Source of the DNA: Gemmatimonadota bacterium
GTDB taxonomy: Bacteria > Gemmatimonadota > Gemmatimonadetes > Longimicrobiales > Gaopeijiaceae
Direction of reading: 5' to 3'
Assembly: GCA_022823225.1 (NCBI GenBank)
Contig: JAJDXM010000092.1
Span: 1 to 64,000 of the forward strand
Length of the DNA: 64,000 nucleotides
Every line of letters begins with the position of its first letter. Within the stretch, counting starts at the first letter, position 1. Below are positions 1-64,000 of the stretch, in pieces. Under the pieces are notes generated by a model. The model did no database searches, had not been told where the DNA came from, and was given only the letters and a program-made list of their open reading frames with translations. The position numbers and the translations under genes are program-made.

Positions 1-1
1 C

Positions 2-1111
2 CACGCCCCCGAGTGGGGCGACTCCGCACGATGGAGCGTGGATTCGGAACCCGAATTCGTGATCGGGGGCACCAATGTCATTGAGTCGCCCGACGATCCG
101 TCGCAACTGATCTGGCAGGTGCGCGGTCTGGCCCGTCTCTCAAACGGGAACATCCTGGTCCACTCCGGCGGTGAGGAGGCGGTCTTCCTCTTCGAACCTT
201 CCGGCGCGCTGGTGACGATGATCGGGCGCACAGGCGAAGGCCCGGGCGAGTTCGTCCGCCCGCAGCACATTCAGGTTCTTCGGGGCGACACCATAGCGGT
301 GTGGGACTACATGTTCACCGGGGTCAACCACTTCGACTCAACGGGCCGTTTTCTGCGCAAACGCCCGATCGATGTCGCGAACGTTCTCGCCAGGACGCGG
401 ACGGCCGCGGAAACTTCGCCGGAGTCGATCAGGATCCCCCTTCTGGACGGCTCGTTCATCGTGGGGCGCGGCCTGCGGGCCCGTCCCCTGCTCCAGCCGG
501 GCGAGATCCGGCGATTTCCCGTGGAATACCTCCGGATCGATACTGCCTATGTTCTTCATTCGTTTGGGTGGTGGAGGTCTGGCGAGGTCATCGGCTTGAG
601 GAGCCGGTGGGTCCGGTTCCCGTGGCCCCCCTTTCCGCGCCGGTCCTTCATCGCGGCCGGGGGGTTCCCCCCTTCGGTGTACGTCACCGACGGCGACGGA
701 TTCGAGGTACGGCAGTTTGCGGCGGACGGTACTCTCGATCGGATCCTGCGGCGCGACGCCGCCCCGGTACCCATCACGAGCGAGGAACTCGCGGATTGGA
801 AGGCGAGAGCCGCGGAAAGCACCCCCAACGCCGACTGGGCAGACTGGGAACGGACGCTCGCCACCGCACCGCCCCGTGAGTTTCACCCGGCTATTCTTTG
901 GCTACTTGTGGACACCGAGGGCTACTTGTGGGTGTGGGAGCCGGGTTTCTCCGGACCCGGCGTTTTCGACCCCAAAGGGCGGTGGTTGGGCAGAGTCGAG
1001 GGCGTCCCGGCCCATCCACAGTGGATCGACGAGGAGATGATCATCCTGACCCTTACCGACCCGGATACCGATGTTCAGAGGATCGAGGGGTATCGGCTGC
1101 GGAGGAACTGA
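2..1111 (+). CDS. 6-bladed beta-propeller protein (5' partial)
   Basis: The reading frame is open to the left window edge, so the true start is probably outside; GTG at 38 is only the first possible start inside. The protein has the pattern of Gemmatimonadota-type 6-bladed beta-propellers: a WQV strand, then 'LFEPSGALV' and 'GEGPGEF' early in the propeller, and near the C-terminus 'DTEGYLWVWEPGF' followed by 'VFDPKGRWLG'. These proteins are normally exported and are thought to act as binding or scaffold modules; no catalytic residue is visible. It ends in 'GYRLRRN', as relatives do. Family assignment is good; ligand and role are unknown. Confidence 0.8.
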   Translation, partial: HAPEWGDSARWSVDSEPEFVIGGTNVIESPDDPSQLIWQVRGLARLSNGNILVHSGGEEAVFLFEPSGALVTMIGRTGEGPGEFVRPQHIQVLRGDTIAVWDYMFTGVNHFDSTGRFLRKRPIDVANVLARTRTAAETSPESIRIPLLDGSFIVGRGLRARPLLQPGEIRRFPVEYLRIDTAYVLHSFGWWRSGEVIGLRSRWVRFPWPPFPRRSFIAAGGFPPSVYVTDGDGFEVRQFAADGTLDRILRRDAAPVPITSEELADWKARAAESTPNADWADWERTLATAPPREFHPAILWLLVDTEGYLWVWEPGFSGPGVFDPKGRWLGRVEGVPAHPQWIDEEMIILTLTDPDTDVQRIEGYRLRRN

Positions 1112-1200
1112 GGGGCGTTGAGCCTGGCAAGCCGGCACCAGAAGCTGGCCGGGGCTGCCTCGTCCAGGGGGAAGGCGGACCTGCACCGTCCCCGGAACGC

Positions 1201-4200
1201 CTAACGTCCCGGAGGCTCGTCCTCCACAAACCCTCGATACCCCAGCGCCCGCTGCCGCGGCCACACCTCGTCCAGCGTCGCGGCGTCGAAGAGCCGCCCG
1301 TTGATCATCACCTGCTCGACCGACACGGTATTGCGCAGGTCGTCCAGAGGGTTCCGGGACAGAATGACGAGGTCCGCCAGCTTCCCGGGCTCGATGGATC
1401 CCAGCTCCGTCTCCAGGCCGATCCCGTTGGCGCCGAAGATCGTGGCGGACCGCAGCGCGTCGTGGTTCGACATGCCGCCGGAGGCGACCATCCACAGCTC
1501 CCAGTGGAAGCCGAGGCCCTGGAGCTGGCCGTGGCTGCCGACGCCCGCGAAGCCGCCGCCGAGGACGACGTCATTCAGGAAGCGGGCGTGGTCCTCGAAG
1601 ACGTACTCTTCGTCTACGGCCCAGGCGACCGCACCGGCCGCTCCCGACCGCCGCCGCGTGCGCTGGTCGAGGGTCTCGTGGGGGGTGAAGCGGGCCAGGC
1701 GCTCGTTCCCGTGGACATCTTCGCGGGTGAACCAGTAGATCTCGCCCATTGGGCCGCCGAAGGAGACGATCAGGGTCGGGGTGTTGAGGACTTTCGTCTC
1801 CGAGAAGAGGCGGACGACGTCCCGGTAGAGCGGGTAGATGGGCAGGTTGTGCTCGATCCCGGGGTAGCCGTCCATCGCGTGCGTGAGGTCGGCCTGGTAG
1901 TCGAGACCGGCTTCGGTGGTCGGCATCAGCTCCAGCTCGCGGGCCGCCATGATGAGCCACTGGCGCTGCTGGCGGTTGCCGGCCAGGTACATCTTGAAGG
2001 TCTTGGTGTCGTAGTAGTCGGAGTAGCGGCGGAGGATGTCCCGGGCGTGGTCGAGGTCCCGGATGCCTTCGAGGGCCTGGTAGTCGCCGAAGACGCCGGG
2101 GCCGGTGGAGTAGATGCGCGGGCCGAGGATGTCGCCGGAGCGCACCCGGTCGGCGTAGGTGAGCACGTCCGACACGCCGGTCTGGGGGTCGCGCGTGGTG
2201 GTGACGCCGAAGGCCAGGTTCGCGAGGTAGGCCCACGGCTGCGTGGTGTGGATGCCGGAAGGCGGACGAAGGTGTGCGTGCGTGTCGACGAAGCCGGGCG
2301 TGATGGTCATGCCGCTGACGTCGCGGGTGACGGTGCCGTCCGGTACGTCAAGGGAGCCGGACGGGCCCACCGCGGCTATGCGGTGGCCGTCGATGAGGAT
2401 GTCTCCCCGGGCGAGGATCTCGTCGCCGCGCATGGTGATGACGCGGGCGCCGCTGAGGAGGAGCGTTCCCGTGGGGAGATCGCGGAGTGCGCGGAGATCG
2501 ACCCGGACCTCGGTGGGGTGGTAGCGGGGGTCGTCGGCGTCGCCCGAGCCCTCGGCTTCGGACGGCTCATCGGGGTCGCCAAGGTCGTCGCCGGCCGCCG
2601 CTTCCGCTTCCGCCGCCTCGACGCTATCGGCAAAGGCGCGGGCCGCCTCCAGGTCGTAGCGGAAGTACGCGTTGCCAAGCGCCCAGAGGACGGTGTTGCC
2701 GTCACTGCTCCAGGAGGGAAATTCGCCGCCGAATTCGGTAACGCGGGTGACTGGGACCGCCGCGCCGGAGGGACTGCGCACCGAGATCGTCGGCGCCTCC
2801 GCGCCCACCTGCGGCACCGTCACCACGTACAGGTCGTTGCCCACCTTGGCCAGGGCCCGGTCGCCCACCGGCGCCATCGTCATCGAGGACGCATTGGCAG
2901 GGCCACCGCCCCGGTTGGCCGAAAAGCCGGTCACCTGCAGGTGTTCCTTCTCCTCGGTACCGTCCCAGCGCACCGAAACGAGCCCGCGCCCGCCCGCGTG
3001 CAGGTAGATGCGGTCCGGCTCTTCAGCCCGGAAGTGCGGGCGCGACCGCCCCAGCGCTTCCGCGACCACCGTCGGTTCACCGCCGCCCCCGGCCTCGTAC
3101 CAGACGATGTCGGTCCGCCCACCCCCGCCCCCACCCCCCAGCCGCCCCCGCACCGGCCCCTGCAACACGACAATCCTGTCGCCCCCCGGCGACCACGCCG
3201 GCGACTGCATGTAGCGCGGCGCCCCCGACACCCGTCTCGCAGCACCACTTTCGCGCGACACCACCCACAGCTGCCCACCGTCCGGTTCCTGCCAGCTCAC
3301 CACCGCCAGTTCCTGCCCATCCGGCGACCACGCCGGCTGGAACAGCGCGGCCTCGATCCCCGCGCCGATCCGCACCGGCTCGCCCCCCTCCACCCCCATC
3401 ACGTACAACCGCCCCAGCGCCGTGAACGCGATCTCCCCCCCGTCCGGCGACATCACCAAATCCCGGATCTGCCGCACCCGGAACGTCGGCGTATCCTCGA
3501 CCGGGTAGTCGAAGTCGAGCCGCGGCCCCGCATGCACCACGACCTCCGCCTCGAAGGCGATCTCGACCGGGTCGCCCCCATCCATCGGCACCCGCCACAG
3601 CCGCCCGCCATACGAAGCGACCAGCGCCGCGCCATCCGGCGTGAACGCGTACCCGGGCAGCAGGTCCAGCGTCGCCCGGCTCTCCATGTCGTCGCGCTGC
3701 ACCGGGTAGACCAGCCAGCGCTCGTTGCCGCTGGCCAGGTCACGCGCCCGCAGACCGGTCGCGTCCTCGTGCCGAGTCCCGTAAACCAGCGTCGACCCAT
3801 CCGGCGACACCGCCGGCCTGAATCCCGACCCATACCGTCCCGTCACGGTCGCCCGCCGCCCCGTCTCGCGATCGTACCGGCTGAGCTGGTACTTCGGGAA
3901 CGCCGCGTCGTAGGTCCAGTCCCCGGTCCCTTGCGCCAGGTAGATGTACCTGCCCGTCGGGTCGAAGGCCGCACCGATCGCCTTCAGGTTCGCGGGTTCG
4001 CCGATCAGCGCCACCCCGCTGCCCCCCTCCCGGTGAAACAGCCACGGCTTCGCCGCGCCACCGAGCGGGCTGAAGGTCCGGGACGCGACCAGGTAGTCCC
4101 CGTCCGGCGACCAGTCCGGCGACGTGTACAGGTTGCCGTTGCCGCGCGTGATCTGCGTCGTGTCCGACCTGTCGGCGGCGATCAGCCAAAGGTTCTGTCC

Positions 4201-4554
4201 CCCGCTCCGATCCGACACGAAGACGATCTCCGACCCGTCCGGGCTGAAGCGCGGCTGGCTCTCGAAGGCGGGCCCCGTCATGAGCGGCGTCGCCGTGCCG
4301 CCCCCGGCCGGCAGCGTGTAGAGGTCGCCGAGCAGGTCGAAGACGAGGGTCGTGCCGTCGGGACTGATGTCGATCGACATCCACGACCCCTCATTCGTGG
4401 TGAAGCGGATCTCGCGCGTGGGCTCCAGGGGGAGCGATTCGGTAGCGAGCGAGTCGCGCTGCGCGGGGGCTTCCTGGGCATCGGCGAGCGTGGGTGGGAA
4501 GGCAAGCATGGCAAGGGATGCGGCGGCAGCCATGCCCCGGCGCGAGCTTTTCAT
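1201..4554 (-). CDS. TolB-propeller amidohydrolase, secreted
   Basis: A 1117-aa exported metal-dependent hydrolase. ATG at 4554 is chosen because it opens a signal peptide (MKSSRRGM followed by an Ala/Leu core and ADAQ); the longer frame reads into the upstream gene. Residues about 50-600 hold repeated PD40/TolB strands ('SPDGTTLVFD', 'FSPDGSEIVFVSD', 'AWSPDGQELAVVSW'). The C-terminal third is an amidohydrolase: 'PGFVDTHAH' gives the HxH metal motif near residue 757, and 'GSIEPGKLADLVIL' closes the fold. Relatives are usually called imidazolonepropionase-like or TolB amidohydrolases; the substrate is not known. Its ATG overlaps the TGA of the PIN-domain gene by 4 bases (ATGA), so the two are translationally coupled. 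Confidence 0.9.
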   Translation of the reverse strand: MKSSRRGMAAAASLAMLAFPPTLADAQEAPAQRDSLATESLPLEPTREIRFTTNEGSWMSIDISPDGTTLVFDLLGDLYTLPAGGGTATPLMTGPAFESQPRFSPDGSEIVFVSDRSGGQNLWLIAADRSDTTQITRGNGNLYTSPDWSPDGDYLVASRTFSPLGGAAKPWLFHREGGSGVALIGEPANLKAIGAAFDPTGRYIYLAQGTGDWTYDAAFPKYQLSRYDRETGRRATVTGRYGSGFRPAVSPDGSTLVYGTRHEDATGLRARDLASGNERWLVYPVQRDDMESRATLDLLPGYAFTPDGAALVASYGGRLWRVPMDGGDPVEIAFEAEVVVHAGPRLDFDYPVEDTPTFRVRQIRDLVMSPDGGEIAFTALGRLYVMGVEGGEPVRIGAGIEAALFQPAWSPDGQELAVVSWQEPDGGQLWVVSRESGAARRVSGAPRYMQSPAWSPGGDRIVVLQGPVRGRLGGGGGGGRTDIVWYEAGGGGEPTVVAEALGRSRPHFRAEEPDRIYLHAGGRGLVSVRWDGTEEKEHLQVTGFSANRGGGPANASSMTMAPVGDRALAKVGNDLYVVTVPQVGAEAPTISVRSPSGAAVPVTRVTEFGGEFPSWSSDGNTVLWALGNAYFRYDLEAARAFADSVEAAEAEAAAGDDLGDPDEPSEAEGSGDADDPRYHPTEVRVDLRALRDLPTGTLLLSGARVITMRGDEILARGDILIDGHRIAAVGPSGSLDVPDGTVTRDVSGMTITPGFVDTHAHLRPPSGIHTTQPWAYLANLAFGVTTTRDPQTGVSDVLTYADRVRSGDILGPRIYSTGPGVFGDYQALEGIRDLDHARDILRRYSDYYDTKTFKMYLAGNRQQRQWLIMAARELELMPTTEAGLDYQADLTHAMDGYPGIEHNLPIYPLYRDVVRLFSETKVLNTPTLIVSFGGPMGEIYWFTREDVHGNERLARFTPHETLDQRTRRRSGAAGAVAWAVDEEYVFEDHARFLNDVVLGGGFAGVGSHGQLQGLGFHWELWMVASGGMSNHDALRSATIFGANGIGLETELGSIEPGKLADLVILSRNPLDDLRNTVSVEQVMINGRLFDAATLDEVWPRQRALGYRGFVEDEPPGR

Positions 4555-5012
4555 CTCAGTTCCTCTCCGATTGAACAATCCCCACGTCGGGGCACCACGT
4601 CGAATCCGGCCTGCGAGAAGCGACGATCCGTCGTCAACGCCCTCGGCAGTCCAAGCTCCCTCATGACGACGAAGCTCGTGCAATCTGTAAACGCAAAGCC
4701 CTTGTCCGTCCACTCGAAGAACCACTCCCGCGCCTTCGCAGCCCGCGACGCATCGACGCGCTCCCACCGAATCCGCGAAGTCGCGTCGATCTGCGCCCAC
4801 CAGTCCGCAGCCGCCCGCAGGCCGAGTCTGAAGCGCACGAGCGTCAGAGTCTCGTTGATCACGTAGTCGGTCGTGACCAGGATCCCGCCGTCTCGCAAGC
4901 AGGAGTCGCGCTCCCGGCGGCTCGCATCATGCAGCGGATCTGCGCCGTCCGCCATGGCCATCCAGCCCGCCGTGTCGACGAAGAGCGATGGCCTACTCGA
5001 CAAATCGGCCAT
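4551..5012 (-). CDS. PIN-domain toxin (VapC-like)
   Basis: A 153-aa PIN ribonuclease-fold protein. Visible acidic residues are D13 ('FVDTAGW'), E54 ('VINETL'), the D of 'AFTDCTSF' and the D of 'LTTDRRF', which match the four-acid PIN active site. The family cleaves RNA and acts as the toxin of type II toxin-antitoxin pairs. The antitoxin gene lies directly upstream and overlaps it by 20 bases. Downstream, its stop overlaps the start of the large amidohydrolase, an unusual operon partner. ATG at 5012 is the only convincing start. Confidence 0.85.
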   Translation of the reverse strand: MADLSSRPSLFVDTAGWMAMADGADPLHDASRRERDSCLRDGGILVTTDYVINETLTLVRFRLGLRAAADWWAQIDATSRIRWERVDASRAAKAREWFFEWTDKGFAFTDCTSFVVMRELGLPRALTTDRRFSQAGFDVVPRRGDCSIGEELR

Positions 5013-5247
5013 AGAGAGAGCGGTCGTGATCCACGGATGTCAGCCCATCCGACGACTGGCCCACCGCCCCGGCGCCATAGAGCGAATCGTCTTCGGGACG
5101 ACCGAGAGCCGCCCCTCCATGCACCGGCACGATCCGAAACGCCGGGCGGCTGCGATAGAGCACGGTGAAGTGTTCTCCCCTCTTCACCCGCTCGACGATC
5201 CGGCGCATCTCGTACCGGAGTGTCTTGACGTTGATTGTGGTCGACAT
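4993..5247 (-). CDS. Phd/YefM-type antitoxin
   Basis: An 84-aa protein starting at ATG 5247 (MSTTINVKTLRYEM). Its N-terminus has the Phd/YefM layout 'LRYEMRRIVERVKRGEHFTVLYRSRPAFRIVP', here cited only for its pattern: an amphipathic helix, then 'GE-F-V-Y-R-P---I-P'. This half binds DNA and represses its own promoter; the C-terminus should wrap the PIN toxin. A longer frame upstream carries no family signal. A tandem 11-bp repeat 59-80 bases upstream is a candidate operator. Confidence 0.8.
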   Translation of the reverse strand: MSTTINVKTLRYEMRRIVERVKRGEHFTVLYRSRPAFRIVPVHGGAALGRPEDDSLYGAGAVGQSSDGLTSVDHDRSLYGRFVE

Positions 5248-5305
5248 GGTTGCTTGGCGTCCCTGGGCTCTCGGCAGCGCAGTTGGGAGCATCATCGATT
5301 CAATA

Positions 5306-5327
5306 AAGATAAACTTAAGATGAACTT
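5306..5327. promoter_or_regulatory. Tandem 11-bp repeat, candidate TA operator
   Basis: AAGATAAACTT at 5306-5316 is followed at once by AAGATGAACTT at 5317-5327, one mismatch apart. The stretch is much richer in AT than its surroundings and lies between the divergent antitoxin gene and the beta-propeller gene. Tandem sites of this size suit a Phd/YefM autorepressor. The operator role is an inference. Confidence 0.4.
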
Positions 5328-5407
5328 CATGCCTTGGACCGCAAGCTCCGGAATGGTGTATCAGGTCCAGGCGATCCCGTGTTGCGCACACCCGAGGAGA
5401 AACCCGT

Positions 5408-6445
5408 ATGAGCCTGGTCTTGACGGCAACCGCCGCAACCCAACTGTGTGCCGGGTGCACCGTGGAATTCGTCCCGACGGACACGTTGGGTGCGAGGGAG
5501 GACCCCGCCGGCGTAGGGTTCTTCGCGGAGGCTCTCGACATGGGAGATCGGGGATACCTCGTCAGTTCCGACGCCCTTGGCGGCGTGGTGATCCTCTACG
5601 ACTCGGAAGGGCGCTACCAGCGCGAGCTGACCCGCGAGGGAGATGGCCCCGGGGAACTCCGCGGGGAGCCGAGGTTCGCCATGGGGGCCGGAGGAATCGG
5701 CCTGTTCGAGCCGAACGGCCCCAGTGTGCACCTTTATTCGAACGACCTCAGCCTCACGAGGACGGTCCAGGTTGGCGGGCGGGTGAACTCGGTGTTTTGG
5801 GATCGGGTGAACGACGCCTGGCTGGTCAGCGCCGTCCGGGTCGACGCAGGGTCGGAGCCGGGCACTGTGCGACTCGATCCGCGTATCCTGTTCCTTGATC
5901 AGGCTGGAGACTCGATCCGTTCAATGCAGGTCGACCGGGAATCCTCGTGGCATACCGTCGTGGACATGATCCGAGGCGCAGACAACACGATCTGGACCGC
6001 GTCGACGGACGGGACGGTGGAAGTCTTCGATCAGGATCTGGCCCTCCTCGGCAGCCTTGAACTGGAACTGCCCGGGATGGATGAATGGAACCGCATGGGT
6101 AGAGGCGGCGTGTCGGCCTTCGTCAGCGACCTCCACCCCGCCCCGGACGGCCTGGGCGTCTGGGTGTTCGCATTCGGAACAGCCATGAGCGTCAGCGACG
6201 TGATTGAGGAACTGGAAAGACTGGATGCAACGGGCGAAGAACCCAGCTTTGAACGGCTGGGCGACACCTTCATCTACTCGCTGCGCCTCGACCCGGACGG
6301 CCTCACCCTCGTCGGCACGGACCGGCTGGACACCATTGTGCGCCCGCTCGGCGACGGGGACCGAGCCTTCGACCTGGTCGATACTCCTGACGGGGACCGG
6401 CGAGTTCGGGTGGGGCGACTGCGCTTCAGTGACGGGAGCCGCTGA
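5408..6445 (+). CDS. 6-bladed beta-propeller protein
   Basis: A 345-aa protein with a short hydrophobic N-terminus ending in Cys (TAATQLCAGC), possibly a lipoprotein signal. Propeller signatures are clear: 'ILYDSEGRYQREL', 'GDGPGEL', then a blade 'VEVFDQDLALLGSLEL'. Compared with the other paralogs in this window the C-terminus is diverged and ends in 'GRLRFSDGSR'. It is alone on its strand, after a 160-base region shared with the divergent toxin-antitoxin pair. Function unknown beyond a likely extracytoplasmic binding role. Confidence 0.75.
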   Translation: MSLVLTATAATQLCAGCTVEFVPTDTLGAREDPAGVGFFAEALDMGDRGYLVSSDALGGVVILYDSEGRYQRELTREGDGPGELRGEPRFAMGAGGIGLFEPNGPSVHLYSNDLSLTRTVQVGGRVNSVFWDRVNDAWLVSAVRVDAGSEPGTVRLDPRILFLDQAGDSIRSMQVDRESSWHTVVDMIRGADNTIWTASTDGTVEVFDQDLALLGSLELELPGMDEWNRMGRGGVSAFVSDLHPAPDGLGVWVFAFGTAMSVSDVIEELERLDATGEEPSFERLGDTFIYSLRLDPDGLTLVGTDRLDTIVRPLGDGDRAFDLVDTPDGDRRVRVGRLRFSDGSR

Positions 6446-6475
6446 GGGAGACCGGGCGCACGACGCAGGCTGCAC

Positions 6476-6736
6476 TTACTCCAAGGGCGCGATCTTCCCC
6501 GGCGCCTCCAACCTGCGTGCGCGCTGCCATGCCTCTTGCAACTCCGCTTGGTGCAAGGAAGCCCATTCGACGACAAGGCCGTGGGCACGGGGGGGCAATT
6601 GTCCTTGCATCACGGCGAGACTGTCGATCTCCACCAAGGCCTCGTGCCCGCCGTACAGTGCGTGGAAGTGCGGTGGACCGTGGTCATTGAAATACATCCG
6701 AATCACGATTCCGTAGAAGCGGCACAATTCAGGCAC
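6476..6736 (-). CDS. DUF4160 protein
   Basis: An 86-aa protein with a GTG start at 6736. It matches DUF4160 by 'MPELCRFYGIVIRMYFND', 'HGPPHFHA.YGG.EA.V.I' and the later 'VVEWASLHQAEL.EAW'. DUF4160 genes usually travel with a DUF2442 gene, as here, where the two overlap by 8 bases. The pair resembles a small toxin-antitoxin-type module but its activity has not been settled. The conserved His pair in 'PPHFHA' is intact. Confidence 0.85.
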   Translation of the reverse strand: MPELCRFYGIVIRMYFNDHGPPHFHALYGGHEALVEIDSLAVMQGQLPPRAHGLVVEWASLHQAELQEAWQRARRLEAPGKIAPLE

Positions 6737-7016
6737 GCGTAGCGACCGCCCGAGCGCGAGGGATCATTTCCTCAAGCGACTTGCCTGTAAGCTGCATATA
6801 TAGCGCGTCCGGACAGAGTTCGATTTCGTCACCCCAGGCTACGGCTCCGGCTGGTCCCAAGTGGACTTCCTCGAAGCATCGACGATCATTCCAGGCCCGA
6901 AACACGCCACGGCCAGCGAGGTGCGACAGATCCACCTCCCCGACAGTATCGTCCGAGTATCGAACGCGGATTCGGAATCCTGCCAAGGCTGCGACTTCTA
7001 TTGGGCGCACCACCAT
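6729..7016 (-). CDS. DUF2442 protein
   Basis: A 95-aa DUF2442 protein. ATG at 7016 (MVVRPIEVAALAG) is preferred to an upstream alternative because the domain begins there. Family features are the 'RYSDDTVGEVDLSHL.GRGVF' strand-loop and the C-terminal 'GDEIELCPDALYMQLTG'. It precedes DUF4160 with an 8-base overlap, so both are probably made from one transcript. It is the likely partner of DUF4160; which one, if either, is a toxin cannot be told from sequence. Confidence 0.85.
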   Translation of the reverse strand: MVVRPIEVAALAGFRIRVRYSDDTVGEVDLSHLAGRGVFRAWNDRRCFEEVHLGPAGAVAWGDEIELCPDALYMQLTGKSLEEMIPRARAVATRA

Positions 7017-7163
7017 GATCCTCCGGCTCCAGGGACAAACGACCAGTCCAACACACAAATATGGGAGACCGGGGGGAGGTGTGGGAGGGTGACCGGGTGA
7101 CTGGGTGCCGCCGGGACCACACGTTGCTCCTCCAATGACCTCTGCGGCCGTCGCCCGCGCCCC

Positions 7164-9278
7164 TCAACTCGCCCGCCCCACCCGGTACCGCTCAAACCAC
7201 GCTACGATATTCGCGATCTTCGCCATCAGCTGACTGGGCCGCCGGCTCATGTCGTGCGAGGCGCCGGGCAGCCGGATCACGGCCGTGTCGATCCCGCGGA
7301 ACTTCAGCGCGTGGTACAGCTGGTACGACTCCGACAGCGGGGTGCGCAGGTCCTCCTCGCCGGTGATGATCATGGTGGGCGTGTTGACGTTTCCGGCCAG
7401 CGAGATCGGCGAGAACTCCCAGTAGGGGTCCGGATTCTCCCACGGCAACCCCTCGTAGCGGCTGATATAGTAGCCGTACCAGTTGTCGGCGGTGAGCGTC
7501 TTGCTGATCCAGTTAACGACGGGCTTCTGCGCGGCCGCGGCCCGGAAGCGGTCCGTCTTGCCGACGATCCACGCGGTCATGATCCCGCCCGCGCTGCCGC
7601 CCGTGACGAAGAGGTTGTTCTCGTCGACGTACCCCCGCGCGATCACCGCGTCGACCCCGGACATCAGGTCGTCGTAGTCCTCGCCGGGGTAGTTGCGGTA
7701 GAGGAGGTCGCCGAACTCCTCGCCGTAGCTGGTGCTCCCCCTCGGGTTTGCGTAGAGCACCACGTAGCCGGCTGACGCCAGAAGCTGAACCTCGGCCGAG
7801 AAGCGGTCGCCGTAGTTCGAGATCGGCCCGCCGTGGATCTCCAGGACGAGCGGATAGCGGCGGCGCGGGTCGAAATCCGGCGGCTTGACGACCCAGCCCT
7901 GGATCGGGCGCCCGTCGAAGGACGATTCCCACCAGATCTCCTCCACCTCGCCGAGGGTCTTCGTGGCCAGCAGGTCCGCGTTGAGCGACGTGACCGTGCG
8001 TGCGGACCCGTTGGACCCGAAAGCCACCTCACCGGGCATGTCGGGACGCGTCCGGTTGAACGCGACGATGCCGTCCCGCGAGACCGAGAACGAACCGCCG
8101 CCGTAGGGCCGTCCGTAGGAGGTGCCGCCGACGTCCTCGGCCTCGATGCGGGTCTCGCCGTCCAGCGTGACGAATCCGACCTTCGTGTTGCCTTCGTCGT
8201 CGTACTGGAAGTAGATCCCGCTCCCGTCCTCCGCCCACACGGGGCTGGACACGCTGCGGTCGAGATCGGCCGTGAGGACGCGGTGGCCGCTGCCGTCCAG
8301 GTTCATGACCTGCAGTTGGCTGACCTGGTAGGTACGGGTGCGGTCCTCGTAGCCGACGAAGGCGATCCGGCTCCCGTCCGGCGAGACGGCGGGGCTGTGG
8401 TCGGGGCCGGGCCGGTCGGTGAGGGCGCGGATCTCGCCCGCCGGGCCGCCGCCAGCTCCCGGTGCTCCGCCGCCACCCGGTTCTCCTCCGGCACCGGGCA
8501 CCACGGCGATGTACAGCTCCGAGTTCCGGAAGTCCCGCTCCCAGTCCGGATTGCGGTTGGACGAGAAGACTAGGTGCCGGCCGTCGGGGGTCCACGCCGC
8601 CGCCGAGGAGTGGTTGAAGTCCCCCGAAGTGACCTGCACCGGCGTCCCCCCGTCGGCAGAAACCACGAAGATGTGGCTGTAGCCGAAGTCCAGGTACCCG
8701 ACCCCGTCCTGGGTGCTCTTGAAGCGGTCCTCCATGATCGGCGGGTCGGCCCATTCGGCCCCCGCCGGCGGCCTGGGCGGCGCGGCCAGGCTCGGTGGCG
8801 CATGCGGAACCAGCATGTTGAAGGCGATGTGGCGCTCGTCCGGCGACCAGCGGATCCCGCTCGGCGACTCGGTCAGCTGGGTCAGCGTCGAAGTCTCGCC
8901 GGTGTCCATCCAGCGCACCTGGATCTGCCCGTCGGCGATGTACGCGAGCCGCGTCCCGTCCCGCGTCCACCGCGGAGAGCTGCCCGCCGCCAGCCGCCGG
9001 TGTCCGGTCCCGTCCAGGTTCACGACCCACAGCTCCGAGCGCTTGCGGTCCGTCATGATGTCCATCGAGGTCCGGACGTAGACGATGCGGTCGCCGACGA
9101 AGGTGATCCGCGGGTCCGCCGCGTACTCGAGCTGGAAGACGTCCATGGGCTCGAAACGCGACTGGGCGGCTGCGGGGGCGGCCGCGAGGAGCGGGATCAG
9201 CGCCATTGCCGTGGACAAGACGGCGGACTGGGCGATGGATTGTGTCGAGGCGGGAGTGCTCTTGGTCATCGTGTCCAT
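7164..9278 (-). CDS. S9 family peptidase (prolyl oligopeptidase type), secreted
   Basis: A 704-aa exported serine peptidase. A signal peptide ends near 'AAPAAAQS'. Residues about 45-420 form a WD40/TolB-like propeller that gates the active site. The C-terminal alpha/beta-hydrolase domain carries the triad: S562 in GGSAGG, D643 in 'GEEDLRTPL' and H675 in 'GASHDMS'. The family cleaves short peptides as acylaminoacyl- or dipeptidyl-peptidases; a role in scavenging peptides outside the cytoplasm is likely. A Gly/Pro-rich loop at about 265-290 is an insertion between blades. Single-gene unit; the gene on the other side is divergent. Confidence 0.93.
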   Translation of the reverse strand: MDTMTKSTPASTQSIAQSAVLSTAMALIPLLAAAPAAAQSRFEPMDVFQLEYAADPRITFVGDRIVYVRTSMDIMTDRKRSELWVVNLDGTGHRRLAAGSSPRWTRDGTRLAYIADGQIQVRWMDTGETSTLTQLTESPSGIRWSPDERHIAFNMLVPHAPPSLAAPPRPPAGAEWADPPIMEDRFKSTQDGVGYLDFGYSHIFVVSADGGTPVQVTSGDFNHSSAAAWTPDGRHLVFSSNRNPDWERDFRNSELYIAVVPGAGGEPGGGGAPGAGGGPAGEIRALTDRPGPDHSPAVSPDGSRIAFVGYEDRTRTYQVSQLQVMNLDGSGHRVLTADLDRSVSSPVWAEDGSGIYFQYDDEGNTKVGFVTLDGETRIEAEDVGGTSYGRPYGGGSFSVSRDGIVAFNRTRPDMPGEVAFGSNGSARTVTSLNADLLATKTLGEVEEIWWESSFDGRPIQGWVVKPPDFDPRRRYPLVLEIHGGPISNYGDRFSAEVQLLASAGYVVLYANPRGSTSYGEEFGDLLYRNYPGEDYDDLMSGVDAVIARGYVDENNLFVTGGSAGGIMTAWIVGKTDRFRAAAAQKPVVNWISKTLTADNWYGYYISRYEGLPWENPDPYWEFSPISLAGNVNTPTMIITGEEDLRTPLSESYQLYHALKFRGIDTAVIRLPGASHDMSRRPSQLMAKIANIVAWFERYRVGRAS

Positions 9279-9326
9279 GAATTCGTGCGCCGGTTCGGTG
9301 GGCAGGATCGGTGACTTGAAGTTATC

Positions 9327-9713
9327 ATGAGCCCCCTTGCCAGAAACCGGGAGAACGACTTGACGACGGGACGCATGGTGTCAGCGCCCATAACCCGCGA
9401 GGATCTCGCGCGCTGGGCCGAGGACCAGTTCGGCGACTGGATCAAGGCCGTCGTGGACGTGTCGCGGGAGATCATCGCGGTCGGGGGCGAACTGCACGCG
9501 GACGACGAGGCGCTCCTGCTCGCGGATGGTTCCCGGCAGGAGGATCTGTGGGGAATCAACCTCTATCCGGATGAAGACGGGCGGGACTGGATCGAGTTCG
9601 ATTCGATGATCAACATTCGCCCCCGTGAAGGAAATCGCTCCCGGGGGGTCGATGATCCGCATATGCGCGCCCGCATCCGCGGCGTGGTCGCGTCACTGAT
9701 TCGGGCCGAGTAG
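9327..9713 (+). CDS. DUF5674 family protein
   Basis: A 128-aa protein whose core matches DUF5674: 'ITREDLARWAEDQFGDW.KAVVD', 'GGELHADDEALLL.DGS.QEDLWGINLYP', 'EFDSMINIRP' and 'NRSRGV'. The conserved H, D, E and the 'INIRP' segment are all present. No biochemical role is established. ATG at 9375 (MVSAPITRED) is an equally likely start because the first 16 residues are outside the domain. The next gene begins 10 bases downstream, so they probably share a transcript. Confidence 0.8.
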   Translation: MSPLARNRENDLTTGRMVSAPITREDLARWAEDQFGDWIKAVVDVSREIIAVGGELHADDEALLLADGSRQEDLWGINLYPDEDGRDWIEFDSMINIRPREGNRSRGVDDPHMRARIRGVVASLIRAE

Positions 9714-9723
9714 CCTCGACGCC

Positions 9724-10089
9724 ATGAAACGCACCCTGCACAAACATGCCGCTGCCGGCGCGTGGAACCGCCTCGAACTCGTGGAGCAGCTCGGAAACGT
9801 GGGGAGCGAGGTGGAGCGCGCCATCCGGGCCCATTCGGCGGGGCGAACAAACCGCTTCGAAGGCGCGTTCGAGCGAGCACTCGAACTCTTCGATCTCACC
9901 GCGGCAGACCCCCGCTGGCGAGGCCACCGCTGCCAGGAGATCCTGCGCGCCCGCGAGGAGTTCTGCCGCCTCTTCTTCGATCCCGACGTGGCGCCCGATT
10001 CAGCCGAGGGGCTCCGAAAGTACTTCTTCGGCTTCGGCCACGCGGCCCGGATGCTGCACTACCGGCGGCGGTCCGGCGGCGGCGCGTGA
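9724..10089 (+). CDS. Hypothetical protein, 121 aa, cotranscribed with DUF5674
   Basis: ATG at 9724, 10 bases after the DUF5674 stop. The protein is mostly helical and charged ('AWNRLELVEQLGNVGSEVERAIRAH', 'RCQEILRAREEFCRLFFD'), with no signal peptide or membrane segment. It ends in an Arg/Gly tail. I do not recognise the family. The compact size, the helical hairpin pattern and the tight linkage to a small conserved gene suggest an interacting partner, which is an inference. Confidence 0.6.
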   Translation: MKRTLHKHAAAGAWNRLELVEQLGNVGSEVERAIRAHSAGRTNRFEGAFERALELFDLTAADPRWRGHRCQEILRAREEFCRLFFDPDVAPDSAEGLRKYFFGFGHAARMLHYRRRSGGGA

Positions 10090-10092
10090 CCG

Positions 10093-10179
10093 TCACCGGT
10101 GCCGATATGCCTCCTGCCGATGGGCGATCCGAATCACGAGAATGACCAGCTCCTCGTCCAGAAGTTCGTACACCACCCA
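10093..10179 (-). pseudogene. RelE/ParE-type toxin remnant (C-terminal end)
   Basis: The 28 codons before the TGA at 10095-10093 read W-VVYELLDEELVILVI-RIAHRQEAYR-HR, the closing strands of a RelE-type toxin ('R.VYEI.DEEL.V.VI.IGHR.EVYR'). Nothing recognisable as the N-terminal two thirds is left, and there is no start. The fragment follows in the same frame directly after the TGA of the hydrolase gene. This is best read as a decayed toxin whose front part was lost where the hydrolase now ends. Confidence 0.55.
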
Positions 10180-11364
10180 TCATATGGGACCGTCAACCAC
10201 CTCCGCCACCACGCCAAGCACCAGTTCCACCACGAACTCCGGCGCCTCATACGGGAAGTTGTGCCCCGTCCCCGGGGGCGTGTGAATCAGCCGCGCATCG
10301 CTCGAGACGTCCAGGTAACGCACCCGCGCCCGCTCCAGGAAGTTCACCGCGCGCGCCGCCGCCGCCTCGCCCAGCCCGAGCGGCTCGACGACCCGCGCCG
10401 CGCCCCCATCCGGGATAACCACGTACACCGGCAGGTCGACGAGTTCGCCGTCGTAGACGACCAGGCCGGGGGCGGTCTCCGTCACCTCCCCCGCGCCGAA
10501 TTCGCGAAAGATCGACGCCATTGCAAAGGACGTCGCCGCGCGCCGCCGGTTTGCCGCCATCGCCTCGCCGACATCGGCCAGCAGACCGTCCCGCCTTCGC
10601 AGCAGTTCCTCCAGCTCGCTGTCCGGTTCAGCCATCGCACCGCCCCGCAGTCCCCAAACACCGAACACCTTCGCCAGACCCTCACGGTCCGCGGCGCGGG
10701 CAAGCTCCTCCAGCGCGCCCGACCCGTACACCGGCGCGTAGACGAAGGCGTCGGGAGGTGACGCATCCAGCAACACCACCGCCGCAGTTTGCTCCGGATG
10801 GCGCCGCGCGAAGTTCGCCGCCAACAACCCGCCGTACGAATGGCCCACCAGGATGAAGGGCCCCTGCTCACCGCTCCGCTCAAGCAGCCTCGCGAGCTCG
10901 CGCGCCTCCGTCGCCGTGCGCCGGGGGAAGCCGCCGGGATCGCTCCAGCCGGTACCCGGGCGGTCGAAGAGGATCGAGCGCACCTCACCGCGAATGGCCA
11001 CGTGCAGGTGGTGCAGCGCCAGCCCCTGTTCGTGCGCCCCGGGGATCCAGACCACCGTGGGCCCAGGTCCGCCCTCTCCCTCGGCCAGGATGTGCATCCG
11101 GTAGCCGCCGACGTCGATCAGCTCGCCGGGCGGGGGGTGTTGCGACCGCAGGTATGCCAGCGTCACGACCGGTACCAGCGCGCCGACCACCAGCAGGCCC
11201 CCGGCGCCGCAGACGATCCACGCGAACAGCTTCCCGAGACCGCGGTGCGGCGATTTCGACCTCTGCGCCCACTTCAGGAGAAACACCCCCGCCAACCCGA
11301 TGAAAACCGCGACGATCACCCCGCCGAAGCGGTGGGCGAGCAGCGGATGGAAGACCTCGATCAT
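10180..11364 (-). CDS. Alpha/beta hydrolase with N-terminal membrane segments
   Basis: A 394-aa protein starting at ATG 11364, which overlaps the YgfZ-family stop by 4 bases. Two hydrophobic helices (about residues 10-30 and 42-66) anchor it in the membrane. The hydrolase domain follows: 'VVWIPGAHEQG' (oxyanion region), the nucleophile elbow GHSYGG with S176, and a C-terminal 'GTGHNFPYEAPEFV' with the catalytic His. Activity is likely on esters or lipids; the substrate is unknown. The stop is followed in frame by a toxin remnant. Confidence 0.85.
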   Translation of the reverse strand: MIEVFHPLLAHRFGGVIVAVFIGLAGVFLLKWAQRSKSPHRGLGKLFAWIVCGAGGLLVVGALVPVVTLAYLRSQHPPPGELIDVGGYRMHILAEGEGGPGPTVVWIPGAHEQGLALHHLHVAIRGEVRSILFDRPGTGWSDPGGFPRRTATEARELARLLERSGEQGPFILVGHSYGGLLAANFARRHPEQTAAVVLLDASPPDAFVYAPVYGSGALEELARAADREGLAKVFGVWGLRGGAMAEPDSELEELLRRRDGLLADVGEAMAANRRRAATSFAMASIFREFGAGEVTETAPGLVVYDGELVDLPVYVVIPDGGAARVVEPLGLGEAAAARAVNFLERARVRYLDVSSDARLIHTPPGTGHNFPYEAPEFVVELVLGVVAEVVDGPI

Positions 11365-12419
11365 GCCCGCGCCAGCTCGACGCGGACCTCCGCACCCGCG
11401 CCGCTCCCCAGTCGCAGCGTCGCCGGAGGCACCACCTCGCGGCGCACGTACCCCAGTCCGATCGCCTGGCCGAAACGCGGCGACTGGGCAACCGAAGTGA
11501 CCCGCCCGCGCATCTTTTCGCCCCCGGCCTCGAAGAGCTTCTCCCCCGGGCGCACTGCCGCGTCGCCGAACCGCATCGCCCGCAGGTGCCAGTTGACGCG
11601 CCCGCGATGCCGAATCCGCACGATCACCTCCTGCCCCGTGTAGCATCCCTTGCCGTGATCGAAGGCGCGGTCCATGAGTCCCGCTTCCACCGGAATCGTG
11701 GTGTCGTCCATGTCGACGCCGTACTCGGGAAACCCCGCCTCGACCCGCAGCGTGTGCCACACGCCCAGGCCCACCGGCGCCGCGCCGGCGTCCGCAAGCC
11801 GCCGCCAGGTATCCTCGATCCTGTCCGCTCGGAGCCAGAGATCCCAGGACCGCACCTGCTCGACGCCGAACACGACCGCCGAACCGTCCCGCCGCGCGCC
11901 GCCGCCGGCCGCCGGGCCGCCCCCGACCAGCGCGAATCCCTCACCCGGCTCCAACCCGAGCACCTCCCGCACAACCCCCTCCGCCCCGGGACCCAAAACG
12001 GTGAGCAGCCCCACACGGTCGCCCAGGTCCTCAACCCGTGCCATCCGTGGTGGGAGGAAGCGGGCAAAGTGCCTCATCACGGCGTCGTGCCCATGCGTGG
12101 CGACATTCAGCCCCAGCCCCTCCTCCCCGCCAGCCCCCAACCAGAGCGTCACCACGTCGGTCACCATCCGGCCCTTGGCGGTCAGGATCGTGCCATACAC
12201 CGCGTCGCCGCGCAGCGCGCCCGGCGGCGTACCGGCCGGCGGCCCGGGGATCCGGTTCGTCAAGATCCCGTTGAGCATCCGGGCCGGCGCGCGTCCGTGC
12301 ACCCTGAGCAGCCGCCGGTCGTCGCGCCGGACCACCCCGCACCCCTCGACCGCCGCCCGGTACTCTGCCGCAGGGTCCCCATAGTGGCGCCGGGGCTCCG
12401 GCGTCCCCCCCGAAGTCAC
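11361..12419 (-). CDS. ygfZ: YgfZ/CAF17 folate-binding tRNA-modification/Fe-S protein
   Basis: A 352-aa member of the GcvT-fold YgfZ family, which uses tetrahydrofolate and supports certain Fe-S enzymes. The family hallmark KGCYTGQE is at residues 257-264. Other matches are 'LRVHGRAPARMLNGILTN', 'AKGRMVTDV' and 'RVEAGFPEYGVDMDDTTIPVEAG'. GTG at 12419 overlaps the TGA of the upstream gene (GTGA), and its own stop overlaps the hydrolase start (ATGA), so three genes form one translationally coupled operon. Confidence 0.9.
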   Translation of the reverse strand: MTSGGTPEPRRHYGDPAAEYRAAVEGCGVVRRDDRRLLRVHGRAPARMLNGILTNRIPGPPAGTPPGALRGDAVYGTILTAKGRMVTDVVTLWLGAGGEEGLGLNVATHGHDAVMRHFARFLPPRMARVEDLGDRVGLLTVLGPGAEGVVREVLGLEPGEGFALVGGGPAAGGGARRDGSAVVFGVEQVRSWDLWLRADRIEDTWRRLADAGAAPVGLGVWHTLRVEAGFPEYGVDMDDTTIPVEAGLMDRAFDHGKGCYTGQEVIVRIRHRGRVNWHLRAMRFGDAAVRPGEKLFEAGGEKMRGRVTSVAQSPRFGQAIGLGYVRREVVPPATLRLGSGAGAEVRVELARA

Positions 12420-13264
12420 TGCGCGCCGCTGGGCTTGCCGTCCGTCTTCAGCTCCCTGACCAACGCCTCCACGCGGTCCACATCACGCGCGCCCGGCGCG
12501 AAGGTCAGGTAGGTCTCCAGCTGCGTGACCGCCTCGTCGGGCCGTCCCAGCCTGGCGAGCAGGTAGCCGCGGTCCCGGATCTGCGACGGCGCCGTCGGCC
12601 GTACGATCAGGATGCGCTCGACCACGGACAGGGCGCGCTCGTGGTCTCCGGAGCGCTGGTAGATCCCCTTCAGGTTCAGAAGCAGCCGCACGATCATGTC
12701 GCGCTTGCTGGCCGTGTTGAGGTGGTGTTCGTCAAGCCGCACGATCCCGCCGTGTTGCCGGTCGAGGATCTTCTGGGCCTCCTCGCGCAGCCGGATCTTG
12801 CCACCGTGGAAGGGATCGATCAGGAACTCCACCGCCTGGCGCGAGTAGCGCACCAGGAAATGGCCGGGGAAGTTGACCCCTTCCATGGGGAGATCCAGCC
12901 GCCAACCCACCTCAAGGAGCACCACCGCGAGGGTGAGCGGGATGCCGAGCCCACGGTCGAGCACGTCGTTCAGGAAGGAGTTGCGCGGGTCGTGATAGTG
13001 GTCGCGGTTCCCGCGCAGCTTTCGGACCACGAAGAGGTGGCGAATCGCTTCGGCGAGCACCACCGCCGGCGCGGATTCGGAACCGAGCCGATCGCGCGTC
13101 TCCTCGGCGAGAACGTCCAGCCGCATGAGGTACCGGTCGACCGGGAGCTGCGGGTACTCCTCCCTGGCCACAAGCAGCGCCGCCCTCGCGAGGTCGAGCT
13201 CCTCCTCGGGACGCTCCACCTCGCGGGCGAATTCCTTCCGCGACGACCACGCGGGCGCGCTCAT
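12416..13264 (-). CDS. SirB1-family protein (transglutaminase-like fold plus TPR)
   Basis: A 282-aa cytoplasmic protein starting at ATG 13264 (MSAPAWSSRKEF). The N-terminal half matches SirB1: 'DPRNSFLNDVLDRGLGIPLTLAVVL', 'VNFPGHFLVR' and 'FLIDPFHGGK'. The C-terminal 80 residues are TPR-like ('LKGIYQRSGDHERALSVVERIL', 'GRPDEAVTQLETYL'). The biochemical role is unclear; the transglutaminase-type Cys is not obvious. First gene of the SirB1-YgfZ-hydrolase operon; 101 bases separate it from divergent selD. Confidence 0.87.
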   Translation of the reverse strand: MSAPAWSSRKEFAREVERPEEELDLARAALLVAREEYPQLPVDRYLMRLDVLAEETRDRLGSESAPAVVLAEAIRHLFVVRKLRGNRDHYHDPRNSFLNDVLDRGLGIPLTLAVVLLEVGWRLDLPMEGVNFPGHFLVRYSRQAVEFLIDPFHGGKIRLREEAQKILDRQHGGIVRLDEHHLNTASKRDMIVRLLLNLKGIYQRSGDHERALSVVERILIVRPTAPSQIRDRGYLLARLGRPDEAVTQLETYLTFAPGARDVDRVEALVRELKTDGKPSGAQ

Positions 13265-13365
13265 GAACCTCCTTGTCTCGCCGCCGGGACGGCAATGGTT
13301 TGCGGTTGATCCTGCCCACAATATAAGCCCTGACGCCCGGCGGGCACGCGGGTTAGCTTTCCCCC

Positions 13366-14421
13366 ATGACGAACGACAACCGCGACCAGCGGCCCCGAAT
13401 CCGGCTGGCGAAGCTCTCGCACGGCGCCGGCTGAGGGTGCAAGCTCGGCCAGGCCGAGCTGGCGCAGGTGCTGCGCCACCTTCCGCCGTCCGATGATCCC
13501 CGTGTGCTGGTCGACGCCGGGGACGACGCCGCAGTGTATCGTCTCGCCGACGGAAGGGCGCTGGTCGTCACGCTCGACTTCTTCACCCCGATCGTCGACG
13601 ACCCCTACGACTTCGGGCGGATCGCCGCGGCCAACGCGCTATCCGACGTGTACGCCATGGGGGGGCGCCCGCTCTTCGCCCTCAACCTGCTGTCCTTCCC
13701 GCGAAACCTCCTGCCCGAAGGACTGGCCGAGGAGATCGTCCGGGGCGGTGCCGACAAGGCGCGGGAAGCGGGGGTTCCCGTCGTCGGCGGCCACTCCATC
13801 GATGACGCCGAGCCCAAGTACGGGATGGTCGCGGTCGGCGAGGTCGACCCCGGGAAAATGCTCTCCATCGACCGGGCCCGTGCGGGCGACGATCTCGTCC
13901 TGACCAAGCCGCTGGGGAGCGGAATCGTGGCGACCGCGGTGAAGGCGGGGACGTGCCCCGACGAGGTTCTCGCCGACGCCGTCGCCACCATGGCCCGCCT
14001 GAACCGTGGCGCCGCCGAAGCCGCGCTCGCGGCCGGCGCCCGCGCGGCCACCGATGTCACCGGGTACGGCCTGACCGGACACCTCGGCAACATGGCGCGC
14101 GCTTCGCGGGTCTCGGCCCACATATGCGCAGCCAGCGTCCCCCTGCTCCCCGGCGTCCGCGCTCTCGCCGAAGCGGGCCACGTCCCGGGTGGCACCCGCC
14201 GCAACCGGGAGGACTGCGCCGACGCCGTAAGCTACGAAGCGGACGTGGACGAAACCGGCCGAACGCTCCTCGCCGACGCGCAGACCTCCGGGGGGCTCCT
14301 GATTTCCTGCCCGCGCGACAGGACGCCGACTCTGCTGACTGAACTGGTGGCCAGGGGGGAGCAAGCACACCAGGTCGGCGAAATGCGTGACGGACCTCCC
14401 GGGAGAATCGTGGTCTCGTAG
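13366..14421 (+). CDS. selD: Selenide, water dikinase SelD containing selenocysteine
   Basis: Makes selenophosphate from selenide and ATP, the selenium donor for selenocysteine and selenouridine. The true start is ATG 13366; an in-frame TGA at 13432-13434 encodes residue 23 in 'LSHGAG-U-GCKLGQAEL', exactly where SelD has its catalytic Cys or Sec, followed by the essential Lys (K26). Conventional gene calling would start at 13468 and lose the active site. The rest is full length (351 aa) with 'DDAAVYRLADGRALVVTLDFFTPIVDDPYDFGRIAAANALSDVYAMG' features in pattern and 'GGLLIS' near the end. A perfect stem-loop lies 7 bases after the TGA. Confidence 0.95.
13442..13460 (+). promoter_or_regulatory. 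Candidate bacterial SECIS hairpin of selD
   Basis: AGCTCGGCC at 13442-13450, one A, then GGCCGAGCT at 13452-13460 form a perfect inverted repeat beginning 7 bases after the selenocysteine TGA. In practice the loop would open to about 5 bases (CCAGG) containing a G pair. Position and size suit a bacterial SECIS recognised by SelB. Whether SelB binds it is inferred. Confidence 0.6.
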
Positions 14422-14444
14422 CCTGCCGGACCAATCTGCGGCCC

Positions 14445-17009
<2,565 letters not shown>

Positions 17010-17160
17010 TATGTTCCTCGCCTCGTCATCCGCTCATCCACTGCTCGTCGTACTTGTCCGGTACCTTCTGCGGACCGGCGGGTTGTCCGCGACCGACACC
17101 GGAATAAGGGTGAAGATGCGATACATGCACGATCCTTGCCAGTAGGACAGGCTCGCCCGG

Positions 17161-17239
17161 TTCGGCCATTTTGGCAGGTTGCACCAGCGGATTCGGCCGT
17201 TTTGGCAGCTTCCCCGGATGGAGTCGGCCATAATGGCAG
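17161..17239. promoter_or_regulatory. Three 17-bp operator-like repeats at exact 31-bp spacing (lon/ggt intergenic)
   Basis: The 301-base region between lon and the divergent gamma-glutamyltransferase contains TTCGGCCATTTTGGCAG at 17161, TTCGGCCGTTTTGGCAG at 17192 and GTCGGCCATAATGGCAG at 17223. Starts are exactly 31 bases apart, about three helical turns, so all sites face the same side. Each has a partly symmetric core GCCATTTTGGC. This looks like a cooperative repressor or activator array, perhaps for heat-shock control of lon. The regulator is unknown; nothing else notable is seen in the gap. Confidence 0.6.
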
Positions 17240-17310
17240 GAACCGCTAACTTGGGTTATGGATTGGAGAACCACCCCGACCCGTCGAACCCGGGAACAAG
17301 GACACATGCG

Positions 17311-18963
17311 ATGCCTGCCCCCCGTCTCCTCCTCGCCCTCGCCGCCGTGGCGTCCCTTCCAGTGAGCACCCTGTCACAGGAGCAGGACATGGGCCGCCGC
17401 TCAACCGTGTACGCACCGCGCGCGGCCGCCGCGACCAGCCAGCCGCTCGCGACCGCCGCCGCGCTCGAGATCATGCAGCAGGGCGGCAACGCGATCGACG
17501 GCGCCGTTGCCGCGGCCGCGGTCCTCAACGTGGTGGAACCGCACATGACCGGGATGGGGGGCGACGCGTTCTCGATCGTGTGGTGGGCCGAGACCGGCGA
17601 CCTCTTCGGAATCGACGCGAGCGGGAGGAGCGGGAGCGGGATGACGGTGGAGGCGTTGCGGGCCCGCGGGCACGAGCGGATGCCGGGGAGCGGGCCGGAG
17701 GCGGTGACCGTGCCCGGCGCGGTGTCGGGGTGGAGCGCGCTGGTCGAGCGGTTCGGGAAGCTGACCCTGGCCGAGGTGCTGGCGCCGGCGATCCGGATTG
17801 CGCGCGACGGCTTCCCGGTGACGCCGGTGATCGCGCGGCAGTGGGGCGGCGCCGCGGAGAGGCTGGCCGGGGACGAGGGCGCCCGCGCGACCTACCTGGT
17901 CGATGGCGAGAGGGCGCCCCGGGCGGGGGAGTGGATGGTCAACCCGGACCTGGCGCGCACCTTCCAGCGGATCGCGGACGAGGGGCCCGACGTGCTCTAC
18001 GGCGGGTCGCTGGGACGCGAGCTGGTCGACGGGCTCGCGGCGCTGGGCGGGTTCCTCACGCTCGAGGACCTGGCCGCACACAGGATCCGCTGGGTCGAGC
18101 CGCTGAGCACGGACTTCCGGGGCTACACGGTCTGGGAGCTGCCGCCGGCCGGCCAGGGTATCGCGGCGCTCGAGATGCTTGAGATCCTCGAGCCCTTCGA
18201 CCTGGCGGGCATGGGGCACAACTCCGCCGACTACCTCCACCATCTCATCGAGGCGAAGAAGCTCGCGTTCGCGGATCTGAACCGGTACGTGTCGGACCCC
18301 GAGACGATGGAGATCGACCCGAACGCGCTCCTGAGCCCCGGCTACGTGGACGCGCGGCGCGCCCTGATCGACCCGGACGTCGCGGCGGACCGGGTGGGCC
18401 CGGGACGCGCGGTCACCGATTCCGAGACGATCTACCTGAGCGTCGCCGACGCCGACGGCAACATGGTCTCGTTCATCAACTCGGTGTACTCGTCGTTCGG
18501 CTCCGGGGTGGTGATCCCGGGCCTCGGCTTCGCGCTGCAGAACCGGGGCGCGGGCTTCACGCTCGAGGACGGCCACCCCAACCAGGTCGCCCCGCGCAAG
18601 CGCCCCTTCCACACGATCATCCCGGGTTTCGTCACGCAGGACGGCGAGCCCGTCATGGCCTTCGGCGTCATGGGCGGCTCGATGCAGCCGCAGGGACACA
18701 CGCAGCTCCTCCTCAACATGCTCATCTTCGGGATGGACCCGCAGGAGGCGGTCGATGCGGCGCGGTTCCGGCACCTGTCGGGGCTGCGCGTGGCGATCGA
18801 GCGCGTGAGCGACGAGGTGGCGGCGGATCTGGAGGCGCGCGGACACGAGATTGCCGACTGGCGTCGCACGGACTTTGGCGGCGCGCAGGTGATTCTGCGG
18901 TTGGCGAAGGGGTGGGCGGCCGCGTCCGAGCCCAGGAAGGACGGGCATGCGGCCGGGAACTGA
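17311..18963 (+). CDS. Gamma-glutamyltransferase family protein, secreted
   Basis: A 550-aa Ntn hydrolase. ATG at 17311 opens a signal peptide (MPAPRLLLALAAV to TLSQ). The large-subunit half has 'GGNAIDGAVAAAAVLNVVEPHMTGMGGDAF'-type features, in pattern, and 'PGAVSGW'. The predicted autoprocessing/catalytic threonine is T373 in 'DSETIYLSVADADG', followed by 'MVSFINSVYSSFGSG'. Family members transfer or hydrolyse gamma-glutamyl groups of glutathione; this branch resembles YwrD-type proteins whose substrate is less certain. The last 17 bases overlap the NUDIX gene. Confidence 0.92.
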   Translation: MPAPRLLLALAAVASLPVSTLSQEQDMGRRSTVYAPRAAAATSQPLATAAALEIMQQGGNAIDGAVAAAAVLNVVEPHMTGMGGDAFSIVWWAETGDLFGIDASGRSGSGMTVEALRARGHERMPGSGPEAVTVPGAVSGWSALVERFGKLTLAEVLAPAIRIARDGFPVTPVIARQWGGAAERLAGDEGARATYLVDGERAPRAGEWMVNPDLARTFQRIADEGPDVLYGGSLGRELVDGLAALGGFLTLEDLAAHRIRWVEPLSTDFRGYTVWELPPAGQGIAALEMLEILEPFDLAGMGHNSADYLHHLIEAKKLAFADLNRYVSDPETMEIDPNALLSPGYVDARRALIDPDVAADRVGPGRAVTDSETIYLSVADADGNMVSFINSVYSSFGSGVVIPGLGFALQNRGAGFTLEDGHPNQVAPRKRPFHTIIPGFVTQDGEPVMAFGVMGGSMQPQGHTQLLLNMLIFGMDPQEAVDAARFRHLSGLRVAIERVSDEVAADLEARGHEIADWRRTDFGGAQVILRLAKGWAAASEPRKDGHAAGN

Positions 18964-19936
18964 GGGGGAGGGGGACGCGGGAGAGCCGGCGGGGCGGGGT
19001 CGGGGCGGGAGCGAGGCCCGGAGCGCGTCCCAGAGCGGCGAGCCACCCCCGGATTACGAGATTCCCGCGGAGCGGCTGCCGGAAGGGTTCGTGGACACGG
19101 TGCTCGAGGTGCCGAAGGTGCCGGCGGTGCCGAGGGCGAGCGCGACGGTGGTGGTGGTGCGCGAGGGTGAGCGGGGCGCAGGCGCGACGGCAGGGTCGGG
19201 GGCGCCGCGCGGGGCCGACGAGGCCGACGCGCAGGGCGGGCCCGAGGTGCTGCTGCTGCGCCGCAACCGCGCGACCGGTTTCGTGCCGGGGGCGTGGGTG
19301 TTCCCTGGTGGGCGGGTGGATGCGGCGGACGGGGAAGCGGCCATGGCCGAGCGCTGGGTGGGGCTGACGCCGGAGGGGGCGGCGGGGCGGCTGGGGTTGG
19401 GGATGGACGCGGATCCGCCCGCGATCGCGTACTACGGGGCCGCGGTGCGTGAGGCGTTCGAGGAGACGGGGTTGCTGGCGGGGGTGGTGGGGGGCGGGGG
19501 GCGACCGGAGACCGGCCTGCGGGCGGCCCGCGAGGCTCTGCTGGGCCGGGGCGTGCCGCTCGCCCGCGTGCTGCAGAGCCTCGGCGCGCGGCTGGACGGC
19601 ACGGCCATCGAGTACATCGCGCACTGGGTGACCCCGGTCGCCGAACCCCGCCGCTACGACACCCGCTTCTTCGCGGCCCGCGTGCCGCCCGGTGCGGTCG
19701 CTGTCCACGACGAGCGCGAGATGACCGGCGCCGTGTGGCTCACTCCCCGTGCGGCGCTGGCCCGCCACCGCGCCGGCGACCTCCCCATGATCTTCCCCAC
19801 CATCCGCACTCTGGAAGATCTTTGCGATTTCGCGACCGTCGAGGACCTCCTCGCGCACTACCGCGGCCGCGCAATCCCGCGCGTGCAGCCCGAGATCGTG
19901 CGGACGGCCACGGGGGTGGCGCTGCGGGTGCCGTGA
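18947..19936 (+). CDS. NUDIX hydrolase
   Basis: A 329-aa NUDIX protein starting inside the gamma-glutamyltransferase gene (17-base overlap). The NUDIX box is split by an insertion, as in the NUDT7/NUDT19 type: '[15 protein letters not shown]', about 40 residues, then '[12 protein letters not shown]' with the metal-binding RE--EE residues. The first 45 residues are Gly/Arg/Ser-rich and likely disordered, and a later start cannot be excluded. 'YIAHWVTP...[10 protein letters not shown]' after the box also fits the CoA/nucleotide pyrophosphatase group. Hydrolyses a nucleoside diphosphate-linked compound; substrate unknown. Confidence 0.87.
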
Positions 19937-20042
19937 CACAAGTACGGTGGGAGGACCGTATACCGGAGAGGAGGCTCAGGTCACCGATCTGCGATTGAAT
20001 CCCCTTACGAGAAAGCTCGTGCAAGACCATCATCAACCGACC

Positions 20043-21362
20043 ATGCGACTCGGCGGCGCTTGCCTGCTTGCCGCTTCGCTGCTCTCCGCGGCCGGCCCGT
20101 CGCCGCTGGCCTCCCAGGCCCGTGTCGTCGAACTTCCCTCGGAGGACCTCGAGCTTGCCGCCGAGTTCGGCGACGTGTTCCGGGTGGGCGGCGGGGGTGC
20201 GGAGTGGGAGCTGCTGACCTCCATCACATCCCTGGCGTTCGACGCGTTCGGCAACCTTCACATCACCGATGTCGGACCGGGCGGCGGCGACATGCGGATA
20301 CTGGTCGTGGACTCCCGTGGCGAGCTTGTGAGGGCATTCGGCCGTGCCGGGGACGGGCCGGGGGAGTTCCGGGCCGCCAACTCCGCCGTCGTCCTCCGGG
20401 ACGGGACGATGGTTGTGCCCGACCATGGTCACAGGGCGTACCACGTCTTCCGGCCGGGGGGCGAGTTCGACCGGATGGTTCGGTTTCCTTCGGGGCCCGG
20501 CAACGAATCTGCCGAGCCGAACGAGCTCCCCAATCTGCTGGGGCGGGGGGCCAGCATCAGCAGTAGCAGCAGTTTCCCCCTTCAGCGGGGAGAGGCCGGC
20601 GGAACGCTGCTCGGCTATGTCTACAGTACGCTCGGCGCGTACGCCGCCGTGGCGGCGGACGGCACCCGCTCGTTGAGTTTCGGGTCGCGCCCAGGCCCCA
20701 GAGTCCTTGAGCGCCTGAGCATCGACGGGAGCCACGCCCGCGTTGAGGAGCTCGTCAGGGCCTGGGTTCCCCCGGGGACCGAGCGCCGTCCTTTGCCGGC
20801 CTTTGCGCCGAAGCTCCTGTTCGATGTCCTGCCCGGCGGCGGGTTCGTGTTCTCGGACTCCACCGAATATGCGATCAAGTTCGCCCTGCCGGACGGGACC
20901 ATCGACCGGGTGTTGACCAGGCCGGGCGAGGCACGCGCGGTGACGGAGGAGGAGCGGGACCGATACCAAGAGCAGCGCGAGTTGGAAATTGATGACAGCT
21001 TTTTCGAGTTTGACCCTGACTATCCGGTCTTTGCGAGAATCCCGGTCGTTGACGACCTGAGAGCCACCTGGACGGGCGGCGTCTGGGTGCGGCGCACTCC
21101 GCAGGACGGCTACCCGTGGGAGGATCACGTGACCGGCGGCTTGATCAAACCCGCGGGATTCAATCTCGGCACCTCCGCGGCTCCCGCGTCGCCCATCGAC
21201 GTCATCAGTGCCGACGGCCGGTACGTCGGGACTTTTCCCGCACAGAGCGGAGCCATCATGTTCGCGGCTTTCGGGCCCGACGGGCTGGCCGCCTACGTTG
21301 AGCACGATGAGCTCGACGTGCCCACGGTGGTGGTCAAGCGTCTTCCGCCCGAGGTGAGATAG
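20043..21362 (+). CDS. 6-bladed beta-propeller protein, secreted
   Basis: A 439-aa protein from ATG 20043, which begins a clear signal peptide ([12 protein letters not shown] to PLASQA). Propeller marks: '[14 protein letters not shown]', '[24 protein letters not shown]', '[21 protein letters not shown]' and the terminal '[30 protein letters not shown]', cited as landmarks. It shares this last block with two other paralogs in the window. A low-complexity Ser run follows 'GRGAS'. Alone between a NUDIX gene and a convergent beta-lactamase-fold gene. Function unknown. Confidence 0.82.
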
Positions 21363-21444
21363 CCGGATGTGGGATCGGGGCGTCTGCCGCTCCGCCAGGA
21401 TGGGAAGAATCGGCTACAGCTGAACCGGATCCCGGGCCCCCGCC

Positions 21445-22665
21445 TCAGCTCCCCCCCATCGCCTCCAGTACCGTATTCACCACCTGGTTGAACGCCCCAC
21501 CCCGGATCCACCTGCACACGATCACCAGGTCGTTCGCGGGGTCGACGTAGATCAGGTTCGAACCCGCGCCCACATGCGTCCAGGTGCCGGGCCGCGCGGA
21601 GCTCAGCGAGAAGTTCATGAAGCCGAATCCCCTGTTCACCGCGCCGGCGGTCGTCGCCATCCCGAACCAGTCCTCCGACACGAGTTGCTCGCCGTTCCAG
21701 TTGCCCCTGTGCAGGGTGAAGAGGCCGAATCGGGCCTGGTCGTACGCGCTGAGGATCATCCCGCCGCCCCAGTGCGCGCCGCCGCTCGGCGACTGGATCA
21801 TGCGCCCGTCGAAGTTGACCCAGGAGTTCTCGTAGCCGTGCCAGGCCCAGGTGGTCGAAGCCCCGATCGGGTCCATGACGTACTCGCGCAGGACTTCGGG
21901 CAGCGGGCGGCGCCACACCGCCGTGGCGGCCAGCGCCAGCAGGTTCACGCGCGTGTCGTTGTACTCGTAGGCGGTGCCGGGCTCGTTGCGCGGCCGCGTG
22001 CCCCATGTGCTCGCATCCCGGTCGGGACGGTCGGCCCACTCGGGCTTGCCCCAAAGCGTCCCCTCCCAGTCACTCGTCTGCCGCAGCAGGTGGTTCCAGG
22101 TGATCTTGCGGTTGTGTTCGGAGTCGAAGAGGAGCTTGAGGCGGCGACCGCTCTCATCCCCGGGCTCGCCGTCACCATCGTCCAGCACGACCGGCGGCAT
22201 GTAGTCGCGCACCAGGTCGTGCACGTCGCCGATCAGGCCGTGGTCGTACGCCAGCCCGACCGAAGTCGAGAGGAAGCTCTTCGAAACGCTGAAGGTGTTG
22301 TCGGCCTTCGCGGGATCGCCCCACTCGGCAACGATGTACCCCCGGTAGACGATGAGCCCCGTTTGCGGCGCGCGGACCGTGAAGGGCCCCACCGCGTCGC
22401 CGAGCGGCTCGCGCCCGAACGACGAGAGGTGGTTGAAGGCGAGGTCGGGCGGGGACTCGGACTCGCCGGCGATCGCGATCTCGACGGCGCGCTGGATGGC
22501 CGCCGGGTCGAGGCCGAGCTGCTCCGGGGTGCGGCGCTCCCAGTCCGGGTGGCGTCCGGGGAAGTACGACTGGGCGGAGAGGAGGTGGGGGGTGAGGAGG
22601 AGGAAAAGGGCGGTCGCGCAGAGGAGGGCGCGGACCGCGGGCAACGAGGTGGTGTGGCGTGACAT
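21445..22665 (-). CDS. Beta-lactamase-fold serine hydrolase, secreted
   Basis: A 406-aa exported protein of the class C beta-lactamase/esterase family (PF00144). A signal peptide ends near 'LLSAQS'. The SxxK motif is S126-V-S-K129 in 'NTFSVSKSF'. Y-N-D at about residues 235-237 ('YEYNDTR') stands where the family has Y-x-N. 'GGGMILSAYDQARFG' and a late 'THVGAGSN' are further family blocks. Likely an esterase or peptidase rather than an antibiotic-resistance enzyme, because the fold is used widely in this phylum. A Shine-Dalgarno GGGAG precedes the ATG. Confidence 0.9.
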   Translation of the reverse strand: MSRHTTSLPAVRALLCATALFLLLTPHLLSAQSYFPGRHPDWERRTPEQLGLDPAAIQRAVEIAIAGESESPPDLAFNHLSSFGREPLGDAVGPFTVRAPQTGLIVYRGYIVAEWGDPAKADNTFSVSKSFLSTSVGLAYDHGLIGDVHDLVRDYMPPVVLDDGDGEPGDESGRRLKLLFDSEHNRKITWNHLLRQTSDWEGTLWGKPEWADRPDRDASTWGTRPRNEPGTAYEYNDTRVNLLALAATAVWRRPLPEVLREYVMDPIGASTTWAWHGYENSWVNFDGRMIQSPSGGAHWGGGMILSAYDQARFGLFTLHRGNWNGEQLVSEDWFGMATTAGAVNRGFGFMNFSLSSARPGTWTHVGAGSNLIYVDPANDLVIVCRWIRGGAFNQVVNTVLEAMGGS

Positions 22666-22882
22666 GACGGATCTCCCGGGGGGTACTCCCGTGGCTGGGT
22701 AACGCGACTCTTGGCGTGCATGGTAGGCGCTGCCCCGCCCGGAGTCCAGCGATGCGCAGCTGGACTGGACACGGGCCGTCGCGACTCAGCGCACCTCCGC
22801 CGGCAGCCGCCTCACCACCACCCTCGGCACATCTCTCTCGTCGAACTCGATGAACGCGGCCAGGCCGTCGGGACCGAATGCG

Positions 22883-24148
22883 TCAAGGGAACCTGGTCGC
22901 GCCGGGGCGAAAAGTGCCGACATACGCGCCCGCAACCGTCACGACATCGATGGGTCCTCCGTCGTTCTCGGGCAGTTCGCCCCGGCGTTGCACCCAGACC
23001 CGCCCGCCCCATGTGGCGGCAAGCCCGCGGAGCACGGGGACCTCGGGGTAGTAGTTCGGTTCGTGCAGGGTGGCCGTGGGGTTGAGATTGGCTCCTGCCC
23101 CGCGCCCCGAAGACCCCATCAGTTCACGCATTCGGTCCAGCATTCGCTCTTGTGTCTCCGCCAGCGCGTCCGCTCCTCCGATTTCTTCGAGAACAGCCGC
23201 TCTCCTCTCCTCGTACTCGCGCCGAACCGAGGACGTTACGGGTTCCGGCAACAGGGGCCGCCGAATAATGCGCGCGACTTCTCCCGAGCCCGGCGAAGTC
23301 ACCTTGAGTGCGTACGCGGACGAATCGGAGTGAACGATGCCACCATCCGGAAGGACGGCCACCAGAAGCCTGGGCTCGAACACCGCGGGCAGGCTCAGGC
23401 TCAGCATCCCCATCATGTTCCGGATCTCGCCCTCGACCGGCACGTTGCCGGGCATGGGTTCCGCACCGGTGCGTGGCGGCAGCCATCCCCGGACCACCGT
23501 GTCCGGCTGCGCGACATCGCCGCCCAATGAGACGCGCGCGATCGGCCGCGAAGTGGGCGGAGCCCCCGCGGCACCGAATCTCATGCTCAGTCCCGCCTCG
23601 GCGAATTCTCCCGCAAAGACGGCTCCGCCACGAGGGTCGGCGTGGAGGCCCCGCGGAAACGACTCCCCACCTACGCGAACATGGCGTTGAAAGACACCCG
23701 ATGCGTCAAAGAGCTGGTAGGCGCGGTGGCCCGCGTCGCCGACGACCGTGGTTCCGTCCCGCAACACTGCGAACCCGACCGGTTGCCTGAATTCGCCGGG
23801 ACCTCCGCCCCACGAACCGAACTCGCGGATGAAGCCGCCCGTGGCGTCGAACACCAGAACCCGCAAATCCCGGGGACCCGCCAGACCCGCGGTCCCTTCG
23901 AACACATACAGACTGCCGCTGGCGTCGAACGCCACCTGATTCACCTTGCCGAACATTTCCCAGGGCTCGCCGTCAAGCACTCCGACGCTGTACACCTCTT
24001 CGAAGGCAGGTTCGATCAGTCGATCCCGGCCTGGCAGTTCGAGCACCTCCTGAGCCTGCGGTCCACGGGCCGACAAGGACATCGGAGCACCGAAAAGCGC
24101 GGCGGCCAGGATGAGGGACGGCAGTCGGTGGATTAGCCCCGCAGCCAT
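22883..24148 (-). CDS. 6-bladed beta-propeller protein, C-terminus lost by frameshift
   Basis: Exported propeller of the same subfamily as the protein at 26316-27743: '[22 protein letters not shown]', '[15 protein letters not shown]', '[21 protein letters not shown]'. The frame stops at TGA 22883 after 'GATRFP', but one base out of frame the expected ending '[16 protein letters not shown]' to 'RRLPAEVR' continues to TGA at 22786. One extra T in CCTTGAC near 22886 explains it. The ATG at 24148 shares one base with the M56 stop (TGATG); GTG at 24151 is an alternative. Third gene of the BlaI-M56 operon, so its product may be sensed or processed with them. Confidence 0.8.
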
Positions 24149-25746
24149 CACTCCCGGCCCTCCGGCACGCGGATGGCTTCACGGAGCCTCGTTCTCAGCT
24201 CCCGGACCCGGCCGCTCCACTCTCCGGATTGTTCCCACGCCCGAGGAGCTTGCACGTATTCCCGCATGAGCTCCCGCATCTCGGCCAGCATGGCCTCCAG
24301 TTCGGGACTCCGTGGTTCCGCGGTCGAAATGCGGGACGTGTAGTCGCCGGCATAGAGCCCGCGATTGCGTTCCACCATCTCCGTGACGAGCAATTCGCCG
24401 TATTTCCGGCGAATCTCATCGGGGATGTCATTGTCCAGGGCATAACTGATCAGGTACCCCGAGGCTGCTCCGCTCAGGTATGCGCTCAGTTCCCGGCCGT
24501 GTTCCTCGGTGAGGTCCCCGGATTCCATCCCCTCCCGGATGAGCTCCTGCAACGCCGCTTCCCGCTGGGAGAGGGCCCGCGCAACCCGCGCAGCCGCGTC
24601 CGCGGCGGCACGCAACTCATCTGCGCCGACAAGCAGCTCTTCTGTGCCGACAAGCAACTCGCGCAGGGCAACCAGTGCCACTTCTTCGGCTGGATTCATT
24701 GCCGCTTCGTCGTCGGCCGCCATCGGCGCTGTTGCCCAATCGCAGTAGATGAGCCCGAGCGGCAGCGCGCACAGCAGGGCCAGTCGGCCGGTGGTTCGCA
24801 GCCAGCGAGACGCGGGCGCTTGGGTCCTGGTTGAAACGATCATTCTGATTCTCCTTTCGAGAGCCTGGGTGCGCCCGACTCCGCCGGCCGCGCTGGCAGG
24901 CAGCAGCGGGCGGACGCCGGGCGGTATCGATGTGCTGGCGACAACACGCAGCAGCGCGTTGGCGTAGGTCTTCGGACACGATCTTCCCGCATCCACGGCG
25001 AGCCGGTCGCAGCACGCGTCCTCGGCGATCTGGAGCTGTCGGCGGGCCCACCACGCCACCGGATTCCACCAGAAGACGGTGCAGGCAAGCCACTCCAGCC
25101 AGCGCACCAGGTGGTCTCGGCGGCGCACGTGCGCCAGTTCGTGGGCCAGCATGGCGCGGAGTTCCTCGCGGCTCGTGCCGGTCAGGAGAAAAGCGGGGAT
25201 CAGGACGCGGACCTTCCCCCCGCTCCACCACACCATGGGCGTTACGCGGGCGTCGGCGATGTTCAGTTCGGGCATCCGGGACAGGCCAAGGTCCCGGCCG
25301 ATCTCGGCAGCCTCCCGCTGCAGCCACGCGGGCGCCGCGCGCAGGACCCTCGCGAGCGTGCGCCGAAAGCGGATCGTTCGCACGAGCGTCCAGCCCAGCA
25401 ACCCCGCCGTGCCCAGGAGCCAAAGCATCGCCACGGCCTGTGGGGCCGTCGCCCCGAGCGGCGGGCCCGTGGAGGGGTACGAAGCCTCGTCGGCCAATAC
25501 GAGGGCGGGAGCACCGGCGCTCGGCGCAGGGAGCGGCACGGCCGGTGGCGCCGGGAGCACCGGAAGCGAAACGATCGCCGGGACCAGCAGGGTCACGAGC
25601 ACAAGCAGCCACAGCTGGCAGGACACGGCGGGGCGGTCCACACTCCGGTGAACCATCCACACCGCGCAGGCGAGGACGACCGAGACCGCCAGCTTGGTGG
25701 CGCCGATCTGGAGCAGCAGGCCGGTCATGCCTCCTCCGCCCATCAT
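24148..25746 (-). CDS. M56 family metallopeptidase (BlaR1-like sensor)
   Basis: A 532-aa integral membrane protein. Hydrophobic segments flank a cytoplasm-facing gluzincin site: H202-E203-L-A-H206 (HELAH) with the third ligand E242 in 'IAEDACCD'. BlaR1/MecR1 proteins sense a signal and cleave the BlaI repressor. Here the C-terminal penicillin-binding sensor is absent; instead there is a helical, Glu/Arg-rich domain of about 190 residues after the last membrane segment ('ALPLGLIYCDW'), so the signal is not a beta-lactam by this evidence. Starts within the BlaI stop (ATGA) and runs into the propeller gene. Confidence 0.9.
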   Translation of the reverse strand: MMGGGGMTGLLLQIGATKLAVSVVLACAVWMVHRSVDRPAVSCQLWLLVLVTLLVPAIVSLPVLPAPPAVPLPAPSAGAPALVLADEASYPSTGPPLGATAPQAVAMLWLLGTAGLLGWTLVRTIRFRRTLARVLRAAPAWLQREAAEIGRDLGLSRMPELNIADARVTPMVWWSGGKVRVLIPAFLLTGTSREELRAMLAHELAHVRRRDHLVRWLEWLACTVFWWNPVAWWARRQLQIAEDACCDRLAVDAGRSCPKTYANALLRVVASTSIPPGVRPLLPASAAGGVGRTQALERRIRMIVSTRTQAPASRWLRTTGRLALLCALPLGLIYCDWATAPMAADDEAAMNPAEEVALVALRELLVGTEELLVGADELRAAADAAARVARALSQREAALQELIREGMESGDLTEEHGRELSAYLSGAASGYLISYALDNDIPDEIRRKYGELLVTEMVERNRGLYAGDYTSRISTAEPRSPELEAMLAEMRELMREYVQAPRAWEQSGEWSGRVRELRTRLREAIRVPEGRE

Positions 25747-26114
25747 GCCTCCTCCTCAAGAATGCGGCGCAGCCTTTCGATCTCGGCGTGCGACAGCTTG
25801 TTGTCGGCGACCAGGCGGGTGATCATCGGCGCCAGCGAACCCTGGGTGAGCCGGTTCGCCAGCGACTCGAGTTGCGCGCTGGCGTAGGCATCGCGGCTGA
25901 TCGCGGGTGTGAACACGCTGATTCCCAGGCTGCGGTCACGAGCCACGAAGTCCTTGGCCGAGAGGCGCTGCAGGAGCCGCTGCACCGTGCCGTGCTGCGG
26001 TTTGGGCGCATCCGCGTAGAGCCGGTCGATGATCTGGCGGGCGGTGAGGCGCCCCTTTGTCCAGAGAAGCTCCATGACGGCGAGCTCGGCGTTCGGCAGG
26101 GCGGGTATTGTCAC
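25743..26114 (-). CDS. BlaI/MecI/CopY family repressor
   Basis: A 123-aa winged-helix repressor. GTG at 26114 is chosen: it follows AAGAAGGGA at good spacing and starts the typical N-terminus 'IPALPNAELAVMELLW', whereas the longer frame would begin inside the operator. Recognition region: 'LTARQIIDRLYADAPKPQHGTVQRLLQRLSAKDFVARDR' in pattern. The C-terminal helix region ('LVADNKLSHAEIERLRRIL') dimerises. It should repress its own operon through the palindromes at 26143-26181 until M56 is activated. Confidence 0.9.
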   Translation of the reverse strand: MTIPALPNAELAVMELLWTKGRLTARQIIDRLYADAPKPQHGTVQRLLQRLSAKDFVARDRSLGISVFTPAISRDAYASAQLESLANRLTQGSLAPMITRLVADNKLSHAEIERLRRILEEEA

Positions 26115-26140
26115 GGCGGAATCCCTTCTTGACGGAGATG

Positions 26141-26188
26141 ACACGACTTCATGTCGTCATGTTAAGACACAGAAGTCGTGTGTGTCAA
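26141..26188 (-). promoter_or_regulatory. BlaI-type autoregulated promoter and operators
   Basis: On the minus strand TTGACA (26188-26183) and TTAACA (26165-26160) are 17 bases apart, a near-ideal vegetative promoter reading into the BlaI gene. The spacer contains an ACAC-GACTTC-TGTGT half-palindrome, and ACGAC-N5-GTCGT lies at 26143-26157 just after the -10. The 10-mer ACACGACTTC at 26141 is repeated inverted at 26172-26181. Dimeric BlaI bound at both sites would block RNA polymerase. Sequence pattern is direct; binding is inferred. Confidence 0.65.
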
Positions 26189-26315
26189 GTTTGGGGGGAT
26201 TCAGCTGTGATGGGCCTCCCAGCGGTTCGAGGCTCGGGATCCACGTCCGCCAGTCACGCCGAGCACGGCTGGCGGGGCGCTGCAACCGGGCGCGCGGCCC
26301 CCGTCGTGCTGGCCC

Positions 26316-27743
26316 TCAGCGCACCTCGGCCGGCAGCCTCCGTACCACCACCGTGGCCACTTCGAGTTCATCGAGCTCTATGAAGGCAGCGAGTCCGTCG
26401 GGGCCGAAGGCGTCCGGCATCCTCGTTGCACCGGCCCGGTAGGTGCCGACGTAGTCGCCATCGCCGGTCACCACGTCGATGGGGCCGTCCGCGAGGAGTT
26501 CGTCGCCGCGGCGCATGACCCAGATGCGTCCCTCCCACGTGGCAGACAGGTCTTCGATGACCGGGAGCTCCGGGTAGAACGAGGGCTCTCCCATGTTGAT
26601 TGAAATGTCCCCTCCCTCAGCCCCCGACGGCAGGCCGCCTGCCGCGCCCGGAAGCGATGCACCCGATCCGATGGGAATCATCACCGAACTGACGTTGAGT
26701 CCCGAGCTTCCGGCCGACAGATTCGACGCCGCCTCCTGCCGCTCCTCCATCAGCCTCTTGTATTCCTCCTCGATCCTCGGCGTCACCGGACGCGGGCGCA
26801 GAGGGCGGGTGATCCGGCGCACCGCCGCGCCGCCGCCGGGAGCCGTCACGTTGAGCACCCAGGCGGAAGAGTCCGAGTAGACGATCCTTCCGTCCGGGAG
26901 CAGGCTGTTCAGGAGCCTCGGTTCGAAGGTGGCGGGCATGGCGACGCCGCTGCTGATCGGCAGGCTGATCGCCTGTCCACCGCCGCCTCCCGCCGAGACC
27001 GGAAGGGAGCCGGAGATCTCCGCCTCCTGCTCCACCTGCGGAGGAAGCCACGCCTCGACCACGACACTCCGTTCGGCATCTTCGCCTTCAAGTCCCACCC
27101 GATGGATCGGCCGGTGGTCCGGCTGCTCCTGTGCGGGACCACCGACCATGAAGCTGCTGCCCGCGCCCACGGTGTAGACCGCGCCCCCACGCGGATCGGA
27201 CTGGATCGGAAGCGCGACCGCCATCAGGCCCTCCAGGGCGCTGCTCATGTCCGCGATGTTCAAGGTGGCGCTGCTCACCGGTCCGCCGCCGACGCGCACC
27301 AGCCGAAGGAATTCTCCCGTTTCGTCGAAGAGCTGGTATCCCCGGTGCCCCATGTCGCCCACGATGGTCGTGCCGTCGCGCATGACCGCGTACGAGATCG
27401 GCGTGTTGAATTCACCCGGGCCCTGGCCGCTCGACCCGAACTCGCGAACGAAGTTGCCGGACGGATCGAAGACCAGGACGCGCACATTCCCGCCAATCAC
27501 GGTCGAGCCGTCGAACACGTAGAGATTCCCACGCGCGTCGAAGGCCACCTTGGGCACCGTGCCGAGCATTTCCCAACTCTCGCCGTCGAGAACCCCGACG
27601 CGGAAAACCTCCTCGAAGTCGGCCTCGATGCCACTGTCCCGGCCGGGCAGTTCGATGACCTCCTGGGCGTGAAGAAGCGGTGCCGCAAGAAGCGCGACGG
27701 TAAGGGGGACGAAGTGAAACGCTCTGCGGGTGCGGATGCTCAT
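26316..27743 (-). CDS. 6-bladed beta-propeller protein, secreted
   Basis: A 475-aa exported protein; ATG 27743 starts a signal peptide ([11 protein letters not shown] to LLHAQ). It is the intact sister of the frameshifted propeller at 22883: '[22 protein letters not shown]', '[23 protein letters not shown]', '[21 protein letters not shown]' and the ending '[16 protein letters not shown]' to 'RRLPAEVR'. Gly-rich loops near residues 235 and 350 are lineage inserts. It ends 128 bases upstream of the BlaI promoter on the same strand. Role unknown, probably extracytoplasmic binding. Confidence 0.83.
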
Positions 27744-27939
27744 GCTGCTGCGCCTTTCTCGCTTTCCGATGTGCGGTGGCTCCGGCAGGCGGAAACCTCC
27801 TCCACGGCCTGCCGGACCTTCCAGTCGCATTGGATGCCGGACTCCGACTCGGGGGTTGTCCGGGCGGCGCGAAATCGCAACGATGTTTCCAGCCGTCCGA
27901 CTTCAACTGGAGCCGCCCGCCTCGCAACCGGAGGAATCC

Positions 27940-28656
27940 GTGACCAGCGCCACGCACAGATCCATCTTCCCCTCGGCGGCGCTCGCCGTTGTCGCCGCCA
28001 TCGCCTCGGTCGCCTGCGACAGGCCGGCCGCCGAAGACACCCCCGAACCGGAACCCGCACCCGAACCCGAACCCGCGAACACTTCCATGCTCCTGACCCC
28101 CGAAGCACTCAACGAAACCGCTCCCGACATTTTCCGGGCCCGTTTCGAGACCTCCAAGGGCGACTTCGTCATCGAAGTCCACCGCGAGTGGTCGCCCAAC
28201 GGCGCCGACCGCTTCTACAACCTGGTCGCGAACGGCTACTTCGACGATGTCCGCTTCTTCCGGGTCGTCGCCGGGTTCATGGCGCAGTTCGGAATGCACG
28301 GCGATCCCGCCGTGACGGCGGCCTGGCGCACCCGGCGGATCGAGGACGACCCGGTCATGCAGAGCAACACGCGCGGGTTCGTCAGCTTTGCCGCGACCAG
28401 CCAGCCCAACAGCCGCACCACCCAGGTGTTCGTCAATTTCGGGGACAACAGCGGGCTCGACGAAATGGGATTCTCGCCCTTCGGCCAGGTGATCGGGGGC
28501 ATGGACGTCGTGGATCAGCTCCATTCCGACTACGGTGACGCGCCCCCGGGCGGCCGGGGACCAAACCAGGGCGCGATCCAGACGCGCGGCAACGACTACC
28601 TGATGGAAGCCTTCCCAAACCTCGACTTTGTGAGGCGGGCGACGATCGTCCGCTAG
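27940..28656 (+). CDS. Peptidylprolyl isomerase (cyclophilin) lipoprotein
   Basis: A 238-aa exported cyclophilin. GTG at 27940 follows GGAGG at ideal spacing and opens a lipoprotein signal with Cys in 'AAIASVAC'. A linker of repeated Glu-Pro follows. The catalytic fold has 'GDFVIEVHREWSPNGADRFYNLV', 'FFRVVAGFMAQFG' and 'TQVFVNFGDN..LD...FSPFGQVI', with the catalytic Arg and 'FMAQFG' conserved. It helps fold proteins in the periplasm or at the outer membrane. Its TAG stop is the first part of the inverted-repeat element that follows. Confidence 0.93.
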   Translation: MTSATHRSIFPSAALAVVAAIASVACDRPAAEDTPEPEPAPEPEPANTSMLLTPEALNETAPDIFRARFETSKGDFVIEVHREWSPNGADRFYNLVANGYFDDVRFFRVVAGFMAQFGMHGDPAVTAAWRTRRIEDDPVMQSNTRGFVSFAATSQPNSRTTQVFVNFGDNSGLDEMGFSPFGQVIGGMDVVDQLHSDYGDAPPGGRGPNQGAIQTRGNDYLMEAFPNLDFVRRATIVR

Positions 28657-28904
28657 TGTCCCGTCCCGGAAGTTCGCGTGCTAACGAGAGTGCCGAGGCG
28701 CCGGGCTGGCAAGGCGCGACGAAGGGCGAATAGCAGAGCTATTTGCCCGAGGAGCAACGCATAGCGGAGCCTCAAGGACCAAAATGTAAATAAAACATGA
28801 CATTTGGTAATGTAGACATGACAGTTTGGTTCGGCGAGCGCAGCGGTCCAGCGCGGATGCATCGGTGCTCGAATAGCCGAGAAATCTCCGGGACGGGACA
28901 CTAG
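28653..28904. mobile_element. MITE-like element, 252 bp with perfect 18-bp terminal inverted repeats
   Basis: CTAGTGTCCCGTCCCGGA at 28653-28670 is exactly inverted at 28887-28904. The inner right 209 bases (28696-28904) recur almost unchanged at 50410-50618. No transposase is encoded; small frames inside are not convincing genes. Both ends are CTAG, and the left end supplies the TAG stop of the cyclophilin gene. It also contains a hairpin around 28730 (GGGCGAATAGC/GCTATTTGCCC). A non-autonomous element moved by a transposase elsewhere is the best reading. It fills most of the 332-base gap after the cyclophilin gene. Confidence 0.7.
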
Positions 28905-28942
28905 GCGTCCGCGGAGAGTCCCCCGCGTCGCACCGAGGGCGG

Positions 28943-28998
28943 CGAGGCGCCAGGCCGGCAAGGCGCGACGACAGGGCGCTCAGCGGAGCTACCCGCCC
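28943..28998. repeat. Diverged partial copy of the MITE inner segment
   Basis: GCGAGGCGCCAGGCCGGCAAGG and the bases after it repeat, with changes, the 28694-28740 part of the element (GAGGCGCCGGGCTGGCAAGG, then GCGCGACGA and AGAGCTA/GGAGCTA). The copy overlaps the last codons and the TAG stop of the TPR gene. It lacks both ends. It may be an older insertion or a structured RNA motif shared by 3' gene ends. Confidence 0.45.
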
Positions 28999-29789
28999 TC
29001 CAGCGCCTCCAATTCCGCGAGCAGTCGTTCCTGGATGAGCCTGTCGTAGGCGTCGCCCAGCGGGATCCGGGACGCCTCCAACATCATTTCGCGCTGCAGT
29101 TCCCTGCCCTCGCGATCCCTCAGCAGGGGCATGCGCAGCGCATACTCGAAGATCACCAGCCTCGACCCCGGATTCATCGCCATGGCGCGCTCGAAGTGGG
29201 CGGTCGCTTCGCCGCGGTTTGCCCCGTAGGTGACCCGGGCCATGAAGCGTCCGGCGCGGTCAACGATGTCCGCGTGCCAGCCGGCCAGCGCGAGATGGGC
29301 TTCCCAGTACGTGGAATCGCGGGCGAGCGTGGCCTCCAGCAGATCGCGGATCCGGCCCCCGTAGCCCCGCCTGAGCGCGGTCATCGCGCCTATGGTCTGC
29401 GAGTACCGGCCGAGTGCGTGGGCGGACTGGTAGTGCGCCTCGGGGTTGCTCCGATCGGCCTCCACCGCCATTTCGCCGAGCGCCATCGCCCGTTCGAACA
29501 ATCCCTGCTTTTCCTCTTCGGCAGCGATGTAATAGCCATGGATCGCAAGCGATTTGGTCGCCAGGGCGTAGCCATCGGAGGTGCCGAGCGCCTCGGCGAT
29601 TTCGACCGCCTCGAGAAAGCGGCCCTCCGTGTAGGCGGCCCGTGCGTCCTCGATCGTCTGCGCACCCGCGGCGGCGGCGAGGAGCAGCGGACCCGCCAGA
29701 ACCGGGGCTAGCAGCGCGCGCGCGGACGCCACCGCCCGGCACGGATGCGACGCAGGGGCCGCGAGTTTCGAAAGTCGGGTGAGGTTCAT
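28989..29789 (-). CDS. TPR-like repeat protein, secreted
   Basis: A 266-aa exported helical-repeat protein. ATG 29789 sits behind GGAGG and begins a signal peptide ending 'LLAAAAGAQT'. TPR-type helices are seen at 'ARAAYTEGRFLEAVEIAEAL', 'LFERAMALGEMAVEADRSNPEAHY' and 'GEATAHFERAMAMNPGS'. Such proteins serve as periplasmic scaffolds. No partner gene is adjacent. Its stop codon falls inside a diverged repeat. Confidence 0.75.
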   Translation of the reverse strand: MNLTRLSKLAAPASHPCRAVASARALLAPVLAGPLLLAAAAGAQTIEDARAAYTEGRFLEAVEIAEALGTSDGYALATKSLAIHGYYIAAEEEKQGLFERAMALGEMAVEADRSNPEAHYQSAHALGRYSQTIGAMTALRRGYGGRIRDLLEATLARDSTYWEAHLALAGWHADIVDRAGRFMARVTYGANRGEATAHFERAMAMNPGSRLVIFEYALRMPLLRDREGRELQREMMLEASRIPLGDAYDRLIQERLLAELEALEGG

Positions 29790-29929
29790 TTCGGCCTCCG
29801 CTGGTCGGCGCGTCCGAATGAATCCGGCGCGCGATCGCATCACGCGTTCACTGCGACTGCCAGTCCTATTCTACAGTGATGTCGAATATGCGCAACAAGT
29901 TCTGCGCCCCATCGGCACCTGTCGCCGAA

Positions 29930-29980
29930 GCCGCAAAACTGGACAATTGATCTGACCAGTCATATTATGTGTCCAACTTT
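29930..29980 (+). promoter_or_regulatory. Candidate operator of the VapBC-type pair
   Basis: TGGACA at 29940-29945 and TGTCCA at 29970-29975 face each other across 24 bases; with flanks the arms match at 9 of 11 positions (AAAACTGGACA against TGTCCAACTTT). The spacer is AT-rich and includes TATTAT. It lies just ahead of the antitoxin gene, where autoregulation by the antitoxin complex would be expected. Binding is inferred. Confidence 0.45.
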
Positions 29981-29997
29981 TGAAAGGGACTGGATCC

Positions 29998-30255
29998 ATG
30001 AAAACAGCGCCCACGCCCGGCGGGAATACCGCCCGGCCCCGGAGGATCGGTGCGGCACGGTTCAAGGCGCAGTGTCTGGCACTCCTGGACCGGCTCGGTC
30101 CTGACGGGTTGGTGATCACCAAGCACGGAAAGCCGGTAGCGCGGGTGCTACCCTATGATCAGGACCCGGCCAGTCTGATCGGGAGCCTGCGGCACGAACT
30201 CAAGATCAGGGGAGACATCATGTCGACCGGGATTCGCTGGGACGCGGAGCGCTAG
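29998..30255 (+). CDS. Phd/VapB-type antitoxin
   Basis: An 85-aa protein from ATG 29998. 'IGAARFKAQCLALLDRL...GLVITKHGKPVARVLPY' is the Phd/YefM-type DNA-binding half: helix, 'VITKHGKPVA-V'. The tail 'IGSLRHELKIRGDI' should bind the toxin. Sixteen bases separate it from the PIN toxin gene, so both are on one transcript. A TTG at 29980 would add six residues but has no better ribosome site. Confidence 0.85.
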   Translation: MKTAPTPGGNTARPRRIGAARFKAQCLALLDRLGPDGLVITKHGKPVARVLPYDQDPASLIGSLRHELKIRGDIMSTGIRWDAER

Positions 30256-30271
30256 GCGGCCCGTGGAATAG

Positions 30272-30649
30272 ATGCTGAACCTCGACACGCAAATCCTGAT
30301 CTGTGCCCTTCGCGGCGAACTGCGCACGAAAGAGCGCCAGCTGCTCGAACGCAACCAGTGGTCCGTCTCAGACATCGTCTTTTGGGAGATTGCGAAGCTG
30401 GTGCAACTGGGCCGGATCGAGCTGGACCTCGATGACCGGCGAGTGGTGCGCACACTGAGCCGCATCCAGTCGTGGCCGATCGACCTGGCCGTGGCCCGCG
30501 CCTCGACCGCGCTGGACTTCCGGGGCGATCCGGCCGACGAGATCATCGCGGCGACCAGCGTGGTTCACCGGATCCCGCTGCTGACCAGGGACTCGGCGAT
30601 CCTGAGGTCGGGCCTCGTTCCGCTGGCTGCCCGGCGGGCCGTGGAATAG
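30272..30649 (+). CDS. PIN-domain toxin (VapC-like)
   Basis: A 125-aa PIN ribonuclease. Active-site acids are D5 ('MLNLDTQIL'), E39 ('VFWEIAKL'), and the pair in 'GDPADEIIAATS' and 'LLTRDSAIL'. Such toxins cut tRNA or rRNA and are held inactive by the antitoxin encoded just upstream. It is of the same fold as the toxin at 4551-5012 but of a different subgroup (short loop, 'YDTHxx'-type N-terminus). Confidence 0.88.
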   Translation: MLNLDTQILICALRGELRTKERQLLERNQWSVSDIVFWEIAKLVQLGRIELDLDDRRVVRTLSRIQSWPIDLAVARASTALDFRGDPADEIIAATSVVHRIPLLTRDSAILRSGLVPLAARRAVE

Positions 30650-30791
30650 GTCCTCGCCACATCCGGCGCGACGCGGAGACTCCACGGCCCGGGGGCGTGG
30701 CGGCCACCCCTGATCTGGCCGCAAGGGCCGTCCCGCAGTACCATGCTGACCTGTACCGATCGTTGCGCCTACTCATGTGAGGAGTCTCCCA

Positions 30792-32861
30792 ATGCGTTCT
30801 CACCAGATGCGAATCCCTGCACTGCTGCGCGCCCCGGCTCTCCTGCTCGCCCCGGCCTTCCTGTTGGCCCCGGCCCTTCCGCTCGCCCGGCCCGCGGATG
30901 CCGCAGCCCAGGAACGCCGGAACCCGCCCGGCGAGTGGCGCTACCAGAGCGCCGACGCGTGGGGCACCCGCTTCTCCCCCGTCGACCAGATCAACGCGGA
31001 GAACTTCGGCGACCTGGAGGTTGCGTGGGTCTGGCGCGCCGACAACTTCGGCCCCGGCGTCGACCCGCAGATGAAGTCCACCCCCACCTACATCGACGGG
31101 ATCCTGTACACGGTGGCGGGGCAGCGGCGCACGGTGGCGGCGATCGATCCGGCGACCGGTGAGACGATCTGGACGTACCGGGAGCCGCACACGACCCGCT
31201 GGGAGCGCTCGATGCGCCAGAACTACGGGAAGGGCGTGGCATACGGCGAACTCGACGGTCGCGGAGTCATCTACTACACGTCACCCGCCTTCTTCCTGCA
31301 TGCGCTGGACGCCAAGACCGGGCGGCATATCGAGGGGTTCGGACACCCTGTGCCGATCGAGGGGTTCCCGGAAACGGGCGTTGTGGACATGCTGCCGCCC
31401 CTCCTCGACGGATGGGGGCCGTGGATGGGCACGGAACAGGAATACGACCCTGACTACGGCATACCGCGCGCGCTCGGCTACATCACGACGTCTTCGCCGC
31501 CGATCGTGATCGACGGGGTGGTGGTGGTCGGCAACTCCGCCGAGCAGGGGTACAACCAGACGCGCGTCGAGAACGTGCCGGGCGACATTCTTGGCTTCGA
31601 CGCGCGAACGGGCGAATTCCGGTGGAAGTTCCACGTCATTCCGCGCCCCGGCGAGTTCGGTCACGAGACGTGGGAAAACGACGCATGGCAGTACACCGGC
31701 GACGTGTCGTCGTGGGCGCCGATGTCCGCCGACTACGAGCGGGGGATCGTCTACATCCCGACCAACCCGCCCACGATCGACTTCTTCGGCGGCTTCCGCC
31801 CGGGCAACAACCTTTACTCCACGAGCGTGATCGCGCTGGACGCCTCCAGCGGCCAGCGGGTGTGGCACTACCAGGTCGTCCACAACGACCAGTGGAACTA
31901 CGATCTGCCCAACGTTCCGATCGTCGTCGACCTGACGGTGGACGGGCAGGCGGTTCCTGCGGTGATTCAAACCACCAAGACCGGCATGATCTTCGCCTTC
32001 AACCGCGAGACCGGCGACCCGATCTGGCCAATCGAGGAAGTTGACGTGGTCCAGACCGAGGTGCCCGGCAACTGGACGGCCGCCACCCAGCCCGTGCCGA
32101 CCTGGCCGGAGCCGATGGAGCCCATCGGGCTGCCCGAGGACGATGTCATCGACTTCACTCCGGAGCTGCGTGCCGAGGCGATGGAGATCCTGGCCGACTA
32201 CCGGGTGGGAGGGCCGTTCGTGCCGTGGCTGCACGTCGGGTACGACGGACCCGTGCGGCAGAACGTCCGGTGCTACGGCGGGCTCAACATCACCCACCCG
32301 GCCACCCTCGACCCCACGACGGGCATCCTCTACGCGTCGCACCGGCGCAACTGCAGCGGGGGCCGGATCATGGCGGGCACGGATGCGGACGACCCCGACG
32401 ATCCCGGAACCACGGGCGTCACGGTGTCCCAGTGGGTCGCGGGCGGGGGCGGGGGCGGACTGCCCCGCATTCAGGGCCTGCCGATCTGGAAGCCCCCGTA
32501 CAACCGGCTGTCGGCCTACGACATGAACACCGGCGAGCGGCTGTGGTGGATCCCGATCGGGGAGGTGTCCGAAGCGATCCGCGAGCACCCGGCCACGCAG
32601 GGCGTCGACCTGTCTCGGGCGGGAGGCGGCGGCCTGTCGATCCAGATGGTGGCGGGCGATCTGCTCTACGCCACCCGCGGGTCGGGCGGCCCGCCGGTCC
32701 TCGACGCCTACGACAAGCTCACCGGCGAGATGGTCGGCACGGTCGAGATGCCGGGCGCCGGCCAGTACGGAATGATGACATACAGCCACGAGGGCGTGCA
32801 GCACGTGGTGGTGCAGGTGGGGCGGCCGGGGAGGCTGGTGGCGCTGAGGTTGCCGGGGTGA
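30792..32861 (+). CDS. PQQ-dependent dehydrogenase (quinoprotein), secreted
   Basis: A 689-aa exported 8-bladed quinoprotein propeller. ATG 30792 follows AGGAG and opens a long signal peptide ending 'ADAAAQE'. Family blocks are 'GEWRYQSADAWGTRFSPVDQIN' (pattern W-Y---D---R-SPL-QI), 'YTVAGQRRTVAAIDPATGETIWTYR', 'TSSPPIVIDGVVVVG' and 'TTKTGMIFAFNRETG'. It probably oxidises an alcohol or sugar in the periplasm and passes electrons to a cytochrome or quinone. No fused heme c domain is present. The stop overlaps the GTG start of the decarboxylase gene. Confidence 0.9.
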   Translation: MRSHQMRIPALLRAPALLLAPAFLLAPALPLARPADAAAQERRNPPGEWRYQSADAWGTRFSPVDQINAENFGDLEVAWVWRADNFGPGVDPQMKSTPTYIDGILYTVAGQRRTVAAIDPATGETIWTYREPHTTRWERSMRQNYGKGVAYGELDGRGVIYYTSPAFFLHALDAKTGRHIEGFGHPVPIEGFPETGVVDMLPPLLDGWGPWMGTEQEYDPDYGIPRALGYITTSSPPIVIDGVVVVGNSAEQGYNQTRVENVPGDILGFDARTGEFRWKFHVIPRPGEFGHETWENDAWQYTGDVSSWAPMSADYERGIVYIPTNPPTIDFFGGFRPGNNLYSTSVIALDASSGQRVWHYQVVHNDQWNYDLPNVPIVVDLTVDGQAVPAVIQTTKTGMIFAFNRETGDPIWPIEEVDVVQTEVPGNWTAATQPVPTWPEPMEPIGLPEDDVIDFTPELRAEAMEILADYRVGGPFVPWLHVGYDGPVRQNVRCYGGLNITHPATLDPTTGILYASHRRNCSGGRIMAGTDADDPDDPGTTGVTVSQWVAGGGGGGLPRIQGLPIWKPPYNRLSAYDMNTGERLWWIPIGEVSEAIREHPATQGVDLSRAGGGGLSIQMVAGDLLYATRGSGGPPVLDAYDKLTGEMVGTVEMPGAGQYGMMTYSHEGVQHVVVQVGRPGRLVALRLPG

Positions 32862-34384
32862 GGAGCCGCGCCGTAGAGGAATCGGCTACCGAGGCTCGCA
32901 GGCACCCCAGGCCGGGTGCTCCTGCCGGGTCGGACGACCGTTCCGGTCTGGAGATGGACCGCGAACAGATGCTCCAGCTGGCGAATCAGGTCGCCGAACT
33001 TCTGGTCGGCCGGATGGAGAACCTGCCCGGGGAAGTTGCATGGGAGGGAGACTTCAAGGAGTCGCTCCGTGACCAGCTCATGGAAGCTCCTCCGGAGGAT
33101 GGCCAGCCGGCCGGCGAGGTCCTGACCCGGGCCGCACAACAGATCCTGCCTCTGGCGGCCCGCATTGATCACCCCCGCTTCTTCGGTTTCATCCCTTCAT
33201 CCCCCACCTGGCCGGGGGTGCTCGCCGACTTCATGGTGGCCGGGCACCAGGTCAACCAATGCACCTGGCTCACGTCGAGCGGTCCCAGCCAACTCGAGCT
33301 TGTCGTCATCGACTGGATGCGGCAGTGGGTCGGTTATCCGGAGGGTGCGGGAGGACTGCTTACCAGTGGCGGATCCGTGGCCGCGATCACCGCTCTTGTG
33401 GCGGCTCGGGAGGCTGCAGGGCCCGGCGGCCAGCCGACCGTGTACATGAGCGATCAGAGCCACAGTGCCCAGATTCGTGCGGCCAGGATCGTCGGCGTCG
33501 AGAGGGAGCATGTACGCCTGATCGCGAGCGACCGACGTTTTCGGCTGGACCTGGAGGCGCTCGCCGACGCCGTGGCAAGAGACCGGGCTGCCGGACTCAA
33601 TCCCATCGCGGTATGCGCGAACGCCGGGGCGGGCAGCACCGGCTCGATCGATCCGTTGGTGGAGCTTGCCGACTTTTGCGAAGCGGAGAGGATCTGGCTG
33701 CACATCGACGGCTCGTACGGAGGTTTCGTGATGGTCACGGAGAAGGGACGGAAACTCCTGCGCGGGATGGAACGCGCCGACTCGATTGCGCTCGACGCCC
33801 ACAAGTGGTTCTTTCAGCCCTACGAGGTGGGATGCCTCATGGTTAAGGACGTGGACACGCTGGAAAACGCATTCGCCGTTCCGCACGACATGCTGCAGGA
33901 CACGATCTGGGGCGCCGGTCATCCGAACTTCTCGGATCGCGGGCCCCAACTGAGCCGCTCGGTGAGGGCTCTCAAGATCTGGGCGTCGGTCCGGACCTTC
34001 GGGATGAGGGCGTTCCGCAGGGCGATATCGAAGGGAATGGAGCTGGCCGGGCGGGCGGAAGACTACGTTCACGCCAGCCCGATGCTGGAGATGCTGAACC
34101 CCACTTCGCTGGGGATCGTCTGTTTCCGGGTCAACCCGACCGCGGGCGTCCTCGACGAACCCGCCCTCGACGAGTCGGCCCTCGAGGAGATCAACCGGGA
34201 GGTTCTCGCCAGCATCTTCTGGGGGGGTCGCGCCTTCATATCCTCCACGATGCTCCACGGGACTTTCTCGCTGAGGCTCTGCATCCTCAACCACACGACG
34301 ACCTGGGAAGATGTGCGCGAGACGCTGGAAGCGATCGAACGCAGCGGGAAGGCGTCGGTGGAGCGCCATCGGGGCGGGTCCTGA
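32858..34384 (+). CDS. PLP-dependent group II amino-acid decarboxylase
   Basis: A 508-aa cytoplasmic enzyme that decarboxylates an amino acid, probably aromatic or glutamate-like. The PLP lysine is K316 in 'DSIALDAHKWFFQPYEVG', with 'GSYGG' and 'HIDGSYGG' before it, and 'HPRFFGFIPSSPTWPGVLADF' near the N-terminus. GTG at 32858 overlaps the dehydrogenase stop (GTGA) and has GAGG upstream; ATG at 32954 would drop 32 weakly conserved residues. Coupling with the quinoprotein suggests a shared amine/aldehyde pathway, which is inferred. Confidence 0.88.
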   Translation: MRSRAVEESATEARRHPRPGAPAGSDDRSGLEMDREQMLQLANQVAELLVGRMENLPGEVAWEGDFKESLRDQLMEAPPEDGQPAGEVLTRAAQQILPLAARIDHPRFFGFIPSSPTWPGVLADFMVAGHQVNQCTWLTSSGPSQLELVVIDWMRQWVGYPEGAGGLLTSGGSVAAITALVAAREAAGPGGQPTVYMSDQSHSAQIRAARIVGVEREHVRLIASDRRFRLDLEALADAVARDRAAGLNPIAVCANAGAGSTGSIDPLVELADFCEAERIWLHIDGSYGGFVMVTEKGRKLLRGMERADSIALDAHKWFFQPYEVGCLMVKDVDTLENAFAVPHDMLQDTIWGAGHPNFSDRGPQLSRSVRALKIWASVRTFGMRAFRRAISKGMELAGRAEDYVHASPMLEMLNPTSLGIVCFRVNPTAGVLDEPALDESALEEINREVLASIFWGGRAFISSTMLHGTFSLRLCILNHTTTWEDVRETLEAIERSGKASVERHRGGS

Positions 34385-34441
34385 CCTTTCGGGACCCGCG
34401 GTGCGGAACAGGCGCCGAAACGGAGCTCCCGGCTCGACGGC

Positions 34442-35065
34442 TCAGAACCGGAACGAGGCATCGGGCGCGACGCGACCGGCCGCCTCCCCTGCCGCGGTAA
34501 ACACCGTCAGGTCTACCTGCACCACGTCGGGCAGGATGTCCGCGAACCGCAGGCTCGCCGGTCCGATGGGCTCGCCGGAACAGGTGAGGGAGGCGAGGAG
34601 GTGCACTTCTTCGTGTTGGGTGCCCTCGTCCTCGTGAGCGTGCTGGTCCTCGCCGGCATGGTCATCTTCCATACCTTCGGGCGCCTCCACCTCCGCCGAA
34701 TCCAGCGCACAGGTCACCCCGTCCGGAAAGGCAAGGAGACGCGCGCCACCGGTTCGGAGTCTGTCGATGGCCTCCGCTACGGTGGCCCGCTCCTCGGCCG
34801 AGCGGGGGGCGTGTTCGAAGCCGAAAACGGATTCTGCGGGGAGTTGCAGATCGACGGTGAGGCGGGTGCCGTCCACGGCCAGGCCCAATCGAGCGATGCC
34901 GTGTTCGTGGGCCCCAGCCGTCCCCAGTCGTTCGCCCTCGACCAGGGGAGGATCAGGACGCGCGGAGGATGATTCGCCGCATGCGACGAACAGCAGAAGA
35001 CACGGAATCGTCCACCCGACGGAAGGGGAGCGGACCTGGGGTCGATCGAGTGTAGGGAAGCTCAT
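34442..35065 (-). CDS. DUF2796 zinc-binding lipoprotein (ZrgA-like)
   Basis: A 207-aa protein; ATG 35065 gives a lipoprotein signal with lipobox 'LLLFVACG'. DUF2796 features are 'GAHEHGIARLGLAVDGTRLTVDLQLPAESVFGFEHAP' in pattern, the His/Glu-rich loop 'HAGEDQHAHEDE' and the ending 'FTAAGEAAGRV'. Members such as ZrgA bind zinc in the periplasm and aid zinc uptake. Divergent from the DUF3299 gene, with a Zur-like AT-rich site between, which supports zinc regulation. Confidence 0.87.
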   Translation of the reverse strand: MSFPTLDRPQVRSPSVGWTIPCLLLFVACGESSSARPDPPLVEGERLGTAGAHEHGIARLGLAVDGTRLTVDLQLPAESVFGFEHAPRSAEERATVAEAIDRLRTGGARLLAFPDGVTCALDSAEVEAPEGMEDDHAGEDQHAHEDEGTQHEEVHLLASLTCSGEPIGPASLRFADILPDVVQVDLTVFTAAGEAAGRVAPDASFRF

Positions 35066-35117
35066 GGTGACCGAACCGGTTGGGGTTCCGTGCGTCCAGT
35101 ACAAATGCAGGTACATG

Positions 35118-35140
35118 AATGATAGTGTATTCTCGTTATT
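35118..35140. promoter_or_regulatory. Candidate Zur box between DUF2796 and DUF3299 genes
   Basis: AATGATAGTGTATTCTCG plus TTATT is the only AT-rich stretch in the 113-base divergent region. AATGATA at 35118-35124 equals the half-site found, inverted, in the stronger box at 36228-36252. The other half is degenerate. It could control both genes. Moderate support only. Confidence 0.4.
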
Positions 35141-35178
35141 ATTGCCTGGTTCCCCCGAAGGGCGAGGATTCCCGTCAA

Positions 35179-35703
35179 ATGCCAAAGCCACGCTGCCGAT
35201 TTCCGATTTCCTGGACACCCCTCCAATTCGCCCTGGTCATCATCGGCGGCTGGCTTGCGCTCACGTCGGGCCCCCGCTCCGTCCTGGTCGATCCGGGCGA
35301 TGGAGCGAGGATCCGCGCGTCCAGTGTCCCGCGGGACTCCATTGAGGTGGATTGGCAGATGCTGGCCGCCCTGGATTACCGGACGGGCGAGATGTCACAG
35401 GAACTCGAGTCGGTCGTGGGGCGAGAAGTGAGAGTGCCCGGATACATGGTCCCCCTGGAGGACTGGGCCGGCGAGGTCTCGGAGTTCCTCCTGGTCCCGT
35501 ACGTTGGGGCCTGCGTGCACACCCCGCCCCCGCCCCCCAACCAATTGGTCTACGTCAGGATGGAGAACGGTCAACGCGTGCCGGTCTCCTTCTGGAATCC
35601 CGTCTGGATCCACGGCACCCTGACCGTGGAGACGACGACGAACCTGTACGGATCGGTGTCCTTCAAGATGGCTGGCACCTCGATTGCACCCTACGAGTGG
35701 TGA
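35179..35703 (+). CDS. DUF3299 protein, exported
   Basis: A 174-aa protein starting at ATG 35179, with an N-terminal hydrophobic segment ('PLQFALVIIGGWLALTS') that is a signal anchor. The DUF3299 core reads 'VVGREVRVPGYMVPLEDWAGEVSEFLLVPYVGACVHTPPPPPNQLVYV' in pattern: conserved Cys and His in 'GACVHTPPPPPNQ' may bind metal. DUF3299 genes often sit with zinc-uptake genes, as here between DUF2796 and Zur. Exact role unknown. Confidence 0.88.
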   Translation: MPKPRCRFPISWTPLQFALVIIGGWLALTSGPRSVLVDPGDGARIRASSVPRDSIEVDWQMLAALDYRTGEMSQELESVVGREVRVPGYMVPLEDWAGEVSEFLLVPYVGACVHTPPPPPNQLVYVRMENGQRVPVSFWNPVWIHGTLTVETTTNLYGSVSFKMAGTSIAPYEW

Positions 35704-35779
35704 CGAGGCGCAGCCCTGCCGAGGCCTGCCGGTGTTATCGTCCTGTCACGGAACGTGTCCATCCCTCGCCCCTGATTCG

Positions 35780-36148
35780 ATGCAACGAGACACTCCTCAA
35801 CGCCGGGCGATCCGCCGCGTATTCATAAGCACCGGGCGCCCTCTCACCTGTGAAGAGGTCCTCCGGTACGGCCAACAGATCGTGCCGTCACTCGGAGTGG
35901 CGACCGTCTACCGGAACGTTAAGATGCTGGCTGGAGAAGGGTGGCTGTCGGAAGTCGAGCTCCCGGGCGGCGGGCTTCGGTACGAGTTGGCCGACCTGCC
36001 GCATCACCACCATTTCCTGTGCCGCTCCTGTGATCAGGCGTTTGACGTCCATCAGTGCCCGGACGAAGTCGAGTCGCTGGCGCCCGACGGCTTTGAGGTT
36101 GACAGCCACGAGCTGATCCTCTTCGGTCGCTGCGCGGCGTGTACGTGA
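35780..36148 (+). CDS. zur: Fur family regulator, probably Zur
   Basis: A 122-aa Fur-family metalloregulator. ATG 35780 begins the winged helix 'TPQRRAIRRVFISTGRPLTCEEVL...VPSLGVATVYRNVKMLAGEGWL'. Metal sites are visible: 'LPHHHHFLCRSC' and 'HQCPDEVE' for the regulatory site and C-terminal 'GRCAACT' completing a CxxC pair of structural zinc cysteines. Its setting among zinc-uptake genes points to Zur rather than Fur. It should repress the boxes at 36228 and perhaps 35118 when zinc is plentiful. Confidence 0.85.
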   Translation: MQRDTPQRRAIRRVFISTGRPLTCEEVLRYGQQIVPSLGVATVYRNVKMLAGEGWLSEVELPGGGLRYELADLPHHHHFLCRSCDQAFDVHQCPDEVESLAPDGFEVDSHELILFGRCAACT

Positions 36149-36227
36149 CGGGCCTCCCTGGTCCAGCCGCTCCCCACGGCGGCCTGGTGGCACCGTCGCC
36201 GAGGTCGTGGACCCCTCTTCCTTGACC

Positions 36228-36252
36228 GTTATTGATAAATTATTATCATTAC
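36228..36252. promoter_or_regulatory. Zur/Fur box ahead of the TonB receptor gene
   Basis: GTTATTGATAAATTATTATCATTAC (given as its parts GTTATTGATAAATT and ATTATCATTAC) is a strongly AT-rich palindrome with arms TGATAA and TTATCA, close to the Fur/Zur consensus TGATAAT-N-ATTATCA. It lies 62 bases before the receptor start in otherwise GC-rich DNA. Zur from the adjacent gene is the natural ligand. Confidence 0.75.
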
Positions 36253-36313
36253 GATCCAGGCACTCGCCGGTCCACTGTCGCGCCGCTGACGGCGCCCCCA
36301 GCAGGAGACAATC

Positions 36314-38569
36314 ATGCCACCCGGTATTCCCATAGCGATATCCAGGCGCTTTACCGTCCACTCTTTCCTCCTCGGGATGATCCTCGCAGGCGTTCCGGCA
36401 CCCTCCGCCGCGGCCTCGACACCTCTTGAGCAGCAGGCCGCGGAATCCATCGACTATGTAGCGGGAATCGTCCGGTCGGCAGACAGCGGGACGCCTCTCG
36501 CGGGCGCGATGGTGGTGGTCGTCAGCACGGGCGGCGGCGCAATCACGCACGGTGACGGGTCGTTCCGTATCGCCGTGCCGGATACGGAGCGGTATCGACT
36601 CCGGATCGATCGCCTCGGGTACGCGGCGGTTGCAGTCGATGTCCGTGCGGGCGAGATGGCCGCTGTCGATCTCGAGGTGGCCGCCGTCCCGTTGCCGAAC
36701 GTGGTCGTCACGGCGGTCCTGAGTCCCACGGCCGCCAACGAGACGATCCGGCCTTCCTCCGTTTTCGCGCAGGAGAAGCTGCAGCGGCAATTGGCGGGAA
36801 CCGTTGCGCAGACGGTTGCATCGGTTCCGGGGGTGTCTGTGACCAGCATGGGGCCGGGCACCTCCCAGCCGGTCATCCGCGGCCTGGGCGGAGACAGGAT
36901 CCTCATGCTCGAAGACGGCCAGCGGGTGGGTGACGTCGTCAACAGCGGCGCGGACCACGCCACGGCGCTCTCCCCTTCCTCGGCCCGGCGGATCGACGTG
37001 ATTCGGGGACCAAGCGCGATTCTCTACGGTAGCAGCGCACTGGGCGGGGTGATCAACGTGGTTCGGGACGAGGTGCCCCTCGCGGTGCCGTACCGCGCGA
37101 CCGGCTTCACCTCGCTCCAGACGGAGACGGCGACTCGGGCCATCGGGGGGAGCAGCCAGTTGACGGTCCGAGTCACCGAGCGCGTCCCTCTTCGCGTCGA
37201 GGTATCGAGACACGAGGGGGGAGACTTGCGAACGCCCATCGGGACGCTTGCCGGAACCCAGACCGACACGTGGGGCGTGTCCGGCGGGACATCGTGGGTG
37301 GACGACTGGGGCTACGCGGGCGGTTCGTTTCGCTTCTACTCGAACGACTACGGAATCCCGGGAGGCTTCCTCGGCGGCCACACGAACCCGGTGCGCACGG
37401 AGCAGGAGAGAGCCGCAGGTCGATTCCGCAGCGTCATCCGGCCCGGGCGAGGCTTCGAGGCGATTGAACTTGATGCCGGCTACACGTGGTACCGGCACAA
37501 CGAGTGGGAACCCCCGGACATCCTCGGAACGCTGTTCGAGCGGCAGATCGCGAGCGGAGAGGCGCGGGTGCGGCACGCCGGGTGGGGGCCGTTCGCGTCG
37601 GGCGCCGTCGGAGCGAGGGTCTCGTGGGAGCAATTCGGATTCGGGGGCGCGCTGTACTCCCCGAATACCCGGCGCACGACGCAGGCCGCGTATGTCCTTG
37701 AGGAGATCCAGCTCGATCCGGTCCTGATCGAGGCCGGGCTCCGCTACGATCGGGTCAACCTGGAACCGCACAGGGAAGAGATGTCCGACATCGGGCACAT
37801 CCGCGCACGTTCCTTTGGCGCGATCTCGGGATCGCTGGGCGCACTTCTGCGGTTGACGGGGCAGTTCACCGTGGGAGCAAGCGTGGCTCGGGCCTTTCGC
37901 ACCCCGGATGTACACGAACTCTACTCGGAGGGGCCGCACCTCGCGGCCAATTCATTCGACGTTGGCAATCCCTCGCTCGAGACGGAATCGGGACTCGGAA
38001 TCGACGTGTTCGGACGTTTCACAAGGCAACGACTGAGTGCGGAGGTGACGTGGTTTCGAAACACGATCGCGGGCTACATCTTTCCGGAGGCGACCGGCAA
38101 GCTCAGCCGTGTACTGCTCCCCATCTATCAGTACGTGGGCGAGGACGCACTTCTGACCGGCTTCGAGAGCCTGCTCGGGTGGTCGATGCCCGCGGGGTTC
38201 ACGCTGGAGGCCGCCACGTCTTACGTGCAGGGCACGATCCGCGCCACAGACGAACCTCTCCCGTTCATGCCCCCGCTCCAGGGCCGCCTTGCGATCGGCT
38301 ATTCGCCGGTGGACTGGTTCGTGGAGGCCGAGGCGCGGATGGCCGGGAGCCAGGAACGGACCGGGCGGTTCGAGGAACCTACCGATGGATACGCGGTCCT
38401 TGGCCTCTCGGGCGGTGTGCGTCTCACTGTCGCCGGGCGACTGCACGTCGTGACCCTCCACCTCGACAACATCGGCGATACCGTATACCGCAACCACCTC
38501 TCCCGCGTGAAGGAGATCATGCCCGAGGCCGGAAGGGGCCTGGGTGCTACCTACCGGGTCGTGTTCTAG
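36314..38569 (+). CDS. TonB-dependent receptor, ZnuD-like
   Basis: A 751-aa outer-membrane receptor. After a signal peptide (to 'PSAAAS') there is a carboxypeptidase-regulatory-like domain (about 48-125), a plug with 'VIRGLGGDRILMLEDGQR', 'HATALSPSSARRIDVIRGPSAILYGSSALGG', in pattern, and a 22-strand barrel ending in '..YRVVF' with terminal Phe. 'YSEGPHLAANSFDVGNPSLETE' is the block typical of ZnuD zinc receptors. With the Zur box in front it most likely imports zinc or a zinc chelate across the outer membrane, energised by TonB. Confidence 0.9.
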   Translation: MPPGIPIAISRRFTVHSFLLGMILAGVPAPSAAASTPLEQQAAESIDYVAGIVRSADSGTPLAGAMVVVVSTGGGAITHGDGSFRIAVPDTERYRLRIDRLGYAAVAVDVRAGEMAAVDLEVAAVPLPNVVVTAVLSPTAANETIRPSSVFAQEKLQRQLAGTVAQTVASVPGVSVTSMGPGTSQPVIRGLGGDRILMLEDGQRVGDVVNSGADHATALSPSSARRIDVIRGPSAILYGSSALGGVINVVRDEVPLAVPYRATGFTSLQTETATRAIGGSSQLTVRVTERVPLRVEVSRHEGGDLRTPIGTLAGTQTDTWGVSGGTSWVDDWGYAGGSFRFYSNDYGIPGGFLGGHTNPVRTEQERAAGRFRSVIRPGRGFEAIELDAGYTWYRHNEWEPPDILGTLFERQIASGEARVRHAGWGPFASGAVGARVSWEQFGFGGALYSPNTRRTTQAAYVLEEIQLDPVLIEAGLRYDRVNLEPHREEMSDIGHIRARSFGAISGSLGALLRLTGQFTVGASVARAFRTPDVHELYSEGPHLAANSFDVGNPSLETESGLGIDVFGRFTRQRLSAEVTWFRNTIAGYIFPEATGKLSRVLLPIYQYVGEDALLTGFESLLGWSMPAGFTLEAATSYVQGTIRATDEPLPFMPPLQGRLAIGYSPVDWFVEAEARMAGSQERTGRFEEPTDGYAVLGLSGGVRLTVAGRLHVVTLHLDNIGDTVYRNHLSRVKEIMPEAGRGLGATYRVVF

Positions 38570-38617
38570 CGAGCCTGCGCACGACTCACCACCTGCTGAA
38601 CTGCAAGGAGACATGAA

Positions 38618-39091
38618 ATGAAGAGATGGAGCTACGGAAACCGGCCGTTCGCGGTCCTTGCCGCCTTCGCCCTGGTCCTCGCGGCCTGCGATTCGACGAC
38701 CGAGCCGGAGGAAGAGCACTACGAACCCGAAGGTGTGGAGCTCGTGATGGGTGGCCAGGTCATCGCGTCGTACGACGGCGACACACAGCGCTGGACCGGG
38801 GAACTCGAGGTCGATGTCGGTGAAGAGACGCCGCACATCTCGGTCCGCTTCGTGGATCACGACGGCGACCCGATCCCGTTGGGAGACGACACATACCTGG
38901 AAGTCGAAATCGAAGACGAGTCGATCGCCGAGTTCGAGCAGGACACTCCCGGGGAGTTCGGGGGCCACCTGCACGGCCACATGGAAGGCGATACCGACGT
39001 GACGTTCATGCTCATGCACGGCGCGGTCGGATCGGGACACGCCGACTTCGTGACACAGCCTGTGCACGCGCACGTGCACGAGCACGGCTAG
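38618..39091 (+). CDS. His-rich lipoprotein next to zinc receptor
   Basis: A 157-aa protein with lipobox 'LVLAACDS'. After an acidic linker (TEPEEEHYEPE) it forms a beta-rich domain with 'ISVRFVDHDGDPIPL'. His clusters 'GGHLHGHMEGD' and the tail 'HAHVHEHG' are obvious metal-binding candidates. It follows the receptor gene by 48 bases. It is probably a periplasmic or surface zinc-binding chaperone; I do not know a named family. Confidence 0.8.
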   Translation: MKRWSYGNRPFAVLAAFALVLAACDSTTEPEEEHYEPEGVELVMGGQVIASYDGDTQRWTGELEVDVGEETPHISVRFVDHDGDPIPLGDDTYLEVEIEDESIAEFEQDTPGEFGGHLHGHMEGDTDVTFMLMHGAVGSGHADFVTQPVHAHVHEHG

Positions 39092-39160
39092 GCGACTGCT
39101 GGCGACTGCCGCGCAACGGCGAGTGCTCCTCAGCGGACGCGAAACGGTTCGGGCGAGCCG

Positions 39161-40288
39161 ATGACGAATGGAACCGGGTCAGTCGACATTGTCATTGTCG
39201 GCGCCGGGGCGGCGGGTCTCGGCTTCGGGGTGACGCTGCGCCATCTGGGAATCGAGAACTTTGCGATCCTCGACCGCGCCGCCGTCGGTGCCTCATTCCT
39301 GCGCTGGCCCCGACAAACGCGCTTCATCACGCCGTCGTTCGCCAGCAATCAGTTCGGCCAGCTGGACCTGAACGCCGTCTGTCTGGAAACTTCGCCGGCC
39401 TACTCGATCGGCGTCGAGCACCCCACAGGGAAGGAGTACGCCGCTTATCTGCAGGCGGTGGCGAAGCATTTCGAGTTGCCGGTAACGACCGGGATCGACG
39501 TTCTCTCGATCGCGAGGAAGGCGCCGCACCAGCGCTTTCGGCTGGAGACGAATCGCGGCGACATCCGTGCGCGTTTCGTGGTATGGGCGGGCGGCGAAAT
39601 GCAGTATCCGCGGACCTGCGGCTTCCAAGGCGCCGAGCTTTGCCTGCACTACTCCCGGGTGACCTCATGGGACGATCTCGCCGGCGGCGAAAGATGCATC
39701 ATCGGCGGTGCCGAGAGCGGTGTCGACGCCGCCATCGCGCTAGCCCACGCGGGTCGGCGAGCCGTCGTCTTCGACCGCGAGGAGCCGTGGAATCGAAAAG
39801 GCTCGGACCCCAGCCAACTCCTGTCACCGTTTTCGCGGGCGCGCCTGCACTCGGCCGTTGAATCGGGTCGGGTGACGTTGTGCGGCGGCAGTGTCGTCAC
39901 CGGCGTTCGCCGCAACGGCAACGGCTATCAGTTGGCGCTTGAAGACGGCGAAGTCTTCGACTCCGCCGATGAGCCGATCCTGGCCACCGGATTCGTTGGT
40001 TCGGCAAGCCTCGTTCGCACGTTGTTCGATTGGCGAGATGAAGACTTTCCGTTGCTGACGGAGAACGACGAGTCCACGGTGACGAGAGGGCTCTTCCTGG
40101 TCGGGCCGCAGGTGCGCCAGGGCAATCTCGTCTTCTGCTTCATCTACAAGTTCCGCCAACGCTTCGCCGTGGTAGCCAACCAGATCGCCCGCCGCCTGCG
40201 AGTGAGCACGGACCCGCTGAAGTGGTACCGCCGCCACGGGATGTACCTCGACGATCTGTCCTGCTGCGAAGATGCCTGCGCCTGTTGA
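39161..40288 (+). CDS. FAD/NAD(P)-binding flavoprotein with Cys-rich tail
   Basis: A 375-aa flavoprotein of the FAD-dependent monooxygenase-like type. The N-terminal dinucleotide motif is 'IVIVGAGAAGLGFGVTL'; a second Rossmann motif is 'CIIGGAESGVDAAIALAHAG'. The C-terminus is unusual: 'DLSCCEDACAC', five cysteines in the last nine residues, fit for metal or Fe-S binding. Its TGA overlaps a TTG start of the permease gene, so the products are likely made together. A reductase feeding a metal-transport step is possible but inferred. Confidence 0.82.
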   Translation: MTNGTGSVDIVIVGAGAAGLGFGVTLRHLGIENFAILDRAAVGASFLRWPRQTRFITPSFASNQFGQLDLNAVCLETSPAYSIGVEHPTGKEYAAYLQAVAKHFELPVTTGIDVLSIARKAPHQRFRLETNRGDIRARFVVWAGGEMQYPRTCGFQGAELCLHYSRVTSWDDLAGGERCIIGGAESGVDAAIALAHAGRRAVVFDREEPWNRKGSDPSQLLSPFSRARLHSAVESGRVTLCGGSVVTGVRRNGNGYQLALEDGEVFDSADEPILATGFVGSASLVRTLFDWRDEDFPLLTENDESTVTRGLFLVGPQVRQGNLVFCFIYKFRQRFAVVANQIARRLRVSTDPLKWYRRHGMYLDDLSCCEDACAC

Positions 40289-41394
40289 CCGGGTCCGCCC
40301 TTAGCAGCCCTTGGCCACGGGCTGCCAGGCCTTTCTGGGCGCTGCTGCTGTTGCTGACGCCCGCATTGGTCGCGGTTGGCGCCGCCAACCGTCTCGCGGA
40401 TCGAATCGACCCCTGGGTCCGAGCCCGGACCGAGCCGCTGACCGGGTTGCTGACGAGCTGGCCGCAGCCGTTTGCGGAAATTCTGGCCGGCGACTACGGC
40501 TTTGTCACGATGGGGCCGCTGCTGCTGGTCTGGGCGACTCCGGTCGTCGTGCTCCATGCGCTGCTGATGGGCGCGTACAGGTCAAGCGGCCTGCTCGACC
40601 GCCTCACAACCGCCATGAATCCGTGGCTGCGTCCGTTCGGCATGACGGGCCGCGAGGTGGCGCGGGTCGTGATGGGTTTCGGCTGCAACGTCCCCGCCGT
40701 CATCAGCGCACAAACCTCGCCGGCCTGCTCGCGTGGCGCATGCGTTTCGGCCATTGCCTTCGGCTCGGCCTGTTCGTATCAGCTGGGAGCCACGCTGGCG
40801 GTCTTCGCCGTGGCGGGACGAACCGGGCTGGTCGTGGCCTACCTGCTGTTCCTTGGCGCTACGACAGTCGCCTATGCCCGCCTGACCGCGCCGCGAGCGG
40901 CTCGCTCCCCCTTCATTGTGCTTTCGACGGAGGCCCCGGTCATATTGACCTGGCCGCGCCCGAGGGCCGTCTGGCTGGAGGCGCAAGGCGTTGTTTCGGA
41001 GTTCTTTCGCAGGGCCTTGCCGGTCTTCCTTCTAATCACGGCCGCGGCGTCCCTGTTGAATTGGCTGGGCGCGCTGCAAGCCGCGTCGACCGTCGTCGAG
41101 CCGGCAATGGCCATCTTTCGATTGCCCCCGGAAGCGGCCACGGCGGTGGTCCTCGCGAGCGTGCGCAAGGACGGCATCCTGTTGCTGGCGGAGCCGGGAG
41201 TCGCCGCAAGCCTCAGCGCCGTCCAGCTGTTGACGGCCGTCTACCTGGCCGGCGTGCTGCTGCCTTGCCTGGTCACCTGCCTGACGATTGCGCGCGAGCA
41301 GGGCCGGGCTTTCGCGCTGCGGTTGGTGGGTCGGCAGGCTCTGGCGGCCACCGGTTTCAGCGCTTTGCTGGCCTGGGGCGGAGCATGGCTGTGA
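40285..41394 (+). CDS. FeoB-core-like/nucleoside-recognition permease without GTPase domain
   Basis: A 369-aa membrane protein with about eight to ten hydrophobic segments. It carries the two Gate-type motifs of FeoB: 'GFGCNVPAV' at residues 131-139 (C134) and 'GSACSYQLGA' from residue 160 (C163). The N-terminal G domain of FeoB is missing. TTG at 40285 gives a 4-base overlap with the flavoprotein stop; a GTG at 40222 would give a longer overlap. Set in a Zur-controlled region without ABC transporter genes, it may move zinc or another divalent metal over the inner membrane. Annotation as 'nucleoside recognition domain' is equally usual. Confidence 0.8.
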   Translation: MTGSALSSPWPRAARPFWALLLLLTPALVAVGAANRLADRIDPWVRARTEPLTGLLTSWPQPFAEILAGDYGFVTMGPLLLVWATPVVVLHALLMGAYRSSGLLDRLTTAMNPWLRPFGMTGREVARVVMGFGCNVPAVISAQTSPACSRGACVSAIAFGSACSYQLGATLAVFAVAGRTGLVVAYLLFLGATTVAYARLTAPRAARSPFIVLSTEAPVILTWPRPRAVWLEAQGVVSEFFRRALPVFLLITAAASLLNWLGALQAASTVVEPAMAIFRLPPEAATAVVLASVRKDGILLLAEPGVAASLSAVQLLTAVYLAGVLLPCLVTCLTIAREQGRAFALRLVGRQALAATGFSALLAWGGAWL

Positions 41395-41987
41395 GTTCGA
41401 TCTCAGGCCCCTGCCGACGCAAGGGGCAGGAACTGTTGCACCGGCAGTGCTGGAACTGGGGCCGGGACATCGTGCGCCCGGAGGGCAACCTTCTGCTCGA
41501 AGCGGGCTTCCTCAAACAGCGGCCACCCAAGGGCGAAACGGGGTCGAGCTGCTACACGCTCGCGCTGCCCCACGGCGACAGCCTCATGTTGTGGGGTTTC
41601 GGGCTCCTGTACGGAACGCCGCAGAAGGGTGGCGTCTACCTCAACCGCTACCGGTTTCGAACCGTCTGGCTCCCGTCGGAGAAGATCCAGGGGCCGATCT
41701 GGAAGCCCGGCATGATCCCGACCGAACAGGCGCCTCCGTCGCTCCGCATACCGGTCGACCTGACCGTCGCTGCCATTCGGCGCGTCGCGGACTACGAGGA
41801 GTGGATTCTCGCGCATTGCGGTCCGGAGTATCGTCACGCCGTCCTGCGCGAATGGAACCGGCCTTCCGGGCAACTGCCGCCGGAGGCGCTTCCCCAGGCC
41901 TGGCGCACGCTCGCCGACGCCATCGACTGCCAACCGCATCCCGCGCCCATGGAGGAATCGAGTTCGGCGACCCACGCCTTCCCGTGA
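41385..41987 (+). CDS. Hypothetical protein coupled to the FeoB-like permease
   Basis: A 200-aa soluble protein starting at ATG 41385, behind GGAG, and overlapping the permease end by 10 bases. It is rich in Trp, Tyr and Pro: 'QCWNWGRDI', 'LMLWGFGLLYGTPQKGGVYLNRYRF', 'ADYEEWILAHCGPEYR'. No signal peptide, membrane segment or known catalytic motif is seen. I do not recognise the family. The overlap implies a fixed partnership with the permease, perhaps in place of the missing GTPase domain. Confidence 0.75.
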   Translation: MAVSSISGPCRRKGQELLHRQCWNWGRDIVRPEGNLLLEAGFLKQRPPKGETGSSCYTLALPHGDSLMLWGFGLLYGTPQKGGVYLNRYRFRTVWLPSEKIQGPIWKPGMIPTEQAPPSLRIPVDLTVAAIRRVADYEEWILAHCGPEYRHAVLREWNRPSGQLPPEALPQAWRTLADAIDCQPHPAPMEESSSATHAFP

Positions 41988-42036
41988 CCTCGTTCGCCAC
42001 GGCGACGCCGAGCCCCCCCTTGACCCTGACGTTACG

Positions 42037-45000
42037 TCAGCCTTTCCCCGCCTCCCCGCCCAGCCCCCGCGCCTTCCACAGGTAGAACGCCACCGGGAAC
42101 AGCAGCAGCACGACCGCGCCCGAAGTCACCACGCCCCCCACCAGCGGCGCCGCAATGCGCTTCATCACGTCGGCGCCCGCTCCCGCGCTCCACATGATGG
42201 GCAGCAGGCCGAAGACGTCGGTCGCGATCGTCATCATGATCGGGCGGACGCGCTGGACGGAGCCGCGCCGGATCGCGTGCATGAGCGCGGCACGGTCGGT
42301 GAGAAGGCCGCGGTCGGCGTAGTCCTTGACCGATGAGTTGAGGTAGAGCAGGAAGACGATCGCGGTCTCGGCGTAGAGGCCGGCCAGCGCGATGATCCCC
42401 ACCCAGACCGCGATGCTCAGGTCGTAGTCCAGGATGTGCAGCAGCCAGAACGAGCCGGCGACCGCGAAGGGGACGCCGAGGAGCACCATGGCCGTCTCCG
42501 TGACGGACCGGGTGGTCAGCTGGATGAGGACGAAGATCAGCAGCAGCGTCAGCGGGACCACATACATCAGGCGCCCCTGCGCGCGCTCCAGGTACTCGTA
42601 TTGCCCACTCCACGAAAGCGTGTAACCGGGGGGCAGTGCGACCCCGGCCGCGACCGCTTCGCGCGCGGCCTCCACGTAGCTGCCGATGTCGATGTCGCGG
42701 ATGTCGATGTAGACCCAGGCGTTCGGCTTCGCACCTTCGCTCTTGATGCTGGGCGGGCCGATCACGTACTCCATGCTGGCCAGGCGCCCGAGCGGCACCT
42801 GGTGCCCTTCCGGGGTCGCGACCAGGACCGACCTCAGCGCGGGGAGATCGTCGCGCAGCTCACGGCTGTAGCGCAGGTTGACCGGGTAGCGCTCGAGCCC
42901 CTCCACCGTGGTCGTCACGTTCATGCCGCCGATCGCGGTCTGGATGACCTCCTGGACATCGCGCACGGTCAGGCCGTGCCGCGCGATCGCTTCGCGGTCG
43001 ATCGCGAAGTCGAGGTAGTTGCCACCCATGACCCGGTCCGCGTAGACGCTGGCGGTGCCCGGAACGTCCCGCACGACGGCCTCCACCTCGCGCCCCAGCC
43101 GTTCCAGTTCGGCGAGATCGGGCCCCGCGATCTTGATCCCCACCGGCGTGCGGATCCCGGTCGAGAGCATGTCGATGCGGCTCCGGATCGGCATGGTCCA
43201 GGCGTTCGTGAGCCCAGGAATGCGCAGCGCCGCGTCGAGCTCCTGGATCAGCCTGTCCGGCGTCATTCCGGACCGCCACTCGCTGCGCGGCCTGAGCGCG
43301 ATCGTGGTCTCGATCATCGACAGCGGTGCGGGATCCGTGGCCGAATCCGCGCGCCCCACCTTCCCGAAGACGTGCTGCACCTCCGGGAAGGTGTAGATGA
43401 TGCGGTCCGTCTGCTGCAGGATCTCGCGTGCTTCGGTGATCGAGACGCCCGGCAGCGTCGTGGGCATGTAGAGCAGGTCGCCCTCCCACAGCGGCGGCAT
43501 GAACTCGGAGCCCAAGCGGGACAGGGGCACGATCGTCGTGGCGAGCGCGGCAACCGCGGCGACAATCACCCACCGGCGGAAACGCAGGACGAACCCCAGC
43601 ACCGGCCAGTACGCCCCGGCCAGCAATCGCCCGACCGGCGTCCTGCCCGCGGGCCGGACCTTCCCCCGCACCCAGTAGCCCACCAGCACCGGCACCAGGG
43701 TGACGGAGAGCAGCGCCGCGGCCGCCATCGCGTACGTCTTCGTGAACGCAAGCGGCTTGAAGAGCCGTCCCTCCTGCGCCTCCAGGGTGAACACCGGCAT
43801 GAACGACACCGTGATCACCAGCAGCGCGAAGAAGAGCGACGGGCCGACCTCCCTCGCCGCGCGCGCGATGATCTCCCAGTGCGGCCTCTTTCCCCCGTCC
43901 TGCGCGAGGTGCTTGTGCGCGTTCTCGACCATCACGATCCCGGCGTCGACCATCGTCCCGATCGCCACCGCGATTCCCCCCAGCGACATGATGTTGAGGG
44001 TGAGCCCCTGGATCCGCACCACGATCATCGCCAGCAGGATCCCCACCGGCAGCGCGATCACGGCCACCAGTCCGCTGCGCAGGTGGAAAAGGAAGACCAG
44101 GCACACCAGTCCCACGATCAGCAGCTGCTGGAAGAGGCTGGTGCGAATGCTCCCCACGGCGCGGTCGATCAGCGAGGTGCGGTCGTACGCGACTTCGATC
44201 TCGACCCCCTCGGGCAGTCCCGGCCCGATCTCGTCCAGGCGGGCGCGCACATCCCGGATCACCCGCCGCGTGTCCGCGCCCGGCCGCACCACGACGATCC
44301 CGCCGACCGTCTCCCCCTCCCCGTTCCACTCCGCCAGCCCGCGGCGGCTTTCCGGCCCCAGCGTCACGCGCGCCACGTCCTCCACAAGGATCGGCGTCCC
44401 GTCCGGGCCCACGCCTAGCCCGATCCGGCGGATGTCGTCCACCGACCGGATGTACCCGAGCCCGCGGATCATGAACTCCTTCTCGCCGACTTCGATCAGG
44501 CCGCCCCCCACGTCGCTGTTGCTCTCCCGGATCGCGGTTCGGATCGCCGAGATCGGAAGCCCGTAGGCGCGCAGACGGTTCGGGTCGACGGTGACCTGGT
44601 ACTGGCGCACGAAGCCCCCGACGCTGGCGACTTCCGAAACGCCCGGGATCGCCGTCAGCTCGTACTTCAGGAACCAGTCCTGGATCGAGCGCAGTTCGCC
44701 GAGGTCGTGGCGGTCCGATCTGAGCGCGTACATGTAGGCCCAGCCGACGCCGGTGGCGTCCGGGCCGAGCTCCGGCGTCACTCCCGGCGGGAGCTGCCCC
44801 GCGATGGAGCTAAGGTACTCGAGGACGCGGCTCCTGGCCCAGTACAGGTCCGTCCCATCCTCGAAGATGACATAGACGAACGACACGCCGAAGAACGAGT
44901 AGCCGCGCACCACCTGCGCGAAGGGCGCCGCCAGCATCTGGGTGGTGAGGGGATAGGTGACCTGGTCCTCGACGATGCGCGGGGCCTGGCCGGGGTATTC

Positions 45001-45153
45001 CGTCTGGATGATGACCTGGACGTCGGAGAGGTCGGGGATCGCGTCGATGGGCGTGCGCGTGAGGGAGAAGGTGCCCGCGACGACGATCGCCACGGTGCCG
45101 AGCACGACCAGGAGCCGGTTCCTGATCGACCAGTCGATGATGCGCGCGAACAT
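42037..45153 (-). CDS. cusA: Heavy-metal RND efflux permease (CusA type)
   Basis: A 1038-aa RND pump of the heavy-metal family. Blocks: N-terminal 'MFARIIDWSIRNRLLVVLG', 'TPIDAIPDLSDVQVIIQTEYPGQAP' in pattern, 'GTMVDAGIVMVENAHKHL' with the proton-relay Asp, and 'GLLPIMWSAGAGADVMKRIAAP'. These match CusA-like Cu(I)/Ag(I) pumps better than CzcA. It forms the inner-membrane part of a tripartite pump driven by the proton gradient. Preceded by GGAGG; it follows the adaptor gene by 12 bases. Confidence 0.93.
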   Translation of the reverse strand: MFARIIDWSIRNRLLVVLGTVAIVVAGTFSLTRTPIDAIPDLSDVQVIIQTEYPGQAPRIVEDQVTYPLTTQMLAAPFAQVVRGYSFFGVSFVYVIFEDGTDLYWARSRVLEYLSSIAGQLPPGVTPELGPDATGVGWAYMYALRSDRHDLGELRSIQDWFLKYELTAIPGVSEVASVGGFVRQYQVTVDPNRLRAYGLPISAIRTAIRESNSDVGGGLIEVGEKEFMIRGLGYIRSVDDIRRIGLGVGPDGTPILVEDVARVTLGPESRRGLAEWNGEGETVGGIVVVRPGADTRRVIRDVRARLDEIGPGLPEGVEIEVAYDRTSLIDRAVGSIRTSLFQQLLIVGLVCLVFLFHLRSGLVAVIALPVGILLAMIVVRIQGLTLNIMSLGGIAVAIGTMVDAGIVMVENAHKHLAQDGGKRPHWEIIARAAREVGPSLFFALLVITVSFMPVFTLEAQEGRLFKPLAFTKTYAMAAAALLSVTLVPVLVGYWVRGKVRPAGRTPVGRLLAGAYWPVLGFVLRFRRWVIVAAVAALATTIVPLSRLGSEFMPPLWEGDLLYMPTTLPGVSITEAREILQQTDRIIYTFPEVQHVFGKVGRADSATDPAPLSMIETTIALRPRSEWRSGMTPDRLIQELDAALRIPGLTNAWTMPIRSRIDMLSTGIRTPVGIKIAGPDLAELERLGREVEAVVRDVPGTASVYADRVMGGNYLDFAIDREAIARHGLTVRDVQEVIQTAIGGMNVTTTVEGLERYPVNLRYSRELRDDLPALRSVLVATPEGHQVPLGRLASMEYVIGPPSIKSEGAKPNAWVYIDIRDIDIGSYVEAAREAVAAGVALPPGYTLSWSGQYEYLERAQGRLMYVVPLTLLLIFVLIQLTTRSVTETAMVLLGVPFAVAGSFWLLHILDYDLSIAVWVGIIALAGLYAETAIVFLLYLNSSVKDYADRGLLTDRAALMHAIRRGSVQRVRPIMMTIATDVFGLLPIMWSAGAGADVMKRIAAPLVGGVVTSGAVVLLLFPVAFYLWKARGLGGEAGKG

Positions 45154-45165
45154 TGGCGGGCCTCC

Positions 45166-46581
45166 TCAGTGGCCGTGCGGCATTGCAGCGGCCGTGTCGG
45201 ACTCCTCCTCCGCACCGCCCAGCAGCTGCGAAATGGCAGCCCGCAGATTCGCGTCCGAGTCGATCAGAAACTGGGACGAGACCACGATCATCTCGCCCTC
45301 GGCGAGTCCCGACGCCACCTCCTGCATCCCCTCGCTCTCGGTCCCCAGCACCACCTCGCGCGGTTCGAAGACCCCGCCCCCCCTCGCCACCACCACCACG
45401 GCGCGCGTGCCGCTGTGCAGGATCGCCTCGGACGGCACCATCACCGCATCGACCGCCCCGCTCGTCCGCACCGTCACGTTGACGTACATCATCGGCCGGA
45501 GCCGCAGGTCCGGGTTGGCGACCTCGACGAACGCGGTCAGCGTTCTCGTCTGCGGGTTCACCGCGGGCCGGAAGAAGAGGATTCGCCCACTCCACTCCCG
45601 CCCCGGGAAGGCGTCGGCCTCGATCACGACCGCCTGGCCCTCGCGAACGTGTCGCAGATCATCCTCGTAGAACTCCGTCTCGGCCCAGAGGGTCGAGTGG
45701 TCGGCGATCTTGAGGATCGTCATGCCGGGGGCAAGATTCATCCCCTCCATCGAGTCGCCCATCTTCTCGACGATGAACCCCGATGCGGGCGCAAAGACCC
45801 GGACGGTACGCGTGACTTCACCCGACTCGGCGAGTTCGTCGATCTGCTCGGGGGTCATGTCCCAGTACAGGAGCCGCTCCCGGGAGGCCTCGAGGAGGGA
45901 CTCGGCGCGCTCGACGGCCTCTGGATACGCCCCGCCGTCGCGCAGACGTCCCACGTATTCCATCGCGCCCAGGAACTCGCGCTGCGTCGTGACCAGCTGA
46001 GGGCTGTAGATCTCGAAGAGCACGTCGCCCCGCTCGACCGTTTCGCCGACGTTGTTGACGCTGGCGCGCTCGATCCAGCCCTCGTACTTGGTCTGCACCG
46101 AGACGACCCGCTCCTCGTTGTGCGCGAGGATGCCGACCGTGCGGATCGAGACCGGCAGCGCGCCGCGGTGCACCATGGCCGTGCGCACCGCGAAGTTCTG
46201 CAGGAAGGCCTGGCTGACCCGGATGCCGGTGCCGGCGCCTTCCCCCGGGTCGCCAGCGGCAGGCGCCTCGTCCGCGTAGACCGGGACCAGGTCCATCCCC
46301 ATCGGGGACTTCCCCGGCCGGTCCGAGGTGTAGTTCGGGTCCATCGGGGCCCGCCAGTAGAGGATTTCGCGTTCGTCGGGGTCGCGCTCGCCGGCGGGCG
46401 GATCCATGCCCGGATCGGCCGCTCCGGGCATGGCCATCCCCTCGTGGTCCGCCATCCCCATGGGCTGGGCCATCTCCGGGCCATCCGACCCGCCCCGCAT
46501 CAGCAACGCGGTACCGCCGGCCCCAACCACGATGCCGGCCACAACGAAGACCGCCCCGCGCATTCTGTTTCTGTCTCTCAT
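45166..46581 (-). CDS. cusB: RND efflux periplasmic adaptor (CusB type)
   Basis: A 471-aa membrane-fusion protein. ATG 46581 is preceded by GGAGGAGGG and overlaps the outer-membrane gene stop (ATGA). A single N-terminal membrane helix ('AVFVVAGIVVGAGGTALLM') is followed by a Met/His-rich stretch ('MAQPMGMADHEGMAM'), suited to Cu(I)/Ag(I), and then a heavy-metal-binding domain 'YWRAPMDPNYTSDRPGKSPMGMDLVPVY' in pattern. The adaptor body has 'GWIERASVNNVGETVERGDVLFEIYSPQL'. It delivers metal to CusA and links the pump to the outer-membrane channel. Confidence 0.92.
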   Translation of the reverse strand: MRDRNRMRGAVFVVAGIVVGAGGTALLMRGGSDGPEMAQPMGMADHEGMAMPGAADPGMDPPAGERDPDEREILYWRAPMDPNYTSDRPGKSPMGMDLVPVYADEAPAAGDPGEGAGTGIRVSQAFLQNFAVRTAMVHRGALPVSIRTVGILAHNEERVVSVQTKYEGWIERASVNNVGETVERGDVLFEIYSPQLVTTQREFLGAMEYVGRLRDGGAYPEAVERAESLLEASRERLLYWDMTPEQIDELAESGEVTRTVRVFAPASGFIVEKMGDSMEGMNLAPGMTILKIADHSTLWAETEFYEDDLRHVREGQAVVIEADAFPGREWSGRILFFRPAVNPQTRTLTAFVEVANPDLRLRPMMYVNVTVRTSGAVDAVMVPSEAILHSGTRAVVVVARGGGVFEPREVVLGTESEGMQEVASGLAEGEMIVVSSQFLIDSDANLRAAISQLLGGAEEESDTAAAMPHGH

Positions 46582-47897
46582 GATCCCTCCTCCGGAAAAG
46601 CCGAGCCAATGGCCCGTTCCATCTCTGCCAGCGCCTTCATGTAGTCGGCCTGCAGGCGCGCGAGGCCGAGGCGCACGTCGAGGAGCATTTCCTCGCTGTC
46701 CAGCAGCTCCAGCACGCCCGTGACCCCGGCCGAGTACGCCTCCTCGGTCGCGCTGAGCGCCTGCTCCGCCTGCGGAAGGAGCGCATCCTCGAAGAGCGCC
46801 AACTGCCCCTCGATCGTCGTCAACCGGAACGCCGTGGTGCGCACGGCAAACGCAACCCGGTTGGCCGCGTCCCGGTAGGCCTCTTCCGCGGCCGACAGGC
46901 GCGCATCCGCCTCCCGAACCCCCGCTTCGTAACTCGACCTGAAGACCGGGATGCTCGCCCCGAAGGTGAGGCTGTAGGTGTCCCGGCCATTGCCCGGCGG
47001 CGGGTTCAGGCGCCCCGGCTCGTCCCGCCGCCCCAGCACGTTCCCCCATGCGATGCCCACGGTGAAGTCCGGCCGGTAGCTGCGCCGCGCGAGACGCATT
47101 TCGTGTCCTCCGCTCTCGATCCGCAGACGCGCCGACCTGACTTCGGGCCTGTCGCTGAGCCCGTTGCCGCGCAGGGCCTCCTCGTCGAGCGCCACCGCAG
47201 GGCGTTCGCCGATCTCGACCGCCGGGACCGGCGTGTCCACCGGCCGGTTGGCCAGTACGTTTAACGCCGCTTCGAAGTCGGTGCGTTGTCGCAGCAGATC
47301 CTGTTGCCGGTTCAGAACCCGCGTGACCTCCGCCTGCAGCTTCACGACCTCCTGCTGCTGGCCGAAACCCTGCGAGTACCGGGCCTGCGCCAGCGCTTCG
47401 TAGTGGAGGAGGAGCTCCTCCTCTTCCCCGGTGATCCGCAGCGCCTGATCGAGGTAGGCCAGGTCGTAGTACGCCAGCTTGACCTGCCGGACCACCTCGG
47501 CCTTCTGCTCCTGGTGAGACTGATTCATGATGTCCGACTGGGCCGTGGCGATTTCCCGGCGGTCCGACAGCGTGCCGAACCAGGGCAGTGTCTGGCTGAC
47601 GGAGATGCTCGACAGCTGCGGTCCGACACGCGTCTGGGCGCCCGCCAGGTGCTGGGTGAACGACAGCGCCGGGTTCGGCAGGGTCGACGCCTGGACGACG
47701 CGCGCCCGGGAGGCCTGATGCTCCAGGAGCGCCGCGCGCACCCGCGGGTTGCCTCTTAGCGCTTCGGCGATCAGCGCGGCAAGCGCCGGGTCGCCGTTGC
47801 TGGCGTACGACGGCGTCTGCGCGACGGCGGGCGCCGGGTCGATGGATTGCGGGACGGCGATCGCGGAGGCGACCGCCATGATTCGCAGGATGTGCAT
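46578..47897 (-). CDS. TolC-family outer-membrane channel (CusC-like)
   Basis: A 439-aa outer-membrane efflux protein. ATG 47897 follows GAGG and starts a signal peptide (MHILRIMAVA to PAVAQT). Two long helical hairpins typical of TolC are seen: 'LLEHQASRARVVQASTLPNPALS', 'QVKLAYYDLAYLDQALRI', and in the second half 'EADARLSAAEEAYRDAANRVAFAVRTT'. 'GVTGVLELLDSEEMLLDVRLGLARLQADY' closes it. It exports the metal across the outer membrane. First gene of the cus operon. Confidence 0.9.
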   Translation of the reverse strand: MHILRIMAVASAIAVPQSIDPAPAVAQTPSYASNGDPALAALIAEALRGNPRVRAALLEHQASRARVVQASTLPNPALSFTQHLAGAQTRVGPQLSSISVSQTLPWFGTLSDRREIATAQSDIMNQSHQEQKAEVVRQVKLAYYDLAYLDQALRITGEEEELLLHYEALAQARYSQGFGQQQEVVKLQAEVTRVLNRQQDLLRQRTDFEAALNVLANRPVDTPVPAVEIGERPAVALDEEALRGNGLSDRPEVRSARLRIESGGHEMRLARRSYRPDFTVGIAWGNVLGRRDEPGRLNPPPGNGRDTYSLTFGASIPVFRSSYEAGVREADARLSAAEEAYRDAANRVAFAVRTTAFRLTTIEGQLALFEDALLPQAEQALSATEEAYSAGVTGVLELLDSEEMLLDVRLGLARLQADYMKALAEMERAIGSAFPEEGS

Positions 47898-48007
47898 GGT
47901 TGCCTCGCCATGGATGGGACAGGGCGGCTGTCCCCGCTCACGGATTGGTTCGTGGGGGACCTGGTGCCTGCAGGTGTGGTGAGCGCCCCGTTCGGGAGCG
48001 CGGGCGA

Positions 48008-48403
48008 TCACACCGTGAGGCGAGGCGGGGGGGGTTCGACCGCCAGGTCGGCGGCGACGGGAATGGCGGGCGCAAAGGCAGCGGCGCGAACGAAGGGGGT
48101 CGAGATGCGCGCGACCGCCACCGTGCGAACGGCGCGGATCGAGGCCGTACCGCAGGCCATCATCATCAGGCAGGCGTCGCGGTCGGCGTGGTGGGGGGCT
48201 GGGTGGCCGCCGTGGCGCGAAGCGGTCTGATGCGCGGCGGCCTCGTGCGCCCGGCCGGTCTCGTGCCCGGCGGCATCGTGCGCGGAAGCGGCCTCGTCCA
48301 CGGCCGCCCCGTGGTGCGCGGGCGCACCCATGTCGCAACGGAGCGCGACCAGCTGTGACGATGTCAGGGCCGCGAAAGCCAGGATAGCTACGGAGCGGCG
48401 CAT
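48008..48403 (-). CDS. His/Ala-rich small exported protein upstream of cus operon
   Basis: A 131-aa protein from ATG 48403: signal-like N-terminus ('MRRSVAILAFAALTSSQLVAL'), then 'CDMGAPAHH' and eight to ten His in Ala/His repeats ('HDAAGHETGRAHEAAAHQ'), and 'ADRDACLMMMACG'. The Cys, Met and His content suits copper binding, and it lies 110 bases before the CusC gene on the same strand. No purine-rich ribosome site precedes the ATG, so the start is uncertain. No family recognised. Confidence 0.65.
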   Translation of the reverse strand: MRRSVAILAFAALTSSQLVALRCDMGAPAHHGAAVDEAASAHDAAGHETGRAHEAAAHQTASRHGGHPAPHHADRDACLMMMACGTASIRAVRTVAVARISTPFVRAAAFAPAIPVAADLAVEPPPPRLTV

Positions 48404-48434
48404 GGAGGAAATGTGCGTTGGGGGCGGTCGGTCG

Positions 48435-49609
48435 TCAAACCCCTGGCGTTCCCCGGACGTGAGGGAGCAATCCATGCCCAGGCACCATTCCCCGCAGGAA
48501 GTCGCCGACCGGCAGGCACCAGATTCCGTCGATGTTCAGGCGTTCGCTACCGCGATAGAGCATGGCGGCGTCAGCCTCAGGATAGTCCGTGCGGAAAGTC
48601 CGCAGGGCGCGCAGGTCCGAAGAATGCACCCGTCCGGCATTCTTGACTTCAAACGCGTGAAACCCTGTGCGGCCATAGACGACAAAGTCGACCTCGGTGC
48701 CTCCCCTGGTACGCCAGTAGTACACTGAAGGGCCCTCGCCGGAGTAGGCCGCCCATGCGCGCAGGTGCTGGGCCACCAGTCCCTCCAGAGCCTGGCCGTC
48801 GATATCACCGGGCCGGTCCAGGGACCGGTGGGACGCAATGAGCGGAAGACACCGGCGTCGAACAGGTAGAACTTGTCGCGGGCCACTGTCGCCCGCTTCG
48901 CGCGCTTGCGGAAAACGGGTACCCGGAACGCCATCAACAGATCCTCGAGGATGCCCACATACCCAGCGACCACTTTCCGCGTCACTTCGCACTCCCTCGC
49001 AACCGCCGCCAGGTTCAGCTGTCCGCCGTGGGAGAAGCTGATCGCTTCCAGGAACCGCGCGAATGCGCCGACATCGCGCGTCAGGCCCTCTGCGCGCACC
49101 TCCTGATCGATGTAGAGGGTCGCGTACGCTTCGAGTGTGTGTTCGGGGGATGATGCGTCCACCACCAACGGAACAAGGCCGACTTGAAGCGCTCGTTCGA
49201 GATCGAAATCGGGCAGCTCGGCGGCCATGAACGGATGGAGGGTGCGGTGCAGGGCCCGTCCGCCCAGCAGGTTGACCTCTCCACGACGAAGCTTGCGAGC
49301 ACTGGATCCGGTGAGTACGAAGCGTGGCGGGGATGGCTCTTCCAGAACCGCATGCACAACCGACAGCAGTTCGGGAACCCGCTGGATTTCGTCGATCACG
49401 ACAGTGCGCGCGTCCGGTGAGCCTGCCAGCGAGTCCCGCAGCCGCTCCGGGCGCGCAGACAGCCTGCGCTGGAGCCGAGGTTCCAGGAGGTCGAGGTACA
49501 GCGAGTCGGGCAACCGGGCCCGCAGCCACGTCGACTTGCCGGTCCCACGCGGACCGAACAGAAAGAAGCTCTGCTGTGGAATCCTGACAAATCGACTTAC
49601 CAGGTTCAT
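48435..49609 (-). pseudogene. DUF4143-type AAA ATPase, frameshifted
   Basis: From ATG 49609 the frame encodes an ATPase with Walker A 'GPRGTGKST', Walker B 'TVVIDEIQRVPEL' and 'FVLTGSSARKL', followed by the DUF4143 region 'LYIDQEVRAEGLTRDVGAFARFLEAI' in pattern. At 48821-48823, in 'LRPTGP', the frame shifts: the original frame reads nonsense to 48536, while the other frame continues the family sequence ('LDRPGDIDGQALEGLVAQHL', 'WRTRGGTEVDFVV', 'AFEVKNAGRV') to 48435. One missing base in a CCC run is enough. Either recent decay or a sequence error. Confidence 0.8.
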
Positions 49610-49667
49610 TTTGCGTCGCAAAGTGGCTGTGAACAGGCCGAAATGTAACTCCAGAAGGCCTAATCAA

Positions 49668-50330
49668 TCAAGACAGCGAAGGCCCGTCTCGCACCACCAC
49701 CAGCACCCGCCACACCATCCCGTCGCGCAGGTAGCTCCGCGACAGCCCGTGCCGCGCCAGCACGGCCTCGACCTGGTCCGGGTCGTGGACATACACGCGG
49801 AACGGATGGCGGCGCAGACGCTGGAAGAAGTTCACCACTGCGACGCCGGAGCGCATGAACCGCGTGCCGCGCGGGAAGATCAGTCCCAGGGTGCGCCGCG
49901 CCCGGACTGCCGCCGCGCCGAGGAGCGCGGGCATGTCCGGATAGCAGCACACCACCCGGTCGAGCGTGACGATGTCGGCGGCCTCGACTTTGTTCGCCTC
50001 CCGAACAAAGTCCCCCTCGACGTAGGTCATCCTGTCGGCGTACCCGCGAGCCTCCGCCTCGGCGCGCGCCGCCGCGAGGTAGGCGGGCGAGGCGTCCGCG
50101 CTGGTGCCACGAGCGGTGCCGCGCGCCATCAGCTCGTGCTGGATTGCCCCGACCCCTCCCCCGATGTCGATGAAGGTTGCGCCCGCGACACCGGCGCTTG
50201 CACCCGCGACCGCATCAATGAGCCTTCGCGTGGCCCGCCCGGGTCCCTTCCGGCGGTAGTGCCGAAGCTGGCGGCGAGCCATCCGGTCGCCGAACATGTC
50301 TTCAATCCCCTGGCATTGGCAGCAGGTCAC
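49668..50330 (-). CDS. SAM-dependent methyltransferase (class I)
   Basis: A 220-aa methyltransferase. The SAM-binding motif is 'FIDIGGGVGAIQHEL', followed by the acidic turn 'GTSADASPAYL' and 'VTLDRVVCCYPDMPALL' as motif II. N-terminal 'TCCQCQGIEDMF' has three Cys and recurs in relatives annotated as Mg-protoporphyrin methyltransferase-like, but no chlorophyll genes are nearby, so that role is unlikely. Substrate unknown. Single gene between the DUF4143 gene and the dispersed repeat. Confidence 0.87.
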   Translation of the reverse strand: MTCCQCQGIEDMFGDRMARRQLRHYRRKGPGRATRRLIDAVAGASAGVAGATFIDIGGGVGAIQHELMARGTARGTSADASPAYLAAARAEAEARGYADRMTYVEGDFVREANKVEAADIVTLDRVVCCYPDMPALLGAAAVRARRTLGLIFPRGTRFMRSGVAVVNFFQRLRRHPFRVYVHDPDQVEAVLARHGLSRSYLRDGMVWRVLVVVRDGPSLS

Positions 50331-50409
50331 GGGACTTCCACCTGAATCGGTTCACGCCAATCGCGGTCGAAGTGATCCTACTGCCGCGACCGGCTTCCGG
50401 ATAGCTGGC

Positions 50410-50618
50410 AGGCGCCGGGCTGGCAAGGCGCGACGAAGGGCGAATAGCAGAGCTATTTGCCCGAGGAGCAACGCATAGCGGAGCCTCAAGGACCAAAATG
50501 TAAATAAAACATGACATTTGGTAATGTAGACATGACAGTCAGGTTCGGCGAACGCAGCGGTCCAGCGCGGATGCATCGGTGCTCGAATAGCCGAGAAATC
50601 TCCGGGACGGGACACTAG
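50410..50618. repeat. Second copy of the MITE-like repeat, left end missing
   Basis: The 209 bases match 28696-28904 without gaps and with only a few changes. The right terminus TCCGGGACGGGACACTAG (50601-50618) is perfect; the left terminal repeat is absent, so this copy is truncated. Its CTAG end supplies the TAG stop of the FtsX-like gene on the minus strand, as the other copy does for the cyclophilin gene. The 284-base gap after the methyltransferase gene holds nothing else. Confidence 0.75.
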
Positions 50619-51868
50619 CGGTTGGCGAGCGAGTCGGCGGGCGGCACGCGAACGGCTCGCCAGGCCGGCAGAAGGGCCGCGACGATTCCGGTGATCGCGA
50701 GGGCGATCGCGCTGACCAAGGGTCCCACCACGGAGTATTCGACCGTCAGCATGGGACGGACCGCCGAGCCGCCGAAGGACCAGGTGTCGATGAACCGGCT
50801 GAGGTCGATGGGGTTTTCGTAGATGTAGATCATGAGCGGGACCGCGAGGGCCAGCCCGGCGCCCAGCGACAGCAGCCCCAGAAGGATCCCTTCATAGACG
50901 ACGATCCGGCCCACCGAAAGGCCCGATGTTCCCAGCGCCCGCGCGACCCCGAACTCCCGGCGGCGCTCGAAGGTCGCCAGGAGCATCGCGTTCGCGACCC
51001 CGAAGGCCGCCATCCCGAAGATGAACGCGGCAACGACCCAATTCATCGAGTCGGCGTAGGTGACGATGAAGAAGAGCTGTGGCTGCAGGACCGACCACGG
51101 CTCGGTGCGCAGTCCCGGTGCGATCGCCGCCGCGGCCTCCCGGATCCGGTCCGCGGCCACCTCCGATTCGCGGACGCGTTCCACGGACACCGCCACCTCG
51201 TGGATGCGCCCGGGGTCCATCGCCATGAGTTGCGCGAGCGTGCCGAGCTCGAGGAGCGCGTAGCTGTCGTCGAACGCCCCTACGCCGACGCCGAAGATCC
51301 CCGACACGGTGAAGGGGTCGTTCCCCGTCGACCCATCGGCCGCGGGAGCCACCAGCACCACCTCGTCGCCCACCTGAGCACCGACCGTTTCAGCCATTGC
51401 TTCGCCCAACGCGATCTCGCCCGGGCCCGGCATCCGCCCCGCCACCAGCGAGCTCCCGAAGCGGCTGACTTCCGCTTCGCGCACCGGGTCGATCCCCATC
51501 AGGATTCCCCCCACCGTTTCGTCACCGGAGCTGACCAGCCCGCCCCCGTACAGGCGCGGCGCCGCCCCCACCACCCCATCCTGCCCCTCCACCGCAGCCA
51601 GCAGGGCCCCAACATCCAGCCCCGCCCGGCCCCCGAGCGTGCGGTGGATGCTCCGCTCGGGCTCGTAGTCCTCGGCGTGGATCTGCACCTGCCCCGTCGC
51701 CACGCGCGTCCCGTTGGAGACGAGCTCCTCCATCATCCCGTCCATGTACCCGATCATGAGGACCGAGGCCACGAAGCCGAAGGTGAGGGCGGATGCCGTC
51801 AGCGCCGTGCGGCGGCGGTTGCGCCCCAGATTCCGCCAGGCGATCCGCCACCACATCCGGTTGGTCAC
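50615..51868 (-). CDS. FtsX/LolC-like ABC transporter permease
   Basis: A membrane permease of the MacB/LolCE type: N-terminal helix 'MWWRIAWRNLGRNRRRTALTA', periplasmic domain, then three C-terminal helices with 'RRREFGVARALGTSGLSVGRIVVYEG' and the final 'PAWRAVRVPPADSLANR'. GTG at 51868 is preferred; ATG 51856 is possible, and the longer frame to 51919 only adds repeat-derived residues. It works with an ATPase, normally for lipoprotein release or export. The upstream gene is LolA-like, but no ATPase gene is present; the repeat sits where one might be expected. Confidence 0.85.
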   Translation of the reverse strand: MTNRMWWRIAWRNLGRNRRRTALTASALTFGFVASVLMIGYMDGMMEELVSNGTRVATGQVQIHAEDYEPERSIHRTLGGRAGLDVGALLAAVEGQDGVVGAAPRLYGGGLVSSGDETVGGILMGIDPVREAEVSRFGSSLVAGRMPGPGEIALGEAMAETVGAQVGDEVVLVAPAADGSTGNDPFTVSGIFGVGVGAFDDSYALLELGTLAQLMAMDPGRIHEVAVSVERVRESEVAADRIREAAAAIAPGLRTEPWSVLQPQLFFIVTYADSMNWVVAAFIFGMAAFGVANAMLLATFERRREFGVARALGTSGLSVGRIVVYEGILLGLLSLGAGLALAVPLMIYIYENPIDLSRFIDTWSFGGSAVRPMLTVEYSVVGPLVSAIALAITGIVAALLPAWRAVRVPPADSLANR

Positions 51869-51873
51869 GAGCC

Positions 51874-51981
51874 CCAATCCGTCATTGGCGCGCCCGCCGC
51901 CCATGAGAGGCCGGCCCAATCCGTCATCGGCGCGCCCGCCACCCGCCCGCGCCCGTCCCGATCCGTCATCGGCGCGCCCGC
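51874..51981. repeat. Three 24-bp cores at exact 42-bp period
   Basis: CCAATCCGTCATTGGCGCGC at 51874, CCAATCCGTCATCGGCGCGC at 51916 and CCGATCCGTCATCGGCGCGC at 51958, each followed by CCGC. The third unit holds the stop codon of the LolA-like gene; the other two lie between it and the permease. A 42-bp triplication of the gene junction explains it. It places extra in-frame codons (GG-RA-DDGLG-type) ahead of the permease. Confidence 0.7.
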
Positions 51982-52751
51982 AGGTTGCGCAGGCTGAAGA
52001 AATCCTCGCTCAGCCCCACGTCGAACTCCAGCTCCAGGTAGGTCACGACCGTGCGTTCCTCGCTGTCGGCGGGCTGGATCACCGTGTGCGTCGGCACCAG
52101 GCGCCCGCCCAGGGATCCGAAGTCCGAGAAGGTGATGGTCCGCGAGACCGTCCCGTCCTCATCGTAGTAGCGCGCCCAAAGCGGCATGCGGTCGCCCTTT
52201 CGGATCTGCTGCTCGATCCGACCCCAGATCACCGGCGCCTCGGGCTTGGGCGTCATCGTGAATTCCCAGACCTCTTCGCCGTCGCGGTCGCCCTCGTAGG
52301 AGATGACGATGTCGTAGTCCTCGATGATGCGGCTCTCCTTGACCAGGTCGTCGTTCGTGAAGTGTGAGCCCATCCACGCACCGAGCATCATCGACGGCGG
52401 AATCCTGATTGTGCGGTCGGCGCGCGGCAGGTACTGCCACACTTCGTTCTCGACCTTGAGAGTGCCGGCACCCGCCTCGCGCGGGGGACTGTCCACGCGG
52501 ATCAGCGAGTGCTCGGTCCCAAGCGACCACACCCGCATTTCGAGCGCGCGCGACCAGTTCTCCGTGTCGATCTCCATCCGCATCCGGCCGGTACTCGACT
52601 CGCCACGCATGAGGCGATCGACCTCGTCGATGATCTCCAGGACCCTGGCGTCGGTCTGGGCGGCGCCCGGACCGGGCTGCGCGGCCACGGCCACCGCGCC
52701 CAGAAACAGAGAGTAGGCGGTCCCTCGCCAAGTGTACGGTAAACGTGACAT
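51966..52751 (-). CDS. Outer-membrane lipoprotein-sorting protein (LolA-like)
   Basis: A 261-aa exported protein with signal peptide to 'GPGAAQT'. The core fits the LolA-like/DUF family found next to LolCE-type permeases: 'EIIDEVDRLMRGESSTGRMRMEI', 'VDSPPREAGAGTLKVENEVWQYLP', 'PSMMLGAWMGSHFTNDDLV'. It probably carries a lipid or lipoprotein through the periplasm. AGAGG precedes the ATG by ten bases. The ATG lies inside a perfect palindrome (52747-52762), so expression may be controlled at that site. Confidence 0.87.
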   Translation of the reverse strand: MSRLPYTWRGTAYSLFLGAVAVAAQPGPGAAQTDARVLEIIDEVDRLMRGESSTGRMRMEIDTENWSRALEMRVWSLGTEHSLIRVDSPPREAGAGTLKVENEVWQYLPRADRTIRIPPSMMLGAWMGSHFTNDDLVKESRIIEDYDIVISYEGDRDGEEVWEFTMTPKPEAPVIWGRIEQQIRKGDRMPLWARYYDEDGTVSRTITFSDFGSLGGRLVPTHTVIQPADSEERTVVTYLELEFDVGLSEDFFSLRNLRARR

Positions 52752-52762
52752 TTTGTAATGTC
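52747..52762. promoter_or_regulatory. Palindrome GACATT-N4-AATGTC overlapping a start codon
   Basis: GACATTTTGTAATGTC is a perfect 6-bp palindrome in an AT-rich gap between the LolA-like gene (minus) and a membrane protein gene (plus). The ATG of the LolA-like gene is part of it. A near match, TGACATTTGGTAATGT, occurs inside both MITE copies (28799 and 50513). It looks like a repressor site; the regulator is unknown. Confidence 0.45.
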
Positions 52763-52951
52763 CTCTTTACATCATGGTCGCTGCCGCACCCCACGGGATG
52801 ACCTCGCGGCGCCCACTTCCGGCCGGTCGGTGCCGGGCCAGGCTTCGGATCCTCCAAACTGGCCCGTGGCAATCCGCCACACTATTGTGCCAAACCGGCG
52901 CGGGCCAGGCGCCCGCGCAAACCTCCACCCCGCAACGCGGATTCACTCTCA

Positions 52952-53512
52952 ATGGTAACCCTTTCCGCCCTCTGGGCGCCCGTTCTTCTTGCCGGGGGCA
53001 TCGTGTTCATGGTCAGCGCCATGGTCTGGATGTTCATGCCGCACCACAAGAACGACTTCTCTCCTCCGGACGACCAGGATGCCCTGATGGACGCCGTCCG
53101 CAACACCACTGCCGGCCCGGGGATGTACTACTTTCCCTGGGCCGGTCCCGAAGGGGAGCAGTCCGACGCCTACAGGGCCCGGGTGCACGCCGGACCCGTC
53201 GGCATCCTGCGCGTTCGCGATTCGAAGGCGGTGCTCGACATGCGCTCGTCGATCCTCAAGTCTCTTCTCCTGCACCTGGTGGTCGCGCTCTTCGTAGGCT
53301 ACCTGGCGTCCGCGACCCTTCCGGCCGACACCGGCTACTCGAAGGTCTTCCAGGTCACCGGCACGGCTGCGTTCCTGGCGCATGGCTTCATCGGCTTCCA
53401 GGACAGCATCTGGTTCGGCCTTCCCCCGCGCGTCGCCTTCAAGCACGCCGGCGACGGTCTGGCCTACGCGCTGGTGACGGCGGCGATCTTCGGCTGGCTG
53501 TGGCCCCGCTGA
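52952..53512 (+). CDS. Hypothetical membrane protein, 186 aa
   Basis: Three to four membrane helices: residues about 4-28 ('LWAPVLLAGGIVFMVSAMVWMF'), 105-122, 131-150 and 168-184 ('ALVTAAIFGWLWP'). Between the first and second is a soluble part with 'HHKNDFSPPDDQDALMDAVR', which resembles proteins of unknown function common in environmental genomes. No active-site pattern. It is 60 bases upstream of the OsmC gene and may be cotranscribed. Confidence 0.75.
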   Translation: MVTLSALWAPVLLAGGIVFMVSAMVWMFMPHHKNDFSPPDDQDALMDAVRNTTAGPGMYYFPWAGPEGEQSDAYRARVHAGPVGILRVRDSKAVLDMRSSILKSLLLHLVVALFVGYLASATLPADTGYSKVFQVTGTAAFLAHGFIGFQDSIWFGLPPRVAFKHAGDGLAYALVTAAIFGWLWPR

Positions 53513-53572
53513 GCGCCGCCCATGCAGGGCGCCCACAATTCCCAACGAACCATTGACTGGAGCAATTCCCCG

Positions 53573-54031
53573 ATGAACGACATCGTCTACGAAGCGGATA
53601 TCCGAATCGAGCGCACCCGCGGCCCGCACCGCCTCGCCTGGCTCCCGGCCCACGACGGCCCCGTCGAGTTCGGCGTTCATGGCGCAATCGCCGAGCACTA
53701 CGGCGTGCGCCTCAAGACCGAGACAACCACCACGCTCGACTACGTGATCGCCGCGACCGGAGGCTGACTCGTCGGCACCTTCGGAGGCGTGCTGGAGGCA
53801 CGCGGGATCGCAGCGTCGGACGGCAGGCTGGTCGCTGAAGTCAAGGGCAGGGTCGGCAAGGAGGAAGGCGTACTCGTCGTCCGCCATATCCATGTGAAGT
53901 ACCTGTTGCGGGCCGCCGACGAGGACGAGGCGGCGATTGCGAGGGCCTACGACCTGCACCCCATGCGGTGTCCGGTCTACCGGACGCTCCACAAATGCAT
54001 AGACATCACGACGGAGCTGGCGATTCTGTAG
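53573..54031 (+). CDS. OsmC-family selenoprotein
   Basis: OsmC proteins are thiol peroxidases that reduce organic hydroperoxides. ATG 53573 follows GGAG. The frame meets TGA at 53765-53767 and continues in frame to TAG 54031; across it the sequence reads 'DYVIAATGG-U-LVGTFGGVLEARGI', where ordinary OsmC has Cys at U. Residue 65 is therefore Sec, and the partner Cys is C133 in 'MRCPVYRT', giving the usual two-thiol site. Full length is 152 aa, normal for the family. Read without Sec it looks like two broken genes. A stem-loop lies 19 bases after the TGA. Confidence 0.9.
53787..53803 (+). promoter_or_regulatory. Candidate bacterial SECIS hairpin of the OsmC gene
   Basis: GCGTGC-TGGAG-GCACGC forms a perfect 6-bp stem with a 5-base G-containing loop, starting 19 bases after the selenocysteine TGA. 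Distance and loop size fit bacterial SECIS elements. It differs in sequence from the selD hairpin, as expected since these structures are coding too. SelB recognition is inferred. Confidence 0.55.
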
Positions 54032-54111
54032 GGCGGCCGGCGCGGAGCGGGCGGGCGGTGGCCCGCGGGCCGGCGGCAGGCCGGCCGGGGCGCCGCCAGG
54101 ATCCACCGTCC

Positions 54112-55257
54112 ATGGACCGCCGCAGGTGGCTAAGGCTGTCGGCCGCGACAGTCGCCGGCGGCTGGGCGGCCGGATGCGCGTTTCCGGGCACAGGCCGGGG
54201 GTGGGACGTCGCGGCGCTTGCCGGATTCCACCCCGCGACCGTCTCGCCCGACCGGGTTATTCGCGTCGACGCCGGAGTGCGACCCTATCGCCCACAGGGG
54301 TTCGTGGTGCGGGCGGAGGCGCTCGCCGGCAAGCTTCTCGTCCACAACTACGGACACGGCGGGGGCGGCGTGACGCTGTCCTGGGGCACCGCCGGAATGG
54401 CCGCCGATCTGATCACGGGCGGCGGGCCCGAGGGCGACGTGGCGGTCGTCGGCGCCGGCGCGGTGGGACTCGCGACGGCCCGGCTGCTACAGCGGCGCGG
54501 ACGGCACGTCACCATCTACGCCCGCGAGCTCCCCCCCGACACCACATCGAACGTCGCGGGCGCGCAGTGGTCGCCCACATCGGTCTCCGACAGCCTCGAC
54601 GGCTCGTTCGGCGTCCAGTTCGAGGAAGCTTCGCGGCGCGCACACCGTCACTTCCAGAACCTTGTCGGCCCCGACTACGGCGTGCGCTGGATCGACAACT
54701 ACTTCCTTTCGGAACGGCGGCTGGGAATCCCGGGGTACATGTCGAGGATCCGCGACCTTTACCCCGGGCTCGAGGACCTGGAGGGCGACGCGCACCCCTT
54801 CCCCACCCGCTTCGCGCGCCGCGTGGCGACGATGTTCATCGAACCGCCGCGCTACCTGCGGGCGCTGATCCGCGATTTTCGGCTCGCCGGGGGCGACCTG
54901 GTCGTGGGGGAGATCGCCGACCAGCGGCAACTGGCCACGCTGCCCGAGCCCGTCATCGCCAACTGCACCGGCCTCGGCGCCAGGGAACTCTTCGGCGACG
55001 ACTCGCTGATCCCCGTCAAGGGCCAGCTCGTCGTACTGCGTCCCCAGCCCGCACTCGACTACCTGACGATCGGCGGCGGACGCTTCTCCCGGAGCGGCAA
55101 CCAGTACATGTTCCCGCGCTCCGACGGCGTCCTGCTGGGCGGGACATTCGAGCGGGGAGTCGAGAGTCCTGAACCCGACCCGGTGCAGACGGAGCGCATC
55201 CTGTCGGTCCACCGGAGCTTCTTCGACGCAATGGAGGAGAAGGCGGGACGCAGATGA
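54112..55257 (+). CDS. FAD-dependent D-amino-acid-oxidase-like oxidoreductase
   Basis: A 381-aa DAO-family flavoenzyme with a Tat-like N-terminus (MDRRRWLRLSAATVAGG, then 'GCAF'), so probably exported, possibly as a lipoprotein. Unusually the 'RPYRPQGFVVRAE' and 'HNYGHGGGGVTLSWG' blocks that normally lie near the C-terminus come before the FAD Rossmann motif 'VAVVGAGAVGLATARLLQRRG', a circularly permuted order. 'NCTGLGARELFGDDSLIPVKGQLV' and a late 'PRSDGVLLGGTFERG' follow. It should oxidise an amino acid or amine with release of peroxide. Confidence 0.87.
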   Translation: MDRRRWLRLSAATVAGGWAAGCAFPGTGRGWDVAALAGFHPATVSPDRVIRVDAGVRPYRPQGFVVRAEALAGKLLVHNYGHGGGGVTLSWGTAGMAADLITGGGPEGDVAVVGAGAVGLATARLLQRRGRHVTIYARELPPDTTSNVAGAQWSPTSVSDSLDGSFGVQFEEASRRAHRHFQNLVGPDYGVRWIDNYFLSERRLGIPGYMSRIRDLYPGLEDLEGDAHPFPTRFARRVATMFIEPPRYLRALIRDFRLAGGDLVVGEIADQRQLATLPEPVIANCTGLGARELFGDDSLIPVKGQLVVLRPQPALDYLTIGGGRFSRSGNQYMFPRSDGVLLGGTFERGVESPEPDPVQTERILSVHRSFFDAMEEKAGRR

Positions 55258-55362
55258 CGAGGCAGGAACCTTTGACGCGGCGACACTCGTATGCCCAATT
55301 ATTGGGTCGGAGGCCGACGCCGGCACTCCGACAATCGACCAGATACGGAAGGGATGGACTGA

Positions 55363-55425
55363 ATGGCCCAGATCCTGAAACGGATCCTGCGCTTTGTCCT
55401 CGACTGGCTGCGCTCCAAGATCTGA
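55363..55425 (+). CDS. Possible 20-residue amphipathic peptide
   Basis: ATG 55363 to TGA 55425 would encode MAQILKRILR-FVLDWLRSKI: alternating Leu/Ile/Val/Phe/Trp with Lys/Arg, a strongly amphipathic, cationic helix. AAGGGA lies ten bases before. It stands in the 243-base gap between the oxidoreductase and cytochrome genes, where no other gene is seen. It could be a membrane-active small protein or chance; too short to judge from one copy. Confidence 0.3.
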   Translation: MAQILKRILRFVLDWLRSKI

Positions 55426-55500
55426 CGTAACATTCGAGCGCACTTCGGAACGGGACGTGCCCGGAGCCGGAGCGAACCCGGGAGCGGAGTGAAGGCGAAC

Positions 55501-56682
55501 ATGGCACAGCGCACCCTCCTCGCCATCGCGGCGGCCATTCCGCTCGGTATCGCCGTACCCGCCGCCGCCCAGCTTCCCTACGCCGTCAACGGCGCCGACC
55601 TCGCGGACGCGTCCGGCGAGGCCATCTACGCCAACTCCTGCGCGAACTGCCACGGACTGGACGGGACGGGAGTGGAACCCTCCCTGTTGGCCTTCGAGGA
55701 GGAGATGCCCGACTTTACGGACTGCGACTTCGCGGCCCGCGAGCCCGACGGGGACTGGATCGCGGTGGCGCACGAGGGCGGGCCGGTGCGCGGCTTCAGC
55801 GAGATGATGCCGGCGTTTCGGGGCGCCCTCAGCGAGGAGCAGCTTGAGCGCGTGATGGGGTACATCCGCAGCCTGTGCACCGACGACAACTGGCCGCGCG
55901 GGGAACTCAACCTGCCGCGCCCGCTGGTCACCGAGAAGGCGTATCCGGAGGATGAGTGGGTGGTCGAGGCGGGGGTCGATCTGGAGGGGGACGGGGCGGC
56001 GGCCGGCGCGTACGTCTACGAGCGGCGCTACGGTCCCCGCAGCCAGGTCGAAGTGGTAATCCCCTACGGCTGGCGGGGCAGCCGCGCCGGCTCGCACGAT
56101 CACGGAACGGACGACGATCGCGCGCCGGGCGCCGGAGACGGGGGAAGCCACGGCCTGGGCGACATCGTGCTGGGCGTCAAGCACGCGCTCTATCACAGCT
56201 CCCAGACCGGCACCATCTTCTCGCTGGGAGGCGAGGTCTTCCTCGCCACCGGTGATGAGGAAGCCGGGTTGGGGGCGCCCGGAAACGCGGTGGAGGCGTT
56301 CGCCGCCTTCGGTCAGATCCTGCCCAACGACGCGTTCATCCAGGCCCAGGCCGGGGTTGAGGCGCCGCTCTACGAGGACGCCGCCAACGAGGTGTTCGGG
56401 CGTTTCGTGCTGGGCGCGACCTTCACGGAGGGACAGTGGGGGCGCGCGTGGACGCCGATGGTGGAGGTGCAGGCAAGGCGGGATCTGGAGTCGGGAGCCG
56501 CGACGCACCTCGACCTCATCCCCCAGGTGCAGGTCGCGCTCAACACCCGGCAGCACGTGCTGGGGAACATCGGTGTTCTGGTGCCGGTGGGAAGTGTCGC
56601 GAACGAACGCGCGCGACCCATGCGTCTGGTCGCGTACGTTCTGCTCGACTGGTTCGACGGCGGATTCTTCGAGGGATGGTGA
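55501..56682 (+). CDS. Cytochrome c fused to outer-membrane beta-barrel
   Basis: A 393-aa exported protein. ATG 55501 starts a signal peptide ending 'PAAAQL'. Residues 35-130 are a monoheme cytochrome c: C47-A-N-C50-H51 and a probable axial Met in 'EMMPAF'. Residues from about 150 to the end are beta-rich and end in aromatic strands ('LDWFDGGFFEGW'), like outer-membrane barrels of the MetA-pathway type. A His/Asp-rich loop ('GSHDHGTDDD') sits between strands. The fusion would place a heme at an outer-membrane pore. The pentaheme gene starts 3 bases later. Confidence 0.85.
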   Translation: MAQRTLLAIAAAIPLGIAVPAAAQLPYAVNGADLADASGEAIYANSCANCHGLDGTGVEPSLLAFEEEMPDFTDCDFAAREPDGDWIAVAHEGGPVRGFSEMMPAFRGALSEEQLERVMGYIRSLCTDDNWPRGELNLPRPLVTEKAYPEDEWVVEAGVDLEGDGAAAGAYVYERRYGPRSQVEVVIPYGWRGSRAGSHDHGTDDDRAPGAGDGGSHGLGDIVLGVKHALYHSSQTGTIFSLGGEVFLATGDEEAGLGAPGNAVEAFAAFGQILPNDAFIQAQAGVEAPLYEDAANEVFGRFVLGATFTEGQWGRAWTPMVEVQARRDLESGAATHLDLIPQVQVALNTRQHVLGNIGVLVPVGSVANERARPMRLVAYVLLDWFDGGFFEGW

Positions 56683-56684
56683 CG

Positions 56685-58412
56685 ATGCGAACGCCTGGAA
56701 GCTCGCCCGCTCGCACGCGGTTCAACGTCGCCTGCACGGTCTGCATGGCGATCGGCGGCCTTATGGTTGCGGCCGGCGTGCCATCGGTACGTCCCCACCT
56801 GCCGGACGCCGAATCCCTGGATCTGGTCGCTGCCAACTCTCACGCACCGTCAGGGATGTCCGCCGACAACTTCCACACCGCCGACCGCTGCATCGCCTGC
56901 CACAAGGGGGTCGCCGCCGAGGACGGCACCGACGTCTCGATCGGCTTCGACTGGCGCGCCTCGATGATGGCCAACAGCGCGCGCGACCCGTACTTCCACG
57001 CGGCCGTGCGGCGCGAGGTCATGGACCATCCGGAGGCGGCGGCCGCCATCGAGGGCGAGTGCGCCCGCTGCCACATGCCGATGGCCACCGTGGCCGCAAT
57101 CCAGGACGGGGGCTCCGGCCAGGTCTTCGCGAACCTGCCGATCGGCGACGCCGAAGGACCGTACGCCGCCCTCGCGGCCGACGGCGTCTCCTGTGCGCTC
57201 TGCCACCAGATCCAGCCCGACGGCCTCGGCACCGAAGCGACCTTCACTGCCCGCTTCGAGATCTCCCCCGAGACGCCGCCCGAGGGCCGCCCCGTCTTCG
57301 GCCCCTTCGAGCCCGACGAGGGCGGCGTCGGCATCATGCACTCGGCGACCGGCTTCCGCCCGACATTGGGCGAACACGTCACCTCGTCGGGACTCTGCGC
57401 GTCCTGCCATACCGTAATCACCCATGCGGTACAGAATGACGGAACCGGTCCCCCGTTCCCCGAGCAGGCTCCCTTCCTCGAGTGGCAGGCGAGCGACTAT
57501 GCCGAAGGCGCCGCGCGCGAGCACAGCTGCCAGGACTGCCACATGCCCGAGGTCGGCGAAGACGTCCCCGTCACCCGCGTGCTCGGACAGGCCCGCCCGG
57601 AAGTCTCCCGCCACGTCTTTCGCGGCGGCAACTTCTTCATGCTGCGGATGCTGAACCGCTACCGGGCCGAACTCGGCGTCACCGCGCTCCCCCAGGAGCT
57701 GGAACTCGCGGCCGAGCGCACCGCCGACCACCTCCGCACGGCGACCGCCACCGTCGAGGTCGGCGACCCGGTCGTGCGGGACGGCCGCCTCACGGCCACC
57801 GTGACCGTGCGCAACCAGGCCGGACACAAGTTCCCCACCGCCTACCCGTCCCGGCGCGCCTGGCTGCGCGTCGCCGTGACCAGCGCCGCCGGCCGCCTCG
57901 TCTTCGAATCCGGCGCGCTCAACCCCGACGGCAGCGTCACCGGCGACGACCACGACGAGTACGGCGCCGGGTACGAGCCCCACCACACCACCATCGACTC
58001 GCCCGACCAGGTCCAGGTCTACCAGGGCGTGATGGCCGATGCCTCCGGCGCGGTCACCACCGGCCTCATGTCGGCGGTGCGCTGGGTGAAGGACAACCGC
58101 ATCCTCCCGGACGGCTTCGACGCGGCCCGCGCCGACGCCCGCGTCCGCCCCATCGGCGCCGCCACCTCGGACCCGGACTTTGCGGCCGGCTCGGATGCGG
58201 TACGCTACGCGGTGGCCGTGGACCCCGCGGCGGGCCCCTTCACCATCGTCGCCGAACTCTGGTTCCAACCGATCGGCTACCGCTGGGCGGAGAACCTGGC
58301 GCCCTACGACGCGCCGGAGACGCAGCGGTTCGTGGCCTACTACCGGGAGATGTCGGAATCTTCGGCGCTCAAGCTGGCGTCGGATGAGACGGTGGGGGGA
58401 TCCGAGCAGTAG
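56685..58412 (+). CDS. Pentaheme cytochrome c, exported
   Basis: A 575-aa protein with five CxxCH heme sites: Cys69 (CIACH), 126 (CARCH), 170 (CALCH), 238 (CASCH) and 282 (CQDCH), all in the N-terminal half. The C-terminal half is beta-rich ('GRLTATVTVRNQAGHKFPTAYPSRRAWLRV') as in multiheme cytochromes of the cytochrome c-554/hydroxylamine-oxidoreductase-like group. An N-terminal signal anchor is at about 14-36. ATG 56685 has GAGGG nine bases before; 56676 is possible. Expected to carry electrons in the periplasm, together with the preceding barrel fusion. Confidence 0.9.
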   Translation: MRTPGSSPARTRFNVACTVCMAIGGLMVAAGVPSVRPHLPDAESLDLVAANSHAPSGMSADNFHTADRCIACHKGVAAEDGTDVSIGFDWRASMMANSARDPYFHAAVRREVMDHPEAAAAIEGECARCHMPMATVAAIQDGGSGQVFANLPIGDAEGPYAALAADGVSCALCHQIQPDGLGTEATFTARFEISPETPPEGRPVFGPFEPDEGGVGIMHSATGFRPTLGEHVTSSGLCASCHTVITHAVQNDGTGPPFPEQAPFLEWQASDYAEGAAREHSCQDCHMPEVGEDVPVTRVLGQARPEVSRHVFRGGNFFMLRMLNRYRAELGVTALPQELELAAERTADHLRTATATVEVGDPVVRDGRLTATVTVRNQAGHKFPTAYPSRRAWLRVAVTSAAGRLVFESGALNPDGSVTGDDHDEYGAGYEPHHTTIDSPDQVQVYQGVMADASGAVTTGLMSAVRWVKDNRILPDGFDAARADARVRPIGAATSDPDFAAGSDAVRYAVAVDPAAGPFTIVAELWFQPIGYRWAENLAPYDAPETQRFVAYYREMSESSALKLASDETVGGSEQ

Positions 58413-58424
58413 CGACTGTTGCTA

Positions 58425-58479
58425 CGGCGGCCCGTGAACGCGTCCCGGCCAATCCGCCGGAGCCGCCCACGGGCCGCCG
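58425..58479. terminator. Bidirectional terminator-like hairpin
   Basis: CGGCGGCCCGTG at 58425 and CACGGGCCGCCG at 58468 form a perfect 12-bp GC stem with a 31-base loop. It lies between the convergent cytochrome and amidohydrolase genes, whose stops are 74 bases apart. There is only a short T-rich tail (CTTCT), so termination may be Rho-assisted. Confidence 0.55.
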
Positions 58480-58486
58480 CTTCTGG

Positions 58487-59881
58487 CTAGCTGATGACCC
58501 GCACCCTCTGCATCAGCTTCGTCATGTACTTCTCGAAGAACCACTTCTGGATATCCATCATGTCGAGTTCGCGGCCCTGGATGTAGGCCTGCTCGATCTC
58601 GCTGGTCATGTCCAGCGGGGTTCCCGTCGTGATGAGCAGGGTGGCCTGCTTGCCGGGCTCCAGTGAGCCGACCCGGTCGTCGATCCCCATGAACTCGGCC
58701 GCGTTGATGGTCACCGCCTTGAGCGCCTCCTCCTCGGGGAGCCCGAAGGCCACCGCGACCCCCGCCTCCCAGGGCAGCCGGTTCGAGTAGAGCGAACCGG
58801 AGCCGCCGGAGATGGCGAAACGCACCCCGGCGTCGTGCAACCGCGCGGGCATCGTGTAGGCGCCGTCGTACCCCTCGTACTGCCGGCTGGGGCCGGACAT
58901 CGTGGAGGTGAGGATGACCGGAATGTCGTTGGCCACCAGGCGGTCGGCGACGTGGATGGCGTCGCGCCCGCCGCGGATCACGATCCGGAGTCCTTCCTCC
59001 TGGCCCCACGTGATCGCGTCGTTGATCTGGGCCGCGCTCTCGGCCGAAACCACCACGGGGATGTCCCCGTTGAGCGCCGGAATCATCGCCAGGTAGCGGG
59101 AGTCGCTGAGCACCTCTTCACCGGCCGCAAGCGCGTCGCGGTAGGCGCGCGCCTCGGCGAAGAAGTCCTTCAGCTCCTGCACCTGCCCCTCATAGGTCGG
59201 CCTCTCCGGCATCTCGAACCCTTCGGGCAGGTTGGGCGGCCTGCCGCCTCCGAATCCGCGGAACCTGCCGCCGCGCGGGTTGGGCCAGTTCACGTTCAGG
59301 GCCGCGGCCGATTCCATGGACATCTCCTCCCAGCTCCACCCCTCCAGGTTCATCGCCGACGACATCCCCGAGACCATTCCTCCGCCCGGGGTCGTGAGCG
59401 TCACCAGCACGCCCGCGGAACGGGTCGTGCCGATGTGCCGGCTCTCCGCGTTGACCGCGACGTCGGCGTGCACGTTGGGGTTGAAATCGCCGATCTCGTT
59501 GAGGTCGTTGGATACGTCGACCGCGCCGATTTCGGCGATCCCGACCGCGCTGTAGGCGTCGATCAGGCCGGGATAGATGTGCTTGCCCGTGGCGTCCACC
59601 ACCCGGGCGCCCGCCGGGATCTCAACGTCCGTTCCGATGGCGGTGATCACCCCGTTCTCGAAGACGATCGTGCCGTTCTCGATGACGCCCCGGGTGACCG
59701 TGTGGATCGTCGCGCCCTGCAGCGCCACGGTCTGGGTCTGGGGTGGTACGGTCATGCGCACCTGGGCGTCCGCCTGGGCGGGTATGAGTGCGCCGACGGC
59801 GGCCACGGCCAGCATGAGCGCGGCCGCGCCGCCCACTCGGGTCAGCATCCGGTTCATGGCTCCTCGCTTCGTCGTTCTCAT
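58487..59881 (-). CDS. Amidohydrolase-fold protein lacking the HxH motif, secreted
   Basis: A 464-aa exported member of the amidohydrolase family: 'VALQGATIHTVTRGVIENGTIVFENGVITAIG' in pattern, 'GARVVDATGKHIYPGLIDAYSAVG', and the ending 'RVGSLEPGKQATLLITTG'. In active relatives the segment after 'PGLID' is AHxH; here it is AYSAVG, so the first metal ligands are gone, and the other His ligands are not obvious. It lies 6 bases after the tandem amidohydrolase gene and may be its non-catalytic partner. ATG 59857 is an alternative start. Confidence 0.85.
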   Translation of the reverse strand: MRTTKRGAMNRMLTRVGGAAALMLAVAAVGALIPAQADAQVRMTVPPQTQTVALQGATIHTVTRGVIENGTIVFENGVITAIGTDVEIPAGARVVDATGKHIYPGLIDAYSAVGIAEIGAVDVSNDLNEIGDFNPNVHADVAVNAESRHIGTTRSAGVLVTLTTPGGGMVSGMSSAMNLEGWSWEEMSMESAAALNVNWPNPRGGRFRGFGGGRPPNLPEGFEMPERPTYEGQVQELKDFFAEARAYRDALAAGEEVLSDSRYLAMIPALNGDIPVVVSAESAAQINDAITWGQEEGLRIVIRGGRDAIHVADRLVANDIPVILTSTMSGPSRQYEGYDGAYTMPARLHDAGVRFAISGGSGSLYSNRLPWEAGVAVAFGLPEEEALKAVTINAAEFMGIDDRVGSLEPGKQATLLITTGTPLDMTSEIEQAYIQGRELDMMDIQKWFFEKYMTKLMQRVRVIS

Positions 59882-59887
59882 GATCGG

Positions 59888-62872
59888 TTATCTCCCTCCG
59901 GCCGCGAGAACGGCCTGTATGAGCTCGTTGCGTTCGGCTTCGATCTGGTCCCGCATGGCGGCGTCCTCCTCCAGGGAGAAATAGCGCCGCCCGTCGACCC
60001 AGGTCTGCTCGGCAAGGGTGAACTGGGACAGCGGATTGCCGTTCCAGATGACGAAGTCTCCGTCCTTGCCCGGCTCCAGTGAGCCCACCCGGTCGTCGAT
60101 GGCGATGGCCTTCGCCGCGCCGTTGGTCACCGTCGACAGGGCCTGTTCCTCGGTCAGTCCGGTGCGGAGCAGCTTGCCCGCCTCCCAGTTCATGCGGCTG
60201 GCGATCTGGCTGTTGTCGGAGTGCAGCGACGTCGTCACGCCGGCCTCGATGAGGATGCGCGCGTTGTACACGGTGGCGTCGTAGGCCTCCAGCTTGAAGG
60301 CTCCCCAGTCGCTCCACACCACCGCCGCCACGCCCGACTCGGCCAGTTCGGAGGCGATCTTGTACGCCTCGACGCCGTGCTGGAGCGTCTGCACCCGGAA
60401 GCCGAACTCCTCGGCGAGCCGCACGAGTGCGAGGAACTCGTCCGCGCGGTAGCCATGCGACGAGATCAGGAGCTCCTGCCCCAGGATGTCGAGGATCGCC
60501 TCCATGCGAAGGTCGCGCCGCGGCGGGATCCCCTCGCCGTTCTCCTCCCAGCGCTGCCACTCGCGCTCGTAGTCGCGGGCGGCCATGAAGTGGTCGCGGA
60601 TGATCTCCTGCGTCCCCATGCGCGTGTCGGGGTAGCGCCCCTGGCGCCGCTTCGGGTTCTCGCCGAGCGCGAACTTCACCGTGCGCGGCGAGTCCTCGAG
60701 CTTCAGCTCCTCGGGCAGCGCGCCCCAGCGCATCTTCACGATCACGTTCTCGCCCCCGATCGGGTTGGCGGAGCCGTGCTTGATGTGGGCGCTCGTCAGC
60801 CCGCCGGCGAGCTGGCGGTACATCCAGATGTTGTTGTGGGTGACCACGTCGCCCATCTGTACCTCGGGGACGATCGCGAACCCGCTCTCGTTCACGGAGC
60901 TGACGCCCGAGTGGATGTGCGGGTCGATCAGCCCCGGCGTCACGTGCTTGCCCGTGGCGTCGATCTCCACCGCGCCCCGGGGAGCATCGAGGTCCTGGCC
61001 CACCGCGACCACCTTCCCGGCCTCGACCAGGAGGTCGGCGTTCTCCATGCGGCCATCCGCGCCCTGCGTCCACACGGTGGCGTTGCGCACGACCACCGCC
61101 GACGGCTGCTCGGGCAGCGAGGACCGGCCGTAGTCCATCATGGGCCGGATGAAGGGAAGGTCGATGTCGGGAACTTCCATCGCCGCCGTGCTCCGTTCCG
61201 AACCCTCGAAGGGCTCGACGCGCATTCCCTGGAAGGACGGATCCGCCCCGTTCGGAAGAGACGCCCAGCCGTAGAACTCGTCCCCCCGGACCGAACCCGA
61301 GAGGAGTGCCGTTCCCTGGTAGCCGAGCGCGTTGCCGTCGAAGCGCGCGTCGATCCGGCCGGTCTCCGCGACGGCCGTGGCCGACACGAGGTCGATCCGC
61401 GCGCCACCCGGGAGATCGGGTCCGGTGCTGGCCACGTCGAGGTAGCCGCGCAGGCGGTTCATCGTCCCTTCCAGGACGAGCATGGCGTCGAATCCCCACT
61501 CGTCCTCCGAGGCAATCTCCCAGCTGCCGCGGACATCGATCTGGGTCGGGCGGGTAATTCCGTACACCCTCCCCTGCACCCACACGTCCCGAACCGTGGC
61601 CTCCTCGGTGAAGAGATCGCCTTCGGTGACCACGAGGTTCGCGACCTTGCCGTCGGCGATGGTCCCGTGGGTACGGTCGATCCCGAGCCAGGACGCCGGC
61701 GTCGTGGTCAACGCCGCCAGGGCGTCGTCCGCCGAAAGCCCCCGCGCCACCGCGACCCGCAGATTGGGCAGGAACTCGTTCAGCGACGAGAGCCCGTCCG
61801 CTGTGATGGCGAAGGGAACGCCGGCGTCGGCCAGCCGGGCCGGGCTTGTCGGCGCCAGATACCAGTGGCGGAGCTGAGCCAGCGACGCGTCGAGCGCCTC
61901 CGCCGGTGTGCCTACATCGGGCGCATCCGGGAAGTCGAGCGGAATGACGAGGGGCTCGCTGCGGCCCCGCAGCACGTCGATCAGGCGGTATTCCAGGCCG
62001 CTGCCCCGGAACCATGGGTCGAGCCCGAACTCGGTGGCCAGCTTGTGCGCCCGCAGGTAGTCCTCCTCGCTGTTCGCCTCGAAGAGGACCGGCTGATCAC
62101 CTTGCGCGGCGTCCTGAAGCGCCGCGAGCGCCTCGCTGGTTTCGGGCGGAAGGAAGGCGCGGCCGCTGGACTCGTACGCGCCCCACGCGCGGCCGTACCA
62201 CTCGGTGTCCATCCACGTCTGCTTCATGAGGGCGATCACCCCCATGGCGGAGTTGGGATAGGACCCCCCGAGCTGGAAGGAGCGCTGGAAGCCGACCGAC
62301 TGCGCGATGTCGGGGCGCAGCACCCGCTCCCGGACGCCTTCCTCCCCGAGGTTCACCACCGATGCGGTCCCCCGGAAGATGCCCTGCCGCGGAACCGCGA
62401 GCGCCGTCCCGAAGCCCTGCGAGCGCAGCGCGGAACGGCGGCTCTCATCGTCCTGCAGGTTGGAGGTGGTGCTGAACCAGGCGCGGACCTGGGGGTTCCA
62501 GTGGGTCGGCCCCACATCGCCCCCTTCGGGCACGGCGTCCATGCCGAGGTCGGCGTGCGCGTCGATGAAGCCCGGATAGACCGTGAGGCCCGTCATGTCC
62601 CAGACCCGGGCGCCCGCGGGCGCGTCCCCGCCCCGGCCCACCCGCTGGATGAGCCCGTCGCGGATCACGATCGTGGCGTTTTCCATGACCTGGCCCGGCC
62701 CCGTCACCACCCGGGCGCCGACCAGGGCGTGATACCCCGTGCCGTTGTCCCGGATGCCGGTCACCGGCTCGGTGCGCGACGCCTGCTGGGCGCCGGCGAC
62801 TCCGGCCAGTGCAAGGGTGAGCCCGAGCAGCCCGAGGACGCGGGCCGCCGGTGCGGCGAGAAGTGGTCTCAT
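59888..62872 (-). CDS. Tandem amidohydrolase, 994 aa, secreted
   Basis: Two amidohydrolase units in one exported protein. Unit 1 (about 45-470) has 'PGFIDAHADLG' with H106 but Asp at 108 instead of His. Unit 2 (about 590-960) has an intact 'PGLIDPHIHSG' (H652 and H654) and 'RVGSLEPGKDGDFVIWNG'. The linker (about 470-590) is beta-rich. Thus unit 2 is likely the active one and unit 1 degenerate. The substrate is unknown; cyclic amides or dipeptides are usual. It leads a two-gene operon with the HxH-less amidohydrolase. Confidence 0.9.
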   Translation of the reverse strand: MRPLLAAPAARVLGLLGLTLALAGVAGAQQASRTEPVTGIRDNGTGYHALVGARVVTGPGQVMENATIVIRDGLIQRVGRGGDAPAGARVWDMTGLTVYPGFIDAHADLGMDAVPEGGDVGPTHWNPQVRAWFSTTSNLQDDESRRSALRSQGFGTALAVPRQGIFRGTASVVNLGEEGVRERVLRPDIAQSVGFQRSFQLGGSYPNSAMGVIALMKQTWMDTEWYGRAWGAYESSGRAFLPPETSEALAALQDAAQGDQPVLFEANSEEDYLRAHKLATEFGLDPWFRGSGLEYRLIDVLRGRSEPLVIPLDFPDAPDVGTPAEALDASLAQLRHWYLAPTSPARLADAGVPFAITADGLSSLNEFLPNLRVAVARGLSADDALAALTTTPASWLGIDRTHGTIADGKVANLVVTEGDLFTEEATVRDVWVQGRVYGITRPTQIDVRGSWEIASEDEWGFDAMLVLEGTMNRLRGYLDVASTGPDLPGGARIDLVSATAVAETGRIDARFDGNALGYQGTALLSGSVRGDEFYGWASLPNGADPSFQGMRVEPFEGSERSTAAMEVPDIDLPFIRPMMDYGRSSLPEQPSAVVVRNATVWTQGADGRMENADLLVEAGKVVAVGQDLDAPRGAVEIDATGKHVTPGLIDPHIHSGVSSVNESGFAIVPEVQMGDVVTHNNIWMYRQLAGGLTSAHIKHGSANPIGGENVIVKMRWGALPEELKLEDSPRTVKFALGENPKRRQGRYPDTRMGTQEIIRDHFMAARDYEREWQRWEENGEGIPPRRDLRMEAILDILGQELLISSHGYRADEFLALVRLAEEFGFRVQTLQHGVEAYKIASELAESGVAAVVWSDWGAFKLEAYDATVYNARILIEAGVTTSLHSDNSQIASRMNWEAGKLLRTGLTEEQALSTVTNGAAKAIAIDDRVGSLEPGKDGDFVIWNGNPLSQFTLAEQTWVDGRRYFSLEEDAAMRDQIEAERNELIQAVLAAGGR

Positions 62873-63171
62873 GGATGTTCCTCCTGAGAAAGTTGGTTTG
62901 CGCGCGTGGGCGGAGTGGCCCCGCGTGGGCGCGCGCGTTCGTGCTGATGTGACAGTACTACAGGGACAATTGGGGGGGGAGGGGCGTTGAGGGGCAAGGG
63001 TTGCCAGGCGATCTATCCGCCTGGCGGCCGGCTCGGTCTGCTTGCAGGCCGCGGATAATCCCCGCGCGCCGCGGCCAGCCCGGATGCATCGTCGGCCGAA
63101 TGCAGCGGGGACTTGTTCCGCGGCCTGCCTGAAATCGGCGCGGACCCCGGTCCCCTGTTAGTCTGAAAGAC
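62873..63171. other. Intergenic region, no gene seen
   Basis: These 299 bases hold the 5' leader of the tandem amidohydrolase gene (minus strand) and a G-run around 62971-62979. A weak promoter-like TTGTCC is seen on the minus strand near 62965, not good enough to call. No tRNA, repeat or small frame of interest was noticed. Confidence 0.5.
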
Positions 63172-63559
63172 GTGAAGACGCGCACCGACCCGGACGAAAC
63201 GGGACAGGACGATTTCGAGCGACGGATGGCCGACGTGGACCGGCTTCCCGAGCCGGAGCGGCTGGTCGAAGAGACGGTCGTCAGGGAGGGTGTGGGCGCT
63301 CGCCAGCCGCGCGGAAGGTCGCGGCATTCCTGGCCCAGTCCGCCCACCGGGGTCTGCGCTGCGTTCTGGTGATCACCGGGCAGGGAAGGAGCGACCCGCT
63401 CGCCGAGGCCCGGGGCGTGCTGCGCCGCCAGCTCGAAGACTGGCTGAACGAGCCCGCGACCCGACCGTCTGTGCTGGCATGCGTGCCGGCGCGGGGCAGG
63501 GATGGGGGGCAGGGTGCGTTTTTGTGCTGTTGAGACGGGGGGGTGGGGGAAGGCGATGA
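63172..63559 (+). pseudogene. Smr-domain protein, broken by two frameshifts
   Basis: GTG 63172 begins 'DDFERRMADVDRLPEPERLVEE'. At about 63305 the reading must change frame to continue as Smr: 'ARKVAAFLAQSAHRGLRCVLVITGQGRSD', then 'GVLRRQLEDWL' and 'VPARGRDGGQGAF'. At about 63515 a second change restores the normal ending 'FVLLRRGGGG'. The usual LDLHG motif before the domain is not found. Smr domains bind or nick nucleic acid. Either a decayed gene or a region with sequence errors; the surrounding G-runs make errors possible. Confidence 0.6.
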
Positions 63560-63596
63560 CGGCGCGACCGCACAACGTCACCGCCCCGAGCCGCAA

Positions 63597-64000
63597 TCAC
63601 CCACCCCCCTCCCCCACCCCCCGAAACCACTCCAGCGCTTCCGGGTTCGCCAGCGCCTCGACGTTCCTCACCGGCTCTCCGTGCACCACCGCCCGCACCG
63701 CCAGCTCCACGATCTTGCCGCTCCTCGTCCGCGGAATGTCCGGGACCTGAACGACCTTGGCGGGCACGTGCCGCGGGCTCGCCTGCGTCCTCAGCACGTC
63801 CCGGATCCGGCCCTCCAGCTCCTCGTCGAGCCGCACTTCGGGGGCCAGCCGCACGAAGAGCACCATGCGCTCGGTGGCTCCCATCAGCTGTGCGATCGAG
63901 AGCGCCTCCGCGACCTCGTCCATCGCCTCGACCGGGCGGTAGACCTCGGCCGTTCCGATCCGCACCCCGTGTACGTTCAGCGTCGCGTCCGAGCGCCCGT
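63597..64000 (-). CDS. Acetoacetyl-CoA synthetase, C-terminal part (gene runs off the window)
   Basis: The frame is open at the right window edge. Visible is the last 133 residues of an acyl-adenylate-forming enzyme: '[24 protein letters not shown]' (A8-A10 hinge, acetoacetyl-CoA synthetase type), '[19 protein letters not shown]', '[26 protein letters not shown]' with the conserved acylatable Lys in 'RTRSGK', and '[18 protein letters not shown]'. It activates acetoacetate with ATP and CoA. The last block and '[11 protein letters not shown]' favour acetoacetyl- over acetyl-CoA synthetase. Confidence 0.9.

Follow-up and report, generated by a model that had tools for sequence, protein, structure and literature searches.

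We identified a set of three genes, encoding a flavoprotein, a permease and a 200-residue protein (P200), at positions 39161–41987 of the window, the whole 64-kb stretch of Gemmatimonadota DNA analysed here. Together with its neighbours, this trio probably forms a Zur-controlled module for zinc uptake or mobilisation that is built on a new subfamily of the FeoB superfamily (probability roughly 0.58). Zinc as the substrate, import as the direction, and the roles given below to the flavoprotein and P200 are those that we infer. No description of the trio, or of a zinc-linked permease or flavoprotein of this type, was found in open-access PMC text, and the trio is a strong, apparently undescribed candidate for a new route of zinc uptake or mobilisation.

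Organization of the zinc island

Every gene of the island lies at the position given in a preliminary description of this DNA, and families were assigned with Pfam and NCBIfam profiles. A ZrgA-family zinc-binding lipoprotein (34442–35053, minus strand; PF10986, formerly DUF2796; Pfam E-value 5.6e-34) precedes a series of genes on the plus strand, namely a DUF3299 protein (35158–35703; Pfam 1e-33), a FUR-family regulator (35738–36148; Pfam FUR 6.5e-20) and a TonB-dependent receptor (36314–38569; Pfam and NCBIfam). The DUF3299 protein is regarded as a relative of ZrgE/PA4066 by its position in Zrg systems, and the regulator was taken as Zur by gene context, as NCBIfam gives no subtype. The receptor is ZnuD-like: its top NCBIfam model is ZnuD (3.9e-54), yet it reaches only 184 bits against a cut-off of 950. 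A predicted Zur/Fur-type operator, TGATAAATTATTATCA (36233–36248), lies upstream of the receptor as a perfect TGATAA-N4-TTATCA box, and it is the sole match in 64 kb at up to two mismatches (0.05 expected).

Downstream, a His-rich lipoprotein of no assigned family (38618–39091, plus strand), which is kept beside the receptor in relatives, is followed by the trio on the same strand. The flavoprotein (39161–40288; Pyr_redox_3, 8.3e-93) is an FAD/NAD(P) oxidoreductase with a C-terminal CCxxxCxC motif, the permease (40285–41394; Gate, 1.4e-16) is a FeoB-superfamily core, and P200 (41385–41987) belongs to a cross-phylum family absent from the libraries. The called starts agree with the gene overlaps of 4 and 10 bases described earlier.

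The lack of a ZnuABC-type or ZIP transporter, already noted for this stretch, was found to extend to the whole genome, in which neither a ZnuB-type ABC-3 permease (PF00950) nor a ZIP protein (PF02535) was detected. Of 23 genomes from the genus, none contained ZnuB (PF00950) and one contained a ZIP protein; the PF00950 search detected its family in 13 of 14 control genomes. Another importer under the same Zur had been named as a possible source of zinc. A Zrg-type ABC transporter does exist on contig 43 (a second DUF3299 protein, an ATPase and an FtsX/MacB-type permease), with ZrgA (PF10986) present in two copies in the genome, but a search around the contig 43 Zrg genes revealed no Zur-type box. 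Since this transporter is present, the trio has a competitor as candidate importer; what holds of the proposed new type of inner-membrane importer is the zinc/Zur link and the distinct subfamily. Moreover, ZnuB is absent throughout the genus and the trio is present in only a subset of its members, which means that the trio cannot be the sole zinc importer there.

Association with zinc-starvation genes across phyla

Homologues of the flavoprotein and permease are found in Enterobacteria, Bacillota, Cyanobacteriota, Chloroflexota, Planctomycetota, Acidobacteriota and haloarchaea, where they lie within zinc-starvation islands that include Zur, COG0523/ZigA, ZnuABC, CysS, HisI, FolE2 and S14/L33 paralogs. 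They are also carried on plasmids of Klebsiella (499 plasmid records), Pantoea, Paenibacillus, Haloferax and Acaryochloris, where the neighbours include ZigA/COG0523, Fur-family regulators, CysS, HisI, FolE2, DksA, and S14 or L33; the COG0523 paper (PMC2770081) had earlier marked the pLVPK island as Zur-regulated. Of 5426 complete E. coli genomes, 52 (about 1%) were positive. The flavoprotein is likewise present on the Enterococcus plasmid L216, near which the search seeds recognised no permease or zinc marker.

The preliminary description had considered that the trio might usually occur away from zinc genes, and the opposite was found. Within 80 loci of the species collection, a zinc marker lay within 5 kb in 54, a permease in 40 and P200 in 25. 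Furthermore, a zinc marker was present in 26 of the 27 loci of at least 20 kb and in none of 20 random stretches of 20 kb. This accompaniment by zinc markers favours the zinc reading.

The flavoprotein and P200

The C-terminus of the window flavoprotein reads CCEDACAC, and all four tail cysteines were invariant in 12 diverse homologues. The flavoprotein matches the solved structure 3D1C over its full length (5.5e-76; residues 10–375 to 7–369, four-cysteine tail included).

P200 had been described as unrecognised, and it indeed matched nothing in Pfam, NCBIfam or PDB sequences, nor were matches found on plasmids or phages. Its predicted model is confident, and comparison with PDB and BFVD yielded no convincing match (against PDB, Foldseek best E 0.33 and VIA best Z 5.2). 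The invariant residues of P200 include no Cys or His, which makes it unlikely as a metal-binding protein and speaks against P200 carrying the metal itself.

The earlier suggestion that the flavoprotein or P200 takes the place of the GTPase was not supported. P200 adjoins permeases that retain their G domain (L095, L096, L099, L102, L114, L117/L044, L121 and L130) and was therefore ruled out as a GTPase substitute, and both proteins occur with COG0523 where there is no permease. At many loci of Gemmatimonadota and Planctomycetota, and also in Paracoccus, the flavoprotein adjoins COG0523 and no permease is present; this frequent pairing ruled it out as an obligate permease subunit.

The same pairing argues for zinc mobilisation without import, in which the flavoprotein, P200 and COG0523 would form a cytosolic redox or metallochaperone device that releases or redistributes zinc during starvation, the permease would be optional and, in this genome, the Zrg ABC transporter would import the metal. 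This alternative, which we consider unlikely though worth weighing, also draws on the ZrgBC-like genes in the same genome and on P200, which in the 80 loci was always accompanied by a permease or COG0523. Against it, the permease is the commonest immediate downstream neighbour of the flavoprotein (35/80 loci), and the window lineage has lost COG0523 while keeping the permease, on which purifying selection is stronger than on the other two genes.

The permease and the fate of its G domain

The window permease contains two Gate repeats with GFGCNVP and matches the TIGR00437 feoB model weakly (1.1e-18; 67 bits vs. a cut-off of 315.65). The motifs GxGCN, CSYQ and RKD were invariant among 32–37 permease sequences, the corresponding E. 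coli FeoB motifs being GFGCN, CGAR and AKE; judged by these sequences, the permease is a distinct FeoB-related subfamily. In the comparison of its predicted model with known structures, vcCNT and CNTnw were retrieved at a Foldseek probability of 1.00 (TM 0.48–0.54, E 1e-3 to 5e-2), and CNTs were the sole matches at that probability. This resemblance is a likeness of predicted fold, without family membership.

A G domain was looked for in the window permease and is absent. In the majority of its homologues, a FeoB-like GTPase domain (FeoB_N type) forms the N-terminus, and the window lineage has lost this domain. The COG0523 gene was also lost in this lineage: no intact copy was found in the genome, and a remnant of the gene start, IEFGDPRLPVT (41957–41989, plus strand), follows P200. 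It matches IELNDPRLPVTVLSGFLGAGKTT of L095–L097. The P200 frame runs into this decayed start at its 3' end, and the last eight or so residues of P200 arise from loss of the ancestral stop.

These losses raise the question of whether an ancestral flavoprotein–[G-permease]–P200–COG0523 operon is decaying in this lineage, with the window trio as a remainder that now does little. The missing G domain, the COG0523 remnant, the lost P200 stop and a sister genome that has lost more are consistent with decay; G006 has a truncated permease and no P200, with the zinc genes still there. However, the relatives compared contained no internal stops, median dN/dS was well below 1 (permease, about 0.26; flavoprotein and P200, about 0.4), the operator is retained, and G-less permeases also persist in Alkalihalobacillus-type Bacillaceae, all of which makes decay improbable.

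Zur-type boxes in relatives

The zinc/Zur link of the preliminary description held across phyla. Boxes of the same pattern are also present in relatives: at Gemmatimonadota loci with a detached trio, exact boxes lie about 100 bp (L038, L041) or about 300 bp (L009) upstream of the flavoprotein, and in L040 a box precedes a P200 gene that stands alone by about 120 bp. In Klebsiella and Pantoea, gamma-type Zur boxes are located 20–25 bp upstream of the flavoprotein, and in Alkalihalobacillus and Paenibacillus the upstream boxes are of the Bacillus type (0–2 mismatches). Several cyanobacteria have Fur/Zur-type boxes at this location. By themselves, the Gemmatimonadota and cyanobacterial boxes do not tell Zur from Fur.

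Movement of another metal (iron, cobalt or manganese), which would be induced through Zur when zinc is short and would spare or replace it, is improbable: kinship of the permease with FeoB, Fur-like boxes in some phyla and the ability of cobalt to replace some zinc in starved bacteria (PMC11340326) point to it, but linkage to zinc-free paralogs and ZnuABC, and conserved-core motifs unlike those of FeoB, point away.

Proposed mechanism and significance

We propose that the genes from the receptor through P200, including the His-rich lipoprotein, the flavoprotein and the permease, make up a single unit that Zur represses and that zinc starvation would turn on. Zinc would enter the periplasm through the receptor, helped by ZrgA and the His-rich lipoprotein, and the FeoB-like permease would carry Zn2+, or a divalent ion much like it, through the inner membrane. 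Its predicted CNT-type elevator fold would in principle make a nucleotide unnecessary. On the cytoplasmic side, the flavoprotein may use NAD(P)H and FAD to hold its four-cysteine tail, or partner thiols, in the reduced state; the reduced tail would take up the incoming metal and then pass it on, and P200 may be a soluble partner in this metal-handling step. In most phyla, the module comprises a permease with a FeoB-like GTPase domain, often with a COG0523 (ZigA-type) GTPase nearby, and the window lineage has dispensed with both. More tentatively, and at somewhat less than even odds, we suggest a group of undescribed, cross-domain FeoB-type zinc importers, in which the thiol-tailed flavoprotein accepts zinc on the cytoplasmic side of the membrane with the help of a new-fold P200 in some phyla, and in which the permease, GTPase-less here and in some Bacillaceae, acts as a secondary transporter.

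If this proposal is true, FeoB-type permeases would extend beyond iron (or manganese) to a separate, widespread, Zur-controlled branch for zinc, present on Klebsiella plasmids and in roughly one in a hundred complete E. coli genomes. Zinc would then have a further path across the inner membrane, in addition to ZnuABC, Zrg, ZIP and NRAMP, and the zinc supply of lineages that lack these would be explained. Moreover, the proposal would assign a function to the flavoprotein family of 3D1C, and the natural G-less permeases could be used to probe the purpose of the FeoB GTPase. P200, with its confident but unmatched model, represents an undescribed protein family.

Comparison with known systems

FeoB (TIGR00437, or PF02421 plus PF07670) shares with the permease family the two Gate repeats, GFGCNVP and, in most homologues, the N-terminal G domain. 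The window permease differs in having no G domain, in scoring far under the feoB cut-off, in its zinc neighbours, and in carrying CSYQ and RKD where FeoB has CGAR and AKE. The S. aureus protein of 3D1C, a structural genomics entry, is a full-length homologue of the flavoprotein with its own tail, CCEVSCTC; it is annotated only as a "putative flavin-containing monooxygenase", and the literature search found no paper linking it to zinc. The bacillithiol disulfide reductase YpdA/Bdr has a common fold class with the flavoprotein, but the sequence match is weak (77.1 vs. the NCBIfam cut-off of 339.9 bits) and the model stops before the four-cysteine tail. COG0523/ZigA zinc metallochaperone GTPases (PMC2770081) are regular neighbours of flavoprotein/permease loci across phyla, whereas the present genome retains the remnant only. 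Finally, the Vibrio cholerae zinc ABC transporter ZrgABCDE (PMC9820375) resembles the present system in the ZrgA and DUF3299 proteins of the island and the ZrgBC-like genes elsewhere, but here the ABC genes (ZrgB/ZrgC) lie outside the island, on another contig.

Gene order in the zinc island

The window is contig 52 of a 4.19 Mb genome (96% complete) that has Gemmatimonadota MAGs as its close kin. The island (34442-41987) begins with a ZrgA gene on the minus strand, followed on the plus strand by genes for a DUF3299 protein, a FUR-family regulator, a TonB-dependent receptor, and a His-rich lipoprotein, and it ends on the same strand with a trio comprising a flavoprotein (39161-40288), a Gate permease (40285-41394), and the 200-aa protein P200 (41385-41987). 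A perfect TGATAA-N4-TTATCA site at 36233-36248, between the regulator and receptor genes, was the sole match in the window at two or fewer mismatches (0.05 expected). The short receptor–lipoprotein and lipoprotein–flavoprotein gaps (~50 and ~70 bases) and the overlaps among the last three genes suggest that all five genes from the receptor to P200 are likely carried on a single transcript. An AcrB-family RND exporter gene, CusA/CzcA-like in appearance, directly adjoins the island (42037-45153, minus strand), and a similar exporter lies near ZrgA and FUR genes at another locus (L190). A Phd/YefM-like antitoxin and PIN-domain toxin pair is located at 29980-30649.

Association with zinc starvation

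A role in zinc starvation is well supported, with a probability of about 0.9. Across phyla, the neighbouring genes include COG0523/ZigA GTPases, FUR-family regulators, and ZnuABC, as well as paralogs of CysS, HisI, FolE2, DksA, ThrS, S14, and L33, which are zinc-free or zinc-sparing replacements. A zinc marker was present in 26 of the 27 loci that span 20 kb or more, versus none of 20 control stretches of 20 kb drawn at random from Gemmatimonadota alone. The 80 loci compared rank highest by score among at least 483, and the figures apply to the nearer part of the family.

Boxes in Pantoea and Klebsiella lie 20–25 bp upstream of the flavoprotein gene, with one or two mismatches to the gamma-proteobacterial Zur consensus GAAATGTTATA-N-TATAACATTTC (PMC4219657). 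Fur/Zur-type sites were found in several cyanobacteria, not all. Upstream boxes in Alkalihalobacillus and Paenibacillus showed 0–2 mismatches to the Bacillus consensus. Judged by sequence, the predicted enterobacterial and Bacillus-type boxes are zinc-type. At three Gemmatimonadota loci (L038, L041, and L009), a trio distant from the receptor carries its own exact box, as does a lone P200 gene at L040. The Gemmatimonadota boxes closely resemble the Zur operators that have been verified in Corynebacterium glutamicum (TAATGATAACGGTTATCATTT; PMC2823685), although the spacer of the latter is one base shorter; taken alone, the predicted Gemmatimonadota and cyanobacterial boxes fit either Zur or Fur.

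ABC-3 permeases were absent from all 23 genomes of the genus, and ZIP from 22 of them. The window's genome has two ZrgA genes and, on contig 43, genes for a DUF3299 protein, an ATPase, and a MacB/FtsX-type permease, the latter two matching the description of ZrgBC (PMC9820375). No box was found at these Zrg-like genes at two or fewer mismatches. Given these genes, zinc import may depend partly or wholly on the Zrg system, which the trio supplements.

Permease, P200, and flavoprotein

Permease homologues from Klebsiella, Pantoea, Paenibacillus, Haloferax, and cyanobacteria are ~550 aa long, with a FeoB_N-type GTPase (G) domain at the N-terminus. The core tree required three changes for the G-less label: the Gemmatimonadota group and one Vicinamibacterales relative, which are G-less, were placed around two G-domain Bryobacterales, and Bacillaceae formed a distinct G-less group. 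This distribution indicates that the G-less state is derived and arose at least twice. In Alkalihalobacillus-type Bacillaceae (L107, L133, and L150), several COG0523 genes lie downstream of this independently derived G-less permease, and Bacillus-type Zur boxes occur close by.

The P200 sequence had no match in Pfam, NCBIfam, or the PDB. Relatives with 24–37% identity occur within zinc clusters of Chloroflexota, Planctomycetota, and Gemmatimonadota, closer ones occur in Acidobacteriota, and ten residues are invariant in 34 sequences (W23, G26, D28, G34, N35, L37, Y57, R88, E138, and R150). The confident model (pLDDT 91.6) had no clear structural match in the PDB, which does not by itself prove a new fold. 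Every P200 gene in the 80 flavoprotein loci (the best 80 of at least 483) lies within 5 kb of a permease or COG0523 gene. The preliminary description had offered P200 as a possible GTPase replacement; this was not borne out, since P200 coexists with complete G domains. In one genome (G020, L012:171-1453), P200 overlaps the DUF169 gene (PF02596) that precedes it, an arrangement present as a fragment in another (G259, L042:6510-7315), both with permease and flavoprotein absent. At L013:16202-19706, the genes immediately 3' of P200 encode a siderophore-type TonB receptor and a small lipoprotein, and the permease is absent; four Planctomycetota loci (L124, L137, L155, and L159) carry two distinct P200 paralogs in tandem, adjoining COG0523 and flavoprotein genes.

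The flavoprotein family is present across many phyla. A plasmid search returned 538 records (499 from Klebsiella), and the Klebsiella form of the flavoprotein–permease pair occurs in 52 of 5426 complete E. coli genomes. All cysteines of the C-terminal CCxxxCxC motif are invariant in a diverse set of homologues, some members having one extra residue within it. Bacillithiol reductase family models match the flavoprotein weakly. In Paracoccus (L077:6847-9056), the flavoprotein gene overlaps a COG0523 gene, with AztABCD nearby and the permease absent.

History of the cassette

Bryobacterales and Vicinamibacterales flavoproteins are 77–79% identical to that of the window, and the gene order there is flavoprotein, permease, P200, COG0523. 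In the window, the ancestral P200 stop has been lost, adding ~8 residues, and the sequence IEFGDPRLPVT directly at the P200 end (41957-41989) is a decayed COG0523 gene start fused to P200. No intact zinc-type COG0523 gene was found in the same genome. COG0523 remnants at L008/L093 are longer. Between families of Gemmatimonadota, the trio shows low synonymous divergence, and the cassettes of Acidobacteriota (L095, L096, and L097) and Gemmatimonadota MAGs are 77–79% identical; recent horizontal transfer is therefore probable. A simple pairwise method gave dN/dS of ~0.25 for the permease and ~0.4 for the flavoprotein and P200. In one genome (G006), the permease is shortened to 75 aa and P200 is absent.

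Proposed mechanism and comparison with known systems

Most likely, the permease imports zinc; that it carries zinc inward is moderately probable. We conjecture that the flavoprotein may keep a thiol relay on the inner side reduced and that P200 may act as a partner. The main rival is that the flavoprotein, P200, and COG0523 mobilise zinc, the permease being optional.

The pLVPK island was marked as Zur-regulated by Haas et al. (2009; PMC2770081), whose main text makes no reference to FeoB, to flavoproteins, or to a nucleoside-recognition protein, and no description of the unit was found in the main texts of the open-access papers searched. The flavoprotein family is already known, as automatic annotation and as a structure: 3D1C, the solved S. 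aureus homologue, is without established function. P200, in contrast to the flavoprotein, represents a family not described before, and the permease forms a new branch within a known superfamily and occurs in a new setting. The core signature of the permease (GxGCN, CSYQ, and RKD, in that order) is invariant in 32–37 sequences, whereas E. coli FeoB has GFGCN, CGAR, and AKE at these positions. The predicted structure of the window permease (pLDDT 90.3) suggests a fold similar to that of the concentrative nucleoside transporters (Foldseek probability 1.00, TM ~0.5), which are ion-driven elevators.

What the first reader, a model, noticed from the sequence alone, without database searches (positions are those of the whole stretch)
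53573..54031. OsmC-family protein with selenocysteine replacing the catalytic cysteine
Two frames split by TGA at 53765 join into one full-length OsmC with 'TGG-U-LVGTFGG'; the resolving C133 is intact and a hairpin follows 19 bases later. Gene callers would report two fragments. OsmC-like selenoproteins are known from marine metagenomes but remain rare; together with selD this shows a functional Sec system.
Basis: partly seen in the sequence, partly recalled or inferred. Interest (0 to 1): 0.75.

Follow-up and report, generated by a model that had tools for sequence, protein, structure and literature searches.

The report
Selenocysteine-containing OsmC-type redox enzyme
A small bacterial antioxidant-type enzyme (OsmC fold) is encoded with a UGA codon read as selenocysteine in its active site; the same UGA and the RNA hairpin that recodes it are conserved in well over a hundred bacterial species from four phyla, so the gene is a real selenoprotein that standard annotation would split in two.

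Summary
Window 53573-54031 encodes one 152-residue OsmC-fold protein with an in-frame TGA at codon 65. The genome has a complete Sec system: selA, selB, tRNA-Sec(UCA), and a selD in the window that is itself a TGA-containing selenoprotein. All 168 homologous loci of the first survey (Gemmatimonadota, Acidobacteriota, Actinomycetota, Calditrichota) have TGA at this codon. A hairpin 19 nt after the TGA (GCGYGCU-GGA-RGCRCGC) is conserved with compensatory changes beyond what the protein demands. In a wider Actinomycetota survey a few homologues have Cys instead; four of those five genomes lack selA and their hairpins have eroded. Probable function: selenol/thiol peroxidase of the Ohr/OsmC type, Sec65 attacking and Cys133 resolving (inferred). 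Sec insertion is near certain from comparative evidence; the chemistry is untested.

The parts
53559..53562 (+). Shine-Dalgarno-like GGAG, 10 nt before the ATG
   Evidence: sequence; inference from spacing
53573..54031 (+). Sec-OsmC gene, 152 residues plus TAG stop, one in-frame TGA
   Evidence: PF02566 49.2 bits; homologues start at the same Met
53630..53632 (+). Arg20, invariant; candidate equivalent of the Ohr catalytic Arg (inferred)
   Evidence: invariant column in A1
53765..53767 (+). TGA codon read as selenocysteine, Sec65
   Evidence: TGA in 168/168 loci; Cys only in some Actinomycetota homologues, mostly from selA-less genomes
53787..53803 (+). Bacterial SECIS hairpin: 7-bp stem GCGUGCU/GGCACGC, loop GGA at 53794-53796
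   Evidence: conserved stem, compensatory changes, GG of the loop invariant in 133/133 distinct sequences, exceeds codon-shuffle null
53969..53971 (+). Cys133 (followed by Pro134), presumed resolving cysteine
   Evidence: invariant in A1
13366..14421 (+). selD, selenophosphate synthetase, itself with in-frame TGA (HGAG-U-GCK)
   Evidence: TIGR00476 387 bits; sequence
13432..13434 (+). TGA (Sec) codon of selD, residue 23

Best explanation
The gene encodes a genuine selenoprotein of the OsmC/Ohr fold. UGA 53765 is decoded as selenocysteine by SelB and tRNA-Sec bound to the hairpin 19 nt downstream (strongly supported by comparative evidence, not shown biochemically). Sec65 takes the place of the peroxidatic cysteine of OsmC/Ohr and Cys133 that of the resolving cysteine (by alignment and fold). 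The protein most likely reduces organic hydroperoxides or related electrophiles: the selenolate attacks the peroxide, the selenenic acid condenses with Cys133 to a Se-S bond, and a dithiol reductant such as a lipoyl protein or thioredoxin restores it (inferred from the family; probability about 0.6 on its own). It stands alone, outside any conserved operon. The confidence below is for the selenoprotein claim with Sec65/Cys133 as the redox pair, not for the substrate.
For: Complete Sec machinery in the genome. TGA at the Sec codon in every one of 168 loci. Co-occurrence with selA: 108 of 115 carriers against 174 of 280 non-carriers, Fisher p = 9e-12, and 26 of 28 further carriers, nearly all of other phyla, over the selA cut-off. 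SECIS hairpin: 7/7 pairs formed in 92% of 133 distinct sequences, compensatory pairs at 26-36 (C-G/U-A) and 27-35 (G-C/A-U), Watson-Crick pairing 0.838 against 0.759 +/- 0.005 in a null that shuffles synonymous codons, 0 of 500 as high. It meets the published bSECIS model (PMC13188914). Natural control: 7 Actinomycetota homologues have Cys there; 4 of the 5 genomes with TGA-less forms lack selA, against 3 of 36 TGA genomes (Fisher p = 0.0016), and their hairpins have lost the GG loop and one to four base pairs. AlphaFold model (pLDDT 89) matches OsmC/Ohr structures: 2onf Z 15.4, 1ml8 Z 13.8, OsmC and Ohr Z 12-13. U65 and C133 are invariant.
Against: Single-sequence folding of the region is no more stable than shuffled sequence (z 0.2 to 0.5), so the hairpin rests on comparison. 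Seven Gemmatimonadota carriers and a few others have no detected selA, probably because of draft genomes. No expression, selenium labelling or enzyme assay exists; peroxidase activity is extrapolated, and sequence identity to solved OsmC/Ohr proteins is only 6-20%. At least one hydroperoxide-resistance protein, Francisella FTN_1133, turned out to lack thiol peroxidase activity (abstract of PMC4069020).
Confidence: 0.9

Rival explanations
1. The TGA is a true stop: the gene is a decaying pseudogene or a sequencing/assembly error for TGC/TGT.
For: Two short ORFs are what a gene caller would see.
Against: The same TGA in 168 loci from independent assemblies and four phyla; purifying selection on both sides; conserved hairpin.
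Confidence: 0.01
2. TGA is decoded by another route: genome-wide reassignment (for example to Trp) or near-cognate readthrough.
For: None specific.
Against: TGA ends the immediately upstream gene (53510) and the gene at 45168, so it is a stop here; the alternative at this site in relatives is Cys, not Trp; the tRNA-Sec/SelB system is present.
Confidence: 0.02
3. A Sec protein of the OsmC fold, but not a hydroperoxidase: for example a disulfide or persulfide reductase, an electrophile scavenger or a redox sensor.
For: The best structural neighbours are TA0195 (2onf) and YhfA (1ml8), described only as putative or hypothetical; no conserved neighbour such as a peroxide regulator was seen; the invariant acidic residue, Asp56, is at -9 from the Sec as the Glu of YhfA, while the Ohr Glu is at -10 (Glu51 and Cys61 in Xylella Ohr; cysteine number from memory).
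Against: The Sec/Cys pair and an invariant Arg near the N-terminal strands are kept as in OsmC/Ohr.
Confidence: 0.35

Closest known systems
Published OsmC-like selenoprotein (Sargasso Sea / GOS; COG1765, PF02566; PMC1088965, PMC2398784, PMC13188914)
   Same: OsmC domain, Sec in place of the OsmC active-site Cys, SECIS hairpin downstream.
   Different: Published motif UxxT; here UxxGT, with Gly invariant at +3 and Thr at +4. Published counts are 3 and 5 genes; this subfamily is in over a hundred genomes. The published sequences are not held here, so no direct alignment was possible.
NCBIfam NF041052 OsmC_like_Se
   Same: Named as an OsmC-related (seleno)protein; weak match to the core.
   Different: 14.3 bits for this protein and 33.6 for the paralogue, against a cut-off of 95; no match over cut-off in 59 relatives.
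YhfA-type OsmC (1ml8, NF008009)
   Same: Only solved structure found by sequence (phmmer E 0.0014); GG before the redox residue; acidic residue at -9.
   Different: About 20% identity; Cys not Sec; below the NF008009 cut-off (15.5 of 138 bits).
OsmC and Ohr peroxidases (1qwi, 1n2f, 6ebg)
   Same: Fold (Z 12-13); two redox residues at equivalent places of the fold (alignment-level inference).
   Different: Sec replaces the peroxidatic Cys; 11-14% identity; the acidic residue lies one position nearer the redox residue than in Ohr.

Membership tests
Bacterial selenoprotein (SelB/SECIS dependent) | In-frame UGA aligned with a redox Cys of homologues | tested here: met
   UGA in 168/168 loci; Cys in some Actinomycetota homologues
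[quoted passage not shown]
   26 nt, loop GGA, 7 bp; covariation (model; data)
Bacterial selenoprotein (SelB/SECIS dependent) | selA, selB, selC, selD in the genome | tested here: met
Bacterial selenoprotein (SelB/SECIS dependent) | Selenium in the product | not testable with these tools
   needs 75Se labelling or mass spectrometry
OsmC superfamily (PF02566) | OsmC domain over the curated cut-off | tested here: met
   49.2 bits, cut-off 27.5; fold Z up to 15.4
OsmC superfamily (PF02566) | Two redox residues, one in the central helix and one further on towards the C-terminus | tested here: met
   U65 in helix 54-76 and C133 between helices 116-132 and 134-139, both invariant
NCBIfam NF041052 OsmC_like_Se | Score over the curated cut-off of 95 bits | tested here: not met
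   14.3 bits
Published OsmC-like selenoprotein (UxxT) | Redox motif UxxT | tested here: not met
   +3 is Gly and +4 Thr in 75/75 thinned sequences
Ohr/OsmC peroxidase | Hydroperoxide reductase activity with a dithiol reductant | not testable with these tools
   no assay
Ohr/OsmC peroxidase | Catalytic Arg and Glu of Ohr (Arg19/Glu51 in Xylella Ohr, PMC5962072) | tested here: inconclusive
   Arg20 and Asp56 invariant but no residue-level superposition was available

The most novel reading that the evidence does not exclude
A large, so far unlisted OsmC subfamily in which selenocysteine is the rule and cysteine the exception, spread over Gemmatimonadota, Acidobacteriota, Actinomycetota and Calditrichota, often as two Sec paralogues per genome, whose chemistry may differ from known Ohr/OsmC peroxidases, and whose SECIS stem forces linked amino-acid changes (Val..Ala, Ala..Val, Ala..Ala) on either side of the loop.
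Probability: 0.4. Interest if true: 0.5.

Novelty: new variant of a known kind. Interest (0 to 1): 0.42.

Why it matters
The gene is likely to be missed by ordinary annotation (two fragments) in well over a hundred species, so the selenoproteome of several abundant environmental phyla is probably under-counted. The subfamily offers a clean comparative test of Sec-Cys exchange: Cys forms appear mostly where selA is gone, with the hairpin decayed, and the hairpin leaves a visible mark on the protein sequence.

Tried and rejected
Single-sequence folding as proof of the SECIS: not significant for this gene (z about +0.2 to +0.5), though significant for the paralogue (z -2.6 to -2.8); replaced by comparative tests. 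Rfam scan of the window at gathering thresholds: nothing. Conserved gene neighbourhood: none beyond genus level (SufS/SufU-like genes and an RsgA-like GTPase upstream in one genus only, named by eye), so no functional hint. Tree polarity (Sec to Cys or the reverse): all Sec rows plus the Actinomycetota Cys rows form one clade (99) and the Cys rows group together (87), but the root is on very long branches and the direction is not resolved. dN/dS upstream values for L028 and L030 are an indel artefact and were ignored.

Full report
Observation. The window holds, on the + strand, ATG 53573 to TAG 54031, 152 codons with one internal TGA at 53765-53767. A GGAG lies 10 nt before the ATG. The frame on each side of the TGA alone gives 81 and 80 residue ORFs; joined, the protein matches Pfam OsmC at 49.2 bits (cut-off 27.5).

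Can the genome insert Sec? Yes. In the window's own assembly (4.19 Mb, 97 contigs, 96% complete) selA scores 470 bits on C41, selB 307 bits on C22, and a tRNA-Sec 79.6 bits on C73, called tRNA-Sec with anticodon UCA by ARAGORN. selD is in the window at 13366-14421 (TIGR00476, 387 bits) and itself carries an in-frame TGA at 13432 just before GCK, the usual Sec/Cys site of SelD (motif from general knowledge). TGA also serves as a normal stop, for example for the gene just upstream (53510), so the code is not reassigned.

Is the TGA conserved? A search of 395 genomes of the phylum found this protein or its paralogue in 115 genomes at E <= 1e-8; the listed matches carry one TGA each, except one fragment that ends before the site. 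A scan of one genome per species gave 80 loci in Gemmatimonadota, Acidobacteriota, Actinomycetota (Acidimicrobiia), Calditrichota and unnamed bacteria. Of 297 genomes of the Acidobacteriota sample 25 carry it, all with TGA. Codon-level extraction gave TGA in 168 of 168 loci, with 137 distinct sequences over the 72 nt from the TGA on (some loci are the same genome reached by two tools). Both sides of the TGA are under purifying selection.

The hairpin. Numbering the TGA 1-3, bases 23-29 pair with 33-39 around the loop 30-32. Among 133 distinct 60-nt sequences all seven pairs form (G-U allowed) in 92%; loop G30 and G31 are invariant; pairs 26-36 and 27-35 switch between C-G and U-A and between G-C and A-U. 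When synonymous codons are shuffled within each column among sequences with the same amino acid, the Watson-Crick fraction falls to 0.759 (sd 0.005) against 0.838 observed, 0 of 500 as high; after thinning at 90% identity 0.760 (sd 0.007) against 0.827. The pairing even links amino acids: GTG..GCA (Val..Ala), GCA..GTG (Ala..Val) and GCG..GCG (Ala..Ala) make up 71 of 75 thinned sequences. Distance and loop fit the published bacterial SECIS model (PMC13188914). For this gene alone the folding energy is unremarkable, which is why the comparison matters.

A natural control. In the Actinomycetota sample 42 of 346 genomes have a match; most have TGA, but eight matches that cover the site, in five genomes, do not. 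Seven of the eight have Cys (TGC/TGT) at this codon; one has Asp and has also lost Cys133. selA is undetected in four of those five genomes and present in 33 of 36 TGA genomes (Fisher p = 0.0016). The Cys forms' hairpins have lost the GG of the loop and one to four of the seven pairs. In the home phylum selA is found in 108 of 115 carriers and 174 of 280 others (p = 9e-12).

The paralogue. The same genome has a second OsmC with TGA at C55 (L002; 33% identity to the first), with 54 matches at over 50% identity to it in 200 phylum genomes, and with the same hairpin at the same distance; and a Cys-only OsmC at C35. In the tree all Sec forms and the Actinomycetota Cys forms make one clade apart from other OsmCs of the phylum (SH-aLRT 99); the direction of the Sec-Cys change is not resolved.

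Fold and mechanism. An AlphaFold model from 27 homologues has mean pLDDT 89. Its best matches are OsmC-like TA0195 (2onf, Z 15.4), YhfA (1ml8, Z 13.8), then OsmC and Ohr (Z 12-13). Invariant residues include Arg20, Asp56, Sec65, Gly68-Thr69, Arg77, Arg124 and Cys133-Pro134. By homology Sec65 is the attacking residue and Cys133 the resolving one; hydroperoxide reduction with a dithiol reductant is the likely activity, known for Ohr (PMC5962072, PMC3469484; abstracts). That step is inference. No conserved neighbours help.

Relation to what is known. OsmC-like selenoproteins were reported from the Sargasso Sea (3 genes) and GOS (5 genes) with motif UxxT (PMC1088965, PMC2398784) and are listed so in the 2026 review (PMC13188914). 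The present family has UxxGT without exception in the thinned set, and scores 14 bits with NCBIfam OsmC_like_Se, cut-off 95, with no over-cut-off match in 59 relatives. I therefore call it a distinct subfamily of a known kind. No paper found in the held library reports OsmC selenoproteins in Gemmatimonadota or Acidobacteriota, but the library is partial.

Noticed in passing
window 13366-14421: selD is itself a selenoprotein gene: in-frame TGA at 13432 in HGAG-U-GCK.
   Followed up: yes
L002:1483-1941 (- strand; G000 contig C55): Second Sec-OsmC paralogue with the same hairpin (GCGCACU GGA GGUGCGC), conserved across the phylum.
   Followed up: yes
window 53787-53803 and homologues: The SECIS stem forces linked amino-acid changes (Val..Ala / Ala..Val / Ala..Ala) at codons 8 and 11 after Sec.
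   Followed up: partly
L190, L192, L195, L198: Actinomycetota Sec forms with loop letters CGA or GGA and a shifted stem (GTGCC..GGCAC), apparently a variant SECIS register.
   Followed up: no
L215: Homologue with Asp at the Sec site and Ser in place of Cys133: both redox residues lost, in a genome that also has a Cys form.
   Followed up: no
L002:2041-2112: Contig C55 ends in a long run of C, probably an assembly artefact.
   Followed up: no
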